From Woeseiaceae bacterium (lineage in GTDB: Bacteria > Pseudomonadota > Gammaproteobacteria > Steroidobacterales > Woeseiaceae): 64,000 nt of DNA. Each line of letters begins with the position of its first letter. Within the stretch, counting starts at the first letter, position 1. The translations under genes were made by a program, and so were the position numbers. Location: positions 62,001 through 126,000 of the forward strand of contig JABDOQ010000082.1 of NCBI GenBank assembly GCA_013043165.1, written 5' to 3'. Below the pieces are notes generated by a model. The model had not been told where the DNA came from. It ran no database searches and was given only the letters and a program-made list of their open reading frames with translations. Of this stretch, positions 1 through 64,000 are shown piece after piece.

Positions 1-861
1 GTTCCGGAGCTTGCCAACGAGCAGCACTATGACGTACCTGCGGAGTTCTTCGTGCAGGTGCTCGGTGAGAACCGCAAATACAGCTGCTGCCATTGGCCGG
101 CGGGCGTCACTACATTGGGTGAGGCGGAAGAAGCGGCGCTGCGCACAACGGTAGAGAGGGCTGCTATCCGGGACGGCATGAAAGTGCTTGACCTCGGTTG
201 TGGCTGGGGCTCGCTGTCACTATGGGTGGCGGAGCACTTTCCCAACGCGTCGGTGACCTCCGTTTCCAATTCCCAGTCACAGCGGGACTTCATTGTTTCG
301 GAAGCGGCCGCGCGAGGAATCCAAAATATCTCTGTATTCGTTTGTGACATGAACGACTTTGACGCGGGCGAGACATTTGACCGCATCGTCTCGGTCGAGA
401 TGTTTGAACACATGCGCAACTATCAGAAATTGTTCCGCCGAATCAACTCGTGGCTGGTGCCCGACGGCCGGTTCTTCATGCATATCTTCTGTCACCGCTC
501 GACGCCTTACGAGTACACCGACAAAGGCCCGAGCGACTGGATGAGCCGACACTTTTTTTCCGGCGGAATAATGCCGAGCGCCGAGCTGCCGTTGCTTTTC
601 CAGGAGGACCTGAATCTTGAGCAGCGCTGGTCCTGGAATGGCAATCACTATGCAAAGACCTGCCGTGCCTGGCTCGATCGCATGGATAGCCGGCGCAACG
701 CTGTAATGCCGATTCTCGCCGGCACCTACGGAGAGGCGGACGCCGGACGTTGGTGGATGCGCTGGCGCATGTTCTTCATGGCCTGCGAGGAGCTGTTTCG
801 ATTTAACCAGGGCAACGAATGGTTCGTTAGCCATTATTCCTTCATAAAGGCGGGTGCCTGA
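1..861 (+). CDS. Cyclopropane-fatty-acyl-phospholipid synthase-like SAM methyltransferase, 5' truncated by window edge
   Basis: Frame 1 is open from base 1 (VPELANEQHYDVPAEFFVQVLGENRKYSCCHW...); SAM motif VLDLGCGWGSLSLW; CFA-synthase-like FEHMRNY. Confidence 0.88.
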   Translation, partial: VPELANEQHYDVPAEFFVQVLGENRKYSCCHWPAGVTTLGEAEEAALRTTVERAAIRDGMKVLDLGCGWGSLSLWVAEHFPNASVTSVSNSQSQRDFIVSEAAARGIQNISVFVCDMNDFDAGETFDRIVSVEMFEHMRNYQKLFRRINSWLVPDGRFFMHIFCHRSTPYEYTDKGPSDWMSRHFFSGGIMPSAELPLLFQEDLNLEQRWSWNGNHYAKTCRAWLDRMDSRRNAVMPILAGTYGEADAGRWWMRWRMFFMACEELFRFNQGNEWFVSHYSFIKAGA

Positions 862-1405
862 TATGGCCATGCTCATTAATTTTATAGCGTTCCAGGTTGG
901 CTGGTTTTCGTCAGTCATTGGTGCGGCGAAACAGATGCCGTGGCTCGGACCCGTTGTTCTTTTGGTCGTGCTCGCGATTCATATGAAGCAAGCGCGCCGA
1001 CCGCAGTTCGAATTGGGTTTGATCGTGGCGTGCGGCATTATCGGTTTGTTTTTCGATAGCCTGCTTGTCGCGGTCGGCTGGGTTTCCTATCCCTCGGGTC
1101 AGTTCAGCGCGTTTCTGGCGCCTTACTGGATCGTGACGATGTGGATGCTGTTTGGTACGACGCTCAATCTGTCGATGGGCTGGCTGAAAGGTCGTCCGAT
1201 ACTCGCGGCCGCTTTTGGCGCGATCGGTGGGCCAGCGTCCTACATAGCGGGCCAAAAACTCGGCGGAATTATTTTCCTGGACTACTATGCAGCGTTGCTC
1301 GCACTGTCTATTGGATGGGCTATATCAATGCCAATCCTGCTTGCCCTGTCAACAAGATTGGACGGCATTTCGGATGAGCTGGTGACACAAGAGATATCCG
1401 AATGA
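854..1405 (+). CDS. DUF2878-like integral membrane protein
   Basis: Overlaps upstream methyltransferase; multi-TM, GWVSYPSG...APYWIVTMWMLFGTTLNLSMGWL pattern. Confidence 0.75.
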   Translation: MPDMAMLINFIAFQVGWFSSVIGAAKQMPWLGPVVLLVVLAIHMKQARRPQFELGLIVACGIIGLFFDSLLVAVGWVSYPSGQFSAFLAPYWIVTMWMLFGTTLNLSMGWLKGRPILAAAFGAIGGPASYIAGQKLGGIIFLDYYAALLALSIGWAISMPILLALSTRLDGISDELVTQEISE

Positions 1406-2094
1406 ACGCTTGTTTTCGTGTCAAAGGAGCTTTAATCGCTATGGGTCGTATACAGGCATTCTGTTGGTCGTTTTTTGCCGTCTCGATCCTGGTGCTTCCG
1501 GTTACCACCAGCGCTTCGGCCACCAATTCGCAGAGCTGGGATTTTTCAGTGCTGCTCGATGGTGATAAAATCGGTTATCACCGATTTGAACTGACCGATA
1601 CGGGCGACGAGCGGCGCGTCACTAGCGAGGCGAAGTTCGATGTTCGCGTATTTTTCATCAACGCTTTCCGGTATCGGCATGAAAATACTGAGATTTGGTC
1701 GGACGGCTGCCTCAGGAAGATCGACGCCAGGACACAGGCGAACGGCAAGAAGCGCGCGGTCAGCGGCACCCAGGTGCAGGACGAGTTCATCGTCGACGAC
1801 GGCAGCGAGAAAAATGCGCTCTCCGACTGTGTCATGACCTTTGCCTATTGGGACCCTGACTTCCTGCAGCAACCGAAACTCCTGAACTCCCAGTCCGGTG
1901 AATACATCGACGTGGAGGTCGAACCACTCGGTAGTGAGCCGATAACCGTACGGGGCGAGGAAGTGGCTGCTTCCGCGTATCGACTAACTGCGGAGAAGAT
2001 GCAGTTAAAGTTATGGTACTCGACAGAAAACGAGTGGTTGGCACTCGAGTCGGTCGCCAAAGGCGGCCGGATAATTCGCTATGAGCTCACCTGA
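1402..2094 (+). CDS. Secreted DUF6134/DUF3108-like protein
   Basis: ATGA overlap with upstream gene; N-terminal signal; WDFSVLLDGDKIGYHRFEL motif. Confidence 0.6.
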   Translation: MNACFRVKGALIAMGRIQAFCWSFFAVSILVLPVTTSASATNSQSWDFSVLLDGDKIGYHRFELTDTGDERRVTSEAKFDVRVFFINAFRYRHENTEIWSDGCLRKIDARTQANGKKRAVSGTQVQDEFIVDDGSEKNALSDCVMTFAYWDPDFLQQPKLLNSQSGEYIDVEVEPLGSEPITVRGEEVAASAYRLTAEKMQLKLWYSTENEWLALESVAKGGRIIRYELT

Positions 2095-2626
2095 TATGAA
2101 GAACACAAGTAAAATTCTATTCGTCGCAATTATGGCCTCTTTCCTGAGCGCCTGTGCGGCACGGGGACCAGAGATGAAGACCGTTGATTATGTGGACTTG
2201 GATCGCTTTATGGGGGATTGGTACGTCATTGCAAACATTCCCACGTTTCTCGAGAAGGGTGCTCACAATGCCGTCGAGTCCTATGCGCTGAATGACGATG
2301 GATCGATACAAACAACATTTACGTTCTTGAAAGACGGCTTCGACGGTAAGAAGAAGCAGTACAACCCCAAGGGCTTTGTTAGCGACACGAACACGAACGC
2401 AACGTGGGGAATGAGGTTCGTCTGGCCGATCAAGGCTGATTACCGAATCATCTACCTGGACGAAGACTATTCGCAGACCATCATTGCGCGCCAGAAGCGC
2501 GATTTCATCTGGATCATGGCGCGTACGCCGACGATTCCGGAAGAAGACTATCAACGAATGATCGCATTGGCTGAATCTGTCGGATACGACGTCAGCAAGA
2601 TCGAGCGTGTCCCGCAAAAATGGTAG
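2081..2626 (+). CDS. Lipocalin family lipoprotein (Blc-like)
   Basis: Lipobox FLSAC; lipocalin motif DRFMGDWYVIANIPTFLEKGAHN; WGMRFVWP. Confidence 0.85.
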   Translation: MSSPDMKNTSKILFVAIMASFLSACAARGPEMKTVDYVDLDRFMGDWYVIANIPTFLEKGAHNAVESYALNDDGSIQTTFTFLKDGFDGKKKQYNPKGFVSDTNTNATWGMRFVWPIKADYRIIYLDEDYSQTIIARQKRDFIWIMARTPTIPEEDYQRMIALAESVGYDVSKIERVPQKW

Positions 2627-2754
2627 GCAGTGGCGACAATAGAGAGATGCAGCGCTCGGTAAGTTGCTGCTGATCTCTTCAGTGCTCGGCTCCTGCTCCG
2701 CACATACCAGACCCAGGGGTTTCCTCAGACCCTGTATACAGCGATAATGCCTGC

Positions 2755-3132
2755 ATGCAGGGATTTGTCATTCGAATGCTCGTTGCGATGCTGGGTCTTT
2801 TTCTGGCATCGAAAGTCCTTCCCGGTGTCACCATCGTCGGCACCGGCACTTTTGTTTTGGCCGCGTTGCTACTCGGTCTTGTCAACGGCCTGGTTCGCCC
2901 GATTGCGTTTGTGCTGACGCTACCGATTACGATTGTTACGTTGGGGCTGTTCTTGTTCGTGCTGAACGCGGCGATGTTCGGTCTGGTTGCGGCGCTGCTG
3001 GAGAATTTCACCGTTGCGGGCTTCTGGTCCGCCTTGTTCGGCGCCATAATTGTGGGCATTACCAGCACCGTCGCTTCCTGGTACATCGGCCCGGACGGCA
3101 GGTACGAGGTGTTCGTCATTCGGCGCGACTAG
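2755..3132 (+). CDS. Phage holin family 4 / YvlD-like membrane protein
   Basis: 4-TM, LVNGLVRPIAFVLTLPITIVTLGLFLFVLNAAMF signature. Confidence 0.8.
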   Translation: MQGFVIRMLVAMLGLFLASKVLPGVTIVGTGTFVLAALLLGLVNGLVRPIAFVLTLPITIVTLGLFLFVLNAAMFGLVAALLENFTVAGFWSALFGAIIVGITSTVASWYIGPDGRYEVFVIRRD

Positions 3133-3134
3133 TT

Positions 3135-3857
3135 ATGGGCATTCGGAACCGCCTCATCGAATATCGCGACGGCGAAGTCTTGCTCGAAGGACAGCTGTCA
3201 TGGGATGACAGCATTCCCGGCCCGCGCCCGGGTATTCTGGTATCGCATGCCTGGTCTGGCCGTAGCGATTACGAGGATGGCAAAGCCAATGCGCTTGCCG
3301 GGCTCGGATACACGGCTTTTGCACTCGACCTGTACGGTAAGGGCGTGCGCGGCAGCAATCCCGAAGAGAATAGCGCGCTGATGCAGCCATTCCTCGCGGA
3401 TCGTGTAAAGCTGCAGCAGCGCCTGCTGCTGTCGCTGGCGACGTTACGCGCCCAGGATGAGGCAGATAGTGAGAAGATTGCCGCAATTGGATTTTGTTTT
3501 GGCGGCCTCTGTGTTCTGGATATTGCACGAACGGGCGAGGATCTCGCCGGTGTTGCAAGCTTTCACGGCTTGCTCGCTGCGCCGGGCAACACCGCGGGAA
3601 ACAGGATAAAAGCGAAAGTGCTCGCGCTGCACGGCTGGGATGATCCGATGGCGACTCCCGACAGCGTGATCGAACTATCGAAGGAACTGACGTCAATGGG
3701 TGCAGACTGGCAGCTGCATGCTTATGGAAATACAGTGCATGCCTTTACCAATCCAGCGGCTAATGACAAGGCTATGGGCACCGTCTATGATGCGGACGCG
3801 GATCGACGTTCGTGGATCGCAATGCAGAATTACCTGGCAGAACTGTTTAACGCGTAA
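3135..3857 (+). CDS. Dienelactone hydrolase family protein
   Basis: alpha/beta hydrolase, nucleophile GFCFGG, HAWSGRSDYEDGKA, terminal HAFTNP. Confidence 0.85.
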   Translation: MGIRNRLIEYRDGEVLLEGQLSWDDSIPGPRPGILVSHAWSGRSDYEDGKANALAGLGYTAFALDLYGKGVRGSNPEENSALMQPFLADRVKLQQRLLLSLATLRAQDEADSEKIAAIGFCFGGLCVLDIARTGEDLAGVASFHGLLAAPGNTAGNRIKAKVLALHGWDDPMATPDSVIELSKELTSMGADWQLHAYGNTVHAFTNPAANDKAMGTVYDADADRRSWIAMQNYLAELFNA

Positions 3858-3875
3858 CCCGCGCGGGAGAAAAAC

Positions 3876-5597
3876 GTGCAGCAATCGACTCTACTGGCGG
3901 TCGTGATTTTGGCGACGGCCTTCGCGGCGTGCAGCGAGCCGGCTGAAACGCCGGCCACGACGACTGAAAAGCCGCCTGCACGGCCCCCGGGTATGGCAGG
4001 CGGAAACCCGGCAGCCGAGAAGGCCGCACAGCAAATACAGGGCGACTACATGCGTGGCATTGTCGCCGAGATTTCCGACGACCGGTATGAAGGTCGCGGC
4101 CCAGGGACGCGTGGCGACGTCGCCGCGCGCAAGTACCTGGCCGGGCAGATGGCCGCGCTGGGACTGCAGCCGGGTGCCGAAGACGGTACGTGGGAGCAAC
4201 CCTTCGACCTCGTCGGAATCAATGCGTCGCAACCCGAGACCTGGACATTCAAAGCCAAAGACGTGTCGTTGGCGTTGAAACAGTGGGATCAGTTCATCGT
4301 TGGCAGCGGTGTGCAGGAGGAGAAAGCCGCGATCAATGACGCCGAGCTTGTCTTTGTTGGCTACGGTATCCAGGCGCCGGAATACGACTGGGACGACTAT
4401 AAAGGGGTGGATCTGAAGGGCAAGGTCCTGCTCATGATGAACAACGATCCGGACTGGGATCCAGAGCTCTTTGGCGGCGAGACGCGACTTTGGTACGGCC
4501 GCTGGGACTACAAATACCTGAGCGCGGCCCGACAGGGGGCGGCAGGCGCGATCATTATTCACACGACACCTTCAGCAGGTTATCCGTTCCAGGTCGTGCA
4601 AACGTCCTGGACCGGAGTCCAGTTCGAGCTGCCGGCCGGCGACGAGCCGCGCAGCCAGATTAATGCGTGGGTCACGGAGGACTCGGCGCGCGATCTCGTG
4701 CGCATGGCTGGGCTTGATCTGGATGAGCTTCGCGAAGCGGCATTCAACCGGGATTTCCAACCAGTGCCGCTCGGCGTTACGACCTCGATCGACATGAACG
4801 TGGATCTGCAGCGCGTGCAGTCGGCCAACGTACTCGGCTTGATTCCGGGCAGTGACCCGGCGTTAAGCGGCGAGGCGGTCATCTACACGGCGCATCACGA
4901 TCATCTCGGCATTGGCACGCCTAATGACGACGGCGACGCCATCTATAACGGTGCTTTGGACAATGCCAGCGGCGTGGCGCAAATACTCGCGATTGCCAGG
5001 GCAATCAAAGCGTTGCCCGCGGCGCCTCGACGCTCAATTGTCATTGCACTGGTTGGTGCCGAGGAACAAGGTCTGCTCGGCTCAGAGTACTATGCCGCAA
5101 ATCCGACGTTTGCACCGGGGAAGATCGCCGCGAACCTGAATTACGACGGTGGCAACATCTGGGGCCACACTCACGATGTGACATACATTGGTCTGGGTAA
5201 ATCGTCGATCGACGAGATCATGTTACTGATCGCACAAGAGCAGGGACGTGTCGTCAAGCCCGATCAATTCGCGGACAAAGGCTATTTCTACCGTTCCGAC
5301 CAGTTCAGTTTTGCAAAAATCGGCGTACCTGCGATGTACCTTGATACCGGTACGGACTTCGTTGATCGTCCGGCAGATTGGGGTCGCCAACAGCAGGATC
5401 ACTACACTGAAGTTGATTACCACCAGCCCTCGGACGAATATGAACCAGGCTGGAATTTCGACGGTATGGTCGAGGACGCGCTGTTGGGGTTTTGGACCGG
5501 GCTGGCCATTGCCAATGCTGACGAAATGCCGAGCTGGAACGCGGGAGACGAATTTGAGGCAGCCCGCCTCGACGCAATTAATGCGATCGACGACTAG
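3876..5597 (+). CDS. M28 family metallopeptidase, lipoprotein
   Basis: Lipobox AFAACSE; TAHHDHLG, GALDNASG, GAEEQGLLGSEYY metal/active-site motifs. Confidence 0.88.
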   Translation: MQQSTLLAVVILATAFAACSEPAETPATTTEKPPARPPGMAGGNPAAEKAAQQIQGDYMRGIVAEISDDRYEGRGPGTRGDVAARKYLAGQMAALGLQPGAEDGTWEQPFDLVGINASQPETWTFKAKDVSLALKQWDQFIVGSGVQEEKAAINDAELVFVGYGIQAPEYDWDDYKGVDLKGKVLLMMNNDPDWDPELFGGETRLWYGRWDYKYLSAARQGAAGAIIIHTTPSAGYPFQVVQTSWTGVQFELPAGDEPRSQINAWVTEDSARDLVRMAGLDLDELREAAFNRDFQPVPLGVTTSIDMNVDLQRVQSANVLGLIPGSDPALSGEAVIYTAHHDHLGIGTPNDDGDAIYNGALDNASGVAQILAIARAIKALPAAPRRSIVIALVGAEEQGLLGSEYYAANPTFAPGKIAANLNYDGGNIWGHTHDVTYIGLGKSSIDEIMLLIAQEQGRVVKPDQFADKGYFYRSDQFSFAKIGVPAMYLDTGTDFVDRPADWGRQQQDHYTEVDYHQPSDEYEPGWNFDGMVEDALLGFWTGLAIANADEMPSWNAGDEFEAARLDAINAIDD

Positions 5598-5622
5598 TTC
5601 GTTCCAGCGCCTGCGTGGCAAT

Positions 5623-7932
5623 CTACGAGCGGCGGAAACGGCTGAAAAAACCGGCCTTGCCCTGTTCTTCAGGCTCGTCTTTTGGTTCCGGGGGGACCTT
5701 GAGCGCCTTCAGCGTCTGCGTTATCGAAGTATTTATTTGATCCTCGATCGGTTTCGGCGGATCGATTTCTCCCGACCCGGTAGCCTTTGATGCTGCAGGT
5801 TTGCGCGGTGTTGAATGCTGGTCGGCATTCAAAGCGCGCACCGTCTTTAAGCGCTGCGAGGCGGATAGATCCGGTCCGGAATTGGGAACGGACTGTTTCG
5901 TTTCCAGGTAAATCTCTTCGGCGAGGTCAGGAACAACAGGAGCGGGCGTCGGCGATGCTTCCTGCTCGAGCGTCAATGCTTCCGGCTCAAGCTGCGGTAT
6001 GTCGGGCTCAAGCTGCGGTATGTCGGGCTCCAGCTGTGGCGTATCCGGCTCGAGCTGTATGGCGTCGTTCGCCGACTCATCTTTGGGCGGATTGGCACGA
6101 ATCTGCGCGGCGATCATGCTGATCCCGGATCCAAACAAGGTCTCGGCCATTTTGTCGTCAATGTCGTCAAGCGTTTTTGCGTTGCCGATTTCCCGGGCGA
6201 TCTTGTCCAGCTCGACCTGCGACTTCGTGCTTTCCGGCGGCAGAATATCCGAAGGTTCCTCAATCAGTAGGTCCCCGATGCCGGTTTCGATGGATTTGTC
6301 CAGGATGATTTCCGGGATCGCTTCTTGCTCTCCGACGCTGTCCGAGGGTTCGTCGGGGGCCGCCGGGGTTTCACCGGGTTTGTCCACCGTTACCCCATGC
6401 GCGAAGGCCATTGCTTGTTCAAGTGCATCAAGATCGGGTTTGAGTTCGGCCAACGTCGGGTCACGATCCCACTCGGGTGTGTCGCCGGTAGCAGCATCTT
6501 CGGCGGCAGGTTCGGGTGGCACTTCCGATTTTGGCTCGCTTTCGGCGACCACTGAAACTGGTTCGAGTTCGAGCTCAGGGATGGACTCCGCGACGGGTTC
6601 GGGTTCGGGTTCCGGTTCGGGCACTTGTGCGTGCTCCGCGATGACCTCGGCAACCGGTTCCGGCTCGAGTTCAGGAATAATCTCGGCGACGGGTTCCGGT
6701 TCGAGTTCAGGAATAATCTCGGTAACCGACTCGAAGTCAGGTCCGGGCTCCGCAACGAGTTCCGGGATCTCTTCCGCCTGGTCGTCCGGAAGCGTTGCGA
6801 ATTGCGGTGCAAGGGTCTTCAGATCCGGCAGCGTATCCTGAATCAGGTGCGGAATGTCGTCATCCTCCTCCGGAGGTTCTTTTGCGTCGTCGGCTAATAC
6901 AACTACGGGCTGCGTTTCACCGGCCTTGGCCGACTCTGACTCCGGCGTCGTCGTCGCGTCGGGTGCGACGTCGACGACAGGCTCTGGCTCGGGCGCTGCT
7001 TCGGGTGCGGCCGCCACGACAGGTTCTGGCTCGGGCGCTGCTTCGGGTGCGGCCGCCACGACCGGCTCCGGGATGGAGAAATCGAAGTCGTCGGCACTGA
7101 GCCCGAATTCATCGGATGCGACTGTCGCAATCAGCGTTGCAGGTATGGTTGGGATACGCTGGCCGGCAGCCGCCACCAAAGTAGACTCGAGCAGGTTGTT
7201 TGCGATTCTGGGAACCCCGTTGCTGAGCACGTGTAGCAGCTCGGCCGACCTCGCGTCAAAAATATGTTCGAAATCGGCGCCAGCCTGTCGGAATCCATGT
7301 ATCAGGTAGCCGCGAAGTTCGGCGACACAAAGTGATGAAATCGTATGACGTTGCCGAACGCGTTGCTGCAACTGTGCGACTTCGGGGTCCTGCATGAATT
7401 GAGGCAGGCGTTCGTCGCCCATCACGATAATGCTGGCACCGTCGGAATCGCCGGCGTCGGAAGCCGTCAGCGCCTCCAGCTCAGCCAGTGTTTCGGCGCC
7501 TGTGCGCAAGCCATCTTCGACAACGATGAAAACCCGAACTTGCGCATCCTGTAATTCCTTCAGTTTTCTTCGAAGCGCCGCGAATCGCTGAATGGTCCCG
7601 TTCGGCCGGTCTTTGACGCCCAATACGATGAGCAGCGATTCCAGTACGTCGCTGCTTTTCATTTCCATGCGGCCTACACGAATCGTCTTGTACTTGGTGC
7701 CAAGCCCCTCAAGCGCGCGGTGAACCAGCGTCGTCTTGCCCGTGCCGACGGGTCCTGAAACGGTAACGACGGCATCCTGGGCGGCCAGCGCCTTTCTGAA
7801 GCCCGCCATGGTCTTGGCAGTCTGGGGCCCGACGAAAACATCGCTACCGGTCGCCTGTGCGGGGAAGGGGCGCTTGTTGAAGCCAAAATGTCGTTCGTAC
7901 ATGGCGGTTCGATCACCTTGTTGCTTTGCCAA
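5623..7932 (-). CDS. ExeA/MshM-like AAA ATPase with long acidic Glu/Pro repeat tail
   Basis: MYERHFGFNKRPFPAQATGSDVFVGP and Walker A GPVGTGKTTL; tandem EPVVAAAPEAAPEP and PELEPEPVAEII repeats. Confidence 0.75.
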   Translation of the reverse strand: MAKQQGDRTAMYERHFGFNKRPFPAQATGSDVFVGPQTAKTMAGFRKALAAQDAVVTVSGPVGTGKTTLVHRALEGLGTKYKTIRVGRMEMKSSDVLESLLIVLGVKDRPNGTIQRFAALRRKLKELQDAQVRVFIVVEDGLRTGAETLAELEALTASDAGDSDGASIIVMGDERLPQFMQDPEVAQLQQRVRQRHTISSLCVAELRGYLIHGFRQAGADFEHIFDARSAELLHVLSNGVPRIANNLLESTLVAAAGQRIPTIPATLIATVASDEFGLSADDFDFSIPEPVVAAAPEAAPEPEPVVAAAPEAAPEPEPVVDVAPDATTTPESESAKAGETQPVVVLADDAKEPPEEDDDIPHLIQDTLPDLKTLAPQFATLPDDQAEEIPELVAEPGPDFESVTEIIPELEPEPVAEIIPELEPEPVAEVIAEHAQVPEPEPEPEPVAESIPELELEPVSVVAESEPKSEVPPEPAAEDAATGDTPEWDRDPTLAELKPDLDALEQAMAFAHGVTVDKPGETPAAPDEPSDSVGEQEAIPEIILDKSIETGIGDLLIEEPSDILPPESTKSQVELDKIAREIGNAKTLDDIDDKMAETLFGSGISMIAAQIRANPPKDESANDAIQLEPDTPQLEPDIPQLEPDIPQLEPEALTLEQEASPTPAPVVPDLAEEIYLETKQSVPNSGPDLSASQRLKTVRALNADQHSTPRKPAASKATGSGEIDPPKPIEDQINTSITQTLKALKVPPEPKDEPEEQGKAGFFSRFRRS
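5985..6060. repeat. About 21-bp in-frame tandem repeat coding (P)QLEPDI
   Basis: Three near-identical copies of ggtatgtcgggctcaagctgc; protein QLEPDTPQLEPDIPQLEPDIPQLEPE. Confidence 0.8.
6975..7070. repeat. 42-bp in-frame tandem repeat coding VVAAAPEAAPEPEP
   Basis: gacgacaggctctggctcgggcgctgcttcgggtgcggccgc repeated at 6975-7016 and 7017-7058, plus a partial copy. Confidence 0.85.
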
Positions 7933-8148
7933 AATCTTCTGGCAGCCTTACGAGACAGTCAGTCTGGGTTCAAATCGGCTGAATTTCATGGAGTTATGTC
8001 ACAAAAATGGACCTTCGGCTGGATTCTCTAGAGGCTCATCCCAAATCCGGGTGAAACGAATAAATGCCTGATTTCGTGGTCAAAAACCGTCAGAATACGC
8101 GCCTGGCCGGAGCCTGGGACTAATCAAGTAGGTAGGAGACCACGACAC

Positions 8149-9300
8149 ATGCGCATTCTTCTCATCCTGGGAATCCTGATTCTGGCCATTGCCGCGGCGC
8201 TGGCGATGGTCGGCTTGCGCGAAGATCCCCCCAAGAAAGAGATAGTCCAACAGGATCCCCTGGTTGATGTCATGGTGCTGGAAACGATGACCGCGAATTT
8301 CGCTGTCCGCAGTCAAGGTACTGTTCAGCCGCGCACCGAGACCATTCTGAGCGCGGAGGTGTCGGGCACGATTTCAAGTATTTCGCCGAAGTTCATCGCC
8401 GGTGGCGTTTTTCAGGCCAACGAAGTTCTCATGCGCATCGATCCCACCAACTACAAAGTTGCCGTCGACCAGGCTGACGCGCTGGTCCTGCAACGCCAGA
8501 TCGAGTATGACGGTGCGAAAAAACTGAAGTCGCAGGGCTACCGCGCAGAGGCCGAATTCGCGTCGGCGGCGGCGGCACTTGCGAGTGCAAAAGCCGAACA
8601 GGTTCGTGCGAAACGAAACCTGGAGAGGACCTTCATCCGCCTGCCTTACGAGGGCATTGTCCGGTCCAAAGATTCGGATCTCGGTCAATTCGTGAGTCCG
8701 GGAACGCGGCTCGGAGTCACCTTTGCAACCGATTTTGCCGAGGTTCGATTGCCGCTCACTGATCTGGACCTCGCTTTCGTCAGCTTGCCCGACGCAAAGG
8801 ACCTCGCCGAGTCCGGCGGAGCTGACGGTCCTGATGTCGTGCTCTCTGCGGTTCGGAAAGGGCAAACCACGGAGTGGCGTGGACAGATGGTTCGAACTGA
8901 AGGCGTTGTCGATGAGAAAAGCCGCGTAACCTACGCGGTCGCACGAATTGACGATCCATACCGTTTGCACTCCGACGGTTCAGCGTTGCCAATGGGCACT
9001 TTTGTGACAGCCAGTATCGACGGCGAGTCGGTCTCCGATGTATTTCGCGTGCAAAACTCCGCAATCCGCGGCGCCAGTCAGCTGTTGTTCGTGACGGACG
9101 AAAACAAACTGCATATTCGAAATGTCGATGTCATTCGCAAGGATTCGGAGTACTCGTATTTCCGCGGCGCGAAGGAAGGCGAGCGCATTGTTACTTCCGC
9201 GCTCGAAACACCTATCGAAGGAATGACAATCCGTACAGCCGAGGACGATCCCGAAATTCCGTCGCAGGTAGCGACGACCGACAGCGGTGACGAGCAATGA
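8149..9300 (+). CDS. RND efflux periplasmic adaptor subunit
   Basis: MFP architecture; GTVQPRTETILSAEVSGTI; FIRLPYEGIVRSKDSDLGQFVSPGT; followed by RND permease. Confidence 0.9.
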   Translation: MRILLILGILILAIAAALAMVGLREDPPKKEIVQQDPLVDVMVLETMTANFAVRSQGTVQPRTETILSAEVSGTISSISPKFIAGGVFQANEVLMRIDPTNYKVAVDQADALVLQRQIEYDGAKKLKSQGYRAEAEFASAAAALASAKAEQVRAKRNLERTFIRLPYEGIVRSKDSDLGQFVSPGTRLGVTFATDFAEVRLPLTDLDLAFVSLPDAKDLAESGGADGPDVVLSAVRKGQTTEWRGQMVRTEGVVDEKSRVTYAVARIDDPYRLHSDGSALPMGTFVTASIDGESVSDVFRVQNSAIRGASQLLFVTDENKLHIRNVDVIRKDSEYSYFRGAKEGERIVTSALETPIEGMTIRTAEDDPEIPSQVATTDSGDEQ

Positions 9301-12300
9301 AAGCCGTCGCCACGACGAAACAGAAAGGCATTATCGCGTGGTTCGCCGCAAACCATGTAGCCGCGAATTTGCTAATGCTTTTTATCATCGCTGCCGGAAT
9401 CATTTCTGCTTTCACGATTCGCAAGCAGACCACCCCGGATTTTGAGCTGAATACGATACAGGTTCGCGTTGCCTATTTGGGTGCTGCGCCTCAGGAAGTC
9501 GAAGAGGGCGTCGTCATAAAAATCGAAGAGGCAATTCAGGACGTCAAAGGAATCGTCAAGCTCACCGGTCGCGCGGGCGAGGGTATCGGATCGGTCACCG
9601 CAGAGGTGTCGTCAGATACCGATATCGACGAAGTTCTGAGCGAGATCAAGACGCGCGTAGACGCTATTTCAACGTTCCCCGGGCTGACGGAGAAACCCGT
9701 CATATTCAAAGAGGAGGTTCCGATCCATGTCGTGTTTGTTGCCGTCCATGGTTCACTCGACGAGTTTTCCCGGAAAGCCATTGCACAGGAAGTTCGCGAT
9801 GACCTGATGCAGCTGCCCGCCGTATCGACAGTCCAGTTTCTCGGTGATCGCCCATACGAAATCAGTATCGAAGTGTCGGAAAATGTCTTACGTCAATATG
9901 GTTTGACGATGAGCGAGGTATCGCAAGCCGTCAGGAACTCTTCGGTCGATATGCCGGGCGGAACGATAAATTCGGAGCGTGGTGACATCTCATTGCGTAC
10001 CGAAGGTCAGGTCTATACCGGGCGCGAATTCGCTTCGCTGGTGTTGCGCACGTTCCCGGACGGCACGCGGCTGACGCTGGGCGATATCGCCACGATAACG
10101 GATGGCTTCGTCGAAGAGGACGGCTACGGGCGATTTGACGGCGAGCGCACCGCGACATTGCGCGTGCTCGCAAGTGGAGAACAGAACGAATTATCCACTG
10201 CTGCCGCAGTGCAGAACTATGTCGATGCAAAAAGGATGACGCTGCCTGACGGCGTCCGAATGGACATATGGATCGACCGGTCGCACTACCTGAAAGGCCG
10301 ATTGCGGATGATGACCAGTAATATGTGGCAGGGTGCCATGTTGGTCTTCATCCTGCTGTCGTTGTTTCTGCGCATTAAGGTCGCTGCATGGGTTGTGCTC
10401 GGGATCCCGATTACGTTTCTCGGCGCTATGTGGCTCATGCCATTGGGTCCCTGGCCCGTGACAATCAATATGATGAGCCTGTTCGGATTTATTATTGTGC
10501 TGGGAATCGTCGTTGATGACGCGATTATTATCGGCGAGAGTATCTATACAAAGGTACGCGCCGAAGGACATTCACTCGATAACGTCATCCTTGGTGCGAA
10601 GCGAGTTGCTTTACCCGCGACATTCGGCGTTCTAACCACCATTGCGGCATTCGCTCCATTGTTGTTTGTCGGCGGTATCGCCGGTCCGTTTTTTGAGGCT
10701 ATTTCGGTCGTCGTCGTCCTCTGTCTGATGTTCTCGCTCGTTGAATCAAAACTGATTCTGCCTGCGCACCTGGTGCATACAAAAATAGAGCCGGTCGACG
10801 AAGAAGATCTCTTCAATCCTCAACGGCACATTACATTCTGGCATCGTATCCCGCGGTTCTTTCTCAAAATACAGCGTCACGTTCAACACGGATTACAGAA
10901 CGTCATCCACCACTGGTATCGGCCGATGGTCGAACGCGCTGTCGATAATCGCGGGCTGACAACGTCCCTGTTTGTGGCGATGCTTATTCTGACCGCTGGC
11001 GTCATGGCAAGCGGCATTGTCAAGTTTGAGATGTTCCCAGAGCAGGCCAGTGATTTCATACGCGTAGAACTCCAAATGCAAACCGGTTCCGCTCCCGATG
11101 AGCGCGACCGCGTCCTGAGCAAGCTTGAGGACACGGTGCTCGAAATGAACTCAGAGTACGTTGAGGCGAATCCGGGCTCGCTACCGATGATTCGGCACGT
11201 GGGTGCTTTTACGAGAAGTGAGACCGGCGGCATTATTTTCGTAGAACTGCCCCAGTCCGAAGACCGGCCATTCAACGGTGACGAAATCAGCAATCGTTGG
11301 CGCGAGCGAGCCGGTGAGTTTGCGGGTGTCAAAGAGCTGACTTTTTCTGACGCCGATCATTTCGGCGGTGGTCCGCCGCTGAGTTTTCGTTTAAGCGGCA
11401 AAAATTATGAAGCGTTGGAGGCCGCTGCCGCTGAACTTGCCGCAGAGCTTTCGGAGTACGAGGGTGTTTTTGATATTCGCGATACTTTCGATCGGGGCGG
11501 GGACGAAATTCGCTTGCGGATCAAGCCGGAGGCCGAAGCGCTTGGGCTGACTATGTCGTCATTGGGTCGACAGGTACGGCAGGCATTTTATGGCGAAGAG
11601 GCGCAGCGTATTCAGCGCGGTCAGGACGAACTAAAAGTGATGGTTCGATATCCGCCGGACGAACGACGCTCGATCGCAGACCTCGAAAACATGCGGATAC
11701 GAACGCTCGCCGGCGACGAAGTGCCATTCTCGTCGGTCGCAGACATGGATTTCGGCGAGGGATATTCGAGTATTTCGAGGCTTAATCGCAAGCGGACGAT
11801 CACTGTCTCCGCTGATATCGATCCGGAAATTGTCGAATCCAAAGAAATCGTCAAATCCATTTCCGAAGAGTACGTTCCGGCCCTCCTATCAAGACACCCC
11901 GGCGTTAGTTATGGCCTGGAGGGCGCAAGTCAGGAACTTGTCGACCTGCAGCGCAATCTATCTGTAGCGTCCGTCGCTGCGCTATTTCTGATCTATGCGC
12001 TGATTGCAATTCCGCTGCGTTCCTACAGTCAGCCTCTTGTCATCATGTCGGTGATTCCGTTTGGCGTGATCGGCGCTGTGATCGGGCACATAGTCATGGG
12101 TAGATCGTTGAGCATGTTCTCCCTGTTTGGACTCGTTGCGCTCGCGGGCGTCGTTGTCAATGACAGCCTCATCATGATCGATTTTATAAACAAGGCTCGT
12201 GCCGCAGGCGCCTCCCTGAAACAGTCAGTCATAGACTCCGGGACGCGGCGTTTCCGAGCCATCATTCTGACCTCATTCACGACCGCGGCTGGCCTCATGC

Positions 12301-12530
12301 CAATAATGACCGAGGGCAGTTTGCAGGCACAGACGGTGATCCCAATGGCAATCTCTCTGAGTTTTGGCATTATCTTTGCGACGGTCATCACCTTGTTCCT
12401 GATACCTTGTCTGTACATGTTGCAGGAGGACGGCTTCAAGCGCGGCCGTCAATTCAGGAACTGGTTGCTTGGTCGAACTCCGCATGATGAGGAGACACAA
12501 GCGCATTCCGCCAGCTTCGATCGGTCATAG
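9297..12530 (+). CDS. RND efflux transporter permease
   Basis: 1077 aa AcrB/MMPL-type; 4-nt overlap with adaptor; GIVVDDAIIIGE and GVVVNDSLIMIDF motifs. Confidence 0.93.
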   Translation: MKAVATTKQKGIIAWFAANHVAANLLMLFIIAAGIISAFTIRKQTTPDFELNTIQVRVAYLGAAPQEVEEGVVIKIEEAIQDVKGIVKLTGRAGEGIGSVTAEVSSDTDIDEVLSEIKTRVDAISTFPGLTEKPVIFKEEVPIHVVFVAVHGSLDEFSRKAIAQEVRDDLMQLPAVSTVQFLGDRPYEISIEVSENVLRQYGLTMSEVSQAVRNSSVDMPGGTINSERGDISLRTEGQVYTGREFASLVLRTFPDGTRLTLGDIATITDGFVEEDGYGRFDGERTATLRVLASGEQNELSTAAAVQNYVDAKRMTLPDGVRMDIWIDRSHYLKGRLRMMTSNMWQGAMLVFILLSLFLRIKVAAWVVLGIPITFLGAMWLMPLGPWPVTINMMSLFGFIIVLGIVVDDAIIIGESIYTKVRAEGHSLDNVILGAKRVALPATFGVLTTIAAFAPLLFVGGIAGPFFEAISVVVVLCLMFSLVESKLILPAHLVHTKIEPVDEEDLFNPQRHITFWHRIPRFFLKIQRHVQHGLQNVIHHWYRPMVERAVDNRGLTTSLFVAMLILTAGVMASGIVKFEMFPEQASDFIRVELQMQTGSAPDERDRVLSKLEDTVLEMNSEYVEANPGSLPMIRHVGAFTRSETGGIIFVELPQSEDRPFNGDEISNRWRERAGEFAGVKELTFSDADHFGGGPPLSFRLSGKNYEALEAAAAELAAELSEYEGVFDIRDTFDRGGDEIRLRIKPEAEALGLTMSSLGRQVRQAFYGEEAQRIQRGQDELKVMVRYPPDERRSIADLENMRIRTLAGDEVPFSSVADMDFGEGYSSISRLNRKRTITVSADIDPEIVESKEIVKSISEEYVPALLSRHPGVSYGLEGASQELVDLQRNLSVASVAALFLIYALIAIPLRSYSQPLVIMSVIPFGVIGAVIGHIVMGRSLSMFSLFGLVALAGVVVNDSLIMIDFINKARAAGASLKQSVIDSGTRRFRAIILTSFTTAAGLMPIMTEGSLQAQTVIPMAISLSFGIIFATVITLFLIPCLYMLQEDGFKRGRQFRNWLLGRTPHDEETQAHSASFDRS

Positions 12531-12535
12531 CCGAA

Positions 12536-13447
12536 TTGCCAAAACAAACTTCTGAAATCCGGGACGGTGTCATTACCGGCCTGATCGCGTACGTGATCTG
12601 GGGTTTCCTGCCGATCTATTTCAAAATCGTGGGGTCCGTCAATCCTCTGGAAGTCCTGTCGCACCGAATCATCTGGGCTGTACCGTTCGGGGCCGCGATC
12701 CTGTTTGCGCGGCGGCAGTGGCCTGATGTTCGTCGTGCTTTGACGCATCGCCAGATGCTTGGCTGGTTGTCGCTGTCGGCGTTCTTTATCGCATTAAACT
12801 GGCTTGTCTACATCTGGGCGATTCAGGACGAACGGATCTTCGAAACCAGTCTTGGCTACTACATCAACCCACTGACCAACACGCTCAGCGGCATTATCCT
12901 GTTCGGCGAAAGATTGCGACGATTGCAAAAGCTCGCGGTCGTCCTCGCCTTCTTCGGTGTCCTTGTATTGACCATCAGCGGCGGCCAGGTACCCTGGGTA
13001 GCACTGTTTCTCGCGATCAGTTTCACCGTGTATGCGGTTATTCGAAAGCGAGTTGTTATCGGCGGCATGCCGGGGCTGTTTATTGAAACGCTGCTGTTAC
13101 TTCCTTTCGCCGTTGCCTGGTTCATATGGATCAAATCGGACGGCCAGGCGGCATTCGCCGCCGGTGATGTGTCGCTGACGTTCTGGCTGATCATGGCCGG
13201 GCCGCTGACCGCGGTACCGTTACTGTTTTTTGCGCTCGCGGCACGGCGCCTGCCGCTGACGACGATCGGGTTCATGCAGTTCCTGGCGCCGACGCTGCAG
13301 TTTTGTGTCGGCGTTTACTACGGGGAGCAGCTAACGACGGCGCACCTGATTTGTTTTGGATGTATCTGGGTGGCGGTTGCTTTCTTCAGTATTGACGCGA
13401 TCCGGGCAACAAAAAAGCCCCCGCAGGCTGCACCTGCAGGGGCTTGA
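12536..13447 (+). CDS. rarD: EamA family transporter RarD
   Basis: GLIAYVIWGFLPIYFKIV, SHRIIWAVPF typical of RarD; TTG start. Confidence 0.88.
   Translation: MPKQTSEIRDGVITGLIAYVIWGFLPIYFKIVGSVNPLEVLSHRIIWAVPFGAAILFARRQWPDVRRALTHRQMLGWLSLSAFFIALNWLVYIWAIQDERIFETSLGYYINPLTNTLSGIILFGERLRRLQKLAVVLAFFGVLVLTISGGQVPWVALFLAISFTVYAVIRKRVVIGGMPGLFIETLLLLPFAVAWFIWIKSDGQAAFAAGDVSLTFWLIMAGPLTAVPLLFFALAARRLPLTTIGFMQFLAPTLQFCVGVYYGEQLTTAHLICFGCIWVAVAFFSIDAIRATKKPPQAAPAGA
13411..13445 (-). terminator. Rho-independent terminator of fusA2-type gene, embedded in rarD 3' end
   Basis: Minus strand AAGCCCCtgCAGGtgcagCCTGcgGGGGCTTTTTTG: strong stem plus T run; lies 20 bp past the EF-G stop. Confidence 0.85.
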
Positions 13448-13464
13448 TCACGTTTGGCGTGCTG

Positions 13465-15549
13465 CTACTTCTTCGCCCTGCGTTCCTGTGCTTCCCTGAT
13501 GACCTCGTCAGCAACATTCTGCGGGCACGGTGCGTAGTGCGAAAACTCCATGGAAAACTGACCACGACCTGAAGTCAGCGTTCGCAGATGACCGATGTAA
13601 CCGAACATGTCGGCCAGCGGTGCGTCTGCCTTGACGCGAACGCCGGTGGCGCCCGCGTCCTGCGACTTGATCATGCCGCGACGTCGGTTCAGGTCACCAA
13701 TAACGTCGCCGACGTTGTCGTCCGGCGAAAAGACATCCACCTTCATGATCGGCTCAAGTATTTGCGGTCCGGCTTTCGGCACCGACTGGCGATACGCGGC
13801 CTTGGTCGCAATTTCAAACGCGAGCGCCGATGAATCCACGGCATGGAAGGCGCCATCAAGCAGCGTGAACTTCACGTCGAGCAGTGGGTAGCCGGCCAAC
13901 GTGCCTTCGCTCATGCAGCTGGCAAACGCTTTCTCGATCGCGCCCCAGTATTCGCGCGGCACGTTGCCGCCCGTTACCTTGGATTCGAACTCGTAGCCAA
14001 CGTTTTTTTCCGCGGGTTCGATCTGGTACTCGATCTTGCCGTATTGGCCGGATCCACCGGACTGTTTCTTATGCGTGTAAGTATCTTCGACCATCTGGGT
14101 GATCGTCTCGCGGTAGGCCACCTGAGGCTTGCCCATTTCGACATCGACCTTGTGCGTGCGTCGCAAAATGTCCACCTTGATGTCGAGGTGCAGCTCACCC
14201 ATGCCCTTGATCAGGGTCTCGCCGGAATCCTCATCGGTTGCCACCTGGAATGACGGGTCTTCCTGAACCATCTTGTTCAGGGCGACGCCCATTTTCTCGG
14301 TGCCTGCCTTGTCTTTCGGCGAGATCGCAATGGAGATCACGGGGTCCGGAAATACCATCGGTTCCAGAGTCGCGGGATTATCGACGTCGGCCAATGTATG
14401 GCCGGTTCGCGTGTTCTTCATGCCGAGAAGCGCGACGATGTCACCGGCCTGCGCCGAATCGAGCTCTTCCCGCGAATCCGCATGCATCTCTACGATGCGG
14501 CCAATACGCTCGTTTTTCCCCGTAAAGGTATTGAGAACGTTGTCACCCTTTTTGATGGTGCCGGAATAGATACGTGTAAAAGTCAGAGCGCCGTAGCGGT
14601 CATCCATAATCTTGAACGCGAGCGCGCGCAGCGGTTTGCCGGGATCGACGACGGCGAAACCACCGGTTTCGTTGCCTTCAAGATCGATTTCCGGCTGCGG
14701 CTTGACCTCGGTCGGATTCGGCAGATAGTCAACAACTGCATTAAGAATGTTCTGTATCCCTTTGTTTTTAAACGCAGAACCACAGAAAGTCGGGAAGAAA
14801 TCGAGCGCGATCGTGCCCTTGCGAATGCATCGCTTGAGATCCTCGATCGACGGCTCTTCACCTTCCAGGTAAGCCTCAAGAAGGTCATCGTCCTGCTCAA
14901 CGGCGGTTTCGATCAACTTCTCGCGCCACTCGGCGACAAGGTCCGTCATATCCTCAGGAACATCGCCAATCGTGTAGGATTCGGGGTCGCTTGAATCACT
15001 CCAGATCCAGGATTTCTGCGTCAGAAGGTCAACGACCCCGACGAAATCGTCCTCGATGCCAATCGGCAGAACCATGACCAGCGGATTAGCGGCCAGCACA
15101 TCCTTGACCTGCTTTACGACGCGGTAGAAGTCGGCGCCGATCCGGTCAAGCTTGTTGACGAAAATAATGCGTGCGACTTCCGAATCATTGGCGTAGCGCC
15201 AATTCGTCTCGGACTGCGGCTCAACGCCGCCGGAGCCACAGAACACGCCGACACCGCCATCGAGAACTTTCAGCGAACGATAGACTTCGATCGTGAAATC
15301 AACGTGTCCGGGCGTATCGATGATATTCATGCGGTGCTTGTTCCATTCGCAGCTGGTTGCGGCGGACTGGATCGTAATGCCGCGCTCCTGCTCCTGGTCC
15401 ATAAAGTCCGTCGTGGCTTCGCCGTCATGGACTTCACCGGTCTTATGAATCTTGCCCGTGAGCTTGAGAATCCGCTCGGTGGTTGTCGTCTTACCCGCAT
15501 CCACGTGGGCAAAAATGCCGATATTTCGATAAGTGCTAAGGTCTTTCAT
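13465..15549 (-). CDS. fusA: Elongation factor G, EF-G2-like paralogue
   Basis: G1 [32 protein letters not shown]; stands alone, not with rpsL/rpsG/tuf. Confidence 0.9.
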
Positions 15550-15853
15550 CTCTCTGCTTCAGCTCTGTGTAATCCAACTCGGCGACCAACCTCGTTCATC
15601 GCCATACCTGCAGGTGCTCGCAAACGCCTGCCAAAGCGAGAACCCGGTGGTACAAACGCGGTGGGTGCACGTAATCCATGCCGATCCCTGAGGTGCTTTT
15701 TGGCAGCTGCTGCGGTGCTGATCAGCAGCGGGGACGGGCGTTCGGGCGCGGATAATAGCAGTGCCGCAGTCCCTAAACCAGTGAAATTCAAAGAAAGCCG
15801 TGCTCAGGCATAGGCCCGGGTCATTTTCCCTTGCACGTCAGTCAGTTAGTGGC

Positions 15854-16537
15854 TCAGCGTCGCAGGATTGCAAGCCATCGTGCTATGTTCAGCAAACTCA
15901 TCAGGGACGCCGACACATAGGTCAGAGCCGCGGCTGTCAGCAGCCGGCGCGCATGCGGTCGATCCACGTCTTTCAGGACGCGGTGCTGGTCGAGCATCGG
16001 TAGCGCCCGGCCGAAACTCGCGTCAAATTCCGTGGGCAGGGTCACGAAGTGGACGAGGGCCGAAATTCCCAGGGTCAGGAATCCGGCGGCGAAGGTCAGC
16101 AGTCCGATCGCCGGCACCCGGGTCACGATGCCGAGAAACGGTGAGATCATGAGCACGCCTGCCCCGATACGTTCCACGCCGTGCGTCGCCTTGACGAGGC
16201 GGGTTCGCAGACGGAGTGGCGCGTATTCCTGGTGATCCTGCAGGGCGTGACCGACTTCGTGCGCAGCGACCGTAATCGCCGTCAATGAGCGGCCATCGAA
16301 TTTGTCCGGAGTCAGCCTGACTGCCTTGGCTTCGGGGTCATAGTGATCGCCGGTCTCGGTCGCTTCGACCTTTACGGAACTGAGCCCGTGTGCGTCGAGG
16401 AGGTGGCGCGCCAGCTGAGCGCCGGAACCCGAGTAGCGGTCAGCCGGGTTGCTATAGCGAGTGAGGACCCTCCGTACCCACAAACCGGGTCCGAAAACGG
16501 CCACGAGCACCAGCAGGATTACAACGACCAAAGCCAT
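15854..16537 (-). CDS. YugP-like neutral zinc metallopeptidase
   Basis: Membrane N-terminus; VAAHEVGHALQD HExxH motif. Confidence 0.88.
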   Translation of the reverse strand: MALVVVILLVLVAVFGPGLWVRRVLTRYSNPADRYSGSGAQLARHLLDAHGLSSVKVEATETGDHYDPEAKAVRLTPDKFDGRSLTAITVAAHEVGHALQDHQEYAPLRLRTRLVKATHGVERIGAGVLMISPFLGIVTRVPAIGLLTFAAGFLTLGISALVHFVTLPTEFDASFGRALPMLDQHRVLKDVDRPHARRLLTAAALTYVSASLMSLLNIARWLAILRR

Positions 16538-16577
16538 GGCTATATCCTAACGCGGTTTCGCGCCGGTCAATACGGTC

Positions 16578-18428
16578 TTGTGGCAGTGTTGCTGTTCGCC
16601 GATTACGGGTAAAGTGATTCGACGCGTGCCACCATTTCTCGCGCCGAGGCTTATTTTGACGCTCGATCAACTGACGCTGTTCTCACTGTTGCTGCTGGTG
16701 TTTGCGTTTCTCATCTGGGGGCGCTGGCGCTATGACCTCGTGGCCTTCGTTGCGCTTTTGGCGGCCTTGCTGACGGGCCTCGTGCCGGTCGAGAAAGCGT
16801 TCTCCGGGTTCGGTCATCCCGCAACGATTATCATCGCGCTGGTACTCATTGTCAGCCGGGGGCTTTCCAATTCGGGTGCTATCGAGATTATCGTGCGACA
16901 TCTCGTCGATGCCTCGCGAAAACTGTCAACGCATATCACGATCATGTCAGGTATCGCGGCCGGTCTTTCCGCGCTGATGAACAATGTCGCGGCGCTGGCA
17001 CTGCTAATGCCGGTCGACATGCACGCGGCAAAAAAGGCGGGCCGCAGTCCTGCGCTGTCGCTCATGCCGCTGTCGTTTGCATCGATTCTTGGCGGCATGA
17101 TCACGCTGATTGGCACTCCGCCTAACATCATCATTGCCGAATTTCGCGGCGACGTACTGGGCGAGCCTTTTCGCATGTTCGATTTCGCCCCGGTGGGCAT
17201 CGCCTGCGCAGCCGTCGGGGTTGCTTACGTAGCGACGATTGGCTGGCGATTGTTGCCGTCAGGAAGGCGCACAGCCGATGCAGGCAAGGAGCTTTTCGAC
17301 CTGGCGAACTATATCGCCGAGGTGCGGGTGCCTGAAGGGTCGCCGGCGATTGGCCAGCTCGTTCGGGACCTCGAAGACCAGGCGGCAAAAAGCGATGTCG
17401 AAATAATAGGGTTGACTCGGCGCGGTCGGCGCTTGCCCGGCCTCGCACGCATCGCTGAAATCAGAGCTGGCGATATCCTCGTTATGGAGGCAAGCCCCGA
17501 CAGCATCGAGGAAGCGCTGGGTGCCCTGAAGCTCGAATATGTCGGTAAGGGCAAAGCCCAGCTTGCCGACAAGCACCTGATCCTCAACGAAGCCGTCGTG
17601 CAGGAGTCGTCGAGGCTGGTAGGAAAATCAGCCATGGACGTACGCATGCTGTATCGCTATCAGGTTGCGCTGGTCGGCGTATCAAGACGGGGCAAGCGGT
17701 TCCGGGACAACGTACGCAAACTCGAATTGCGGCCGGGTGATGTATTGCTTCTTCTGGGCGCGGACGAGCGCCTCGCAGATGTTACCTCGCGTCTTGGTCT
17801 GCTACCGCTTGCCGATCGTGGCCAGCGTGTGATCCAGCGCGACAAGGCATGGCTTGCGGTCGGTGTTTTTGGCGCGGCAATATTGGCGGCCAGCGTCGGA
17901 CTTTTATACCTGCCGATTGCGCTCGGTTGCGTAGCCGCCCTTTACGTGATCCTGCAGGTTGTCCCGATCCGCGATGTCTATACTTCCGTCGAGTGGCCGG
18001 TGATTGTATTGCTCGGTTCGATGATCCCTATCGGCGGCGCATTGCAGTCGACGGGAGGGACGGAACTGATTGCCGGCGGTATCGTGGTTTTGTCGGCAGG
18101 TTTTTCGCCCGTGGTCGTTCTAACCCTGCTTATTATTATTACGATGACGTTGTCGGATGTCATGAATAACACGGCGACAGCCGTGATCGCGGCCCCGATC
18201 GCAGTCGAAATCGCAGCGCGACTGGACGTCAGCCCGGATCCATTCTTGATGGGTGTTGCCGTCGCCGCATCCTGTGCGTTTCTCACGCCGATCGGACACA
18301 AGAACAACACGCTGATAATGGGCCCGGGGGGCTACCACTTTGGCGACTACTGGCGTATGGGGCTCCCACTTGAAATATTGGTCGTCGCTGTATCGGTGCC
18401 CGCGATCATCACCGTGTGGCCGATGTAA
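16578..18428 (+). CDS. SLC13-family permease with two TrkA-C domains; true start probably near 16656
   Basis: 12-TM; GTPPNIIIAEFRGD, MNNTATAVIAAPIA; RCK_C-like VPEGSPAIGQL segments. Confidence 0.85.
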   Translation: MWQCCCSPITGKVIRRVPPFLAPRLILTLDQLTLFSLLLLVFAFLIWGRWRYDLVAFVALLAALLTGLVPVEKAFSGFGHPATIIIALVLIVSRGLSNSGAIEIIVRHLVDASRKLSTHITIMSGIAAGLSALMNNVAALALLMPVDMHAAKKAGRSPALSLMPLSFASILGGMITLIGTPPNIIIAEFRGDVLGEPFRMFDFAPVGIACAAVGVAYVATIGWRLLPSGRRTADAGKELFDLANYIAEVRVPEGSPAIGQLVRDLEDQAAKSDVEIIGLTRRGRRLPGLARIAEIRAGDILVMEASPDSIEEALGALKLEYVGKGKAQLADKHLILNEAVVQESSRLVGKSAMDVRMLYRYQVALVGVSRRGKRFRDNVRKLELRPGDVLLLLGADERLADVTSRLGLLPLADRGQRVIQRDKAWLAVGVFGAAILAASVGLLYLPIALGCVAALYVILQVVPIRDVYTSVEWPVIVLLGSMIPIGGALQSTGGTELIAGGIVVLSAGFSPVVVLTLLIIITMTLSDVMNNTATAVIAAPIAVEIAARLDVSPDPFLMGVAVAASCAFLTPIGHKNNTLIMGPGGYHFGDYWRMGLPLEILVVAVSVPAIITVWPM

Positions 18429-18575
18429 TATGTCAATAGCTTGTCGCAAAATGCCTGAAAACGGCGTCAAAAACTGACAAAGAACGCACAATCCTGCCCG
18501 GTCGCTATTTTGATTTTGAACGTAAATTTTTGATAAATAACAAGTAAAAAAACAATCCGGATGTGATCCTGCGGT

Positions 18576-18591
18576 TGGCATACCGCTTGCA
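18576..18591 (+). promoter_or_regulatory. Candidate sigma-54 (-24/-12) promoter
   Basis: TGGCATACCGCTTGCA = TGGC-N7-TTGCA, matching the consensus spacing, about 65 bp upstream of the 18655 ATG. Confidence 0.65.
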
Positions 18592-18654
18592 GCTCTATAG
18601 TTGCCGGCGCTGCAAATGGCGTTACAGGCAGCGCAACAATAGAGGAAAAGCGCC

Positions 18655-18888
18655 ATGGCGAAATCGACGATTCAGGATTGGACCGACAGTATCGTGTTGT
18701 TGAAGTTCGACCAACACAAGGATGTGAAGTACCAGGTTTATCGGGACGAGCAGAGACATTTCCTGGAGCTGCGTGATTCGGACGACACCCATATCCACAC
18801 GCTCGAGCTCCCCGACGGAATGAAGCTGGACAAGACCAGCTATGAGGTCCTGTTGCGTTACGTGCTGCTGGACGTTGCGTCGGCGTGA
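18655..18888 (+). CDS. Conserved-looking small protein of unknown function (77 aa)
   Basis: ORF with gaggaaa SD region; candidate sigma-54 promoter upstream; charged soluble composition. Confidence 0.7.
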   Translation: MAKSTIQDWTDSIVLLKFDQHKDVKYQVYRDEQRHFLELRDSDDTHIHTLELPDGMKLDKTSYEVLLRYVLLDVASA

Positions 18889-20096
18889 TCTTCAACAGCC
18901 TGCCAAACACGTAGCAGGTTCTCGCCCAGAAGCTTGCGAATATCCGATTCGCTGTAGCCGCGCTCCAGCAGGCCCCTGATCAGGTTCGGATACTGCGACA
19001 CGTCTTTGAGCCCGGTAGGCAACGAGTCGCCGACACCATCAAAATCCGAACCGATGCCGACGTGGTCAACTCCGACCAGCCGCACAACATGATCGAAGTG
19101 ATCAAGGACATCGTCGAGCGAGGCGAATGGAAACGGCCCGTGTTCATCGGCATAGGTCTTTGCGTAGGAAAGATAGATTTGGTCTTCCTTCAGCTCCGGG
19201 TGCTCGGCCAGGTAGTCTTTTCGAGCCGCAGACCGGGCGTCGCCGTAGTCCCTCGACTCCCGCGTCAAAAAAGTGGAGCCGAAATTGATCTGGATGAGGC
19301 CGCCGTTGCGCGCCAGCGCCAGAATCATCTCATCACTCATGTTGCGTTCGAAGCCCGGCGTGAAATGACGGGCCGATGAATGCGACGCGATGACAGGCGC
19401 CTCGCTTAGATCCACAATTTGCCAGAAAGCGTCGTCCGAGACGTGACTGACGTCGACCATGATGCCGAGCCGGTTCATTTCCTTGACAACCCGGACCCCG
19501 AACTCGCTGAGTCCGTTCCATTGTCGATTTTCGTCGTATGACGAATCGGAAATGAGATTGGACAAACTGTGAGTCAAGGTAATGTAGCGTATGCCCCTGT
19601 CGTAGAAATGTTGCAGATTGGCAAGGTCTCCTTCAATAGGAGACCCGTTTTCCATTCCCATTGGCAGTGACATCAGTCCGGATTCGAACTGCTGCTTTAT
19701 GTCGTCGACCGAGCGCGCGATTGCGAATTTGTCCGGTGAATTCTCGACAATCTCTTCGACCAGCGTTATCAGTGAATCGGCCGTTTCCTTCGACCGTCCC
19801 TCGCTCTCAAGTTCTGCCGGCGTGTAGATCGACATGAATGGCGCGTTGAGACCGCCGGCAATAGCCCGCGGATAATCGAAATCGCCGTCCTCGGTCGCGC
19901 TGGAAATATCTGCCGGGATTTTATTGAGGCGGTAAGGCACGTCGACGTGAGTGTCCACAATAATGCTGGTCTCGGCGATCTGTTGCGCGCGAGCCGCTAA
20001 ATCAACTGGCTGCGAGCCTCGCATATCGCCCGAATGTTGCCCGCAACCACTGATTAGCAGGGCTGTTACCGACAGCAGTAATGTCTTGCAGGTCAT
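18858..20096 (-). CDS. Membrane dipeptidase (M19 renal dipeptidase family), lipoprotein
   Basis: Lipobox LLISGCGQ; VDTHVDVPYRL, DVSHVSDDAFW, HVGIGSDFDGVGD motifs. Confidence 0.92.
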   Translation of the reverse strand: MTCKTLLLSVTALLISGCGQHSGDMRGSQPVDLAARAQQIAETSIIVDTHVDVPYRLNKIPADISSATEDGDFDYPRAIAGGLNAPFMSIYTPAELESEGRSKETADSLITLVEEIVENSPDKFAIARSVDDIKQQFESGLMSLPMGMENGSPIEGDLANLQHFYDRGIRYITLTHSLSNLISDSSYDENRQWNGLSEFGVRVVKEMNRLGIMVDVSHVSDDAFWQIVDLSEAPVIASHSSARHFTPGFERNMSDEMILALARNGGLIQINFGSTFLTRESRDYGDARSAARKDYLAEHPELKEDQIYLSYAKTYADEHGPFPFASLDDVLDHFDHVVRLVGVDHVGIGSDFDGVGDSLPTGLKDVSQYPNLIRGLLERGYSESDIRKLLGENLLRVWQAVEDHADATSSST

Positions 20097-20191
20097 ACGG
20101 AGGTTTTACTGGTTTGAAGGGCCGAAGATTGTAACAATAGGAGGCTGCCCGATGCAGGTACCTGGGCAATTTGGCAGACAGGAGACTGGTT

Positions 20192-20530
20192 ATGAGCAAC
20201 GACATCCCTCCAGCAGACGACGCATCTGCCGCGGGCGATCCCGCCGGAAAGCCGATTGAGGAGAATCTCAAGTCGCGCGCGACATGGACGCGGCTCCTGT
20301 ACATGGTGATCTGCGGCTTCCTCGTCAGCCTCGCCTGTTTTGTTGGCACTTTCGTCGTCGTGCTCGGGTTTCTCTGGGTCTTGTTTTCGGGGGAAGTGAA
20401 CCGGCAGATTCAGCATGCCGGACAGAGTCTTGCGGCATACCTCTACGAGATCATTCGCTACCTGACATTCAATACCGAGGAAAGGCCTTTTCCGCTCGGC
20501 AATGACTGGCCCTCAGGCAGCATCGGGTAG
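20192..20530 (+). CDS. DUF4389 domain-containing membrane protein
   Basis: MSNDIPPADD...; TRLLYMVICGFLVSLACFV; FNTEERPFPLGNDWP tail. Confidence 0.8.
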   Translation: MSNDIPPADDASAAGDPAGKPIEENLKSRATWTRLLYMVICGFLVSLACFVGTFVVVLGFLWVLFSGEVNRQIQHAGQSLAAYLYEIIRYLTFNTEERPFPLGNDWPSGSIG

Positions 20531-20537
20531 TCACCCT

Positions 20538-20792
20538 CTAGATTGAAAGCTCGCGCTGGCCGGGCTGCCAGTGGGTCAGGTTGATGTGGGCGCCGCCGAC
20601 ACCGAGTCCACGGACCCATTTGGCGGCGGCGTCGAGCGTCACCCAGGTCCTGACCTTTCCCTTGGTCGTTTCGGCCGTGATCGGGCCATTTGGCGTCCTC
20701 GCCTCGATGTGGAAGCGCGCACCACTGGCGATAATGTTGATGTTCTTGATGGCGCCAGCCGCGACCATCGCCCTCAACATGCGTTCATCCAT
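20538..20792 (-). CDS. Small ParC-like/plasmid-type protein of unknown function, paired with RHH protein
   Basis: MDERMLRAMVAAGAIKNINIIASGARFHIEA...; start overlaps 3' end of the RHH gene by 8 bp. Confidence 0.6.
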   Translation of the reverse strand: MDERMLRAMVAAGAIKNINIIASGARFHIEARTPNGPITAETTKGKVRTWVTLDAAAKWVRGLGVGGAHINLTHWQPGQRELSI

Positions 20793-20979
20793 TCGGGTTC
20801 CCCGGAAATAGCTCGTTTTGTTCTGGTACAGCGATGCCGGCCTGCTCACAGTGCCGACGGATCAGCATTTCGACCATGTTTGCGACACTGCGGTGCTCCC
20901 GCGCGGCGGCCTCGCGCACGGCCTCCTTGATGCCGGGCTCGATGCGCAGGTTCAACGTCGATACCTTGGTCTTTGCCAT
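20785..20979 (-). CDS. Ribbon-helix-helix (Arc/CopG-like) DNA-binding protein
   Basis: VSTLNLRIEPGIKEAVREAAAREHRSVANMVEMLIRRHCE RHH pattern. Confidence 0.8.
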   Translation of the reverse strand: MAKTKVSTLNLRIEPGIKEAVREAAAREHRSVANMVEMLIRRHCEQAGIAVPEQNELFPGNPNG

Positions 20980-21020
20980 GCGTTACATTGTAAAGCAAAT
21001 CAAAACTAAATGTAACGCAT
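20978..21020 (-). promoter_or_regulatory. 12-bp perfect inverted repeat ATGCGTTACATT-N19-AATGTAACGCAT enclosing RHH promoter
   Basis: Arms 20978-20989 and 21009-21020; minus-strand TTACAT-N17-TACAAT promoter inside. Confidence 0.75.
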
Positions 21021-21133
21021 TTTGCAACTATCTACTTCGAGTCAGCCGGGTGTGCAAATGCGGCTGGCTATAATGGCGCAAACCGGGTACACAATGGGCC
21101 CGGTCACTTACGGAGAGTCGCAGGAGCGCAATC

Positions 21134-21238
21134 ATGCAACAAACTATTTTCATAATCTCAATGTTTTTCGGCGTAACGTCGGTTGCATTGATCGCTTTTA
21201 CGCTGCTGGGAATTGTCCTGGGGCGAATCAAGGTCTAG
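21134..21238 (+). CDS. 34-aa single-TM membrane peptide
   Basis: MQQTIFIISMFFGVTSVALIAFTLLGIVLGRIKV; AGGAG SD 7 nt upstream; TATAAT at 21069-21074; absent from ORF track because of its size. Confidence 0.6.
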   Translation: MQQTIFIISMFFGVTSVALIAFTLLGIVLGRIKV

Positions 21239-21257
21239 CAAGTCATTGCGCGAATCG

Positions 21258-21890
21258 ATGCAGATCACAAGCGTCAATGTCGGCAGGGCCGAGATGATTG
21301 CTCATGGCGATCAAAGCATGACAACTGGCATCTGCAAACGACCGGTGTCGGGATCTGTTGCAGTGACCGAGCTGGGGTTGGACGGTGACCAGATACTCAA
21401 TAGTGAACATCACGGCGGCCCGGATCAGGCGGTTTATGCCTATAGCGCCGATGACTATGAATGGTGGGCCGGCGAGACCGGCCGTGATTATCCCGCCGGT
21501 CTGTTCGGCGAAAACCTGACAATCAAAGGTCTGCCGAGTGATTTGTATGTCGGCGATCGGCTGCTGATCGGAGATCTGATTCTCGAAGCGACTTCCGCGC
21601 GCATACCTTGCGGAACCCTGGCTGCGCGTATGCATGACCGGAGTTTCGGGCTGGCATTTAGAAAGGCCGAGCGGCCCGGAATCTATTTTCGCGTTCTGAA
21701 TCCCGGAACCGTATCCAGCGGCGATACCGTCACACTGGTCGAAGGCACAGCCTGCAAGGTTACCGTCCTGGATCTGTTTCGCTTTGCCTATGCAACACGC
21801 CACGACACGGATCAGTTGCGGCGAATGCTTGATGCTCCGCTTGCCGAGCGAGTCCGGACGAAGATCGAGACGACGCTGGCGAGCCTTTGA
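21258..21890 (+). CDS. MOSC domain-containing protein (YiiM-like)
   Basis: NSEHHGGPDQAVYAYSADDYEWW; LFGENLTIKGL; PCGTLAARM. Internal ATG preferred over 21213. Confidence 0.9.
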   Translation: MQITSVNVGRAEMIAHGDQSMTTGICKRPVSGSVAVTELGLDGDQILNSEHHGGPDQAVYAYSADDYEWWAGETGRDYPAGLFGENLTIKGLPSDLYVGDRLLIGDLILEATSARIPCGTLAARMHDRSFGLAFRKAERPGIYFRVLNPGTVSSGDTVTLVEGTACKVTVLDLFRFAYATRHDTDQLRRMLDAPLAERVRTKIETTLASL

Positions 21891-21906
21891 CCTGACTGTA
21901 TCCAGA

Positions 21907-21947
21907 TGTATCGATGCCTTCGTAATCTGACACGCAGCATCGATACA
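21907..21947. promoter_or_regulatory. 11-bp perfect inverted repeat TGTATCGATGC-N19-GCATCGATACA upstream of response regulator
   Basis: Arms 21907-21917 and 21937-21947; 16 bp before the ATG; no T run, so not a terminator. Confidence 0.65.
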
Positions 21948-21963
21948 GGGCTATCATTAGATT

Positions 21964-22659
21964 ATGACCAAAGTACTGTTAATCGACGACGACAAAAAAC
22001 ACTCGGACTTGCTGCAGGCCTACTTCAAGCGTTTCGGGATCAATCTCGTGTGCGCTTATGAGGCGGAAAGCGGGTTTCGCAAGCTGAATCGTGAAGATCC
22101 GGATCTGCTGCTGCTGGACGTCATGCTTCCCGGGAAGGACGGTTTTGAAATCTGTCGCGAGGTGCGCAAGACCAGCAACCTGCCGATAATCATGCTGACG
22201 GCGCGGGGCGACGTCATCGATCGCGTCTCGGGACTCGAGCTTGGCGCGGACGACTACATTGCCAAGCCGTTTGAGCCCAGAGAACTGGTTGCCAGGGTCC
22301 AGGCGATTCTGCGACGCTCCGAATCCGGCGGCCCGAATGCCGGAAAACTCGAATTCGATGGCCTCTCTATCGACGTCGACGCGCGAACTGTTATCGTCGA
22401 TGACAAGAGCGTTGAGCTCACATCCATGGAGTTCGAGCTGCTCGTGATCCTTGCGAAACGACACGGTAAGAAACTGTCCCGCGATGACATTCTGAGTGAA
22501 CTGCGCGGTATCGATGCTGCGATCCTGACACGATCCGTAGATATCATGATAAGTCGCCTGCGAGCCAAGCTGGGCGACTCCCTGAAGCCGCCGCGATTCA
22601 TTCAGACGATCTGGGGACGCGGTTATTCTTTCGTCGGCGCGCCGCGCTCGGATGCTTAG
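21964..22659 (+). CDS. OmpR-family response regulator (CpxR-like)
   Basis: Receiver LLLDVMLPGKDGFEICREVR, LTARGD, KPFEPRELVARV; winged-helix QTIWGRGYSFVG. Confidence 0.92.
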   Translation: MTKVLLIDDDKKHSDLLQAYFKRFGINLVCAYEAESGFRKLNREDPDLLLLDVMLPGKDGFEICREVRKTSNLPIIMLTARGDVIDRVSGLELGADDYIAKPFEPRELVARVQAILRRSESGGPNAGKLEFDGLSIDVDARTVIVDDKSVELTSMEFELLVILAKRHGKKLSRDDILSELRGIDAAILTRSVDIMISRLRAKLGDSLKPPRFIQTIWGRGYSFVGAPRSDA

Positions 22660-24004
22660 ACGGTTATCCCGTTCCCTGTCGTTCAGACTGCTGGCCATCT
22701 TTCTCGTGCTGGCGCTAATGTTCGTCTACGGCACTTTCACGGCGCTGCGCTGGGTCTATAACAGTGATGAGATTCGGGGTCTGATCAGCGGTCATCTGTC
22801 CCTGCACGTTCACTATGTGAAAGAGGACATTGGATCACCGCCGAGGATCGATCGCGCGATCGCCATCACGGAAAGTGTGCCTGTCGATATCCGCATCCTG
22901 GGTCCGGGGATAGACTGGGCGTCGGATACCAACTTCCCTGAACTGGAGACGCTGAATTTTGGTCCCAGCCCAAAATTCAGCGATGATGCGGACGCCTGGG
23001 TCGATGAACTGCAGGGTCTCGAGTTTGCCGTAGAGAGCCGCCATCGATTCATAAAGATTCATCAGGACGAATACGACATCGTGGTTGCGTCGCCGCGCAT
23101 TGCCGACGTGAGCACGGGTCCCGACCTCATCACGATCATTGTCAGTCTCGGCCTGGTCTACCTGATGATCGGCTACGCAGCTGTCAGCTGGCTGTTCAAG
23201 CCAATTCGTTCAATACGCGCCGGTGCCGCGCAGATTGGCGAGGGCAACTTCGACCATCGTATTCGCAACATCCGGCACGATCAGCTGGGTGACCTTGCCT
23301 CCGATATCAACAGACTCGCCGACGATGTCGAAGACATGCTCGACGCAAAACGCGCGCTGCTGCTGGGAATCAGTCACGAGTTGCGCACACCGCTGTCGCG
23401 TATGCGTCTCATGCTCGAATTCATTGAGAATCAAGCGGATCGGGAATCGCTGAAGCCGGAAATAGACGAAATGGAGAAAATCGTGGTGTCGTTGCTTGAA
23501 GCGGAGCGGCTCAGCACGCGACACGTTACTCTCAATCGTTCCGGTGTGAACATCAGCACTCTGATCAGTGAACTGATCAATAATTACTTCAGTCGTGACC
23601 GGCAGCGGGTGTTCGCGCACGTTGCTGCAAATGATCTTGTAGCCAACGTCGATGAGGCCAGGATATCCCTGCTGCTGAAGAACCTCGTCTCCAACGCGCT
23701 GCGCTACCTGCCCGAGCAGGGCGGGCGAGTCGACGTAACGGCCGAGGCTGATGGTGACGATCTCGTTCTGCGAGTCGAAGACAATGGACCCGGCGTGTCG
23801 AAGGATCAGGCCGAGCACCTCGGTGAGCCGTTTTACCGGGGAGACCCGTCGCGCACGCGAGATACTGGCGGCACCGGACTTGGTCTCTACCTCGCGACGT
23901 TGGTTGCGGCAGCCCACGGCGGTTCCCTCGTGCTCACAAACCCCGACCAGGACGGCGCCTGTTTCGAAAGCCGGATTCCGCTGGGACTTGACATAAGTCC
24001 CTGA
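22652..24004 (+). CDS. Sensor histidine kinase (CpxA-like)
   Basis: H-box GISHELRTPLSRMRLMLE, N-box LLKNLVSNALRY, G-box DNGPGVS, GGTGLGLYLATLV; HAMP. Confidence 0.93.
   Translation: MLRRLSRSLSFRLLAIFLVLALMFVYGTFTALRWVYNSDEIRGLISGHLSLHVHYVKEDIGSPPRIDRAIAITESVPVDIRILGPGIDWASDTNFPELETLNFGPSPKFSDDADAWVDELQGLEFAVESRHRFIKIHQDEYDIVVASPRIADVSTGPDLITIIVSLGLVYLMIGYAAVSWLFKPIRSIRAGAAQIGEGNFDHRIRNIRHDQLGDLASDINRLADDVEDMLDAKRALLLGISHELRTPLSRMRLMLEFIENQADRESLKPEIDEMEKIVVSLLEAERLSTRHVTLNRSGVNISTLISELINNYFSRDRQRVFAHVAANDLVANVDEARISLLLKNLVSNALRYLPEQGGRVDVTAEADGDDLVLRVEDNGPGVSKDQAEHLGEPFYRGDPSRTRDTGGTGLGLYLATLVAAAHGGSLVLTNPDQDGACFESRIPLGLDISP
22950..22982 (+). other. 13-bp perfect inverted repeat with 7-nt loop inside kinase gene
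   Basis: CGCTGAATTTTGG tcccagc CCAAAATTCAGCG. Confidence 0.85.
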
Positions 24005-24079
24005 CACGCCCAGAAATTATGGCGCTAATTCAATAGCTTGCGTTTAGACAGCGCTGTTCGCCTTGCTTTTGCAATCAAT

Positions 24080-24101
24080 TGATATCAAAATGATATCAAA
24101 A
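24080..24101. promoter_or_regulatory. Two abutting 11-bp direct repeats TGATATCAAAA, each with palindrome TGATATCA; candidate RHH operator
   Basis: 24080-24090 and 24091-24101 identical; immediately upstream of SPFH gene. Confidence 0.75.
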
Positions 24102-24125
24102 TAGATGGTTGGCAAGGAGAGCGAC

Positions 24126-24995
24126 GTGATTCGTGAAAACAGAATAGACGTATCCTCGGGATACCTGATGATCCTGGTACTTCTGGTTGCGCAACTGGCT
24201 GCGGCCTACGCGATTTTTGTAGCGGTTAAAGCGCTATCTGTTGTTGGGATTGTCGCCGCAATTCTTGCTTCCATCGTTGTGCTCGTTTGTTGGGTGGGCT
24301 TCTTCATGATTCATCCGAATGAAGCTAAAGTCCTGCAGCTATTCGGCAAATACGTTGGGTCAACGCACGAGCCCGGTCTCAAATGGGCAAATCCTTTTTA
24401 CGCGAAGTCCGCGGTTTCGACGCGTATTCGCAATTTCGAGAGCGGCCAGCTGAAGGTCAACGATTCCCAGGGAAGCCCAATCGAAATTGCGGCCGTTGTC
24501 GTCTGGAAAGTATTCGATACGGCTGAAGCGCTCTTCGAAGTGGACGACTATGAGGAGTTCGTACAAATTCAGAGCGAGTCGGCGCTTCGCAATCTCTCGA
24601 CAACCTATCCCTACGAACCGCACGAGGGCGAGGGCACGGCGCTACGCAGTCATCCTAACGAGATCGCGCAGTCACTGCGTGAAGAAATCCAGGATCGCCT
24701 TGAAAAAGCAGGCGTCACGGTAATCGAGGCTCGCATCAGTCACCTCGCTTATGCGCCCGAGATTGCCAACGCGATGCTTCGCCGCCAGCAGGCTTCGGCC
24801 ATCATTGCCGCACGCCAGCTCATTGTTCGCGGTGCCGTAAGCATGGTCGATATGGCGCTCGATGAGCTGCGTGACAATAACGTTGTCGAACTCGATGAGG
24901 AACGCAAAGCGGCAATGGTCAGCAACCTGCTGGTCGTGCTTTGCGGCGACGAGAACGCGCAACCGGTTCTGAATACCGGTTCGCTGTATACCTGA
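24126..24995 (+). CDS. SPFH/band-7 domain membrane protein
   Basis: [38 protein letters not shown] at 24126 has AAGGAG SD (24114-24119) and is preferred over 24105. Confidence 0.85.
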
Positions 24996-25032
24996 CCGGG
25001 CTGCAGTTCACGAAGATCCGCCGGGGCACAGC

Positions 25033-25227
25033 ATGGCGACAAAAAAATCCTTCGCGCTGCGAATTGACGCGAAAACTCTCAAAGCCATGCAGCGCTGGGC
25101 CAGGGACGACCTGCGCAGCCTGAATTCTCAGATTGAGTTCGTGCTGCGCGGCGCGCTGCGGCATTCAGGGCGATTGCCCAATTCTGGCCAGGAAAACGAT
25201 GCCTCAAACGGTGATAGCATCGAGTGA
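25033..25227 (+). CDS. Arc-family RHH DNA-binding protein
   Basis: [39 protein letters not shown] typical Arc/RHH. Confidence 0.82.
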
Positions 25228-25370
25228 TGACAACCATTGTCCCAATTGTCTCAATCGCGCTTGCGTTGATAGCCGCCGGCTGTATCGCGTACATTGCCTG
25301 GGAATTGACCGCGGAAGACAAGCCGCCCGGCAAGCCGGACGACAACGGGCCGCCGCCGGGTAGCAACTAG
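25227..25370 (+). CDS. 47-aa single-TM protein with Pro/Gly-rich tail
   Basis: ATGA overlap with RHH gene: [47 protein letters not shown]. Confidence 0.65.
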   Translation: MTTIVPIVSIALALIAAGCIAYIAWELTAEDKPPGKPDDNGPPPGSN

Positions 25371-25373
25371 TCT

Positions 25374-27080
25374 CTAACGCCGTCGCTCTGATGCCATTGG
25401 CGATGATCGCCGCTTCGATGATCGCTCCGACTTCCTTTCCGAGCTTTGTCGTGCCGGCGCGGCGGCGGTTGTCCTGCGCTGCGGTTCGGCCCGCCTGGCC
25501 TGGCCCTGCGGTTCGGCTCGTCTCGCCTGGCGCTGTGGTTCGACCCGCCTGGCCTGGCGCTGCGGTTCGGCTCGTCTCGCCTGGCGCTGTGGTTCGGCCT
25601 GCTTGACCGGACGCCGGTGTTCAACACGGCGCGGCTGTTCAACACGGCGCGGCGTGGGATCCGGCGCAGCACGCGCGGTTTCCTGGCGACGCCGCTGCCC
25701 CGTGGCTTCAGCCCGTCGTAACTTGGGCGTCGGTTCAGAACGCCGCTTTTTGGCGTCAAGCCGACGATCCTGTGGATCCTGACTTCGGTCACGCAATTGC
25801 GGCTGCCGCAGCTGTCGGTTTGTGTTGGATCGTGTCCGTGCCGCAGCATCAGTTTGCGGCATCGCACGCGTTGACTGCTGGCGCCTGTCGATACCAGCGG
25901 TACGGCTCGCCGCTGCCGTTCGTGGTCGCTCGCGAAACAAAATCGGCTCACGGAGGACCTCACGGCGACGGGAATTGCTGCGTGCAGTCTGCTTCCGACT
26001 ATCGATCCCTCTGACGCGAGCTGTCGCGTCGTTGGTTCGAGTACTCGGGTAATGACGATTGCGAGTGACACGGCTTCTCGGAACATAGTCGCGCCTGTTG
26101 TAGCGGGGACGCCAGCGGTCACCGCCGTAGTAGCGATTCACCGTAATGTTCGCGTTACCGCCGACGTAGGTGGTGTTGTGGATGACCCTGGTCGGTCGAC
26201 GATACCACCAGCTATCCCGGTAAGAACGGCCATAATAAGGGTGTCCGTAATAGCTGTGGTGGAATACACTCAGGCTGTCGGAATACCAGCCGATCGTAAA
26301 CGCCGTCGTGACGCCCCAGAAATGCCCGCGATTAAAGGCGTGAGCCGACGAGTAAGGATAGTAATAAACCGGATACGGGCGCGGATAGTAGTAATAGACC
26401 GGGCGCGGCTGATAAACAACCACACGCTCGGGCTCATAATAAGGCACGTATATTACGTCTTCGGCAACCGGCGTAATTTCGATGACGCCCTCGCTGCGTG
26501 CTACGTTCTGGTAGGAGTCGCTTTTGAGATTGCCGGCTGCATATGCCCGGTCGCGAAATGTCTCGATCGCGCTGACCACGTCAGACTGCTGCGAGACGAC
26601 AGCCTCGCCGAGGCGCCATGTCCAGTCGATGTCGTCGTTTAGAAGTTCGACTATCTCAGGGTAATTGAGCAGTGCGACGACCGAATCATCCCATTCCGGA
26701 TCCGGTTCGAGCGACGGGTCTTTCTCGAGTGCTTCCAGGAATCGCGCCGCGTCGACGATCTGCAGAGGGTAGGCGGCCGCCGGTAGAACGATCGCCAGCA
26801 GATCATCGGGATACAGCGCGATGGGACCGACCAGTTCCTCTATTTCAACGCTCGAAAGCAACGGGATATCCTCATTGCCGGTCGCTGGCTCTGAGTATTG
26901 CTCTTCGAAAGCGCCGATGACTTCGCCGTTTTCATCCACTGGCACCTGCGCCAGTGCCGCCGCCGGCACTAGTGCCAGCAGCCAGAATGAGGCGACGGTA
27001 GTTCTTGCCAATCCGAATTTGGCGTATGGTCGGTTTTTCATGCGGCCTCCCGGTCCATAACATCTTGCGGACCTGTCCAT
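25374..27080 (-). CDS. DUF3300 domain-containing secreted protein with Arg-rich repeat tail
   Basis: LSSVEIEELVGPIALYPDDLLAIVLPAAAYPLQIVDAARFLE; Tyr-rich middle; start probably internal (MKNRPYAKFG). Confidence 0.85.
   Translation of the reverse strand: MDRSARCYGPGGRMKNRPYAKFGLARTTVASFWLLALVPAAALAQVPVDENGEVIGAFEEQYSEPATGNEDIPLLSSVEIEELVGPIALYPDDLLAIVLPAAAYPLQIVDAARFLEALEKDPSLEPDPEWDDSVVALLNYPEIVELLNDDIDWTWRLGEAVVSQQSDVVSAIETFRDRAYAAGNLKSDSYQNVARSEGVIEITPVAEDVIYVPYYEPERVVVYQPRPVYYYYPRPYPVYYYPYSSAHAFNRGHFWGVTTAFTIGWYSDSLSVFHHSYYGHPYYGRSYRDSWWYRRPTRVIHNTTYVGGNANITVNRYYGGDRWRPRYNRRDYVPRSRVTRNRHYPSTRTNDATARVRGIDSRKQTARSNSRRREVLREPILFRERPRTAAASRTAGIDRRQQSTRAMPQTDAAARTRSNTNRQLRQPQLRDRSQDPQDRRLDAKKRRSEPTPKLRRAEATGQRRRQETARAAPDPTPRRVEQPRRVEHRRPVKQAEPQRQARRAEPQRQARRVEPQRQARRAEPQGQARRAEPQRRTTAAAPARQSSERKSERSSKRRSSPMASERRR
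25480..25610. repeat. 27-bp in-frame tandem repeats coding QARRAEPQR
   Basis: gcctggcgctgcggttcggctcgtctc variants; protein PQRQARRAEPQRQARRVEPQRQARRAEPQGQARRAEPQRRT. Confidence 0.8.
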
Positions 27081-27164
27081 GTTGAGGCCAATAGTAACGC
27101 CCCCTAGCTGAACCGAGGCTTAACCGAAACGTCCCTTATCGGGCCGCTTTTGGAAACTCTGTCG

Positions 27165-27644
27165 TCAGTCGTCGCTGCCGCCCGACCAGGCAATGAATTT
27201 CCAGCCTTCGTCGGTGCGAACCAGGATGTCGGTGTATCGGCCATTGCTGGTCTCGATCTTGCCGTCCTTACTCTTGCTCTTGTTTGCGCTCGTAAACAGA
27301 TAATGCGCTATCGCGATGTCATCGTGCACGACGATCGACAGCGGGTACAATTCGTGCGCCACCATTTGGCTGACCTCGTCATTGAGGCGGTCCCACATTT
27401 TTGTGGAGGCCTTGCCCCTCGGCGCCGGCGACTCCTTGCCCCAACCCGAGAAGTCGTCTGTCAGCAATTGATCCATCCACTTCTTGTCGCCTTTTGCTTC
27501 GGCACTCCACTGTGCTTCGATTAGTGCCCAGACATCGGCCTGGTCGTCAACCGGATTGGCAGGCGTTGCCTGCGCCAGGACGCTACCGGCGGCCAACAAA
27601 AAAACACTCGTCAAAATCGTATTGAACGCGCTATAGATCTTCAT
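27165..27644 (-). CDS. NTF2/SnoaL-like (DUF4440-type) secreted protein
   Basis: Signal peptide; IEAQWSAEAKGDKKWMDQLLTDDFSGWG; YTDILVRTDEGWKFIAW. Confidence 0.75.
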   Translation of the reverse strand: MKIYSAFNTILTSVFLLAAGSVLAQATPANPVDDQADVWALIEAQWSAEAKGDKKWMDQLLTDDFSGWGKESPAPRGKASTKMWDRLNDEVSQMVAHELYPLSIVVHDDIAIAHYLFTSANKSKSKDGKIETSNGRYTDILVRTDEGWKFIAWSGGSDD

Positions 27645-27725
27645 TACTTGGAACCCCCGAGGCTATCCCTGATTTCAGTAGTGCGAGTTTAGTCGCATTG
27701 CGCCAGTTCGACAAATACACGCTGA

Positions 27726-28322
27726 CTATTCGTGTATACCGAGAACCAACGTTACCAGCTCTGAAACGACATGAGGCGTTAGTGCAGTTGTAATATCGTA
27801 CTGGTAAAGCTCATGCAGGTCGTCTTCGGCCAGGTAGTCAGGGTGATGTGTCTCTACAATAGTCGCGTATTCGAAAACCTCATCGTCTCTGACCAGCAGC
27901 AGCTGATACACATGTAGCGCAAGATTCTTCGCACCGTCGAGACACATGAGTTCGCCAATGGCTGTATCGTCCTCGGGAAGAGCAAGGCTGCCGATGTAAA
28001 CCGTCTGTTTGTGTACATCCCAGCCCTGCGACCTGAAGATGGCGCCTATCGAGTTACCGGCAAGTACTTTCGCGTGTTCCTCCCGGTAGCGATCATCAAG
28101 TTGGTCGGCAAATCTTACGACGGCGTAGGTACGACAGGTAGGGGTAAGATCTTCCAGGCTGTACAGGCTGGACCGCCGCAGTCCGGCCTCACTGGCAAGA
28201 ACCGCAATACCGTAACTGCCGAATCGTTTCTCGATCCGTTCGCTGTTGAGCAGCACAGGCTCTGTCGCGCAGGCGCTTAGCATTACGGCCGTGACGGCCG
28301 GTGGGTAAGTGGTCACTTGCAT
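27726..28322 (-). CDS. Hypothetical lipoprotein
   Basis: MQVTTYPPAVTAVMLSACATEP lipobox supports internal start; no family recognised. Confidence 0.6.
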   Translation of the reverse strand: MQVTTYPPAVTAVMLSACATEPVLLNSERIEKRFGSYGIAVLASEAGLRRSSLYSLEDLTPTCRTYAVVRFADQLDDRYREEHAKVLAGNSIGAIFRSQGWDVHKQTVYIGSLALPEDDTAIGELMCLDGAKNLALHVYQLLLVRDDEVFEYATIVETHHPDYLAEDDLHELYQYDITTALTPHVVSELVTLVLGIHE

Positions 28323-28392
28323 TCTGGCAATAAACTGCAAAAAAGTGGGTGAACCATATACTGTGCGTAACTGGGCGTAAAGGAGTAGCGGA

Positions 28393-29412
28393 ATGCGCGC
28401 AATGGTTCTGAATTCAGGCGCTGAATTCGACAAGTCCGGCGAACCGCTCGTAATGACAGAGCTGCCGCGGCCGGTTCCCGGTGTCGGCGAGATCCTGATA
28501 CGGGTTCTGGCATGTGGCGTCTGTCATACGGAGCTCGACGAAATCGAGGGCCGAACGCCACCCAGGAAATTTCCCGTTGTTCCTGGCCACGAAATCATCG
28601 GACGAGTTGCCGAGCCTGGCCCTGAATGTAGCCGTCACAAGACCGGACAACGGGTCGGAGTTGGCTGGATTCATTCCTCCAGCGGCAGCACCGACGAAAA
28701 TATCAGTAAAGACTTTGTGGCAACGGGGCGGGACATCAATGGGGGATATGCCGAGTATGTCGTGGTACCCGAGGGCTACGCTTACCCCATACCCGCGGTA
28801 TTCAGCGACGCCGAGGCGGCGCCGTTGTTGTGCGCCGGCGCGGTCGGGCATCGCTCGCTGCGGCTGACGAATATCACGGACGGGCAGATCCTCGGCCTGA
28901 CCGGTTTTGGTGGCTCAGGTCATCTGGTACTGCAGTTGGCCAGGTACCTGTATCCCAATGGCAAAGTATTCGTGTTCGCGCGCAGCGAAACAGAACGCGC
29001 TTTTGCGGAAGAACTTGGCGCAAACTGGACTGGCGATACCGGGGAACGCCCGCCGCAAGCACCGCACGCGATCATCGACACGACGCCCGCGTGGAAGCCT
29101 GTGCTGGCGGCGCTGAAGCAGCTGCGCCCGGGTGGACGACTCGTCATCAACGCTATCCGCAAGGAAGCTGCAGACCGTCATTTGATGGCGGACATCAGCT
29201 ACGAAGACCACCTGTGGATGGAAAAGGAAATCAAGTCTGTCGCCAACGTAACTCATCGAGATATCGAGGAGTTCCTGCCCGTTGCCGCGGAAATACCGCT
29301 GCGTGTGGAGATACAGACGTATCCGCTCGAAAACGCAAACCAGGCTTTGAAGGACCTGCGGGCGGGACACGTTCGTGGCGCGAAGGTACTGACCATTTCG
29401 GACGGAGCTTGA
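28393..29412 (+). CDS. Zinc-dependent alcohol dehydrogenase family protein
   Basis: ACGVCHTELDEIEGRTPPRKFPVVPGHEIIGRV; GFGGSGHLVLQLA. Confidence 0.92.
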   Translation: MRAMVLNSGAEFDKSGEPLVMTELPRPVPGVGEILIRVLACGVCHTELDEIEGRTPPRKFPVVPGHEIIGRVAEPGPECSRHKTGQRVGVGWIHSSSGSTDENISKDFVATGRDINGGYAEYVVVPEGYAYPIPAVFSDAEAAPLLCAGAVGHRSLRLTNITDGQILGLTGFGGSGHLVLQLARYLYPNGKVFVFARSETERAFAEELGANWTGDTGERPPQAPHAIIDTTPAWKPVLAALKQLRPGGRLVINAIRKEAADRHLMADISYEDHLWMEKEIKSVANVTHRDIEEFLPVAAEIPLRVEIQTYPLENANQALKDLRAGHVRGAKVLTISDGA

Positions 29413-29490
29413 TCCCAGCCTCTTCGCGATCGCATCGGCGCAGCGGTGGAGACGCTATACTGGGAATTCGCTAACGATCCGGACGGTTGC

Positions 29491-29802
29491 ATGCCTCACA
29501 ATATTGCCTGTTATCGTTGCGGCGCGCCGCTTGGCGGGCTGTCGCTGCCGTTTTCGCGGCGGGATCAGTGCCCGGGCTGCAGTGCGGACTTGCATGTCTG
29601 CAAGATGTGCCTGTATTTCGATTCCGCGGTGCCGCGGCAGTGTCGCGAAGATGGCGCCGAGGATGTAACGGAGAAAGAGCGAGTGAACTTTTGCGACTGG
29701 TTCAAGCCGTCGGAATCCGCGTTCGACCCACAGCGAAGCTCGGAAGCGGACGCTGCAAGAGGCGCGCTTGACGCGTTGTTTGGCGATACCGATGACGATT
29801 AG
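29491..29802 (+). CDS. Cysteine-rich zinc-ribbon-like protein
   Basis: CYRCGAPL...DQCPGCSADLHVCKMCLYFDSAVPRQCRED...FCDWF. Confidence 0.7.
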   Translation: MPHNIACYRCGAPLGGLSLPFSRRDQCPGCSADLHVCKMCLYFDSAVPRQCREDGAEDVTEKERVNFCDWFKPSESAFDPQRSSEADAARGALDALFGDTDDD

Positions 29803-30868
29803 CCGCAGACGGTTCCTGGCGCTTGCGGGAGCGGCCGTGGCTGTTCCACCAATCTCGGGGTGTGAAAACGTCGACAGGGTTGCTGCGGCGAATGTTCCGC
29901 GCAGTCCGTTCGGTGCAGACTCGACGGCTGAGGAAGTGACGGCAGGTGTCGATCTCTCCGGCAAGTTCGCGGTTGTAACTGGCTGCACGTCCGGGATCGG
30001 TTTCGAGACCATGCGTGTGTTGGCGAAACGCGGTGCCAATGTTGTCGGTACCAGCCGTTCTCTCGAAAAGGCCGAAGCAGCCTGCAGTCGTATAGAGGGT
30101 GTCACGAGAGCCGCGCAACTTGAATTATCGGATTTCGATTCTGTCGTGGCCTGCGCGGAATCGATCCGATCCTCAACAACGCCGATCGATATTCTCGTCT
30201 GCAACGCCGGCTATCGCGGCGGCGGCAATGAGCGGCGGCTGGTCAACGGTATCGAAAAACACTTCGTTGTAAACCATCTTGGTCATTTCGTTTTGGTCAA
30301 TCGACTACTCGATTCGCTGTTGCTGGCCTCGCAGGGGAGAATTGTGGTTGTCGCCAGCCGCGCAGCCTACCGCGGTGCGCCGGCCGCAGGCATCGACTTC
30401 GACGACCTTGCTATGGCACGCAACTACACTGACTCCGCGGCCTACGGCCAGTCCAAACTGGCCAATGTTCTGTTTTCGCTGCAGCTTGCCGAGATGCTGC
30501 GCGGCAGCCGCGTCACAAGCAATTCGCTGCATCCCGGCGTCATCAATACGGATATCGACCGCAACCTCAATCCGCTGACTCGTTTCGGTTTTGGACTGCT
30601 GACAAAATTGAGCGGCAAGACACTGGAAGAAGGCGCCGCGACAAGTTGCTATGTTGCATGCAGTGACCTGCTGAGCTCTACGAGCGGCTGTTACTTCGAA
30701 GACTGCAATGCGGTTAACATTCGGGGAACAGGCCACATGCACGACAGTGCAATGGCCGAGAAACTCATGCTGGTCTCCGAGGAACTGACGGCAAAATACC
30801 TGGTTGAACCGGAGCGACCCGACTGGATTGAAGTCGAGAACGGCCAGCAATACAAGACGGACGGATAG
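29792..30868 (+). CDS. Short-chain dehydrogenase with Tat-like signal and lipobox
   Basis: MTISRRRFLALAGAAVAVPPISGCEN then SDR core GCTSGIGFE, NAGYRGG, YxxSK (YGQSKLAN). Confidence 0.85.
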   Translation: MTISRRRFLALAGAAVAVPPISGCENVDRVAAANVPRSPFGADSTAEEVTAGVDLSGKFAVVTGCTSGIGFETMRVLAKRGANVVGTSRSLEKAEAACSRIEGVTRAAQLELSDFDSVVACAESIRSSTTPIDILVCNAGYRGGGNERRLVNGIEKHFVVNHLGHFVLVNRLLDSLLLASQGRIVVVASRAAYRGAPAAGIDFDDLAMARNYTDSAAYGQSKLANVLFSLQLAEMLRGSRVTSNSLHPGVINTDIDRNLNPLTRFGFGLLTKLSGKTLEEGAATSCYVACSDLLSSTSGCYFEDCNAVNIRGTGHMHDSAMAEKLMLVSEELTAKYLVEPERPDWIEVENGQQYKTDG

Positions 30869-31560
30869 TGGCAGATATTCAGGCAGCAACTGATGAGTCA
30901 GCGCTTGTCGTGTTGTCCGGCGGACAGGACTCGACGACCTGTCTGTACTGGGCAATTGACCGCTTCGGGACCGCGAACGTCTACACGATGTCATTCGACT
31001 ATGGCCAGAGGCACAAAATCGAGCTTGAGTGTGCCGCCCGGATTGCAGAACACGCCTCCGTCAGCAACGTCTGCCTGCCAATCAACACGTTCGCCGCCAT
31101 CGGCGGTGACGCGCTGACCGAAAGTGATATCGCGGTTGCAAACAGCCTGTCCGCCGAAGGCGGCCTGCCGAATACATTTGTACCGGGCCGCAACCTCGTC
31201 TTTCTGACATTTGCGGCCGCCTATGCCTACCAGCGCGGCATCGAACACCTCGTGACCGGTGTTGCCCAGACAGACTACAGCGGCTACCCGGATTGTCGCG
31301 AGGATACAATTCGCGCATTGCAGCAGACGCTGCGGGCGGGTATGGAAAGCGCGATTGTCATTCACACACCATTGATGCATATGTCCAAGAAAGAGACCGT
31401 TGAATTGGCCGTGCAGTTCGGTGCGCTTCCGGCCCTGGCCCTGACGCATACCTGCTATAACGGTGAGCGTCCGCCCTGCGGTGAGTGCCCGGCTTGCCAA
31501 TTGCGCGCGAAAGGCTTCGCCGAAGCGGGAATACAGGATCCGCTGCTAGATAGCCGATGA
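30868..31560 (+). CDS. queC: 7-cyano-7-deazaguanine synthase
   Basis: VVLSGGQDSTTCLYWA; DYGQRHKIEL; CYNGERPPCGECPACQLRAKGF. Confidence 0.96.
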   Translation: MADIQAATDESALVVLSGGQDSTTCLYWAIDRFGTANVYTMSFDYGQRHKIELECAARIAEHASVSNVCLPINTFAAIGGDALTESDIAVANSLSAEGGLPNTFVPGRNLVFLTFAAAYAYQRGIEHLVTGVAQTDYSGYPDCREDTIRALQQTLRAGMESAIVIHTPLMHMSKKETVELAVQFGALPALALTHTCYNGERPPCGECPACQLRAKGFAEAGIQDPLLDSR

Positions 31561-32201
31561 CCTACTCGGTTAAAGAAATCTACTACACCTTGCAGGGGGA
31601 GGGCGCGCAGACTGGCCGCCCGGCCGTGTTCCTCCGGTTTGCCGGCTGTAATCTCTGGTCAGGAAGGGAGGTTCATCGCAAGGACGCCGTCTGCCGGTTC
31701 TGTGACACCGATTTTGTCGGCACGGACGGGCCCGGGGGCGGCAAGTTCGAAACCGCCGACGACCTTGCTGCGGCCGTGCGCCGCGCGTGGCCGCAGGCGT
31801 CGATATCCGCTTCGCCGTACGTGGTTTGCACGGGCGGCGAGCCTTTATTGCAGCTGGATCGCGCGGCAATCGAAGCGCTGCACAGCGCGGGCTTCGAGAT
31901 CGGCGTTGAGACGAACGGTACACTGGTCGCGCCCGCAGGTATCGACTGGCTGTGCGTGAGCCCAAAAGGACGTGCGCCGGTACTACAGACTTCGGGCGAC
32001 GAGCTAAAACTCGTGTATCCACAAGCGGAACCCGAGGCCCAGCCAGGCTTGTTTGCGCACATGGGTTTCAGGCATTTTTTTCTGCAACCGCTGGACAGTT
32101 CCGAACGGGATGCGAACACGCAGAGTGTAATTGACTATTGCCTGCGGCACCCACAGTGGAAACTGAGCTTGCAGACACACAAAATCATCGGGATCGACTA
32201 G
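31557..32201 (+). CDS. queE: 7-carboxy-7-deazaguanine synthase
   Basis: YYTLQGEGAQTGRPAVFLRFAGCNLWSG; CTGGEPLLQLD; 4-nt overlap with queC. Confidence 0.95.
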   Translation: MTYSVKEIYYTLQGEGAQTGRPAVFLRFAGCNLWSGREVHRKDAVCRFCDTDFVGTDGPGGGKFETADDLAAAVRRAWPQASISASPYVVCTGGEPLLQLDRAAIEALHSAGFEIGVETNGTLVAPAGIDWLCVSPKGRAPVLQTSGDELKLVYPQAEPEAQPGLFAHMGFRHFFLQPLDSSERDANTQSVIDYCLRHPQWKLSLQTHKIIGID

Positions 32202-32203
32202 GC

Positions 32204-32605
32204 ATGAATCATCGCATCGGGCGGGTTCTGTTTGCTTTGTTTGTTGGGCTCGCCGTAGCGGTTGTTTCATTCAAGTGGATTACAGATCCCGCCCCTCGTG
32301 CGGAACGCGCACGCGAAGAGCAGGTGGTGCAGATGTCGCGATCGTTGCTTGCTTCGGTCGTTGAATCGGATTCACTCGAGATCGTTGATCCCCTGGCACC
32401 CAATCGCAAAGTCGGAAAAGTTTATGTGTTTGCGGAAACGCCTGGCTGGGCTGTATCAGGTTACTACCGGCGCAGCGACGGAGATCGCTGGCACCCCTAC
32501 CTGATGAATCTTACTGAAACCCTCGAGCTGGACCGCCTCAAAGTTCAGGATGAAGCGCTGGCCGAGCCAGCGGCCGCCGATCCGAGGCTCGAGATCAGTC
32601 AGTAG
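32204..32605 (+). CDS. Hypothetical membrane-anchored protein
   Basis: MNHRIGRVLFALFVGLAVAVVSF TM anchor; 2 bp after queE. Confidence 0.6.
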   Translation: MNHRIGRVLFALFVGLAVAVVSFKWITDPAPRAERAREEQVVQMSRSLLASVVESDSLEIVDPLAPNRKVGKVYVFAETPGWAVSGYYRRSDGDRWHPYLMNLTETLELDRLKVQDEALAEPAAADPRLEISQ

Positions 32606-33434
32606 CAGCGGCTTCGAGGGCCTGCTGTTCCTCCTGTCGCCATTCGAAAACGTTGAGCTCGATAAAGACAAAGGCCACAAGCCACAGGAAGGCGTCCCAG
32701 AAATCGACAAAGTCACCATTAAGGCCCCAATAGACAGCTGCGAGCAGCAGCAGCGAATACAGCGCGAATTTGGCGATCGTGCTTAATCGAAGCGCCAGTC
32801 CCTCGTAACGGTCATGTTCCTGCAAGCGCACGTCAATTTCGAGTATCAGCACTACGAGCAGCCATACTCCCGCATTTATGACGTCTACCCAGGCCAGGTA
32901 TCGAATGTCCCTCAATCCCTGGGCATCCGCGACCGCCATCATGTCCCTGAACTGGTAAAAAACCGACGCATCGGTCAGCTTGGCGCAGTTCGCAGCATTC
33001 AGAGCCACATACTCATCGAGTGTAGCCGCCCAGGACCAGGGCTCCGGTAACAGCGAACAGATGTCTGTGACACCAGAGAGCCTGGTGGATTCGTATAGAT
33101 AGGCCAGGTTCGCGATGTAACCGTAGAATGCGTATACGATAAACGCATAACACAGCGCCCGCAGTCCGTGCAGGCTCCAGGTAACGCCTCTCGTGAACTG
33201 CTGGTCATCCAGGACGTAGGTTTCGAGCTCGAACATGAGCAACAGGACAACCCACGCAGCCGTGTCGATAGTAGCGGAATAGGCCTCGATCAGATCGGCG
33301 AAATCGATACCGTTGGCAAACTGCAGCGCGGCCGCTGTCGACTCCTCGGCGTAAAACCAGTACACGTTCATCGCCAAAAGCACGTAAACCGTATACTTGA
33401 AAGCCTGGAAAAATCTTCGGCTGCTGATCGTCAA
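32595..33434 (-). CDS. Hypothetical multi-TM membrane protein
   Basis: 279 aa, several hydrophobic segments; convergent overlap with upstream gene. Confidence 0.65.
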   Translation of the reverse strand: MTISSRRFFQAFKYTVYVLLAMNVYWFYAEESTAAALQFANGIDFADLIEAYSATIDTAAWVVLLLMFELETYVLDDQQFTRGVTWSLHGLRALCYAFIVYAFYGYIANLAYLYESTRLSGVTDICSLLPEPWSWAATLDEYVALNAANCAKLTDASVFYQFRDMMAVADAQGLRDIRYLAWVDVINAGVWLLVVLILEIDVRLQEHDRYEGLALRLSTIAKFALYSLLLLAAVYWGLNGDFVDFWDAFLWLVAFVFIELNVFEWRQEEQQALEAAATD

Positions 33435-33515
33435 GAATTCACTCCGGGGGCGGGTCGCACGATTCTATGACTCCGGAATCTCGATTGGCAATCGAATCGG
33501 GCAGGCGGGTTTGCT

Positions 33516-34664
33516 TCAGGCCTGGCCCTGAGGTGGCTTGTCGTGCTCGGCGTCGGAATAGTAGACCCAGACATTTTCTTCGCCGCTCAGCAATTCGATG
33601 TATTTGGGATGTACAAAAATATTCTCTCGCCCGGACTTGATTTCCCGAAGTATGCCGATTTCACACAGTTGCTTCAGGTACACGGATGCCGTCTGTCGTT
33701 TGGCAATGCCGGCATCGACCAGGTTGCCGATGCGACAATAGGGCTGCCTGAACAGGAGCTCGACTAATTCCCAGGAATAGATCTTGGGTAAACGCGACTG
33801 AACGTATTGACCCGTATGCTCCATGAGTTCGCGGATCGACTTGATTTTGTCCGTCGTCCAGCTGCAGGTCTCCTCGACGCCTTCGAGTACGAAGAAAATC
33901 CATGCGGCCCAGTCCTGTTCCACGGTTACGTTTTGCAGTAACCGATAGTACGCGGCTTTGTTCTGGATGATGTAACGGCTCAGGTAAAGGATCGGCGAGT
34001 CGAGCAGTCCGTGCTGAACCAGGAACAGAATGTTCATAATGCGCCCGGTGCGACCGTTGCCGTCGGCGAACGGGTGGATCGCCTCGAACTGGTAGTGCTG
34101 CACGGCCATGCGCACCAGTGGATCGAATTCCGTATTGCGATGCATGAAGTCGGCCCAGTTATCCAGTTGCTGGATAAGCAGTTTTTGGCCCACCGGGGGC
34201 GTGTAAATAACCTCCCCTGACATTCGGTTTTTCAGCGTCGTGCCGGGCTCTGCACGAATATCCAGTTCCATTCCTTTGACGGTGCTGCAGACTTGAATCG
34301 CCATATCGGTGGTAAGCATGCCGCGGCGGACCATCTTGGTACCTTCATAGAGCGCTGTCCGGTAGCGCAGTGCCTCCTTGGTCGCGGCGTCGGCACGGTC
34401 TTCGGCAATGTCGGCAAACTCGAACAGCTTGTCGGTGGTCGTGACGATGTTCTCGATTTCCGAACTCGCCTGGGCCTCGAGCAATGGCAGTGCGTTGACG
34501 AGCACGGCTGAGTTCGGAATGAGCTCAGCCGCCTGCTTCAGTTCCGCCAGGGACACACGGGCCTTGATACAGCGTTTCAGAATCGCTGTCGTCTCAATGC
34601 ATTCCGCCGGCGGGGGCAGCTCCGGCAGCCCGTTATAGGGTAAAGATGGATTAAAATCAGTCAT
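33516..34664 (-). CDS. Class II Fic family protein (AMPylase-like) with C-terminal winged helix
   Basis: HPFADGNGRTGR Fic motif; N-terminal inhibitory motif SSEIEN; C-terminal wHTH. Confidence 0.93.
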   Translation of the reverse strand: MTDFNPSLPYNGLPELPPPAECIETTAILKRCIKARVSLAELKQAAELIPNSAVLVNALPLLEAQASSEIENIVTTTDKLFEFADIAEDRADAATKEALRYRTALYEGTKMVRRGMLTTDMAIQVCSTVKGMELDIRAEPGTTLKNRMSGEVIYTPPVGQKLLIQQLDNWADFMHRNTEFDPLVRMAVQHYQFEAIHPFADGNGRTGRIMNILFLVQHGLLDSPILYLSRYIIQNKAAYYRLLQNVTVEQDWAAWIFFVLEGVEETCSWTTDKIKSIRELMEHTGQYVQSRLPKIYSWELVELLFRQPYCRIGNLVDAGIAKRQTASVYLKQLCEIGILREIKSGRENIFVHPKYIELLSGEENVWVYYSDAEHDKPPQGQA

Positions 34665-34693
34665 TTATGATAGGCCTTGCCGTCAGTACCTTG

Positions 34694-34833
34694 TGTCGAT
34701 GGCATCGACATAATAAAGAAACGTGTCGAAAAAAGCCCAATTTATCGACATATTTGTCGAAAGTGTCGCCGCAATCGACGTATTTTCTGAATATGTCGAA
34801 ATTCCGTCCTATTTTCGACAGGTACGCAGTATA
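34694..34833. repeat. Phased array of TGTCGA/TCGACA half-sites, two diverged 70-bp units
   Basis: Half-sites at 34694, 34705, 34724, 34745, 34755, 34764(TGTCGC), 34775(TCGACG), 34794, 34815; N5 and N15 pairs alternate. Confidence 0.85.
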
Positions 34834-34985
34834 GGTCGATTGCATCGGCAGGTTCGTGAACCAGGTACCAGTACGCGAGCGGCGTCCCGGAGTAGGGACA
34901 ATCCACAGGCTGTGGGCCGCGCCCCGCTGGGACGTTTGCTATAGAATTCGACGCCACTTCAATTGCGTTGCCATAAGGACGAACC

Positions 34986-36662
34986 GTGACCGTAAAAAGT
35001 GACATTGAAATTGCCCAGGCTGCCAAAGTCAGGCCAATTCAGGAAATCGCCGCGAAGATCGGCGTGCCGATCGACGCGCTCATGCCCTACGGTCATGACA
35101 AGGCGAAGATCAGCGCAGACTTCATTAACTCGCTGAGCCGGTCACAGGACGGCAAGTTGATCCTGGTTACAGCGGTCTCGCCCACGCCGGCGGGAGAGGG
35201 CAAAACAACGACGACGGTCGGTCTGGGGGACGCGCTTGGCAAGCTCGGCAAGAATGCGATTATCTGCCTGCGCGAGCCGAGTCTCGGTCCGTGTTTCGGC
35301 ATGAAAGGCGGCGCGGCCGGTGGTGGCTATGCCCAGGTTGTTCCGATGGCCGACATCAACCTGCACTTCACGGGTGACTTCCACGCGATCGGTGCGGCCA
35401 ACAACTTGCTGGCGGCCTTGATCGACAATCACATGCACTGGGACAACGCGCTGGATATCGATCCGCGTCGGGTCACCTGGCGGCGTGTCGTTGACATGAA
35501 CGATCGTGCACTTCGATCCGTGACCTCTGGCCTGGGCGGATATAACAACGGCGTCGTGCGCGAAGCAGGTTTCGATATTACGGTCGCATCGGAAATCATG
35601 GCTATTTTCTGCCTGTCGACCGATCTCAAGGACCTGGAAAATCGGCTGGGTGATATCGTGCTCGGTGCCACGCGCAGCAATGAGCCCATCACCGTCAGGG
35701 AACTCAATGCACACGGAGCGATGACGGCGTTGCTGCGCGACGCATTTCAGCCAAACCTGGTTCAGACGATGGAGAACAACCCGGCGCTGATGCACGGCGG
35801 CCCGTTCGCAAATATCGCACACGGCTGCAATTCCGTCATTGCGACGACTACCGCTATGAAGCTCGCCGACTATGTCGTTACGGAGGCTGGATTCGGCGCC
35901 GACCTCGGGGCTGAGAAATTCTTCAACATCAAGTGCCGCAAAGCGGGACTCTCACCCGATGCTGTCGTTTTGGTTGCTACGATCAAGGCGCTCAAGATGC
36001 AGGGCGGCGTCGCGAAGACGGATCTTGGAGTCGAAAACGTCAAAGCGGTACAGATTGGATGCAAGAATCTCGAACGTCATATTCGTAACCTCGGCAAGTT
36101 CGGGGTTCCAGAGGTGGTCGCGATCAATCGCTACACGGCCGACAGCGACGAGGAAGTTCAGGTTGTTCGTGATTTCTGTCACAAATATGGTGTTCGTGCC
36201 GTCGACTGCACACACTGGGCCGATGGAGGTGCAGGTGCCGTGGAGCTCGCTGAACACGTCGTCGGACTGTGCGACAGTGGCGCTGCCCAGTTTCGTACAC
36301 TGTACGACGATGACATGTCGCTGTGGGAGAAAACTGCAACGATCGCCCGGGAAATCTATGGCGCCGACGATATCATCGCCGACAAGAAAGTGCGTGCAGA
36401 GTTCGCGAGGTTTGAGCGTGAAGGGCGCGGTAAATACCCAATTTGCATGGCCAAGACCCAGTATAGTTTTTCCACCGATCCGAACCTGCTTGGTGCGCCT
36501 TCCGGCCACCATGTGCCTATTCGGGAAATCCGGCTCGCCGCCGGTGCCGAATTCCTGGTCGTCGTATGCGGAGAAATCATGACTATGCCGGGATTGCCGC
36601 GAGTCCCGGCTGCAAATTCCATTCGGGTCAACGACGCAGGTCGAATCGAGGGACTGTTCTAG
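34986..36662 (+). CDS. fhs: Formate-tetrahydrofolate ligase
   Basis: [43 protein letters not shown]; 558 aa. Confidence 0.96.
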
Positions 36663-36703
36663 TCAAGCTGCTGCTCAGGACGCACGACATGCCCGCCTTG
36701 GTT

Positions 36704-36958
36704 TCATGTCTCAGTTTCAATAAGGCGATGGCTGTCATTCGCCGTCAATTTGCAGCCGTAGACCTGTTTCAGCCGCTCAATAACCTCGCGCGTGTCCGAC
36801 GAGAAGGGCGCTTTGCCCTCGAAAGCATGTAGAACGATACCCTCGAGAAGATCGCCAAGGGTGAGGTCGGTGTATTCGGCCAGGGCCTTCAGTACCTTGA
36901 GCAGGGAAGATTCAATGCGCACGCCGGTTTGCGTGCGTTTAACGAGCGTTGTTGTCAT
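36704..36958 (-). CDS. RHH-like small DNA-binding protein
   Basis: KRTQTGVRIESSLLKVLKALAEYTDLTLGDLLEGIVLHAF; GGAGG SD. Confidence 0.65.
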   Translation of the reverse strand: MTTTLVKRTQTGVRIESSLLKVLKALAEYTDLTLGDLLEGIVLHAFEGKAPFSSDTREVIERLKQVYGCKLTANDSHRLIETET

Positions 36959-36985
36959 GATGGGGCACCTCCGTAAAGAGGTACC

Positions 36986-37014
36986 ATGTTACCTAGGTAA
37001 CACTCAATTTTCAA
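36986..37014 (-). promoter_or_regulatory. Promoter with 14-bp palindromic operator GTTACCTAGGTAAC
   Basis: Minus strand TTGAAA-N17-TAACAT; perfect palindrome 36988-37001 in spacer/-10. Confidence 0.7.
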
Positions 37015-37117
37015 GCACCAGTTTCAAGCCGCGAGTGACCGCCAAACTGCCGTGCATGTTGGAAAAAGGCGATCTCTTCGAGGGATTCACGATTTGGCAA
37101 ACGGCCGGCGGCCGAAT

Positions 37118-37543
37118 TCAATCGTCCATCACTTTGCCGCGTGCCTTCTTGATCGCACTGCGACGGCCCTTGGCATCCAATCGTTTTTGTTTCACAGTCT
37201 TGCCGAGCCTGGTCGGTATACGCGGTTTGCGCTTTTTCATCGATGCGCGCAGGAAATCGGCGAGTCTTTGCAGCGCGTCCTGCCGGTTGCGCTCCTGGCT
37301 GCGGTATTGCTGGGATTTGATAACCAGGACCCCCTCCGCATTGATGCGCCGATCATTCGTTGCGAGCAATTTCGATTTCAGAGTGCGGGACAGCGCCGTG
37401 CTGTTGCGAATATCGAAGCGCAGATGAATAGCGGTCGCGACCTTGTTGACGTTTTGGCCACCGGCACCCTGAGCACGCACCGCGGTCATGTCAATTTCCG
37501 ACATCGGGATGGTGAGCTGAGCTGATATATCGAGAACGTCCAC
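37118..37543 (-). CDS. arfB: Alternative ribosome-rescue aminoacyl-tRNA hydrolase ArfB
   Basis: RAQGAGGQNVNKVATAIHLRFDI GGQ motif; basic C-terminal tail. Confidence 0.93.
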   Translation of the reverse strand: MDVLDISAQLTIPMSEIDMTAVRAQGAGGQNVNKVATAIHLRFDIRNSTALSRTLKSKLLATNDRRINAEGVLVIKSQQYRSQERNRQDALQRLADFLRASMKKRKPRIPTRLGKTVKQKRLDAKGRRSAIKKARGKVMDD

Positions 37544-37862
37544 GACGCTCTCATTGTACCGCGAGAATCCCGCGCGGCGCTCAAAACACGAATATGTGAA
37601 AATGCGCCCATCGCTTCTGGATTCGCAGGACTATGCCCTTTCGTAAGCTCACGCTTCTCGTCACCTGTCAGCTCATTTCGGCGACGGGCTCGATTGTAAT
37701 GGTGCGCGAGGATCCGTTGTTGCATCGAAGGGCCGCGGCGGTCCGCGGGTGACACGAAATGAACGCCACGAAGCAGTCGCGCAAACGGCATAAGGACGCA
37801 GCCGGATTTGGCATCCGATACCGGGGGCAGAGGGCTGCGTCATCAGTAAGGGAGACATTCGC

Positions 37863-39209
37863 GTGAAGCGGCTTTACGACGACAACCTCTACCGGTTTGA
37901 TATACCGCAGCCGAGCTATTGGGAGGCAACAGCATCAGGTATCGATGTACCCGCCACTCCACTGCAAGCCGCTGAGTCGTGCGACGTCGCAATCATCGGC
38001 GGTGGCTACACGGGCCTTTCTGCGGCGCTGCACCTGGCAAGGGATTACAGCATCGATGTGCGCGTGCTCGAAGCGGGCCATATTGGCTGGGGTGCGTCGG
38101 GCCGCAACGGCGGATTCTGTTGTGTCGGCGGGTCTGGCGTACACCGCAAGGACCTGATCAAGCTGCGGGGCGAGGGCAATGCCAGGGATTTTTATCGGTC
38201 GCAGGTCGACGCGGTTGAGCTCGTGCGCCAACTCGCAAACGACGAGGGCATCGAGTACCAGGCCTTCGGCGAAGCGGAGTTGGAGGTCGCCCATACTCCC
38301 AGGGCGTTTGAGCGACTGCAGGAGGATCATGAGATCCTGTCCAAGACGCTCGGCCTGCAATCGGAGATTGTGAGCGCAGGCGAGTTTCGCGAGCGATTTT
38401 TCGATTCCACGGAGCAGTTCGGCGCACTGGTGCAACGCCCCGGGTTCGGCCTGCATCCGCTGCGATACTGTCGTGGCCTGGCGAATGCGGCGACTCGTCG
38501 CGGCGCCGTGTTGCACGATCGCAGTGAGGTACTGGAGTGGAGCAAGACGGACGCCGGGGCGCATCGACTCCTGACTTCCGGCGGCAGCATGACGGCGCGG
38601 CGCGTTCTTTTTGCCACGAACGGATTCATGCCGGAACGGCTGAATCCGGAGTTCTACGGCCGGACGATACCGGTAATTAGCGCGATTATCGTCACCCGCC
38701 CGTTGACGGATGACGAAAAGAATGCCCATTACTGGCGCACAGAACATCCGGCCATCAACTCGAGGAACATACTCAATTACTTCAGGCTACTCCCTGACAA
38801 TCGCTTTCTGTTCGGTGGGCGAGGCCACAGCACCGGGCATGCCAGCGGCGAGCGACAAATGGCCGCTGAACTCGCAGCAACGCTGCGTCGTTTCTGGCCC
38901 GCTTGGTCAGGGGTCGAGATCGATTTTAGCTGGCATGGTCTGATCTGCTACACGCGCACGCTGACTCCATGCATCGGCCACTTGGATGACGATCCGAGCG
39001 TGTATTTCGGATTCGGCTATCACGGCAACGGCGTCAGTGCCGGGACCTGGACGGGCAAGCAACTGGCAGACTGGGTGGGTAGCGGCCAGCCACCGGCACT
39101 TCCCGAGATTGTGAAAGGCCTCGGGCAGAAGTTTCCGCTGGCGAGCATGCGCTTGAGATACCTGCAGCTGGGGCTCGCGCTGTCGGGATGGCTGGATCGC
39201 CGGGCGTAG
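37863..39209 (+). CDS. FAD-dependent oxidoreductase (DAO family, PuuB-like)
   Basis: CDVAIIGGGYTGLSAALHLA; GASGRNGGFC; FGYHGNGVSAGTWTG. Confidence 0.9.
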   Translation: MKRLYDDNLYRFDIPQPSYWEATASGIDVPATPLQAAESCDVAIIGGGYTGLSAALHLARDYSIDVRVLEAGHIGWGASGRNGGFCCVGGSGVHRKDLIKLRGEGNARDFYRSQVDAVELVRQLANDEGIEYQAFGEAELEVAHTPRAFERLQEDHEILSKTLGLQSEIVSAGEFRERFFDSTEQFGALVQRPGFGLHPLRYCRGLANAATRRGAVLHDRSEVLEWSKTDAGAHRLLTSGGSMTARRVLFATNGFMPERLNPEFYGRTIPVISAIIVTRPLTDDEKNAHYWRTEHPAINSRNILNYFRLLPDNRFLFGGRGHSTGHASGERQMAAELAATLRRFWPAWSGVEIDFSWHGLICYTRTLTPCIGHLDDDPSVYFGFGYHGNGVSAGTWTGKQLADWVGSGQPPALPEIVKGLGQKFPLASMRLRYLQLGLALSGWLDRRA

Positions 39210-39222
39210 GGCCTGTTGTTAC

Positions 39223-39882
39223 CTAGAAGTTATAGATGAAGGCAATGGAGACAACCGGCCAGGCTTTGAAGTCGCTCATTTCGTCCTCAAGTTCAAGGCG
39301 TTCGGCTTCGAGCGCGTCCTGAAAAACCTGCTGGCCCGCCGCGAATCCATCGGCCTGCAAACTGACTGTCGGTTCACCCTGCCAGAGTACGCCGAAGTCG
39401 AAGTTCAGACCGACCTTGCCCAGGACTTCGAAGTCGTAGCCGACACCAAGATAGGGCGCAGTACTGGCGAATGACGTCAAGCTTTGCAGGGAACCAACAT
39501 CAGCAGGGCTGAAGGTGTTCCCGCCGATTTCGAAGTTGGCACCGGCGGTATCCTGGCTGATCATGCCAAATTCATTGTTGTTCGAAAACGCTCCGGCGGT
39601 TACGCGGAACGGGCTCAGCGGGAAACGAAAGTTTCCTGTGGCGTAATACGTGTCCAACGCGAACGTGGCGTCATAATTGATGCCAGCCTGCGAGCCATCG
39701 TCGTCGTATTCGTAGCTGTTGGCGCCAACGCGTACGTCCAGCCAGGGCAATAGACTCCAGCGTCCTTCGACACCGAGTCCAAGCGTGCCGGCCTTCAGTC
39801 CAATACCAAAATCGGCACTGGCCGTACCGAACGCAGCCAGTGCGAGCGCGGCCAGCGCCACCTTCATAAATGCTGTTTTCAT
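39223..39882 (-). CDS. Outer-membrane beta-barrel protein
   Basis: Signal peptide; alternating strands; C-terminal ...VVSIAFIYNF. Confidence 0.78.
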   Translation of the reverse strand: MKTAFMKVALAALALAAFGTASADFGIGLKAGTLGLGVEGRWSLLPWLDVRVGANSYEYDDDGSQAGINYDATFALDTYYATGNFRFPLSPFRVTAGAFSNNNEFGMISQDTAGANFEIGGNTFSPADVGSLQSLTSFASTAPYLGVGYDFEVLGKVGLNFDFGVLWQGEPTVSLQADGFAAGQQVFQDALEAERLELEDEMSDFKAWPVVSIAFIYNF

Positions 39883-39943
39883 CGTTGTTTCAGCCCAAAT
39901 CGAATTAACGGTCCCGAGCGTATACCCGCGTCTCTGACCTGAC

Positions 39944-39959
39944 TGTGCGACGTATCACA
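39944..39959. promoter_or_regulatory. Candidate CRP-like site
   Basis: TGTGCGACGTATCACA vs TGTGA-N6-TCACA (9/10). Confidence 0.45.
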
Positions 39960-40097
39960 GCTCCGAAAATTTTGCCGGTTTATGTCAAATCTCCCCAATC
40001 TGCCGGATTTTGCGGGCGGCCGCAGCGCGTTGGCAGGGGTAGCTTGAGATGGCGCAGGACGCGCGTCAGTAAAAAGGCATTCAACAAGGAGATGGAA

Positions 40098-40277
40098 ATG
40101 CGTGAACTAACGATGAGTGAAGTTGAGTTTGTATCGGGTGGGTGCACACCGGGCAGCAGTAATACATTCGGCGGAATTCGAGATACCTACGGTTTGGGTC
40201 AGGACATTATCAATATCTATGAAGGACTCATTGAGGCGACTTCGTACGTCATCGAACGCGTCGCAAACGCTCTGTGA
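40098..40277 (+). CDS. 59-aa double-glycine-leader (microcin/class II bacteriocin-like) peptide
   Basis: MRELTMSEVEFVSGG leader, 44-aa core CTPGSSNTFGG...; AAGGAG SD with 6-nt spacing; own terminator. Confidence 0.75.
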   Translation: MRELTMSEVEFVSGGCTPGSSNTFGGIRDTYGLGQDIINIYEGLIEATSYVIERVANAL

Positions 40278-40282
40278 CACGT

Positions 40283-41110
40283 TCAGCGCCGCGGCGGTTG
40301 CTCGTCGCGGCGCTTTTTTGCGTCGCCTGTCAGGCGGACGACTAAAATTGTCGCGATAAGCAGCATTGCCGTCGCCGCAATGCCAATACGCCACAGCGGC
40401 AGATCCGATATCGGTGGATTCCAGATTCCATGCAGGCAGCGCCAGTCGACCTGTACCAAGCCGTTGAAGGTGGCGTGTGAAATCAGCGACGGCCAAAGCG
40501 ACTGCGAGTTCCAGTACTGGATTCCGAACACGACTCCCGCGACAAAGGTGAACAACCAGTGTGAGGGTGGATGAAAGATGGCAAAAACTGTCGCCGACAC
40601 GGCGATCGCAACGACGGGCCCGCCGCGATGCAGCGAAGACTGGACATAGGCACGATTCGTCACTTCTTCGACAATCGGTATCATGATGACCATCACCAGA
40701 AATCCGACCATCGCCACCTTTGCTGGCGGGCACTGGAACCAGAATAACGGCCCTTCGATCGCGAACGGATCATTGTCGCGGTAAACGCCGAACGCAACTC
40801 CGGCGATCGTCATACTCCACCACAGGACTCTGATTAGCATGCCGACAGCAATGGCACGCAGAACTGTGGAAAGTGAGAGCGTTGACGGCCGAAACTGCTC
40901 CAGGAGAAACGCCTTGTCCAGGCGCAACATCGGCAACATCAGGACCAGCAAGAGCGGAAACACCACCAGGTAGGACAGGTCAGCCGCGTGGTCTTTTTGC
41001 AGGCCTTCGCGTAGCAGCTCCATCTGCAGCCACGAGCGCGCGAACAGAGCGGCTGTGGTAGCAACAATGACGGCAATTGCGTTCTTGCCAGAGGGACGAC
41101 TGACTTCCAT
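40283..41110 (-). CDS. CPBP family intramembrane glutamic endopeptidase
   Basis: IVEEVTNRAYVQ (EExxxR), FAIFHPPSH, LISHATFN motifs; multi-TM. Confidence 0.87.
   Translation of the reverse strand: MEVSRPSGKNAIAVIVATTAALFARSWLQMELLREGLQKDHAADLSYLVVFPLLLVLMLPMLRLDKAFLLEQFRPSTLSLSTVLRAIAVGMLIRVLWWSMTIAGVAFGVYRDNDPFAIEGPLFWFQCPPAKVAMVGFLVMVIMIPIVEEVTNRAYVQSSLHRGGPVVAIAVSATVFAIFHPPSHWLFTFVAGVVFGIQYWNSQSLWPSLISHATFNGLVQVDWRCLHGIWNPPISDLPLWRIGIAATAMLLIATILVVRLTGDAKKRRDEQPPRR
40285..40319 (+). terminator. Rho-independent terminator after peptide gene
   Basis: AGCGCCGCG gcggttgctcgt CGCGGCGCTTTTTTG. Confidence 0.88.
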
Positions 41111-41187
41111 CGCAGCAATCGTAGCTGCAGCCCGGTCGGGGTCCCGTCAGCAAAACCGGGCATTGTCGGGATAAATGATTTCGGCGT

Positions 41188-42402
41188 CTAGAGACCTGGT
41201 ATGTCCGTAATGGTCGGTTCAACCATCTTGTCCCGGCCCCATTTCAGAAATAGTGACGCGCGTGCGTCCGGGTCGATGTTTACTTTGTCCAGATCACCTT
41301 GCACATGCGGCAAAGCCATAAGGCGCTTGTCCATGACATAAAACCAAAGCCACGGGATGTAGGCCATTACGTACATACCAAAGTACCCGTTGGGCAGTGA
41401 GGGCAGATCCTCAAAATGCCGCAAGGACTGGTAGCGCCTGAGCGGATGGGCATGATGATCGGAGTGCCGTTCGAGGTGAAACATCACGAGGTTGCTCAGT
41501 ATGTGATTGCTGTTCCACGAGTGATGCGGCTGGCAGCGTTCGTATCGGCCGCGGACGTCCCGCTGTCTCAACAGTCCGTAGTGCTCGACGTAGTTGGCGC
41601 TGGTCAGCTGCCAGTAGGCAAATACGTTGTGGAGAAACAGAAACGGTACGACCGACCAGCCAAATAACCACAGCAATATAGCGCTGAGGGCTGCCGTCAT
41701 GGCATACGACTGCAGAATAGCGTTACTGCGGTGCCATACGGATTTGCCACGAAGCGTCAGGCGTTCTTTTTCTATTTGCCACGCCCTCCGAAACGCAGAG
41801 GGTATTTCGCGCCGAGCAAACTTGTAAATACTCTCGCCCATCCGGGAACTTGCCGGATCAGCGGGTGTGGACACGTCCCTGTGATGGCCCCGATTATGCT
41901 CAATCGAAAAGTGACCGTACGCGGGGATAGCCAGTACGACTTTGGCCAGCAGCTTCTCGATCTTCGAGTTTTTGTGGCCGAGTTCATGCCCGGTGTTTAT
42001 TGCGAGGCCCGATGTCAGCCCGGCAGTGATCGCGATTAGTACGAAAGCCCACCAGCTGACCGACGCAGACGTGGCGTACCAGACACATCCGACAAGCGCA
42101 ATAAGATGCAGCGGCACCACGGCATATGTCAGCCAGCGATAGTACCGGTCCTGATCGAGCTGCATGACAATTTCTTCGGGTGGGTTGTTGCGGTCTTCGC
42201 CGATCGCCCAATCGAGCAACGGTGCAATAATGTAGCTCGTTGCGAACGGCAGCAAAAACCACAGTTCGTTGCCTGTCTTGAAATGCAGCCAGATCGCCAG
42301 AAACGGCTGCAGCGGGTATACGACTGACAGCAGCCAAAGCCAGCGTTTGCGATCAACGTAATGTAACTCGCCGTCAGGTAATACTGCGGTGTAGCCTTTC
42401 AT
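41188..42402 (-). CDS. alkB: Alkane 1-monooxygenase
   Basis: His boxes HELGHK, EHNRGHH, NYVEHYGLLR, LERHSDHHAHP; 6-TM layout. Confidence 0.93.
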   Translation of the reverse strand: MKGYTAVLPDGELHYVDRKRWLWLLSVVYPLQPFLAIWLHFKTGNELWFLLPFATSYIIAPLLDWAIGEDRNNPPEEIVMQLDQDRYYRWLTYAVVPLHLIALVGCVWYATSASVSWWAFVLIAITAGLTSGLAINTGHELGHKNSKIEKLLAKVVLAIPAYGHFSIEHNRGHHRDVSTPADPASSRMGESIYKFARREIPSAFRRAWQIEKERLTLRGKSVWHRSNAILQSYAMTAALSAILLWLFGWSVVPFLFLHNVFAYWQLTSANYVEHYGLLRQRDVRGRYERCQPHHSWNSNHILSNLVMFHLERHSDHHAHPLRRYQSLRHFEDLPSLPNGYFGMYVMAYIPWLWFYVMDKRLMALPHVQGDLDKVNIDPDARASLFLKWGRDKMVEPTITDIPGL

Positions 42403-42646
42403 TTCCGCTCCAGCTCACTGTCTCGCGATCAGAGGCGATTATCGCCCAGGCGCCGATCGTCGTCCATTTATACATAATGACATTGCGGCAGCGAATGCCG
42501 GATGAGTAGCGAAGCTCGATAACAAACTAATAAGGCATTGGTTGACATTTTGTTCTATATTGAGTGGAAGCTGTATATCCCGGTCTGCAGTTGCCGATTG
42601 GCCGTAGACGATAACTAACAAATAGAAACAGCAGGGGGGCACAGGT

Positions 42647-43102
42647 ATCAGCACTGTCATATCAGACGCGCGTGCCGACAATGACCGGCGTAACTTCAAC
42701 TGGCGAACCGTTGTTTACGGATTTGCCCTGTCCCGACGCCATGCTCACAGGCGCGAGAGCGACAACGAAGTAATATTTCTCGACCGGCATCATCCCTGGT
42801 TGTTCTTCCTCGCGGTCAGCACCATGCTTCTCTCCTCTGCCGATGCGTTCCTGACATTGCTGCTGATCGAGAAGGGAATGGTCGAGGCGAACCCCGTCAT
42901 GCAGGCTGCGATGACTCAGGGCACCGGGTTCTTTATCGGCGCCAAGCTTTCGTTGACGGCATTGGGCATTTTTTCGCTCGTGTATCTTGCCAAATCGCAT
43001 TTCCTGAACCGATTCAGGACCGGCCTGTTCCTTACGGTTTTTTTCAGCGCCTACGCCTGCCTGGTGTGCTACGAACTGGTCAACCTCTTCCGCCTGATGT
43101 GA
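42647..43102 (+). CDS. DUF5658-like membrane protein; start codon uncertain
   Basis: Open frame from 42626; WRTVVYGF...VIFLDRHHPWLFFLAVSTMLLSSADAFLTLLLIEKGMVEANPVM; no ATG/GTG in the N-terminal part. Confidence 0.65.
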   Translation: MSTVISDARADNDRRNFNWRTVVYGFALSRRHAHRRESDNEVIFLDRHHPWLFFLAVSTMLLSSADAFLTLLLIEKGMVEANPVMQAAMTQGTGFFIGAKLSLTALGIFSLVYLAKSHFLNRFRTGLFLTVFFSAYACLVCYELVNLFRLM

Positions 43103-43218
43103 CCCGGGGAATTCAATTCCCTACGGAGGATGCTTGGGATAAACTACGGTCCCTTCGCAATCAGCACTTTCAGCCCCTCTTGACCATTGCGCCCAAATGC
43201 AGCGTAATCCCTTAAATT

Positions 43219-46098
43219 ATGAGTAATTCCCTAAAGGAACAGCTGGCGTCGTCACCGTTGTTTGGTGGTAATGCGAGTGCCGTCGAGAGGCTCTATGAGC
43301 AATACCTCGAGAATCCGGATGCCGTAGCCGGCGGCTGGCGGGAGTATTTCGAGGCGATGGGTGACCCGGATACCGAGGTTGTCCACTCGGCGATTCGCGA
43401 TGAGCTGCTGGCCGAGGCCCGGCACGGACGTAAAGCCGGACGCATATCGGCACGGCAGACCGGTAAAGCCGCGCCCTCGGGTGAAAAACAGGCGGCGGTA
43501 TCGCGTCTGATCCAGGTTTACAGCCTGCGTGGCCACCAGATCGCCGATATCGATCCGCTGGGATTGATGGAACGGCGCGTGCCCGGCGTACTCAAGCCCG
43601 ACTACCTCGGATTGACCGAGGCGGATATGGACACCGAGTTTTTCACAGGTGGCCTGGCCGGCACCGGCGATGAGCGCATGCAGCTGCGCGAAATCCTCGC
43701 GCTACTGAAAAGAATCTACTGCGGCAAGATCGGCGCGGAAGTAGCGCACATATCGCGGGCGCGGGAACGATTGTGGCTTCGCAAGCGCTTCGAGCAGGGC
43801 ATGGCGTCGGATACGCTGACCGACGAGGAGCGACTCTGGATCCTCGAACACCTGACCAGTGCGGAGGGTATCGAGCGCTACCTGCATACCCGCTACGTCG
43901 GCCAGAAGCGATTCTCACTCGAGGGCGGCGAGAGCCTCATCCCGTTGCTCGACGATCTCATTCAGCAAGGCGGTGCGTCGGGTATTCGGGAAATCGTCAT
44001 TGGCATGGCGCATCGCGGCCGGATCAACGTGCTCGTCAATATTCTGGGCAAGTCGCCCGAGGAGCTGTTCGAGGAATTTGAGGGCAAGCACGATCCGGAG
44101 GAGCAAAAGGGCTCCGGCGACGTCAAGTATCACAAGGGATTTTCGGCCGACATGAAAACGCCCGGCGGCAACGTGCATATTGCGCTGGCATTCAATCCGT
44201 CGCACCTGGAAATCGTCAATCCCGTGGTTGAAGGCTCGGTGCGGGCACGGCAGCAGCGACGTGGTGATACGGAGCGGCAGGAGGTACTGCCGGTGTTGAT
44301 CCACGGCGACGCCGCGTTTGCCGGCCAGGGCGTCGTCCCGGAAACCTTTCAAATGTCGCAAACCAACGGCTTCCGCACCGGCGGTACCGTGCACATCGTC
44401 ATCAACAACCAGATAGGATTCACAACCAGTCGCCCGTCGGATGCCCGCTCGACTGAATATTGCAGCGATGTCGCAAAGATGATCGAAGCACCGATCTTCC
44501 ATGTTAACGGCGACGATCCCGAGGCCGTAATATTCGTGACGCGGCTTGCTCTGCAGTATCGCGAGAAGTTCAAGAAAGACGTTGTCATCGACCTGGTCTG
44601 TTACCGGCGGCATGGACACAATGAAGCGGACGAGCCGGCAGCGACACAACCGATCATGTACGGTCGAATTCGAGAGCACAAGACAACCCGCGAGCTTTAT
44701 GCGAACCGACTGACGGAGCACAAGATCACTACGGCGACGACGGCAACGGAGTTGCAGGACAATTATCGCGATCGTCTTGATCGTGGTGAGCCGGTGCCTA
44801 AGTCGTCGCTCGGCATGATTGGTGATGCGTATACGGTCGACTGGACGCCTTACCTGAAAACCGAATGGGATGACGTTGCCGACACTACGGTCAGCCCTAA
44901 AACCGTCGCCCATCTCGGCAAGGCAATTACCGCAATTCCACCCGACCTGCGTCCGCACGGCCGCGTGCAGCGCATCATGGACGATCGTGTCAGGATGGCC
45001 AGCGGCGAAATGGATATGGATTGGGGCTTTGCCGAGACGATGGCCTACGCCTCACTGCTACTCGATGGTCACAATATTCGCTTGGTGGGGCAGGACAGCG
45101 GTCGAGGAACGTTTTTTCACCGCCACGCGGTACTGCACAACCAGCTGAACAATCGGGAATACGTTCCGTTAGCGCACGTGGTCGACAGGCCGGACGCATT
45201 TCGTGTAATCGATTCGCTGTTGTCGGAAGAAGCCGTGCTGGGATTCGAGTATGGCTACGCGAGCACAGAGCCAAACACGCTGGTCATCTGGGAAGGCCAG
45301 TTTGGCGACTTCGTCAATGGTGCGCAGGTCGTAATCGATCAATTCATAAGCTCCGGCGAGGCAAAATGGGGGCGATTATGCGGGCTGACGATGTTCCTGC
45401 CGCACGGATACGAAGGACAGGGACCCGAGCACTCGTCGGCGAGACTGGAGCGCTTCCTGCAGCTGTGTGCCGAACACAATATCCAGGTTTGTGTGCCGTC
45501 GACGCCGGCACAGATGTTTCACATGATCAGGCGCCAGCAGGTACGCTTGTTCCGCAAGCCGCTGATTGTGATGACGCCGAAAAGCCTGCTGCGCCACAAA
45601 ATGTCCGTTTCATCGTTGACTGAATTGTCGAGCGGACACTTCGAGCTGGTCATTCCCGAAATAGAAGCGATTGCGACCAAAAAGACGCGACGCCTGGTCT
45701 TTTGCAGCGGCAAGGTGTATTTCGACTTGCTGGAGGCGCGCGAATCACACGGTATCACTGATATTGCAATCATTCGGATAGAACAGCTATACCCGTTTCC
45801 GATCACTGAATATGCAGAACTGCTCGGGGAGTACCAGCATGTCAAGGAGATCATCTGGTGCCAGGAAGAGCCACTCAATCAGGGTGCGTGGTACCAGATC
45901 AAGCATCGCCTTCAGGAACCGCTGAAGAAGAATCAGCAGCTCTATTACGCGGGCAGGCCCGGTGCCGCGGCGCCGGCTTCGGGCATATTCAAAGTTCACT
46001 TGCAGCAACAGCAGGCACTGGTTGAAGCCGCGCTCGACATAAAAAGTGAGGCGAGCAAGGTGGTCAAGCCTCAGAAAACCAAACGGAAGACAACATGA
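43219..46098 (+). CDS. sucA: 2-oxoglutarate dehydrogenase E1 component
   Basis: 959 aa; [56 protein letters not shown]. Confidence 0.97.
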
Positions 46099-47312
46099 CG
46101 ATTGAGATCAAGGTGCCCGCGTTGCCGGAATCAGTGACGGACGCTACGCTGGTTGGCTGGCATAAGAAAGTGGGCGACTCCGTTGCCCGCGACGAGAACC
46201 TGGTCGACCTCGAGACCGACAAGGTCGTTCTCGAAGTTCCCGCCCCCGCGTCCGGAACTATCACGAAGATTGTCGCCAAAGACGGTGCCACCGTCGAAGC
46301 GGGCGATCTGCTCGCCGTACTGGAGGAGGGCGAGGCGGTTGTTGCAGAAACGCCGGCCGAGGAAAAAACCGAAGAGCAACCAGCCGAGTCGAAGACGAAG
46401 GAGGCCAAGGGTCCCGTCAAGACCAGCCCGGCCGTGCGTCGACTGCTCGACGAACATGATCTCGATGCGACGATGGTGACGGGAACCGGAAAAGACGGGC
46501 GCCTGACGAAAGCTGATGTCATGGCTTTTCTCAAAGCGGACGACAGCGACAATGTTACGCCGGGAGATCCGACGCCGGCCGCGGTTGACGACAGTGTCAC
46601 CACAGGACTGGCAAGAAACGAACAACGCGTGCCGATGACACGCTTGCGGGCCCGCATCGCCGAGCGGTTGATTGAAGCACAGCAGACGGCTGCGATGCTG
46701 ACGACGTTCAACGAGGTCGATCTGACGGAAGTCATGGCTTTGCGCAGTCGCTATCGTGACAGGTTCGAGGAAAAGCACGGCGTGCGACTGGGTTTCATGT
46801 CCTTCTTTACCATGGCGTCAGTCGCGGCACTCAAGAAGTTTCCGGTAGTCAATGCCTCCGTCGAAGGCAGCGATATCGTGTATCACAATTACTACGATGT
46901 CGGCATCGCTGTCTCAAGCGAGCGCGGCCTGATGGTGCCCGTGATTCGCGACGTTGACCAAATGAGCTTTGCCGAGTTCGAGGCCGCGTTGAATTCCGTG
47001 GCGAAGAAGGCGCAGGACGGAACGATCAGCATGGAAGACCTGACGGGCGGCACGTTTACGATCACCAACGGCGGGATTTTCGGTTCCATGATGTCCACAC
47101 CGATCCTCAATCAGCCGCAGAGCGCTATTCTCGGCATGCATAACATCCAGCAACGACCGATGGTCGTCGATGGAGAAATCGTTGCTCGCCCGATGATGTA
47201 CCTGGCCGTGACGTACGACCATCGCATAATTGATGGCAAAGAGGCGGTGCAATTTCTTGTCGCAATCAAAGAGCAGTTGGAGGACCCGAGTCGCCTGTTG
47301 TTACAGGTCTGA
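46095..47312 (+). CDS. sucB: 2-oxoglutarate dehydrogenase E2, dihydrolipoyl succinyltransferase
   Basis: Lipoyl [16 protein letters not shown]; catalytic [16 protein letters not shown]. Confidence 0.97.
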
Positions 47313-47343
47313 AGGGTTCTGACGAACAGGATCAACAAAACAG

Positions 47344-48771
47344 ATGAGCAGAAGTTTTGACGTCGTAGTTATTGGTGGCGGCCCGGCAGGTTATATTGCG
47401 GCGATCAGGGCGGCGCAGCACGGTCTGACGGCAGCGTGTATCGATGAGTGGGAGAACAGGGATGGCAAGAACGCCTTCGGCGGCACCTGTCTCAACGCCG
47501 GATGTATTCCATCCAAAGCGCTGCTCGAATCCACAGAGCTGTATCATCGCGCACAGCACGAGTTCAAGAAGCATGGCATCCAGACCGGCGACGTCGCGAT
47601 GGACATCGCCGCGATGCAGAAGCGCCGTGCGAGCATCGTTCGGCAGTTGACGGGTGGCATAGCCGGCTTGTTCAAAGCCAACAAGGTCGAAGGTCTGGTC
47701 GGGCATGGCAAGCTGCTCGCCGGGAAGAAAGTCGAGTTCACCCCTGTATCGGGCGACGTTGAGGTGATCGAGGCGAAGCATGTCGTGCTTGCATCGGGAT
47801 CATCGCCGATCGATCTCGGTATCGCACCATTCGATGGTGACAAGATCATCGACTCCTGGGACGCCCTGGAACTGGAAGCCGTCCCGCCGCGGCTTGGTGT
47901 TGTCGGTGCCGGCGTGATCGGGCTCGAGCTTGGCAGCGTTTGGGCGAGACTGGGGTCGAAGGTCACGATACTGGAAGCGATGGATGATTTTTTGTTCATG
48001 GCCGATCGAGATGTTGCCAAAGTCGCCGCGCAGGACTTCAAGAAGCAGGGTCTCGACATCAAGCTCGGTGCAAAAGTGGCCAAGGGAACGGCGGGCAAGA
48101 AGAGTGTCAAGGTGGAATACGCCGACAAGGACGGCGCGCAGTCTATCGAAGTCGACAAACTGATTGTTGCAGTCGGGCGTCGACCTCACACGGAAAACCT
48201 GTTCGCGGACGACGCAGGCATTCAACTGGATGAACGCGGCTTTGTTGTCGTTGACGATGAGTGCCGCACGCGTGTGAAAGGCGTTTTTGCCGTAGGCGAC
48301 TGCGTGCGCGGACCCATGCTCGCTCACAAGGGCTCTGAAGAGGGGGTGATGGCGGCCGACCTGATCGCGGGTGAGGTCGCGGAAATGAACTACGACGTGA
48401 TTCCGTCGGTGTTGTATACGAGCCCGGAAATTGCCTGGACCGGCAAGACCGAAGCAGAAGTGAAGGACAGCGGGCGGCCCTACAAAACGGGCTCGTTTCC
48501 GTTCATGGCCAGCGGCCGTGCGAAGGCGATGGAGCAGACTTCAGGCATGGTCAAGATCATTTCGTCAAAGGAAGACGATGAGATCCTCGGTGTTCACATC
48601 GTCGGGCCTATGGCCGGCGAGTTGATCGCCGAAGCGGTACTTGCACTCGAGTTCTCAGCCAGTACCGAAGATTTACAGCGCACTATTCATGCACATCCCA
48701 GCCTGGCCGAGGCCGTGCACGAGGCGGCCCTGGCCGTGGACAATCGCGCTCTGAATTTCCCAAACAAATAA
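47344..48771 (+). CDS. lpdA: Dihydrolipoyl dehydrogenase
   Basis: GGGPAGYIAAIRAAQ; GGTCLNAGCIPSKALL; HAHPSLAEAVHEAAL. Confidence 0.97.
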   Translation: MSRSFDVVVIGGGPAGYIAAIRAAQHGLTAACIDEWENRDGKNAFGGTCLNAGCIPSKALLESTELYHRAQHEFKKHGIQTGDVAMDIAAMQKRRASIVRQLTGGIAGLFKANKVEGLVGHGKLLAGKKVEFTPVSGDVEVIEAKHVVLASGSSPIDLGIAPFDGDKIIDSWDALELEAVPPRLGVVGAGVIGLELGSVWARLGSKVTILEAMDDFLFMADRDVAKVAAQDFKKQGLDIKLGAKVAKGTAGKKSVKVEYADKDGAQSIEVDKLIVAVGRRPHTENLFADDAGIQLDERGFVVVDDECRTRVKGVFAVGDCVRGPMLAHKGSEEGVMAADLIAGEVAEMNYDVIPSVLYTSPEIAWTGKTEAEVKDSGRPYKTGSFPFMASGRAKAMEQTSGMVKIISSKEDDEILGVHIVGPMAGELIAEAVLALEFSASTEDLQRTIHAHPSLAEAVHEAALAVDNRALNFPNK

Positions 48772-48794
48772 CCGTTATCAAAACGTTCCGCCAG

Positions 48795-48844
48795 CAGGAG
48801 CGGCCAGTGGCCGCGAAGCGAAGCGGCAGCCGCCAGGCTGCTTT
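48795..48844. repeat. REP-like palindromic element between lpdA and agcS-type gene
   Basis: CAGGAGCGGCCAGTGGCCGCGAAGCG; second hairpin GCAGCC gcca GGCTGC-TTT at 48826-48841. Confidence 0.6.
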
Positions 48845-48853
48845 AAGTGACGG

Positions 48854-50320
48854 TCATTCCCAGAAATCGGCGTTCTTGATGCCCAGTTCCTTTGGATTGA
48901 AGGTGTACTCAGATACGCCGGCATTGCGCTGCTTTTCGTAGTCCTTGAGCGCTTTTAATGCCGGGCTGCCCATCAGGAACAGGATCAATATGCCGACGAT
49001 ATTCAGCCACGCCATGATGCCGACACCGACGTCCCCGAGCGCCCAGGCCAGGTCCGCGGAGCGAATCGTCCCGTAGAACACCGATGCCATCAGCGCGAGC
49101 TTCAAAATGACAAGTTCGCCCGGAAAGCGGATCGTGCGCCGGATGTAAGCGACGTTGGTCTCCGCAATGTAGTAGTACGCCAGCAACGTCGTGAAGGCGA
49201 AAAAGAACAGCGCCACCGCGACAAAGGTCTTGCCGAAACCGCCGAGGACGCTTTCAAGCGCATACTGCGTAAAAGCCGGGCTGTTTGCCTGGATTTCGGT
49301 TCCCAGCATGCCGCCGCTGACTACGACATCGAGGTCCGTTACGTAGTACTGGTTGGTGATTAGAATCATGAACGCCGTTGCCGAACAGACAAACAGCGTG
49401 TCGACATAGACAGAGAATGCCTGCACGAGGCCCTGCTGCGCCGGATGCTGAACTTCGGAGGCCGCTGCTGCATGTGGGCCGGTTCCCTGGCCCGCCTCGT
49501 TCGAATAAACGCCGCGTTTTACGCCCCAACCGATGGCGGCACCGACGCCGGCCATCGGCGTGAATGCATCCTTGAATATCAGCGCGACGATATCGGGTAA
49601 TTCGCCGATATGAAGGCCGATGATCCCGATCGCCATTACGATGTAGCCGAGCGCCATGAAAGGCACCACGATCTGCGTGAAATGGGCGATTCGCTTGACG
49701 CCGCCGAAGATGATGAAGCCGAGCACGGAGACGACGATGACGGCAGTCGCGATCTTCGTTGCGCTGACGTTGTCGCCAAAGAAATTGAGTATGGTCTCAC
49801 CGCCAAATGCCAGCTCCGCGGCATTGCCAATGCTGTTCGACTGCACGCCGGGAAGCAGGAGACCGGTCGCAACGATCGTCGTAATGGCGAAAATCCATGC
49901 ATACCATTTCTGGCCCATCGCTTTCTCGATGTAGTAGGCTGGCCCGCCGCGATATTGCCCTTCGTCATCTTCCTTGTAGATCTGGCCGAGCGCTGACTCA
50001 ATGTAGGCCGTGGAGGCGCCGAGAAAGGCGACGACCCACATCCAGAAAACGGCGCCCGGCCCACCGAAGCCGATCGCAGCGGCGACTCCGGCAATATTGC
50101 CTGTGCCGACGCGCCCCGATAGCGATACCGAGAGGGCCTGGAACGATGAGATGCCGCGATCGGATTCCTTGCTCGCAAATAGCAGACGAATCATTTCCTT
50201 GAACAGGCGTACCTGTACGAAACGCGTGAGTATCGAAAAGAACAGCCCCGCGCCAAGGCACAGGAAGATCAGGGCATTACTCCAGATGATCCCGTTAAGC
50301 CAGTCGACGATCTCTTGCAT
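48854..50320 (-). CDS. Alanine/glycine:cation symporter family protein
   Basis: AGCS family: SGRVGTGNIAGVAAAIGFGGPGAVFWMW; GWGVKRGVYSNEAGQGTGPHAAA. Confidence 0.94.
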   Translation of the reverse strand: MQEIVDWLNGIIWSNALIFLCLGAGLFFSILTRFVQVRLFKEMIRLLFASKESDRGISSFQALSVSLSGRVGTGNIAGVAAAIGFGGPGAVFWMWVVAFLGASTAYIESALGQIYKEDDEGQYRGGPAYYIEKAMGQKWYAWIFAITTIVATGLLLPGVQSNSIGNAAELAFGGETILNFFGDNVSATKIATAVIVVSVLGFIIFGGVKRIAHFTQIVVPFMALGYIVMAIGIIGLHIGELPDIVALIFKDAFTPMAGVGAAIGWGVKRGVYSNEAGQGTGPHAAAASEVQHPAQQGLVQAFSVYVDTLFVCSATAFMILITNQYYVTDLDVVVSGGMLGTEIQANSPAFTQYALESVLGGFGKTFVAVALFFFAFTTLLAYYYIAETNVAYIRRTIRFPGELVILKLALMASVFYGTIRSADLAWALGDVGVGIMAWLNIVGILILFLMGSPALKALKDYEKQRNAGVSEYTFNPKELGIKNADFWE

Positions 50321-50411
50321 GCCGTTCCCCTTATTATTATTCGCTGCCGGCGCAGTGGATAGTAACCGAATTCAGGATATTGTGGGCGTCTGCAAATTAC
50401 CGAGTGGCGCA

Positions 50412-50579
50412 ATGACTTGGTGGGGTTGGATGATTCTCGGCGCGGTACTACCGGGTGCAGAACTTATCGCAATCGATGCGCAGTTCTACCTGTTGTTCCT
50501 GGGCATTTCTGCGGCGCTCGTCACCGATATCGTCAAAGGCAGACCGCGCGCGACAGGCGCTACGCAGCCGCCAGAATGA
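50412..50579 (+). CDS. Short NfeD-like N-terminal membrane fragment (55 aa)
   Basis: MTWWGWMILGAVLPGAELIAIDAQFYLLFLGISAALVTDI resembles NfeD TM1-2; no C-terminal OB domain. Confidence 0.5.
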   Translation: MTWWGWMILGAVLPGAELIAIDAQFYLLFLGISAALVTDIVKGRPRATGATQPPE

Positions 50580-50592
50580 CGCAAACTTAGCC

Positions 50593-51114
50593 CTAAAGAG
50601 CGGGGGTCTCGTCGAGGTCGAGCTCGGCTTCGGCGCTGGCGCTCGAAGGTAGTTTCGCCATTGCCTCTCGCAGCATGTCGACGTGCTCCATTTCCTCGTC
50701 GCGAAGCTCTGTGAAAAGTTCCCGGACGTCCGGATCGGTGATGCCGGGCAAGGCCATGTCGTAAAAGTCGTACGCCTTTTTCTCAGCGGCGAGCCCGATT
50801 TCGAACGCTTGAACGGTGGACATGCCGCGGCGCGGCGCCCCCATGTCCGGGGCCTCGACGTCGAACAGGTCGTCCAGTGTCAGCCGTGCAGGCGCATCAC
50901 CGAACAGAGCCTTGCGCCGGGCCTCTATTTCCTGGCCATGCTTGGCCTCATTCTCGACCATGGTGGAGAAAAAGGCTCCAGCATCGTAACCGCCGCTGCG
51001 ACCGAGCTGGGAGGCAAACATCTGGTAGCGGTGGCACGCCTCCATCTCGATCAGTTTCGCGAGGTCTAGGGCGTCCATCAGGCTGAGTTTTGACAGGTCA
51101 AGACGGGTGGACAT
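50593..51114 (-). CDS. Ferritin-like/rubrerythrin family protein
   Basis: ExxH repeats: EMEACHRYQMFA, ENEAKHGQEIEA, EKKAYDFYD, RDEEMEHVDML. Confidence 0.8.
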   Translation of the reverse strand: MSTRLDLSKLSLMDALDLAKLIEMEACHRYQMFASQLGRSGGYDAGAFFSTMVENEAKHGQEIEARRKALFGDAPARLTLDDLFDVEAPDMGAPRRGMSTVQAFEIGLAAEKKAYDFYDMALPGITDPDVRELFTELRDEEMEHVDMLREAMAKLPSSASAEAELDLDETPAL

Positions 51115-51286
51115 TGAATCGGCTCCTGGTTTGGGGTTGACGGCCCGAAGCGGCACGTCGGATGCGCCTCAAGCGATCGGCAAAAGCCGAGTTCCGTCCG
51201 GGGGCTGTGATGATAACACCGCCGGGCGGATTCGAGCCAGATTACGGCAGCGTTCCATTTTCCGTTCGCCTATCTGTCGGATCACA

Positions 51287-53419
51287 TCAGCCGCTTCGCC
51301 GCACCGACACGACGTTGGGTATCTGCTCCAGCCGCGTGATAGCCGTACTTAGCGTCGGAAGATCGCTGATCTCGATGCTGATAGCCATGACGACCTGCAT
51401 CGATTTCTTGTCGGTGTGGCTCTTCAGGTCGATGACGTTAGCATGGTCGTCGGCGAGCACCGACGTTATGTCCCGGATCAGTCCGCTGCGATCAAACGCA
51501 TGCAGCGTGAGGTCGACGGGATACACACCGGCATCCTGCTTTCCCCAGGCGATCTCGACGATGCGTTCGGGATAGCGGCGATTCAGGCCCAGAAAATTTC
51601 CACAGTCCTGGCGGTGGATGCTGACACCGCGGCCCTGGGTGATGTAGCCGACGATTGGCTCGGGGGGAACGGGGCGGCAGCAACGCGCGAAGTTGCACAT
51701 CAGGTCACCAATGCCACTGACCGCGACGGATTCCGGTTGGCTGCCTTTCTGCCTCGCAGGTCTCCGCGCTCGGATGCGGCCTGGCATTTCTGTTCCGCGC
51801 AGGTTTTGCAGTGCGGTCGCGATAGAGGCAGACGTCAGATCACCGGCACCCAGCGCAACGCAAAGCGATTCGGTGTCCTTCAGTTTCAGCTGTTTCGCGA
51901 TACGATCTGTGGCCATGTCCTTGACGCCGAGGCGCGCCAGCTCTCGATCGAGAACTTCGCGGCCCTGACGCTGGTGCTGGTCGCGGTCCTGCTGGCGAAA
52001 CCAGTTTCGGACCTTGGCGCGTGCCCGAGCACCGGCCAGGTAGCCGAGCTTCGGGCTGAGCCAATCTCGGCTTGGCCTGGGCTGGCTCCCCGTAATGATT
52101 TCGACCTGATCGCCGTTTTCAATGTGGTAGGTGAGCGGCACAATCCTGCCGTTGACCTTGGCGCCTCGGCAGCGGTGACCGACTTGCGTATGCACGTGAT
52201 AGGCAAAGTCCAGCGGTGTGGCCCGCGCGGGCAGTTCAACGACGTCTCCCTTGGGACTCACGGCATAAACACGGTCCTCGAAGAAATCGTCGCGAATCTG
52301 ATCGAGCAGGTCGGCACCGTCGTCCGTGGGCTCGAGCAGCTGCCGCAGGAACTGGATTTTCTGGTCGAAAGCCGCCGGTGCTCCGCCACCTTCCTTATAG
52401 CGCCAGTGTGCCGCAACGCCGAGTTCGGCATGGCGATGCATATCGTGTGAGCGAATCTGTACTTCGAGGGTTTTTCCCGCGGGGCCGAGGACTGCCGTAT
52501 GCAGCGACTGGTAGTTGTTTTCTTTCGGGTTGGCGATGTAGTCGTCAAACTCACCCGGAATATACGACCAGAGGTTATGTACTACACCCAGCGCCGCGTA
52601 ACAGGCGCCGATGTCGTTTACCAGGATACGCACGGCGCGAATGTCGTACAGCGACTCCATACCGCGGTCCTTGCGCTGCATCTTTCGCCATATGGAATAG
52701 ATGTGTTTCGGGCGCCCGGAAATCGTGGCTTCGATTCCTTGCTCGCTGAGTTCCCGCCTCAGCGTCGTCTGCACTTCGTCCAGGTAGCCTTCACGTTCGG
52801 TGCGCTTTTCTTTGAGAGCGCGCGCAATTTCGAGGTAAGTGTCGGGATCGAGGTAGCGGAAGGCAAGGTCCTCGAGCTCCCATTTGAGCTGCCAGACACC
52901 GAGCCGGTTGGCGAGCGAGGCATAGATTTCGCGCGCTTCGAGTGCCAGTGCCTGCTGGGTTTCTCGCGCTGCTGTTTTTGCCTGGCGGAGCCGAAACAGC
53001 TGTTCGGCAATTCGGACGAGCACCAGGCGAACGTCGGACACGACCGCAAGCAACATTTTACGCAGTGCCTCCGACTGCTGCACAGCCAGGGCCTCACCCG
53101 GCTGCCAGTCATCAGGCAGCGAGAACTGATTCAGTTGTTCCAAACCTATAATCAATCGAGATATATCACTTAATGGTTTGTTTTGTATAGATTTACTACT
53201 GAGCAGTTTCTCTCGATAAAGCGGATAAACATGCACGGCTGCGAGCAGGTCTTGCGGTAGCCCAAGCGGAGCAACGATCGCGGCAATTTGACGCCCCTCG
53301 TCGATGGCGCTCTGCAAGCGGTGTTGTTCGGGCAAGCTACCGAGAAAGCTTTGCACTGCGCCAACGACATTATCCGCATCATTGCTTGCGTTAAGATTTT
53401 CGAGGTCTGTCGCGGCCAT
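51287..53419 (-). CDS. relA: GTP pyrophosphokinase (RelA-type, degenerate HD)
   Basis: Synthetase [50 protein letters not shown]-terminal ACT; no intact HD motif. Confidence 0.93.
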
Positions 53420-53502
53420 TCGCAGGGAGTCTCAGGTGTGCCTGTCGCTGGAATACCCGTTATCATACGCGCAGTTTCGTTGTGCACGAAAAGCAGGCCA
53501 GC

Positions 53503-54258
53503 ATGGCAGGACACAGTAAGTGGGCGAATATCCAGCACCGCAAGGGCGCGCAGGATAAGAAGCGCGGCAAGTTGTTCACGAAGTTGATTCGTGAGATCAC
53601 GATCGCCGCGAAGATGGGCGGCAGCGATCTGGACGCCAATCCGCGCCTGCGCCTCGCCGTCGACAAAGCCAAAGCGCAGAGCATGCCGAAGGACAATATC
53701 GAACGTGCCATCAAGCGCGGCGCCGGCGAAACCGAGGGCGCTGATTACCTGGAGATCAGCTACGAAGGCTACGGGCCGGGAGGCACGGCGGTTATGGTTC
53801 ATTGCCTGACGGACAACAAGAATCGGACGGTCGCCGACGTTCGCCACGCTTTTACCAAGTTCGGCGGCAACCTGGGTGCGGACGGATCGGTCAATTATCT
53901 CTTCAACCAGGTCGGGCAACTGTTGTTCCCCACCGGCAGTGACGAAGAGGCCGTCATGGAGGCAGCGATTGAAGCGGGCGCCGAGGATGTCGTAGTCGAT
54001 GCGGATGGATCCATCGAGGTTCTGACTGAGCCCGGCGAATTCGAGAAAGTTCGCGACCTCGTGCGCAAGGCGGGACTCAAGCCGGAGAGCGCCGAGGTAA
54101 CCATGCGCGCCTCGACCAACGCCACGCTCGAGCTGAAGGAGGCCGGATCAATGGTAAAGATGCTCGAGATGCTCGAGGATCTCGACGACGTGCAGGATGT
54201 TTATAGCAACGCCGACATCAGTGAAGATGTCCTGGCGCAGCTCGAAGACGGCAGTTGA
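53503..54258 (+). CDS. yebC: YebC/PmpR family DNA-binding regulator
   Basis: [32 protein letters not shown]. Confidence 0.96.
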
Positions 54259-54776
54259 CCGACAGTCGGCGCATTCTCGGCATCGACCCGGGTTCACGCC
54301 TGACCGGCTTTGGCGTGCTCGACTTTCAGGGTGACACGCCGGCCTACGTGGCCAGCGGCACAGTCAAGAGCGCGGATGGTGCATTTGCGGATCGACTCCG
54401 GCAAATATTCGATTCGGTCGGCGGGATCGTGCAGGAATTCCAGCCGGATATCGTCGTGTTCGAGAGCGTGTTTATGCACAAAAACGCGGGCAGCGCCCTG
54501 AAACTCGGTCACGCGCGTTCGGCGGCAATATGCGCGACGTTCGCGCACAAGCTCGAGGTATTCGAATATGCGCCTCGCGAGATCAAACAAGCCGTTGTCG
54601 GCACGGGTGCGGCGACCAAGGAGCAGGTCCAGCACATGGTCGTGTCGATCCTGAAGCTCGGCGGCACACCTGCGCCAGATGCTGCCGACGCGCTTGCGGC
54701 GGCGCTGTGCCACGGCAACCAGCGGCGCATGCGCGCGCGGCTCGGCAGCCGCAGCGTGACTGTGGGTCGACGATGA
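54255..54776 (+). CDS. ruvC: Crossover junction endodeoxyribonuclease RuvC
   Basis: [52 protein letters not shown] start. Confidence 0.96.
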
Positions 54777-55363
54777 TCGGATCATTGCGCGGACGTTTGC
54801 TCTCGAAACAGGCGCCGCGAATCGTCATCGATTGCAATGGTGTCGGCTACGAGGTCGAGACGCCGATGTCTACATTTCTCGATTTGCCCGCAGCCGGCAC
54901 TGAGTTGTTTCTGCATACGCATTTGCTGGTGCGCGAGGACGCTCAGATCCTCTACGGGTTTGCCACCGAAGACGAGCGCCTGCTGTTCCGAACGCTCCTC
55001 AAGGTCAATCGGGTCGGTGCAAAAATGGCGCTGGGCGTTTTGTCAGCGATGACCGCCGGCGACTTCCGGCGTTGTGTCGAGTTCGAAGACACGACGACGC
55101 TCTCTAAAATTCCCGGTGTCGGCAAGAAGACGGCAGAGAGATTGATCATCGAGATGCGCGATCGTATCGACAAGGTCGCGCCCATGGCGGCAGGTGCTGC
55201 GCCGCCAGGCGCCGGGGCCAGTGCACGTAGCGAGGCATTTGATGCATTGGTCTCGCTCGGCTACAAGCCGAACGAAGTCAACAAGCTGATTGCTAAACTG
55301 GATACGGACAAAATGTCAGCCGAGAGCATCATTCGGCAGGCTCTGAAACAGGCGGCGCACTAG
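54773..55363 (+). CDS. ruvA: Holliday junction branch migration protein RuvA
   Basis: [50 protein letters not shown]. Confidence 0.96.
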   Translation: MIGSLRGRLLSKQAPRIVIDCNGVGYEVETPMSTFLDLPAAGTELFLHTHLLVREDAQILYGFATEDERLLFRTLLKVNRVGAKMALGVLSAMTAGDFRRCVEFEDTTTLSKIPGVGKKTAERLIIEMRDRIDKVAPMAAGAAPPGAGASARSEAFDALVSLGYKPNEVNKLIAKLDTDKMSAESIIRQALKQAAH

Positions 55364-56410
55364 ATGTCGGGAATTGAGCAAGATCGACTGACCAGCGCCG
55401 AGCCGGCGCCCGAGGACAAGGCGTTTGATCGGGCGATACGACCGAAGTCGCTGAATGATTACGGTGGGCAGCCCGGCGTGAAGCAACAAATGGAGGTCTT
55501 TATCGAGGCCGCCAGGCGGCGCAGCGAGGCGCTGGATCACGTCCTGATCTTCGGACCACCCGGGCTGGGCAAGACGACTTTGGCGCACATCGTCGCCAAT
55601 GAGATGGGCGTAAACCTGCGGCACACGTCGGGCCCGGTCCTGGAGCGGCAGGGGGATCTCGCGGCGCTGCTGACCAATCTCGAACCGAACGACGTGCTTT
55701 TCATCGATGAAATTCACCGCCTGAGCCCGGTAGTCGAGGAAGTGTTGTATCCGGCGATGGAGGATTTTCAGCTCGATATCATGATTGGCGAGGGACCGGC
55801 CGCGCGCTCGATCAAGCTCGACGTGCCGCCCTTCACCCTGGTCGGCGCGACCACGCGGGCCGGGTTGCTGACGTCTCCACTGCGCGATCGCTTCGGCATC
55901 GTACAGCGTCTCGAGTTCTATTCGAGTCGCGACCTCGAATCCATCGTTAATCGATCGGCCCGCATATTGGATCTTCCCATTGAAGAAGAAGGCGCCACGG
56001 CGATCGCCACGCGCTCACGGGGCACGCCGCGTATTGCCAATCGGCTGCTGCGCAGGGTACGAGACTTTGCAGAAGTGGAGGGCGACGGCGTCGTGACAGG
56101 CAAGGTCGCGGAAGGTGCAATGGATGTTCTGCAGGTCGATCCGCACGGTTTTGACGCGATGGATCGGCGCCTGCTGCTGACCATTATCGAGAAATTCGAC
56201 GGTGGCCCGGTTGGCATCGAGAGCCTGGCGGCGGCCATCGGTGAGGAGCGCGGTAATATTGAAGATGTCGTTGAGCCCTTCCTGATCCAGCAGGGATTCA
56301 TGATGCGGACCGCACGCGGCAGGGTAGCGACCAGGAATGCCTACCTGCACTTCGGACTCACGCCACCGGCGACTTCAGCGAATCAGGAGTTACCGTTTGA
56401 CCGAAGCTGA
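55364..56410 (+). CDS. ruvB: Holliday junction branch migration helicase RuvB
   Basis: [52 protein letters not shown]. Confidence 0.97.
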
Positions 56411-56819
56411 CGCGAAACCCTTCCAGTGGCCGGTGCGCGTTTACTACGAGGATACGGATGCTCAGGGCGTTGTTTACTATGCCAACTATTTTCGATTCCT
56501 CGAGCGCGCTCGCACCGAATGGTTGCGATCGCTCGGCGTTGACATGGTGGCGCTAATGCACGACGAGCGCCGCATTTTTGTTGTTGCCGAAGTGCAGGCG
56601 CGCTTTCTTGCGCCCGCGCGGCTCAGTGACCAGTTGATCGTGACCGCGCGGCTCAAGAAGCTGACGAGAGTGTCATTCGACATCGAACAGAATATCTATC
56701 GTGACAGCGTCGATGGCGAAATACTTATTGCATCCAATGTTAAAGCCGCGTATCTGGACGCTGATACGATGCGGCCGAAACGAATTCCACTTTCCTTATT
56801 CGGGGAACAGACAACATGA
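56397..56819 (+). CDS. ybgC: Tol-Pal system acyl-CoA thioesterase
   Basis: [32 protein letters not shown] hotdog motif; TTG start. Confidence 0.95.
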
Positions 56820-57502
56820 CTGGAGATATGTCCGTAATCGGACTTTTGCTGGAAGCGAGCCTACCGGTGCAGGTCGTGATACTGCTGCTGGTCATTGCGT
56901 CGCTCGTGTCCTGGACCATTATTTTCACCAAGCGCCGACTGTTGCGGCGGACGACGCATGCCTCGGACGAGTTCGAGGCGGCGTTCTGGTCGGGCGGTGA
57001 CATGAATACGCTCTATAGCAGCGCGACGCGAGCCAAAGGCGGCAGTGTCGGCATGTCGAGCATCTTCGAGGCCGGTTTCCGGGAATTCAATCGCGCGCTG
57101 CAGGCTGGCGGCAGCAGCACCGACAAGATCATCGAAGAATGCCGGCGCGCCATGCGCGTCGCCCAGATGCGCGAAGTTGATCGCCTCGAGCAAAGCCTCG
57201 CGACGCTCGCGACTATCGGCTCGACGAGCCCCTACGTCGGCCTGTTCGGCACGGTGTGGGGCATCATGGTTGCCTTCATCGAGATCGGCAACCAGCAGAC
57301 GGCAACGCTGGCCGTCGTTGCGCCGCCGATCGCCGAGGCGCTGATCGCCACGGCCATGGGCCTGTTTGCTGCGATCCCGGCCGTCATCGCCTATAACCGT
57401 TATGCCGACAAGGTGGTGCGCCTCGAATATCGCTACGACGGCTTCTCGGAAGAATTCGCGAGCATCCTGCAGCGGCACGCTCGCGCCAAACAGGGAGCCT
57501 GA
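56816..57502 (+). CDS. tolQ: TolQ
   Basis: TolQ/ExbB motifs: TIGSTSPYVGLFGTVWGIMVAF. Confidence 0.97.
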   Translation: MTGDMSVIGLLLEASLPVQVVILLLVIASLVSWTIIFTKRRLLRRTTHASDEFEAAFWSGGDMNTLYSSATRAKGGSVGMSSIFEAGFREFNRALQAGGSSTDKIIEECRRAMRVAQMREVDRLEQSLATLATIGSTSPYVGLFGTVWGIMVAFIEIGNQQTATLAVVAPPIAEALIATAMGLFAAIPAVIAYNRYADKVVRLEYRYDGFSEEFASILQRHARAKQGA

Positions 57503-57503
57503 G

Positions 57504-57947
57504 ATGCCTGCTTCAGTGAAAAAGCGCAAACTCATGGCCGAAATCAACGTCGTGCCGTATATCGACGTGATGCTTGTGCTGCTGATCATATTCATGGTCA
57601 CGGCACCGCTGTTGACGCAGGGCATCGAGGTCGAGCTGCCCAAGGCCAATGCCGAGCCGATCGAATCTGTGCCGGACCACGACCCGCTGGTCGTGAGCGT
57701 GGATGCCGAGGGCAATCTCTACATCAACGCAGGTGACGATGAAGACAAACCGTCTTCTGGCAAGAAGATCGTCACGATTGTCTCTGTGGTACTCGGGGAA
57801 AAGCCGGCGACGCCGGTGTTCGTCAAGGCAGACCGTGCCGTGCCGTACGGGAACGTCGTCGGCGCCATGGTGCTGCTGCAGCAGGCCGGCGCCAATAACA
57901 TCGGCTTCGTCACCGATCCGCTGGATACTTACCCGGTCCCGGAGTAA
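57504..57947 (+). CDS. tolR: TolR
   Basis: LMAEINVVPYIDVMLVLLIIFMVTAPLL. Confidence 0.96.
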   Translation: MPASVKKRKLMAEINVVPYIDVMLVLLIIFMVTAPLLTQGIEVELPKANAEPIESVPDHDPLVVSVDAEGNLYINAGDDEDKPSSGKKIVTIVSVVLGEKPATPVFVKADRAVPYGNVVGAMVLLQQAGANNIGFVTDPLDTYPVPE

Positions 57948-57955
57948 TCGACCGC

Positions 57956-58807
57956 GTGCTTCGCGACTCTCACAACATCATTCCGGCCAGCCTGGCCGTG
58001 CTGCTGCACGTGCTGATCCTCGGTTCCATGATCGCGGCCTACGACCTGGCTAGGCCGACGCCGTTCACGCCGCTGGCCGTGCAGGCGACGCTCGTCACCG
58101 AGATTCCCGAAGTCACTCCGCCCCGCGCGGTTGAGCCCGAACCCGAGCCCGAACCCGTCGTGGAAGATCCTGAGCCCGAGCCCGAACCGATCGTGGAAGA
58201 GCCCGAACCGGAACCGGACAACAGCGAGGAGCTGCGACGCGAGGCGGAGGAGGAAAAGCGCCGGCTCGACGCGCTGCTCGAAAAACAGCGCCTGGAGAAG
58301 ATCCGTCAGCAGGAAGAGGCCGAGCGCAAGAAAAAAGAGAAGGAAGAGGAAGAGCGCAGGAAACGCGAGGAAGAGGAAAAGGAAAAAAAGCGCATCGAGG
58401 CCGAGAAACAGCGCGAGGAAGACATCCGCCGGCAGCGCGAGGAGAACGAGCGGCTGCGGCGCGAATTGGAGGCGGAACAGCGCCAGGACGAGATCGATGC
58501 GGAATCGGATCGGCTCGCGGCCATAGATTCGGGCCAGCTGGCCGTGTACCAGGCGATGATTCAGCAGAGGATTTACCGCAACTGGAAGGTGCCCGCCAGC
58601 GCCCAGGACGACCTGTCTTGCTCGGTTCGGGTACGCCAGGCACGCGGTGGTCACGTGCTTGGTGTATCTTTCGTGCGCTGTAACGGTGATGAAGCCGTCA
58701 AACGGTCCATCGAGGCAGCTATTTTGCGGTCTTCGCCGCTGCCGGACCCGCCGGAGCCGAATCTGTTCGACCCCAACATATTGTTAAACTTAAGCAAACA
58801 GCAATAG
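57956..58807 (+). CDS. tolA: TolA
   Basis: Single TM, Pro/Glu then Lys/Glu/Arg-rich helical domain, IQQRIYRNWKVP C-terminal domain. Confidence 0.94.
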   Translation: MLRDSHNIIPASLAVLLHVLILGSMIAAYDLARPTPFTPLAVQATLVTEIPEVTPPRAVEPEPEPEPVVEDPEPEPEPIVEEPEPEPDNSEELRREAEEEKRRLDALLEKQRLEKIRQQEEAERKKKEKEEEERRKREEEEKEKKRIEAEKQREEDIRRQREENERLRRELEAEQRQDEIDAESDRLAAIDSGQLAVYQAMIQQRIYRNWKVPASAQDDLSCSVRVRQARGGHVLGVSFVRCNGDEAVKRSIEAAILRSSPLPDPPEPNLFDPNILLNLSKQQ

Positions 58808-58835
58808 GTCAGAAACGACAAGCAAAGAGGACATT

Positions 58836-60134
58836 GTGCTGAACAGACTCAAATTTAGCCTGGCCATACTGGTGTTCGTGGCCGGAAGCAGCTACGCGGA
58901 GCTCGTCATCGACGTCCAGGGCGTTGCCCAGCCGACTCCTGTCGCGATCGTGCCGTTCGGCTGGGAGGGCAGCGGCGCTGCAATGCCGCTCGACGTGGCC
59001 GCCGTGATCACGAGCGACCTCAGGCGCAGCGGGCGATTCGAGCCCATTCCCGAGAGCAAGATGCTGCAGAAGCCGACCAGCGGTGCCGATGTCGATTTCC
59101 AGGACTGGAGCTTCGTCGGTGTCGAGGCGGTTGTCGTTGGCAGCGTTACGCAAAGCGGCGCAAATGACTATACGCTGCAGTTCCAGCTATTCGACGTGTT
59201 CGGCCGCAGGCAGCTGCTCGGCTATCGCATGCCGGCCACTCGCGGCACGATGCGTGAGGCCGCTCACAGGGCGGCTGACATGATTTACGAGAAGCTGACC
59301 GGCATCAAGGGTGTGTTTGGCACCAAGGTGGCCTACGTGACAGCGGCGGAGCAGGGGCAGAAGCGCCTCTACTCGCTGATCGTGTCCGACCAGGATGGCG
59401 AGAACGAATACACGATCATGGAGAGCAACAATCCAATCATGTCGCCCGCCTGGTCACCGGACAGCCGGCAGCTTGCCTACGTTTCTTTTGAAGACAACAA
59501 GTCCTCGATTTTCGTGCAGACGCTCAGGAGCGGTAACCGCTTCAAGGTCTCGAGCAAGCCCGGCATAAACGGGGCGCCGTCATTTTCGCCCGATGGCCGC
59601 AAACTCGTTGTGACGCTCGGCGGGATCGAGGGCAACCTCGACATCTACACGCTGGATATCACATCGCGACAGCTGCAGCGGCTGACGACTCACCGCGCTA
59701 TCGATACCGAGGGCACGTGGTCCCCGGATGGCCGATACATCTATTTCACGTCAGACCGGGCGGGCGGCCCGCAGGTCTACCGGGTTTCGGCAAAAGGTGG
59801 AACCCCTGAGCGTATTACCTTTGAGGGGAGTTATAATGCGCGGCCGCGCCTGTCACCGGACGGTACTCGAATGGCGATGGTGCATAACGATCGCGGCAAT
59901 TACCGCATAGCCGTGATGGACCTGGCCCGCAAGGATCTGCTGGTGGTGTCGAGCGGCCAGCAGGATGAGAGCCCGAGCTTTGCGCCCAACAGCGATATTC
60001 TGATTTATGCGACGCGACAGGCTCGCAACGGTGTGCTGGAAACGGTATCGGCGGACGGCCTCATTCGTCAAAAAATGGCCTCCGGGCGCGGCGACGTAAG
60101 AGAACCGGTCTGGTCGCCGTTTCCACGCTTTTAG
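58836..60134 (+). CDS. tolB: Tol-Pal system protein TolB
   Basis: Beta-propeller SPAWSPDSRQLAYVSFE, TWSPDGRYIYFTSDRAGGPQVYR. Confidence 0.97.
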   Translation: MLNRLKFSLAILVFVAGSSYAELVIDVQGVAQPTPVAIVPFGWEGSGAAMPLDVAAVITSDLRRSGRFEPIPESKMLQKPTSGADVDFQDWSFVGVEAVVVGSVTQSGANDYTLQFQLFDVFGRRQLLGYRMPATRGTMREAAHRAADMIYEKLTGIKGVFGTKVAYVTAAEQGQKRLYSLIVSDQDGENEYTIMESNNPIMSPAWSPDSRQLAYVSFEDNKSSIFVQTLRSGNRFKVSSKPGINGAPSFSPDGRKLVVTLGGIEGNLDIYTLDITSRQLQRLTTHRAIDTEGTWSPDGRYIYFTSDRAGGPQVYRVSAKGGTPERITFEGSYNARPRLSPDGTRMAMVHNDRGNYRIAVMDLARKDLLVVSSGQQDESPSFAPNSDILIYATRQARNGVLETVSADGLIRQKMASGRGDVREPVWSPFPRF

Positions 60135-60223
60135 ATACAATATTTTAGATTAAGTAATACGCATTATGCATTGTTTTTATTAACTTTTATTCGTCTTAAA
60201 TGATGATACGCAAGGACTTACAG

Positions 60224-60739
60224 ATGTCTTATATTAAATTGCTTGCTGCCGGCCTCATGGCCGCTTTGCTGGTCGGTTGTTCCCAGCCCACGATTCCCGA
60301 CCCCGAGCCGACGGATACCACTTACGGTGACAGCGGCGCGTCGACCGGCGGCATGGGTGATGGCGGCCTGGGTGCCGGCGAGTTTATTGAAGATCCTTCG
60401 GCGGGCGAGCTGGGGACCGTTATCTATTTCGACTTCGACTCATCCGAAGTGCGGCCGCAGGATCAGGACCTCGTATCGCGTCATGCCATGCAGCTGGGCC
60501 AAAACACGCGCCTCAGGGTTCGTCTGGAAGGCCATGCCGATGAGCGGGGTTCGCGCGAATACAATATCGGCCTTGGCGAGCGTCGCTCACAGGCGGTTCG
60601 GCAAATGCTGATGATCCAGGGCGTTTCCGGATCTCAAATTTCCACCGTGAGCTTTGGTGAGGAACGTCCGGCTTCGTTCGGCAGCGCCGAAATGGACTAT
60701 GCCCAGAATCGTCGCGTCGAGATCCGGTACACCAATTAG
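60224..60739 (+). CDS. pal: Peptidoglycan-associated lipoprotein Pal
   Basis: Lipobox LLVGCSQ; OmpA-like VRLEGHADERGSREYNIGLGERRSQAV. Confidence 0.96.
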   Translation: MSYIKLLAAGLMAALLVGCSQPTIPDPEPTDTTYGDSGASTGGMGDGGLGAGEFIEDPSAGELGTVIYFDFDSSEVRPQDQDLVSRHAMQLGQNTRLRVRLEGHADERGSREYNIGLGERRSQAVRQMLMIQGVSGSQISTVSFGEERPASFGSAEMDYAQNRRVEIRYTN

Positions 60740-60742
60740 TCG

Positions 60743-61516
60743 ATGACGATGCGGACAAGGAAATTACTGCTGTTGCCGTTGCTGACAGCCCTCGCGGGAT
60801 GTGAGTTGTTGCAGCCTGTTGACGACCCGACGCTTACAAAACTCGATGAGTTGGAGCGCCGCATGCAGGCAATCGAACGCGTCATGCAAAACCAGAGCCT
60901 GGTGAACCTGTCGCAACAGGTGGGCACCCTGGAACGGCAAAACGACGAAATCGTCGGCCGTCTGGAGGGGCTGGAACACGGCTCGGAGACTACGGCGGAC
61001 CGGCAGCGGCAGCTTTACGCCGATCTCGATGCGCGCATTCAGCAGCTGGAGGCAGCATTGCGGTCACGAAATGCCGTCAGTGTAATGGAAGGCGGTACGC
61101 TGTCCCCTGGTCAGCTTCCCATGCCCGGGGGGTCGGATCGGGATAACTACCAGGCCGCGTTCGAGCTCCTGAAACAACAACGCTACGAACCGGCCGCGAT
61201 GGCTTTCGAGCAGTTCCTGGTCGCCTATCCGGACAGCGACCTCGCCGACAACGCCCAATACTGGTTGGCGGAGTCGTTCTATGTGACGCAGAAGTTCGAT
61301 GAAGCCCTTGCTGCATTCGAGGTCGTGATCAAGGACTTTCCGCGCTCACGCAAAGTGCCGGACGCACTCTTGAAAATCGGCTACTGCAACTACGAACTCA
61401 AACGCTGGGATTCGGCGCGCGATTCGTTGCGGCGTGTGCAGGCCGACTACCCGGAAACAACGGCCGCACGACTAGCGGGGCAAAGGCTAAAGCGTATGGG
61501 AGAAGAAGGCGTCTAG
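60743..61516 (+). CDS. cpoB: Cell division coordinator CpoB (YbgF)
   Basis: Coiled-coil N-terminus, TPR ... YQAAFELLKQQRYEPAAMAFEQFLVAYPDSDLADNAQYWLAESFY. Confidence 0.94.
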   Translation: MTMRTRKLLLLPLLTALAGCELLQPVDDPTLTKLDELERRMQAIERVMQNQSLVNLSQQVGTLERQNDEIVGRLEGLEHGSETTADRQRQLYADLDARIQQLEAALRSRNAVSVMEGGTLSPGQLPMPGGSDRDNYQAAFELLKQQRYEPAAMAFEQFLVAYPDSDLADNAQYWLAESFYVTQKFDEALAAFEVVIKDFPRSRKVPDALLKIGYCNYELKRWDSARDSLRRVQADYPETTAARLAGQRLKRMGEEGV

Positions 61517-61617
61517 GTTTGTGAGGAGCCATTGCGGATGATGCTTGTCATTTGAAGTGTATCCGGTATCATGCCGCCGAAATTCCGATGGCATCCCCGC
61601 CATCCCGAGGTTCCAAA

Positions 61618-61692
61618 GGGGCGTTAGCTCAGAGGTAGAGCATTCGGCTTTTAACCGACTGGTCGTAGGTTCGATCCCTACACGCCCCACCA
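61618..61692 (+). tRNA. tRNA-Lys (anticodon TTT)
   Basis: Cloverleaf GGGGCGT/ACGCCCC, D-stem GCTC/GAGC, anticodon loop CTTTTAA, T-arm GTAGG TTCGATC CCTAC, encoded CCA. Confidence 0.95.
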
Positions 61693-61776
61693 CTTCATTG
61701 ATTTCACCTAAAACAGGCGACGGCGCCGACAAGTGCCGTTATCATTCACCGTTTTCTGCACAGGGCCTTCTGCAAA

Positions 61777-64000
61777 GTGGCGGAGAATCGCTGGAAAATC
61801 CACAAGTTTGGCGGCAGCAGCCTCGCTGATGCGGCCTGCTTCCGTCGCGTAGCCGGAATCGTGCTGAGCTACTCCGATGCACGCATCGGTGTGGTCGTCT
61901 CCGCCATGGGTGGCATGACCGATGCGTTGATCAACCTGGCGATACTTGCAGAGCAGGATGACGATCATTTCCTCGATCAATTGCACGCGATTGGCGAACG
62001 CTACGCGAAAACGGCGAGTGCGCTCGTGGACGGCGATCGACGCGTGTCTGTTCTGGATGCCTGGGGCCGGGACGCCGAAGACATAACCGACGTCCTGAAA
62101 GCAATTGCCCTGGTGAAATCAGCACCCAGGCGCAGTCGTGACGTAATCGCGGGCTATGGCGAGATCTGGTCCGCACGGTTGCTGGCCGCCTGCCTTGAAC
62201 AGGAAGCGCCCGAGCGGGGCGGAACCTGGATCGACGCACGCGACGTCGTAACCGTACACCAGACCGAACTGGGTCCTTCTGTCCTGTGGGAGGCATCACG
62301 AAAGAAATTTGCCGATGTAGTGCCCGAAAATTTCGCCGGCATCGCCGTGATTACCGGGTTTATCGCAACCGACGAAGACGGGCTGCAGACGACGCTCGGA
62401 CGAAATGGCAGCGATTACTCGGCCGCCATTTTCGCGGCACTGAGTAACGCCTCCGAACTCAGCATCTGGACCGACGTTGACGGCGTTATGAGTGCCGATC
62501 CGCGCCGTGTACCCGAGGCGCAGGTCATCGATGAGCTTACCTATAACGAAGCGATGGAGCTGGCGTACTTTGGTGCCAATGTCATCCACCCCCAGACGCT
62601 CGGGCCCGCTATTGACAGCGACATTCCCGTCGTTATCCGCAGCAGCCACAATCCATCGCACCCGGGCAGCCGCATCGGCAAGCAGGCCGAGCGGGTTGAA
62701 AATATCAAAGGCATCACGGCGATCGGCGGGATGGCGCTCGTCAACCTCGAAGGCTCGGGGATGATCGGCGTACCGGGTACGGCGGATCGACTTTTTGCGG
62801 CGCTCAAGAATGCCGGTGTCTCGGTGACGTTGATATCGCAGGCCAGTTCGGAACACTCGATCTGCATCGCGGTGCCGGAGGATGTGGCAGAACGGGCAGG
62901 AAAAGTGATAACCGCAGCGTTCGCCGACGAACTTGAGAGCGGCCAGATCCAGAGCGTAGAGGTTACAAAGGCGCAGAGTATTGTCGCCGTGGTTGGCGAC
63001 GGCATGGCGGGCACGCCAGGCATTGCAGCGCGGTTTTTTGGCACGCTGGGGCGTGCCGGCATCAACATTCGCGCGATCGCGCAGGGTTCTTCAGAGCGCA
63101 ATATTTCGGCCGTGGTCGATTCCGAAGATGCCACCAGGGCGCTGCGCGCGGCGCACTCCGGTTTTTACCTGTCTGCCAAAACGCTTTCAATCGGACTGAT
63201 CGGCCCGGGCACGGTTGGCACGTCGCTACTGCGCCAGATCGAAAAGCAGGCGCAGCGGCTTCACGATGAATTCAACCTGGATCTTCGTGTCCGTGCTATT
63301 GCCCGCTCGCAAACGATGTTGCTTGGGGATCGTAGTATCGACCTGGCGCGATGGCAGCAAGACCTGGCTGAAAGCGGTGCCGCTTGTGATCTCGGCAAGC
63401 TGGAGGCACATATCAATCCGGATCACCTGCCGCACGCAGTCATCATCGACTGCACGGCGAGCGAGCATATTGCCGGCCGGTATTCGGGCTGGCTGGAGCG
63501 CGGCATCCATATCATCACGCCAAATAAAAAAGCATTCAGCGGACCGTTCGAAAACTACGTCGCGCTGCGCGAGAGCGCTGCGCACGGCAACTCGCATTGT
63601 TTTTATGAGACGACCGTTGGTGCTGCCCTGCCAATTATCACGACGTTGCGAGACCTGATTGATACGGGTGATGAAGTACACCTGCTGCAGGGCATCTTCT
63701 CGGGGACGCTCGCGTATCTCTTCAACGTCTACGATGGCACGACGCCCTTTTCCGAAATCGTCCGTACCGCGCGCACCAGCGGCTACACTGAACCGGATCC
63801 CCGTGACGATTTGTCCGGCATGGACGTAGCCCGCAAGCTGACGATCCTGGCGCGGGAGCTCGGACAGACGATCGAGATAGGTGATTTTCCGGTGCAGAAC
63901 CTCGTGCCGGAACAGCTGCGTGATTGCAGCCTGGAAGAGTTCCTCGATCGCTTGCCCGAGGTTGATGCCGACATGAAAGCGCTCTATGAGACAGCGCAAG
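61777..64000 (+). CDS. thrA: Bifunctional aspartate kinase/homoserine dehydrogenase, 3' truncated
   Basis: Frame from GTG 61777 open to window end: WKIHKFGGSSLADAACFRRVAG; ACT domains; GLIGPGTVGTSLL HSDH; absent from ORF track. Confidence 0.93.
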   Translation, partial: MAENRWKIHKFGGSSLADAACFRRVAGIVLSYSDARIGVVVSAMGGMTDALINLAILAEQDDDHFLDQLHAIGERYAKTASALVDGDRRVSVLDAWGRDAEDITDVLKAIALVKSAPRRSRDVIAGYGEIWSARLLAACLEQEAPERGGTWIDARDVVTVHQTELGPSVLWEASRKKFADVVPENFAGIAVITGFIATDEDGLQTTLGRNGSDYSAAIFAALSNASELSIWTDVDGVMSADPRRVPEAQVIDELTYNEAMELAYFGANVIHPQTLGPAIDSDIPVVIRSSHNPSHPGSRIGKQAERVENIKGITAIGGMALVNLEGSGMIGVPGTADRLFAALKNAGVSVTLISQASSEHSICIAVPEDVAERAGKVITAAFADELESGQIQSVEVTKAQSIVAVVGDGMAGTPGIAARFFGTLGRAGINIRAIAQGSSERNISAVVDSEDATRALRAAHSGFYLSAKTLSIGLIGPGTVGTSLLRQIEKQAQRLHDEFNLDLRVRAIARSQTMLLGDRSIDLARWQQDLAESGAACDLGKLEAHINPDHLPHAVIIDCTASEHIAGRYSGWLERGIHIITPNKKAFSGPFENYVALRESAAHGNSHCFYETTVGAALPIITTLRDLIDTGDEVHLLQGIFSGTLAYLFNVYDGTTPFSEIVRTARTSGYTEPDPRDDLSGMDVARKLTILARELGQTIEIGDFPVQNLVPEQLRDCSLEEFLDRLPEVDADMKALYETAQ

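Follow-up and report, generated by a model that had tools for sequence, protein, structure and literature searches.

A lattice of TGTCGA palindromes upstream of a Woeseiaceae fic gene as the probable operator of SoFic itself

The array of TGTCGA and TCGACA half-sites in front of the fic gene of a Woeseiaceae bacterium (contig JABDOQ010000082.1) is most probably the operator of the gene's own product, the AMPylase SoFic, whose dimers would bind it cooperatively and thereby repress the fic promoter. The window, i.e., the whole stretch of 64,000 nucleotides that was analysed, had been read before, and autoregulation by the Fic protein was put forward in that first-pass annotation as a plausible idea. 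The idea now finds strong, although indirect, support: the half-sites appear to change together with the recognition helix of the protein, a promoter can be placed inside the operator, and the exact spacings of the array are unique in the genome.

The fic gene (33516–34664, reverse strand) encodes a protein of 382 residues, assigned to the SoFic family of class II Fic AMPylases by NF046030, Pfam, PADLOC and PDB matches. Its score against NCBIfam NF046030 (protein adenylyltransferase Fic) is 585.8 bits, above the curated equivalog cut-off of 550; the Pfam domains Fic_N, Fic and SoFic-like_C are recognised, and PADLOC calls the product SoFic. The nearest solved relatives, both by sequence and by fold, are the Shewanella SoFic structures (PDB 3eqx/3zcn/9tch), and the AlphaFold2 model matches 3zcn with a TM-score of 0.91. 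The protein shares its family model, domain order and fold with SoFic/SO_4266 and EcSofic (PDB 3eqx, 3zcn, 9tch). The entries 9tb0, 9tc4, 9tch and 9tcl of the 2026 PDB copy are SoFic structures, and a DNA complex may be among them. The inhibitory motif SSEIEN (residues 67–72) fits (S/T)xxxE(G/N), the Fic motif HPFADGNGRTGR is present, with HPFADGNGR at residues 197–205 fitting HPFx[D/E]GNGR, and both SSEIEN and HPFADGNGR fall in conserved columns of the protein alignment A1. The C-terminal winged helix-turn-helix (wHTH) comprises residues 298–351 (33612–33773, reverse strand), as defined by PF21248 SoFic-like_C (residues 280–355, E 3.7e-37) and by the AlphaFold2 model (mean pLDDT 86.5), with helices at 298–306, 312–317 and 323–335 and strands at 340–351. 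The two motifs and the winged helix named in the first-pass annotation are thus all found, by motif reading, PF21248 and the model. The helix at residues 323–335 (RQTASVYLKQL..., 33660–33698, reverse strand) is the predicted recognition helix, with residues 324, 325, 327 and 328 covarying with the half-site. Judged by family score, motifs, C-terminal domain and fold, the fic product is a SoFic.

The occurrence of the array in front of this gene is not due to chance. Seven exact TGTCGA/TCGACA half-sites lie within 127 bp of the array, whereas no other 127-bp stretch of the window has more than two; the Poisson probability of at least seven in 127 bp is about 4e-11. Direct mapping reproduced all nine half-sites of the first-pass annotation, degenerate ones included, each with its position and strand, and the start codon at 34664 indeed lies 30 bp from the array edge. 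Half-site mapping and the alignment of relatives place the operator array at 34694–34850; it consists of five palindromes in the order 17-27-17-27-17, with 13 bp between neighbours. These are a short palindrome TGTCGA-N5-TCGACA of 17 bp (34694–34710), a long palindrome TGTCGA-N15-TCGACA of 27 bp (34724–34750), a degenerate short palindrome TGTCGC-N5-TCGACG (34764–34780), a second long palindrome TGTCGA-N15-TCGACA (34794–34820) and a distal, again degenerate, short palindrome GGTCGA-N5-TCGGCA (34834–34850). The last of these was absent from the earlier description, which was correct for the part it covered; the pair sits on the same lattice and moves the end of the array to 34850. The forward-strand TGTCGA at 34755–34760, formerly counted with the rest, is present in the sequence, but it was rejected as a lattice member, since its position does not fit the lattice and relatives do not conserve it. 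The division into two diverged 70-bp units conserved mainly at the half-sites is borne out, with 38 of 70 positions identical, namely 22/24 inside the half-sites and 16/46 elsewhere; 5000 null draws averaged 17/70 and never exceeded 34. The proposal that the half-sites occupy one DNA face holds only approximately: each single offset (11, 19 or 21 bp) is near one or two helical turns, but together they add up to 70 bp per unit.

The same lattice recurs at SoFic genes far from the Woeseiaceae. The comparison covered the DNA upstream of 43 SoFic genes classed as Woeseiaceae-like and of 66 classed as distant, the latter spanning Proteobacteria, Verrucomicrobia, Acidobacteria, Cyanobacteria, Spirochaetes and Planctomycetes. 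In both sets the start-to-start offset from TGTCGA to TCGACA, inside a palindrome, is 21 or 11 bp, and that from TCGACA to TGTCGA, between palindromes, is 19 bp (121/132 and 60/75). Half-site spacing upstream of homologous fic genes, which the first-pass annotation had set as its refutation test, is therefore conserved across phyla. Half-site density near the gene is put at 27–48 per kb. In Woeseiaceae it reaches 40–48 per kb in the 200 bp nearest fic; at distant loci it is mostly 19–39 per kb within about 125 bp of fic, compared with 0.63 per kb elsewhere in the same loci. When all 6-mers were scanned at all offsets, with no prior choice, TCGACA-19-TGTCGA ranked first (39/66 distant loci). 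Half-sites predicted from an anchor palindrome were found at the lattice positions upstream in 36–39 of 48 loci, and in none for the shifted controls. The commonest distant form is 27-13-17-13-27, with its last half-site entering the start codon (TCGAC|ATG or TAAAC|ATG), and the invariant columns in the alignment of six Woeseiaceae upstream regions (A2) are mainly half-sites and TATACT. A recognisable array was not found at some SoFic loci, e.g., L041, L050 and L071. As read from these comparisons, the array is a chain of 17-bp and 27-bp palindromes at 13-bp separation, a family-wide rather than a local feature.

The lattice also appears to be confined to this setting. A pattern search of the home genome located the N5-spaced pairs, the N15-spaced pairs and the exact TCGACA-N13-TGTCGA at this array only; in the genomes of relatives, TCGACA-N13-TGTCGA clusters beside fic, and the other listed matches are single. 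In E. coli, a sofic-homologous stretch occurs in 285 of 5426 complete genomes, and the sofic loci have the TGTCGA/TCGACA array. The array is likewise present, partly degenerate, at a SoFic copy on a Salmonella plasmid, and on two viral contigs with a SoFic gene; a viral scan with one protein as query matched that protein alone. As separate observations, the Salmonella copy (pCFSAN000924, L221, 2995–4071) lies with its array on a conjugative plasmid, within a type IV secretion operon, where VirB4 is on one side and later T4SS genes are on the other, and in E. coli S10 (L285, 1533–3833) sofic is annotated as frameshifted and is directly followed by a second Fic family gene.

The promoter call for the window rests on the comparison of loci, since a sigma-70 consensus scan of the window region found no promoter. 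At loci outside the Woeseiaceae, the hexamer preceding the short palindrome agrees with TTGACA at 3.85 of 6 positions (null 1.54, sd 0.18), and the hexamer following it agrees with TATAAT at 3.03 (null 1.64). In these loci TTGAC stands before 15 of 39 short palindromes but before none of the 66 long ones, and it is this −35 element that discriminates, because long palindromes too have A/T-rich flanks with some −10 similarity. With TTGAC before the short palindromes and a TATAAT-like hexamer after them, the 17-bp palindrome can therefore be read as the promoter spacer; many distant loci show TTGAC[AG]-palindrome-TAnnnT, with the palindrome in the −35/−10 spacer position. The promoter is kept where the half-sites have changed, as in TTGACG-TGTCGCCCCCAGCGACA-TAAGCT at L035 and TTGACC-TGTCACTTCTGGTGACA-TATGCT at L054. 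In Woeseiaceae the −35 hexamers are poor, and TATACT comes directly after the palindrome in 35 of 39 loci; its distance from the ATG is mostly about 169 or about 240 bases, values that differ by one 70-bp unit. In the window, the putative −10 element TATACT (34828–34833, reverse strand), invariant in A2, and the −35 position (34851–34856, reverse strand) flank the distal short palindrome, which would form the spacer of the fic promoter; the −35 hexamer is CGAACC, a weak match, where TTGAC[AG] is common in distant relatives.

An indirect indication that SoFic reads these sites comes from groups in which both the half-site letters after TGT and the recognition helix (residues 323–335) differ. 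Helices with RQ[TA]AS and no R328 pair with TGTCGA, RQAASR pairs with TGTCG[TC], and ERRAASR pairs with TGTCAC; the HPYT group, which is related, combines R[LIM]TAT with TGTATA and RQTAA with TGTTAA. The combination A325+R328 goes with TGTCG[TC], TGTCAC or other sites, not with TGTCGA: at least two TGTCGA are found upstream of 3/14 genes with A325+R328 vs 98/113 others, the latter including a few HPYT-group genes (Fisher 8.6e-7). Mutual information over all protein columns was dropped as proof of such a code, as helix positions in the HPYT family are inseparable from clade markers, and a tree-based comparison took its place, with the tree built from the Fic part without the wHTH. About six changes are needed to place the A325+R328 state on this tree, and departures of the operator from TGTCGA accompany that state in separate places (L232, L054, L031, L255 and a Burkholderiales group); L057, which stands beside the Burkholderiales group but has T325, retains TGTCGA. 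One exception is L044, with mixed TGTCGA/TGTCGT sites despite A325+R328, and a clear operator site was not found at L041 and L065. Such joint switching, as reconstructed on the tree, is what is expected of a protein reading its own operator and not of an unrelated regulator.

Arrays of other composition were also observed beyond SoFic. A sister Fic group with FxHPYT in the wHTH (L117, L118, L119, L123–L128, L146, L245, L246 and L258) has its own TGTATA or TGTTAA arrays in the upstream 200 bp, sharing the 27-bp palindrome length. More distant Fic-wHTH genes of about 27% identity, from viral contigs (L152–L156, L183, L190, L194; L196, L202, L215), show other half-sites in the same interval, namely AAAGGAT/ATCCTTT with 24- and 33-bp spans and TGAAATAA/TTATTTCA. 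Since these distant genes have arrays of their own, self-operators may be general for Fic-wHTH proteins.

In the mechanism that we propose, SoFic dimers would read the TGTCGA half-sites via the recognition helix of the C-terminal winged helix, and the alternation of 17-bp and 27-bp palindromes, 13 bp apart, would let several dimers pack cooperatively on the DNA. One short palindrome would be the exact 17-bp −35/−10 spacer; once it is occupied, RNA polymerase would be blocked and SoFic synthesis self-repressed. In Woeseiaceae, the DNA from the inferred promoter to the start codon contains the further palindromes, and this long stretch, once occupied, could serve as a roadblock and as cooperative reinforcement. 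By such self-repression, an anti-phage AMPylase that is potentially toxic would limit its own amount and stay scarce. The sequences themselves show the array with its near-fixed lattice and its conservation, the hexamers that flank the short palindrome, and the joint switching of helix and half-site. We strongly infer that SoFic is the binding partner of the array, and we infer repression rather than activation of the fic promoter, two modes that sequence alone cannot tell apart; the dimer as binding unit, the cooperativity and the physiological reason are presumed.

A farther-reaching form of this reading, to which we attach only a low probability, takes the array itself as the antitoxin: on a SoFic-wide operator lattice with an evolvable recognition code, several assembled dimers would both silence the promoter and keep the enzyme non-toxic. 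Protein stripped from host DNA in phage infection would then free active AMPylase. Somewhat less probable still is that the array mainly controls the enzyme, bound SoFic being inactive or deAMPylating and its release from DNA freeing the toxin. For CbFic2, a related Fic that also has a wHTH, a change from AMPylation to deAMPylation on DNA binding has been reported (PMC10628234), EcSofic toxicity requires the CTD-AMPylase interface (PMC12249575), and Woeseiaceae arrays have more sites than simple repression requires. Such control, however, does not require a promoter in exact register inside the operator, and a single-copy array has room for only a few dimers. Control of SoFic activity by DNA is thus a live alternative, or an addition, to autorepression.

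Regulation of fic by another host transcription factor with TGTCGA as its site is very unlikely. Palindromic half-sites would fit many wHTH or HTH repressors and point to none specifically, but the half-site letters switch with Fic's own recognition-helix residues in several lineages, the array travels with the gene over phyla, plasmids and viral contigs, and its exact spacings occur nowhere else in the home genome. Slightly less likely again is that the repeats act at the RNA level by forming hairpins in the 5′ leader of fic. The Woeseiaceae array is downstream of the inferred promoter, so it would be transcribed, and the palindromes are able to form hairpins; yet the same half-site sequence recurs across phyla with no compensated pairs, a fixed 13-bp gap is not a hairpin requirement, the array straddles the promoter in most distant loci, and an Rfam search gave no match. 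A role for the divergent fhs gene (formate-tetrahydrofolate ligase, PF01268; 34986–36662, forward strand), whose start lies about 136 bp past the array end and which neighbours fic in many Woeseiaceae, was rejected as extremely unlikely, since fhs stands beside fic only in Woeseiaceae loci among L001–L110, arrays occur at distant SoFic loci although none of these has an adjacent fhs, and TATACT points toward fic.

Autorepression by SoFic would have one precedent. CccR of Yersinia pseudotuberculosis, a class II Fic protein with a C-terminal HTH that is secreted by the T6SS, binds as a dimer to a palindrome in its own promoter and represses itself; its identity to SO_4266 is about 29% over 45% of SO_4266, by the value given in the same paper (PMC9755527). 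Both systems combine such a protein with palindromic sites over its own promoter, for SoFic as judged from sequence only. The CccR operator, however, is one pair, AGATAATCAT-N26-ATGATAATCT, in contrast to the multi-palindrome TGTCGA lattice with N5 and N15 described here; SoFic thus appears to work like CccR without the CccR operator, and hence is not a CccR. CbFic2 of Coxiella burnetii, too, is a class II Fic that binds DNA and has its wHTH at the C-terminus, but only random DNA was tested, no specific site is known, and binding was tied to enzyme switching, not to promoter control (PMC10628234). As in type II toxin-antitoxin systems, a toxin-linked DNA-binding protein would repress its own gene; unlike in those systems, toxin and DNA-binding domain form one polypeptide, and a separate antitoxin-repressor is not needed. 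The papers on SoFic and EcSofic treat autoinhibition, dimerisation and the AS1 antitoxin and describe no operator (PMC3667792, PMC12249575); the 2025 EcSofic paper leaves the control of EcSofic toxicity open (PMC12249575), and according to a 2023 paper DNA binding by SoFic had not been demonstrated by then (PMC10628234). A search of the open literature, with subscription papers and preprints outside it, joined TGTCGA with Fic nowhere. Fic autorepression as such is already known from CccR, and what appears new is the operator architecture and the recognition code.

SoFic is a widespread anti-phage AMPylase, and its C-terminal domain and control have been described as unresolved (PMC12249575, PMC10628234). 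For this domain the analysis predicts an exact DNA target, and it supplies a promoter architecture together with a residue-to-base specificity table. If confirmed, the operator would explain how a single-gene toxin is held at a low level without a separate antitoxin repressor, and how horizontally moved copies could escape cross-regulation by joint change of helix and half-site.

Some further observations concern the genomic setting. In Woeseiaceae (33516–36662 in the window; L001–L013 and L082–L110), SoFic occurs commonly throughout the genus, in many cases in divergent orientation to fhs, a setting unlike the mobile defence islands described for sofic. Elsewhere in the window, a small forward-strand ORF at 39945–40277 contains MRELTMSEVEFVSGG, a stretch resembling the double-glycine leader peptides found in precursors of bacteriocin or RiPP type. 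TRF tandem repeats at 25476–25599 and 5984–7068 have periods that are all divisible by three (27/54, 21, 36 and 42 bp).

Follow-up and report, generated by a model that had tools for sequence, protein, structure and literature searches.

A GG-leader peptide gene and a CPBP protease gene form a one-site cassette in Woeseiaceae, with a remote C39 exporter: a candidate split microcin-like system

The window, i.e. the whole 64,000-nucleotide stretch of Woeseiaceae DNA analysed here, contains a short gene (PEP) for a peptide precursor with a double-glycine (GG) leader, which is convergent with a gene encoding a CPBP intramembrane protease. The two are enclosed by genes for an outer-membrane protein (OMP) and a hydroxylase (Table 1). 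The coordinates of the PEP open reading frame include its stop codon. A second in-frame ATG (position 40092) is absent from the relatives inspected, whose PEP start corresponds to position 40098.

Table 1 Features of the PEP locus (positions within the window).
Feature	Position	Strand	Basis or remark
Outer-membrane protein (OMP) gene	39223..39882	-	Weak CarO-like match; left cassette edge
5'-UTR hairpin GCGC-AGGAC-GCGC with CAGGACG, putative CsrA/RsmA-type site	40052..40064	+	Covarying stem, literature motif
Shine-Dalgarno AAGGAG, containing second GGA	40086..40091	+	Sequence
PEP, GG-leader peptide precursor, 59 aa	40098..40277	+	ORF, homologues, alignment of 42
CPBP (Rce1-like/Abi) intramembrane protease, 275 aa	40283..41110	-	PF02517, motifs, AF2 model
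Intrinsic terminator hairpin, 13-pair stem	40285..40314	+	T-run after, to about 40320
FA_desaturase-domain (AlkB-like) hydroxylase gene	41188..42402	-	Right cassette edge

The PEP leader comprises residues 1–15 (MRELTMSEVEFVSGG) and the predicted mature peptide residues 16–59 (44 aa, CTPGSSNTFGGIRDTYGLGQDIINIYEGLIEATSYVIERVANAL). One genome collection yielded 15 relatives from other genomes, several of them labelled Woeseiaceae, and PEP was present in 51 of 107 genomes of this family. Five leader positions (Met1, Arg2, Leu4, Glu8 and Gly14) are identical in all 42 aligned precursors, and the 15-residue leader ends with GG in 22 and with GA in 20 cases. It thus has the form given in the definition of class II microcins, which includes an N-terminal signal of 15–18 aa ending with GG or GA (PMC10233263). 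A scan of the genome with the leader pattern, allowing up to 2 mismatches, gave 11 matches, of which only that in PEP was exact. The GG leader recognized in the earlier note is therefore well founded, being conserved in relatives and the only exact match in the genome; the further GG-leader peptides whose presence that note had suggested checking were found neither elsewhere in the genome nor near its C39 exporter on contig C63. The PEP of the window had no match in NCBIfam or Pfam and no similarity to a verified microcin core, and the Pfam MccV model matched 10 of 16 PEP family members, weakly (best E=0.0018).

Beyond the leader, each of the 42 precursors contains exactly one cysteine, and the motif YEG...S..IERVA varies hardly at all. 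The AlphaFold model of PEP consists of a single confident long helix (residues 30–58), whose hydrophobic moment is 0.48, compared with 0.19 for shuffled sequences (p=0.001). The mature peptide is thus predicted to be a short flexible head with one cysteine, followed by an amphipathic helix at the C-terminus. With a mean charge of -5.5 the mature peptide is acidic, and its sequence is conserved across genera of the family. The uncorrected pN/pS values (helix 0.24, leader 0.36, linker 0.50) are rough, because synonymous sites are near saturation, and their low level indicates that the mature part is under purifying selection. In genome G034, a second, diverged PEP copy lies on the opposite side of the CPBP gene (L172:2416-2613, minus strand), at a locus where the adjoining hydroxylase gene was not detected.

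A helix of this kind together with one cysteine in 42/42 precursors would permit dimers or assemblies, and PEP might be secreted to serve as a structural, adhesive or otherwise accessory component, with CPBP as its quality-control protease; some C39 exporters, such as HetC, have developmental roles (PMC10986499). The pattern of leader and exporter is, however, microcin-like, and among the neighbouring genes none for surface or matrix proteins recurs except the flanking OMP, which is itself kept in genomes devoid of PEP; we regard this explanation as improbable.

Several RNA elements surround the PEP coding sequence. The stem of the 5' hairpin is compensated in relatives (GCAC/GTGC in G046, GGTCC/GGACC in G040 and CCGC/GCGG in G027), and the sequence CAGGANG, described as the repeat of CsrB (PMC7652899), occurs in 27 of 42 PEP leader RNAs, as against 0.9 expected from shuffles. 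GGA is present within the last 14 nt before the ATG in 42/42 loci. The locus of the window therefore has the two sequence hallmarks of a CsrA/RsmA target, i.e. a GGA in a hairpin loop and another at the Shine-Dalgarno sequence; in a part of the PEP family the 5' hairpin contains no GGA in its loop. A csrA gene is present in the genome, and, judging from these motifs, the PEP leader RNA may act as a CsrA/RsmA switch. No sigma-70 consensus promoter was found upstream of PEP, where TAGCTT (40040-40045) is at most a possible -10 element, and Rfam gave only sub-threshold matches in the PEP region. A stable hairpin follows the PEP stop codon in 38 of 42 loci, the stems differing in a compensated manner. 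The earlier note had described PEP as an expressed-looking monocistron with a good Shine-Dalgarno sequence and a strong private terminator. The AAGGAG sequence and the monocistronic design bear this out, and the terminator is indeed strong; it is private only in part, since the stem falls within the 3'-terminal part of CPBP, the gene that runs towards PEP.

The assignment of this convergent neighbour to the CPBP family, also made in the earlier note, is clear (PF02517, E=3.3e-19, 69.4 bits against a cut-off of 22.4). The protein carries the motifs EEVTNR (148–153) and FAIFH (176–180) as well as His212, and the corresponding EExxxR, FxxxH and histidine, which characterize the family, are invariant in 42/42 CPBP proteins. 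The same is true of Cys127 and Cys225. In the AF2 model (pLDDT 89.6) these cysteines lie beside two short strands (120–125 and 226–231), which suggests a Cys127-Cys225 disulfide on the outer face of the protein. The nearest solved fold is SpdC, a weak match (E=0.0038, probability 1.00, TM only 0.42), and the MroQ model also matches weakly. In genomes G102 and G091 (loci L091 and L102, respectively) the tblastn match of CPBP spans one in-frame stop, which may mean that CPBP ends earlier there or that the assembly is in error.

A CPBP protein beside a peptide can act in signal maturation instead of immunity, as exemplified by SilX, deletion of which abolished bacteriocin production, not immunity (PMC9298176). 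PEP might accordingly be a conserved cell-to-cell signal (pheromone), trimmed or cut by CPBP during sensing or maturation in a SilX-like manner. Apart from this precedent, the invariant catalytic residues of CPBP and a mature peptide that is acidic and kept by purifying selection across genera speak for such a role. Against it, no receptor or sensor gene accompanies the cassette or the exporter among the loci compared, and the presence of PEP is patchy even between close sisters (present in G037, absent from G038 and G101). We rank this signalling role second, as unlikely.

The relationship between PEP and CPBP was examined at the OMP locus, which was compared in 71 further genomes. The gene order in relatives is OMP(-) PEP(+) CPBP(-) hydroxylase(-) DUF5658(+) sucA(+), as far as the contigs reach. 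At each OMP locus with PEP, both PEP and CPBP are located between OMP and the hydroxylase; at those without PEP, both are absent and OMP is usually joined directly to the hydroxylase, so that the two flanking genes are kept. In a few PEP-less loci this interval is occupied by a rubredoxin-like ORF or by unrelated genes. None of the loci spanning the site had just one of the two genes. Within the 107 genomes, CPBP was found in 50, the same set as PEP except for G021, whose PEP is truncated by a contig end, and one genome outside the family (G145) also has the OMP-PEP-CPBP-hydroxylase locus. The recurrence of the PEP-CPBP pair is far beyond chance, and the link that the earlier note had drawn from a single locus extends across the family. 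As both genes are either present or absent at the site, the pair constitutes one cassette at one site, although joint loss by a single deletion is partly expected because the genes are adjacent. It is highly probable that PEP and CPBP form a functional unit. A mobile-element origin of the cassette was considered; the OMP-hydroxylase intervals inspected showed no transposase. The rubredoxin-like ORF beside the AlkB-like hydroxylase was seen in some genera (L188:1570-1731 and L161:2226-2393).

No C39 exporter had been seen in the window, and export through a remote transporter had been postulated. The genome search proposed for this purpose identified its single catalytically intact C39-ABC transporter (PCAT; 709 aa) on contig C63, with an adjoining HlyD adaptor (420 aa). 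This PCAT has the Cys/His/Asp triad (residues 30/103/119) of microcin exporters, and several OEP-family proteins, i.e. of TolC type, are encoded in the genome. HlyD lies beside PCAT in 56 of 59 genomes and is the only gene that recurs widely at exporter loci, where neither a modification enzyme nor another third gene was found to recur; a methyltransferase adjoins the C63 PCAT and is not among the recurring neighbours. Likewise, no modification gene recurs at PEP loci, which supports, indirectly, the earlier description of the peptide as unmodified. The PCATs of PEP-positive genomes belong to several deep lineages and are located at loci other than PEP; the PEP-exporter link is thus functional rather than positional. 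Next to these PCATs, the leader filter retained no GG peptide apart from a weak ORF in G080. Their diversity, with HlyD as the sole wide neighbour, suggests that the exporter is exchangeable and that it is the leader which counts.

Three other C39 proteins were rejected as exporters: (i) a 253-aa protein on contig C97, whose best match is the amyloid maturation peptidase FapD, (ii) the apparent exporter of the PEP-less genome G085, the C39 domain of which is devoid of the catalytic Cys and His, and (iii) a second C39 transporter of G011, in which these residues are missing too. The FapD-like C39 peptidase (L002:1291-2052) belongs to a putative operon for functional amyloid (Fap-like), in which repeat proteins rich in Asn/Asp/Ser are encoded upstream, and the degenerate-C39 ABC transporters of G011 and G085 are related (L250:4959-7100 and L252:4935-7106).

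When only intact C39 exporters were counted, 48 of the 107 genomes had both PEP and an exporter, 3 had PEP only, 11 the exporter only and 45 neither (Fisher p=8e-16). Because related genomes are not independent, a tree-based test was also used, with a tree built from four flanking proteins (72 rows). PEP changed state at least 15 times on this tree, and of 12 independent pairs differing in PEP, about 9.5 showed the exporter changing in parallel and 0.2 showed the reverse (median p of about 0.004). As for the exporter-only genomes, 8 of the 11 are uninformative at the PEP site, as OMP had no match or, for G106, the contig stops next to it, and G086 and G002 have a GG peptide of their own adjoining PCAT. 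The remaining exception is G026, whose exporter is intact and whose site is readable; no PEP was found in it, and no local GG peptide. Conversely, in G059 PEP is present and no exporter was found (this genome is 80% complete). The GG peptides of G086 and G002 are unlike PEP and have glycine-rich cores (L194:7584, plus strand, and L195:8928, minus strand). Genome G156, from another family of the order, encodes a GG peptide with a glycine-zipper-like core, of which only the leader is PEP-like (L254:3836-4090).

It could be argued that PEP and CPBP are bystanders, gained and lost together by position, and that the correlation with the exporter reflects ancestry or genome incompleteness, as PEP adjoins CPBP and many of the genomes are incomplete MAGs. 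Yet the unlinked exporter follows the repeated state changes of PEP in independent pairs, contigs spanning the site reveal true absence, and the PEP and CPBP proteins are both conserved, so that this explanation is disfavoured and scarcely credible. Export of the peptide by the remote C39 exporter is very probable, in agreement with the remote transporter proposed earlier. Among the reasons to abandon its reading, the earlier note had named a genome without any C39-type exporter and a leader not conserved in relatives; the genome does have such an exporter, and the leader is shared by relatives.

Since genomes with PEP and CPBP nearly always have an exporter elsewhere, the whole looks like a real split microcin-like system. 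We assign a probability of roughly 0.55 to the reading that it is a split-locus, class-II-microcin-like secretion system in which CPBP serves immunity or peptide handling; the earlier microcin-like interpretation is thereby partly supported. In this system, a short monocistronic mRNA would yield the 59-aa precursor, with the 5' hairpin and the GGA-containing Shine-Dalgarno sequence as a putative CsrA/RsmA switch. Cleavage behind GG/GA and export of the 44-aa peptide would fall to the remote C39-ABC transporter, working with HlyD and a channel of TolC type, as is known of this family, and CPBP, situated in the inner membrane, would probably cut or capture the peptide at the membrane and so protect the producer. 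That the peptide is antagonistic, with CPBP as an immunity or handling protein, is the likeliest role at about even odds. The acidic, conserved mature peptide and the size of CPBP (275 aa) were counted against the microcin reading. An obligatory neighbouring membrane protein, as expected of an adjacent immunity protein, is present, but it is of this larger size and a CPBP. The system is not filed as a class II microcin, because similarity to verified cores is lacking and activity and immunity are putative. Quite unlikely, in turn, is a CsrA-gated peptide signalling system common to the whole family of these Gram-negative marine bacteria, in which a GG-leader pheromone would leave by interchangeable remote C39 exporters and be matured or sensed by a dedicated CPBP with an extracytoplasmic cysteine pair.

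Microcin searches rely on similarity to known microcins, proximity of an exporter or small immunity neighbours, and would miss the PEP system, which is present in roughly half the species sampled from a family common in marine sediments. Patterns of gain and loss can connect an orphan GG peptide with a remote exporter, and this strict pairing of a peptide with CPBP in a Gram-negative bacterium makes the role of CPBP beside exported peptides (immunity or maturation) directly testable.

Of the known systems, class IIa microcins of the MccV type comprise a peptide, an immunity protein, an HlyD-type adaptor, a C39-ABC exporter and TolC. The PEP system resembles them in its 15-residue GG/GA leader, recognized in part by the Pfam MccV model, in the C39-ABC exporter with HlyD adaptor and in the membrane-protein gene adjoining PEP. 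It differs from them in that (i) the peptide and exporter loci are unlinked, (ii) the partner of PEP is a 275-aa CPBP protease, compared with immunity proteins of 51–216 aa in verified microcins, (iii) the mature part of PEP is acidic and is conserved throughout the family, in contrast to the high variability of verified microcin cores (PMC9746304), and (iv) peptide and partner form a convergent pair at a fixed chromosomal site. A motif-intact CPBP beside a GG-leader peptide is shared with Gram-positive class II bacteriocin loci containing CPBP/Abi (CAAX-like) proteins, but the host is Gram-negative, there is no operon and two invariant cysteines flank two short predicted strands. SilX-SilCR of Streptococcus anginosus and MroQ of Staphylococcus likewise tie a CPBP to a secreted peptide; the peptide is different here, and no sensor kinase or regulator was found. 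Finally, a hairpin site combined with a second GGA at the Shine-Dalgarno sequence is the arrangement of CsrA/RsmA-controlled glgC (PMC7652899), which PEP resembles in that a short hairpin with GGA in its loop closely precedes a Shine-Dalgarno sequence that itself contains GGA, and from which it differs in that CsrA binding is putative and the loop GGA is confined to a part of the family.
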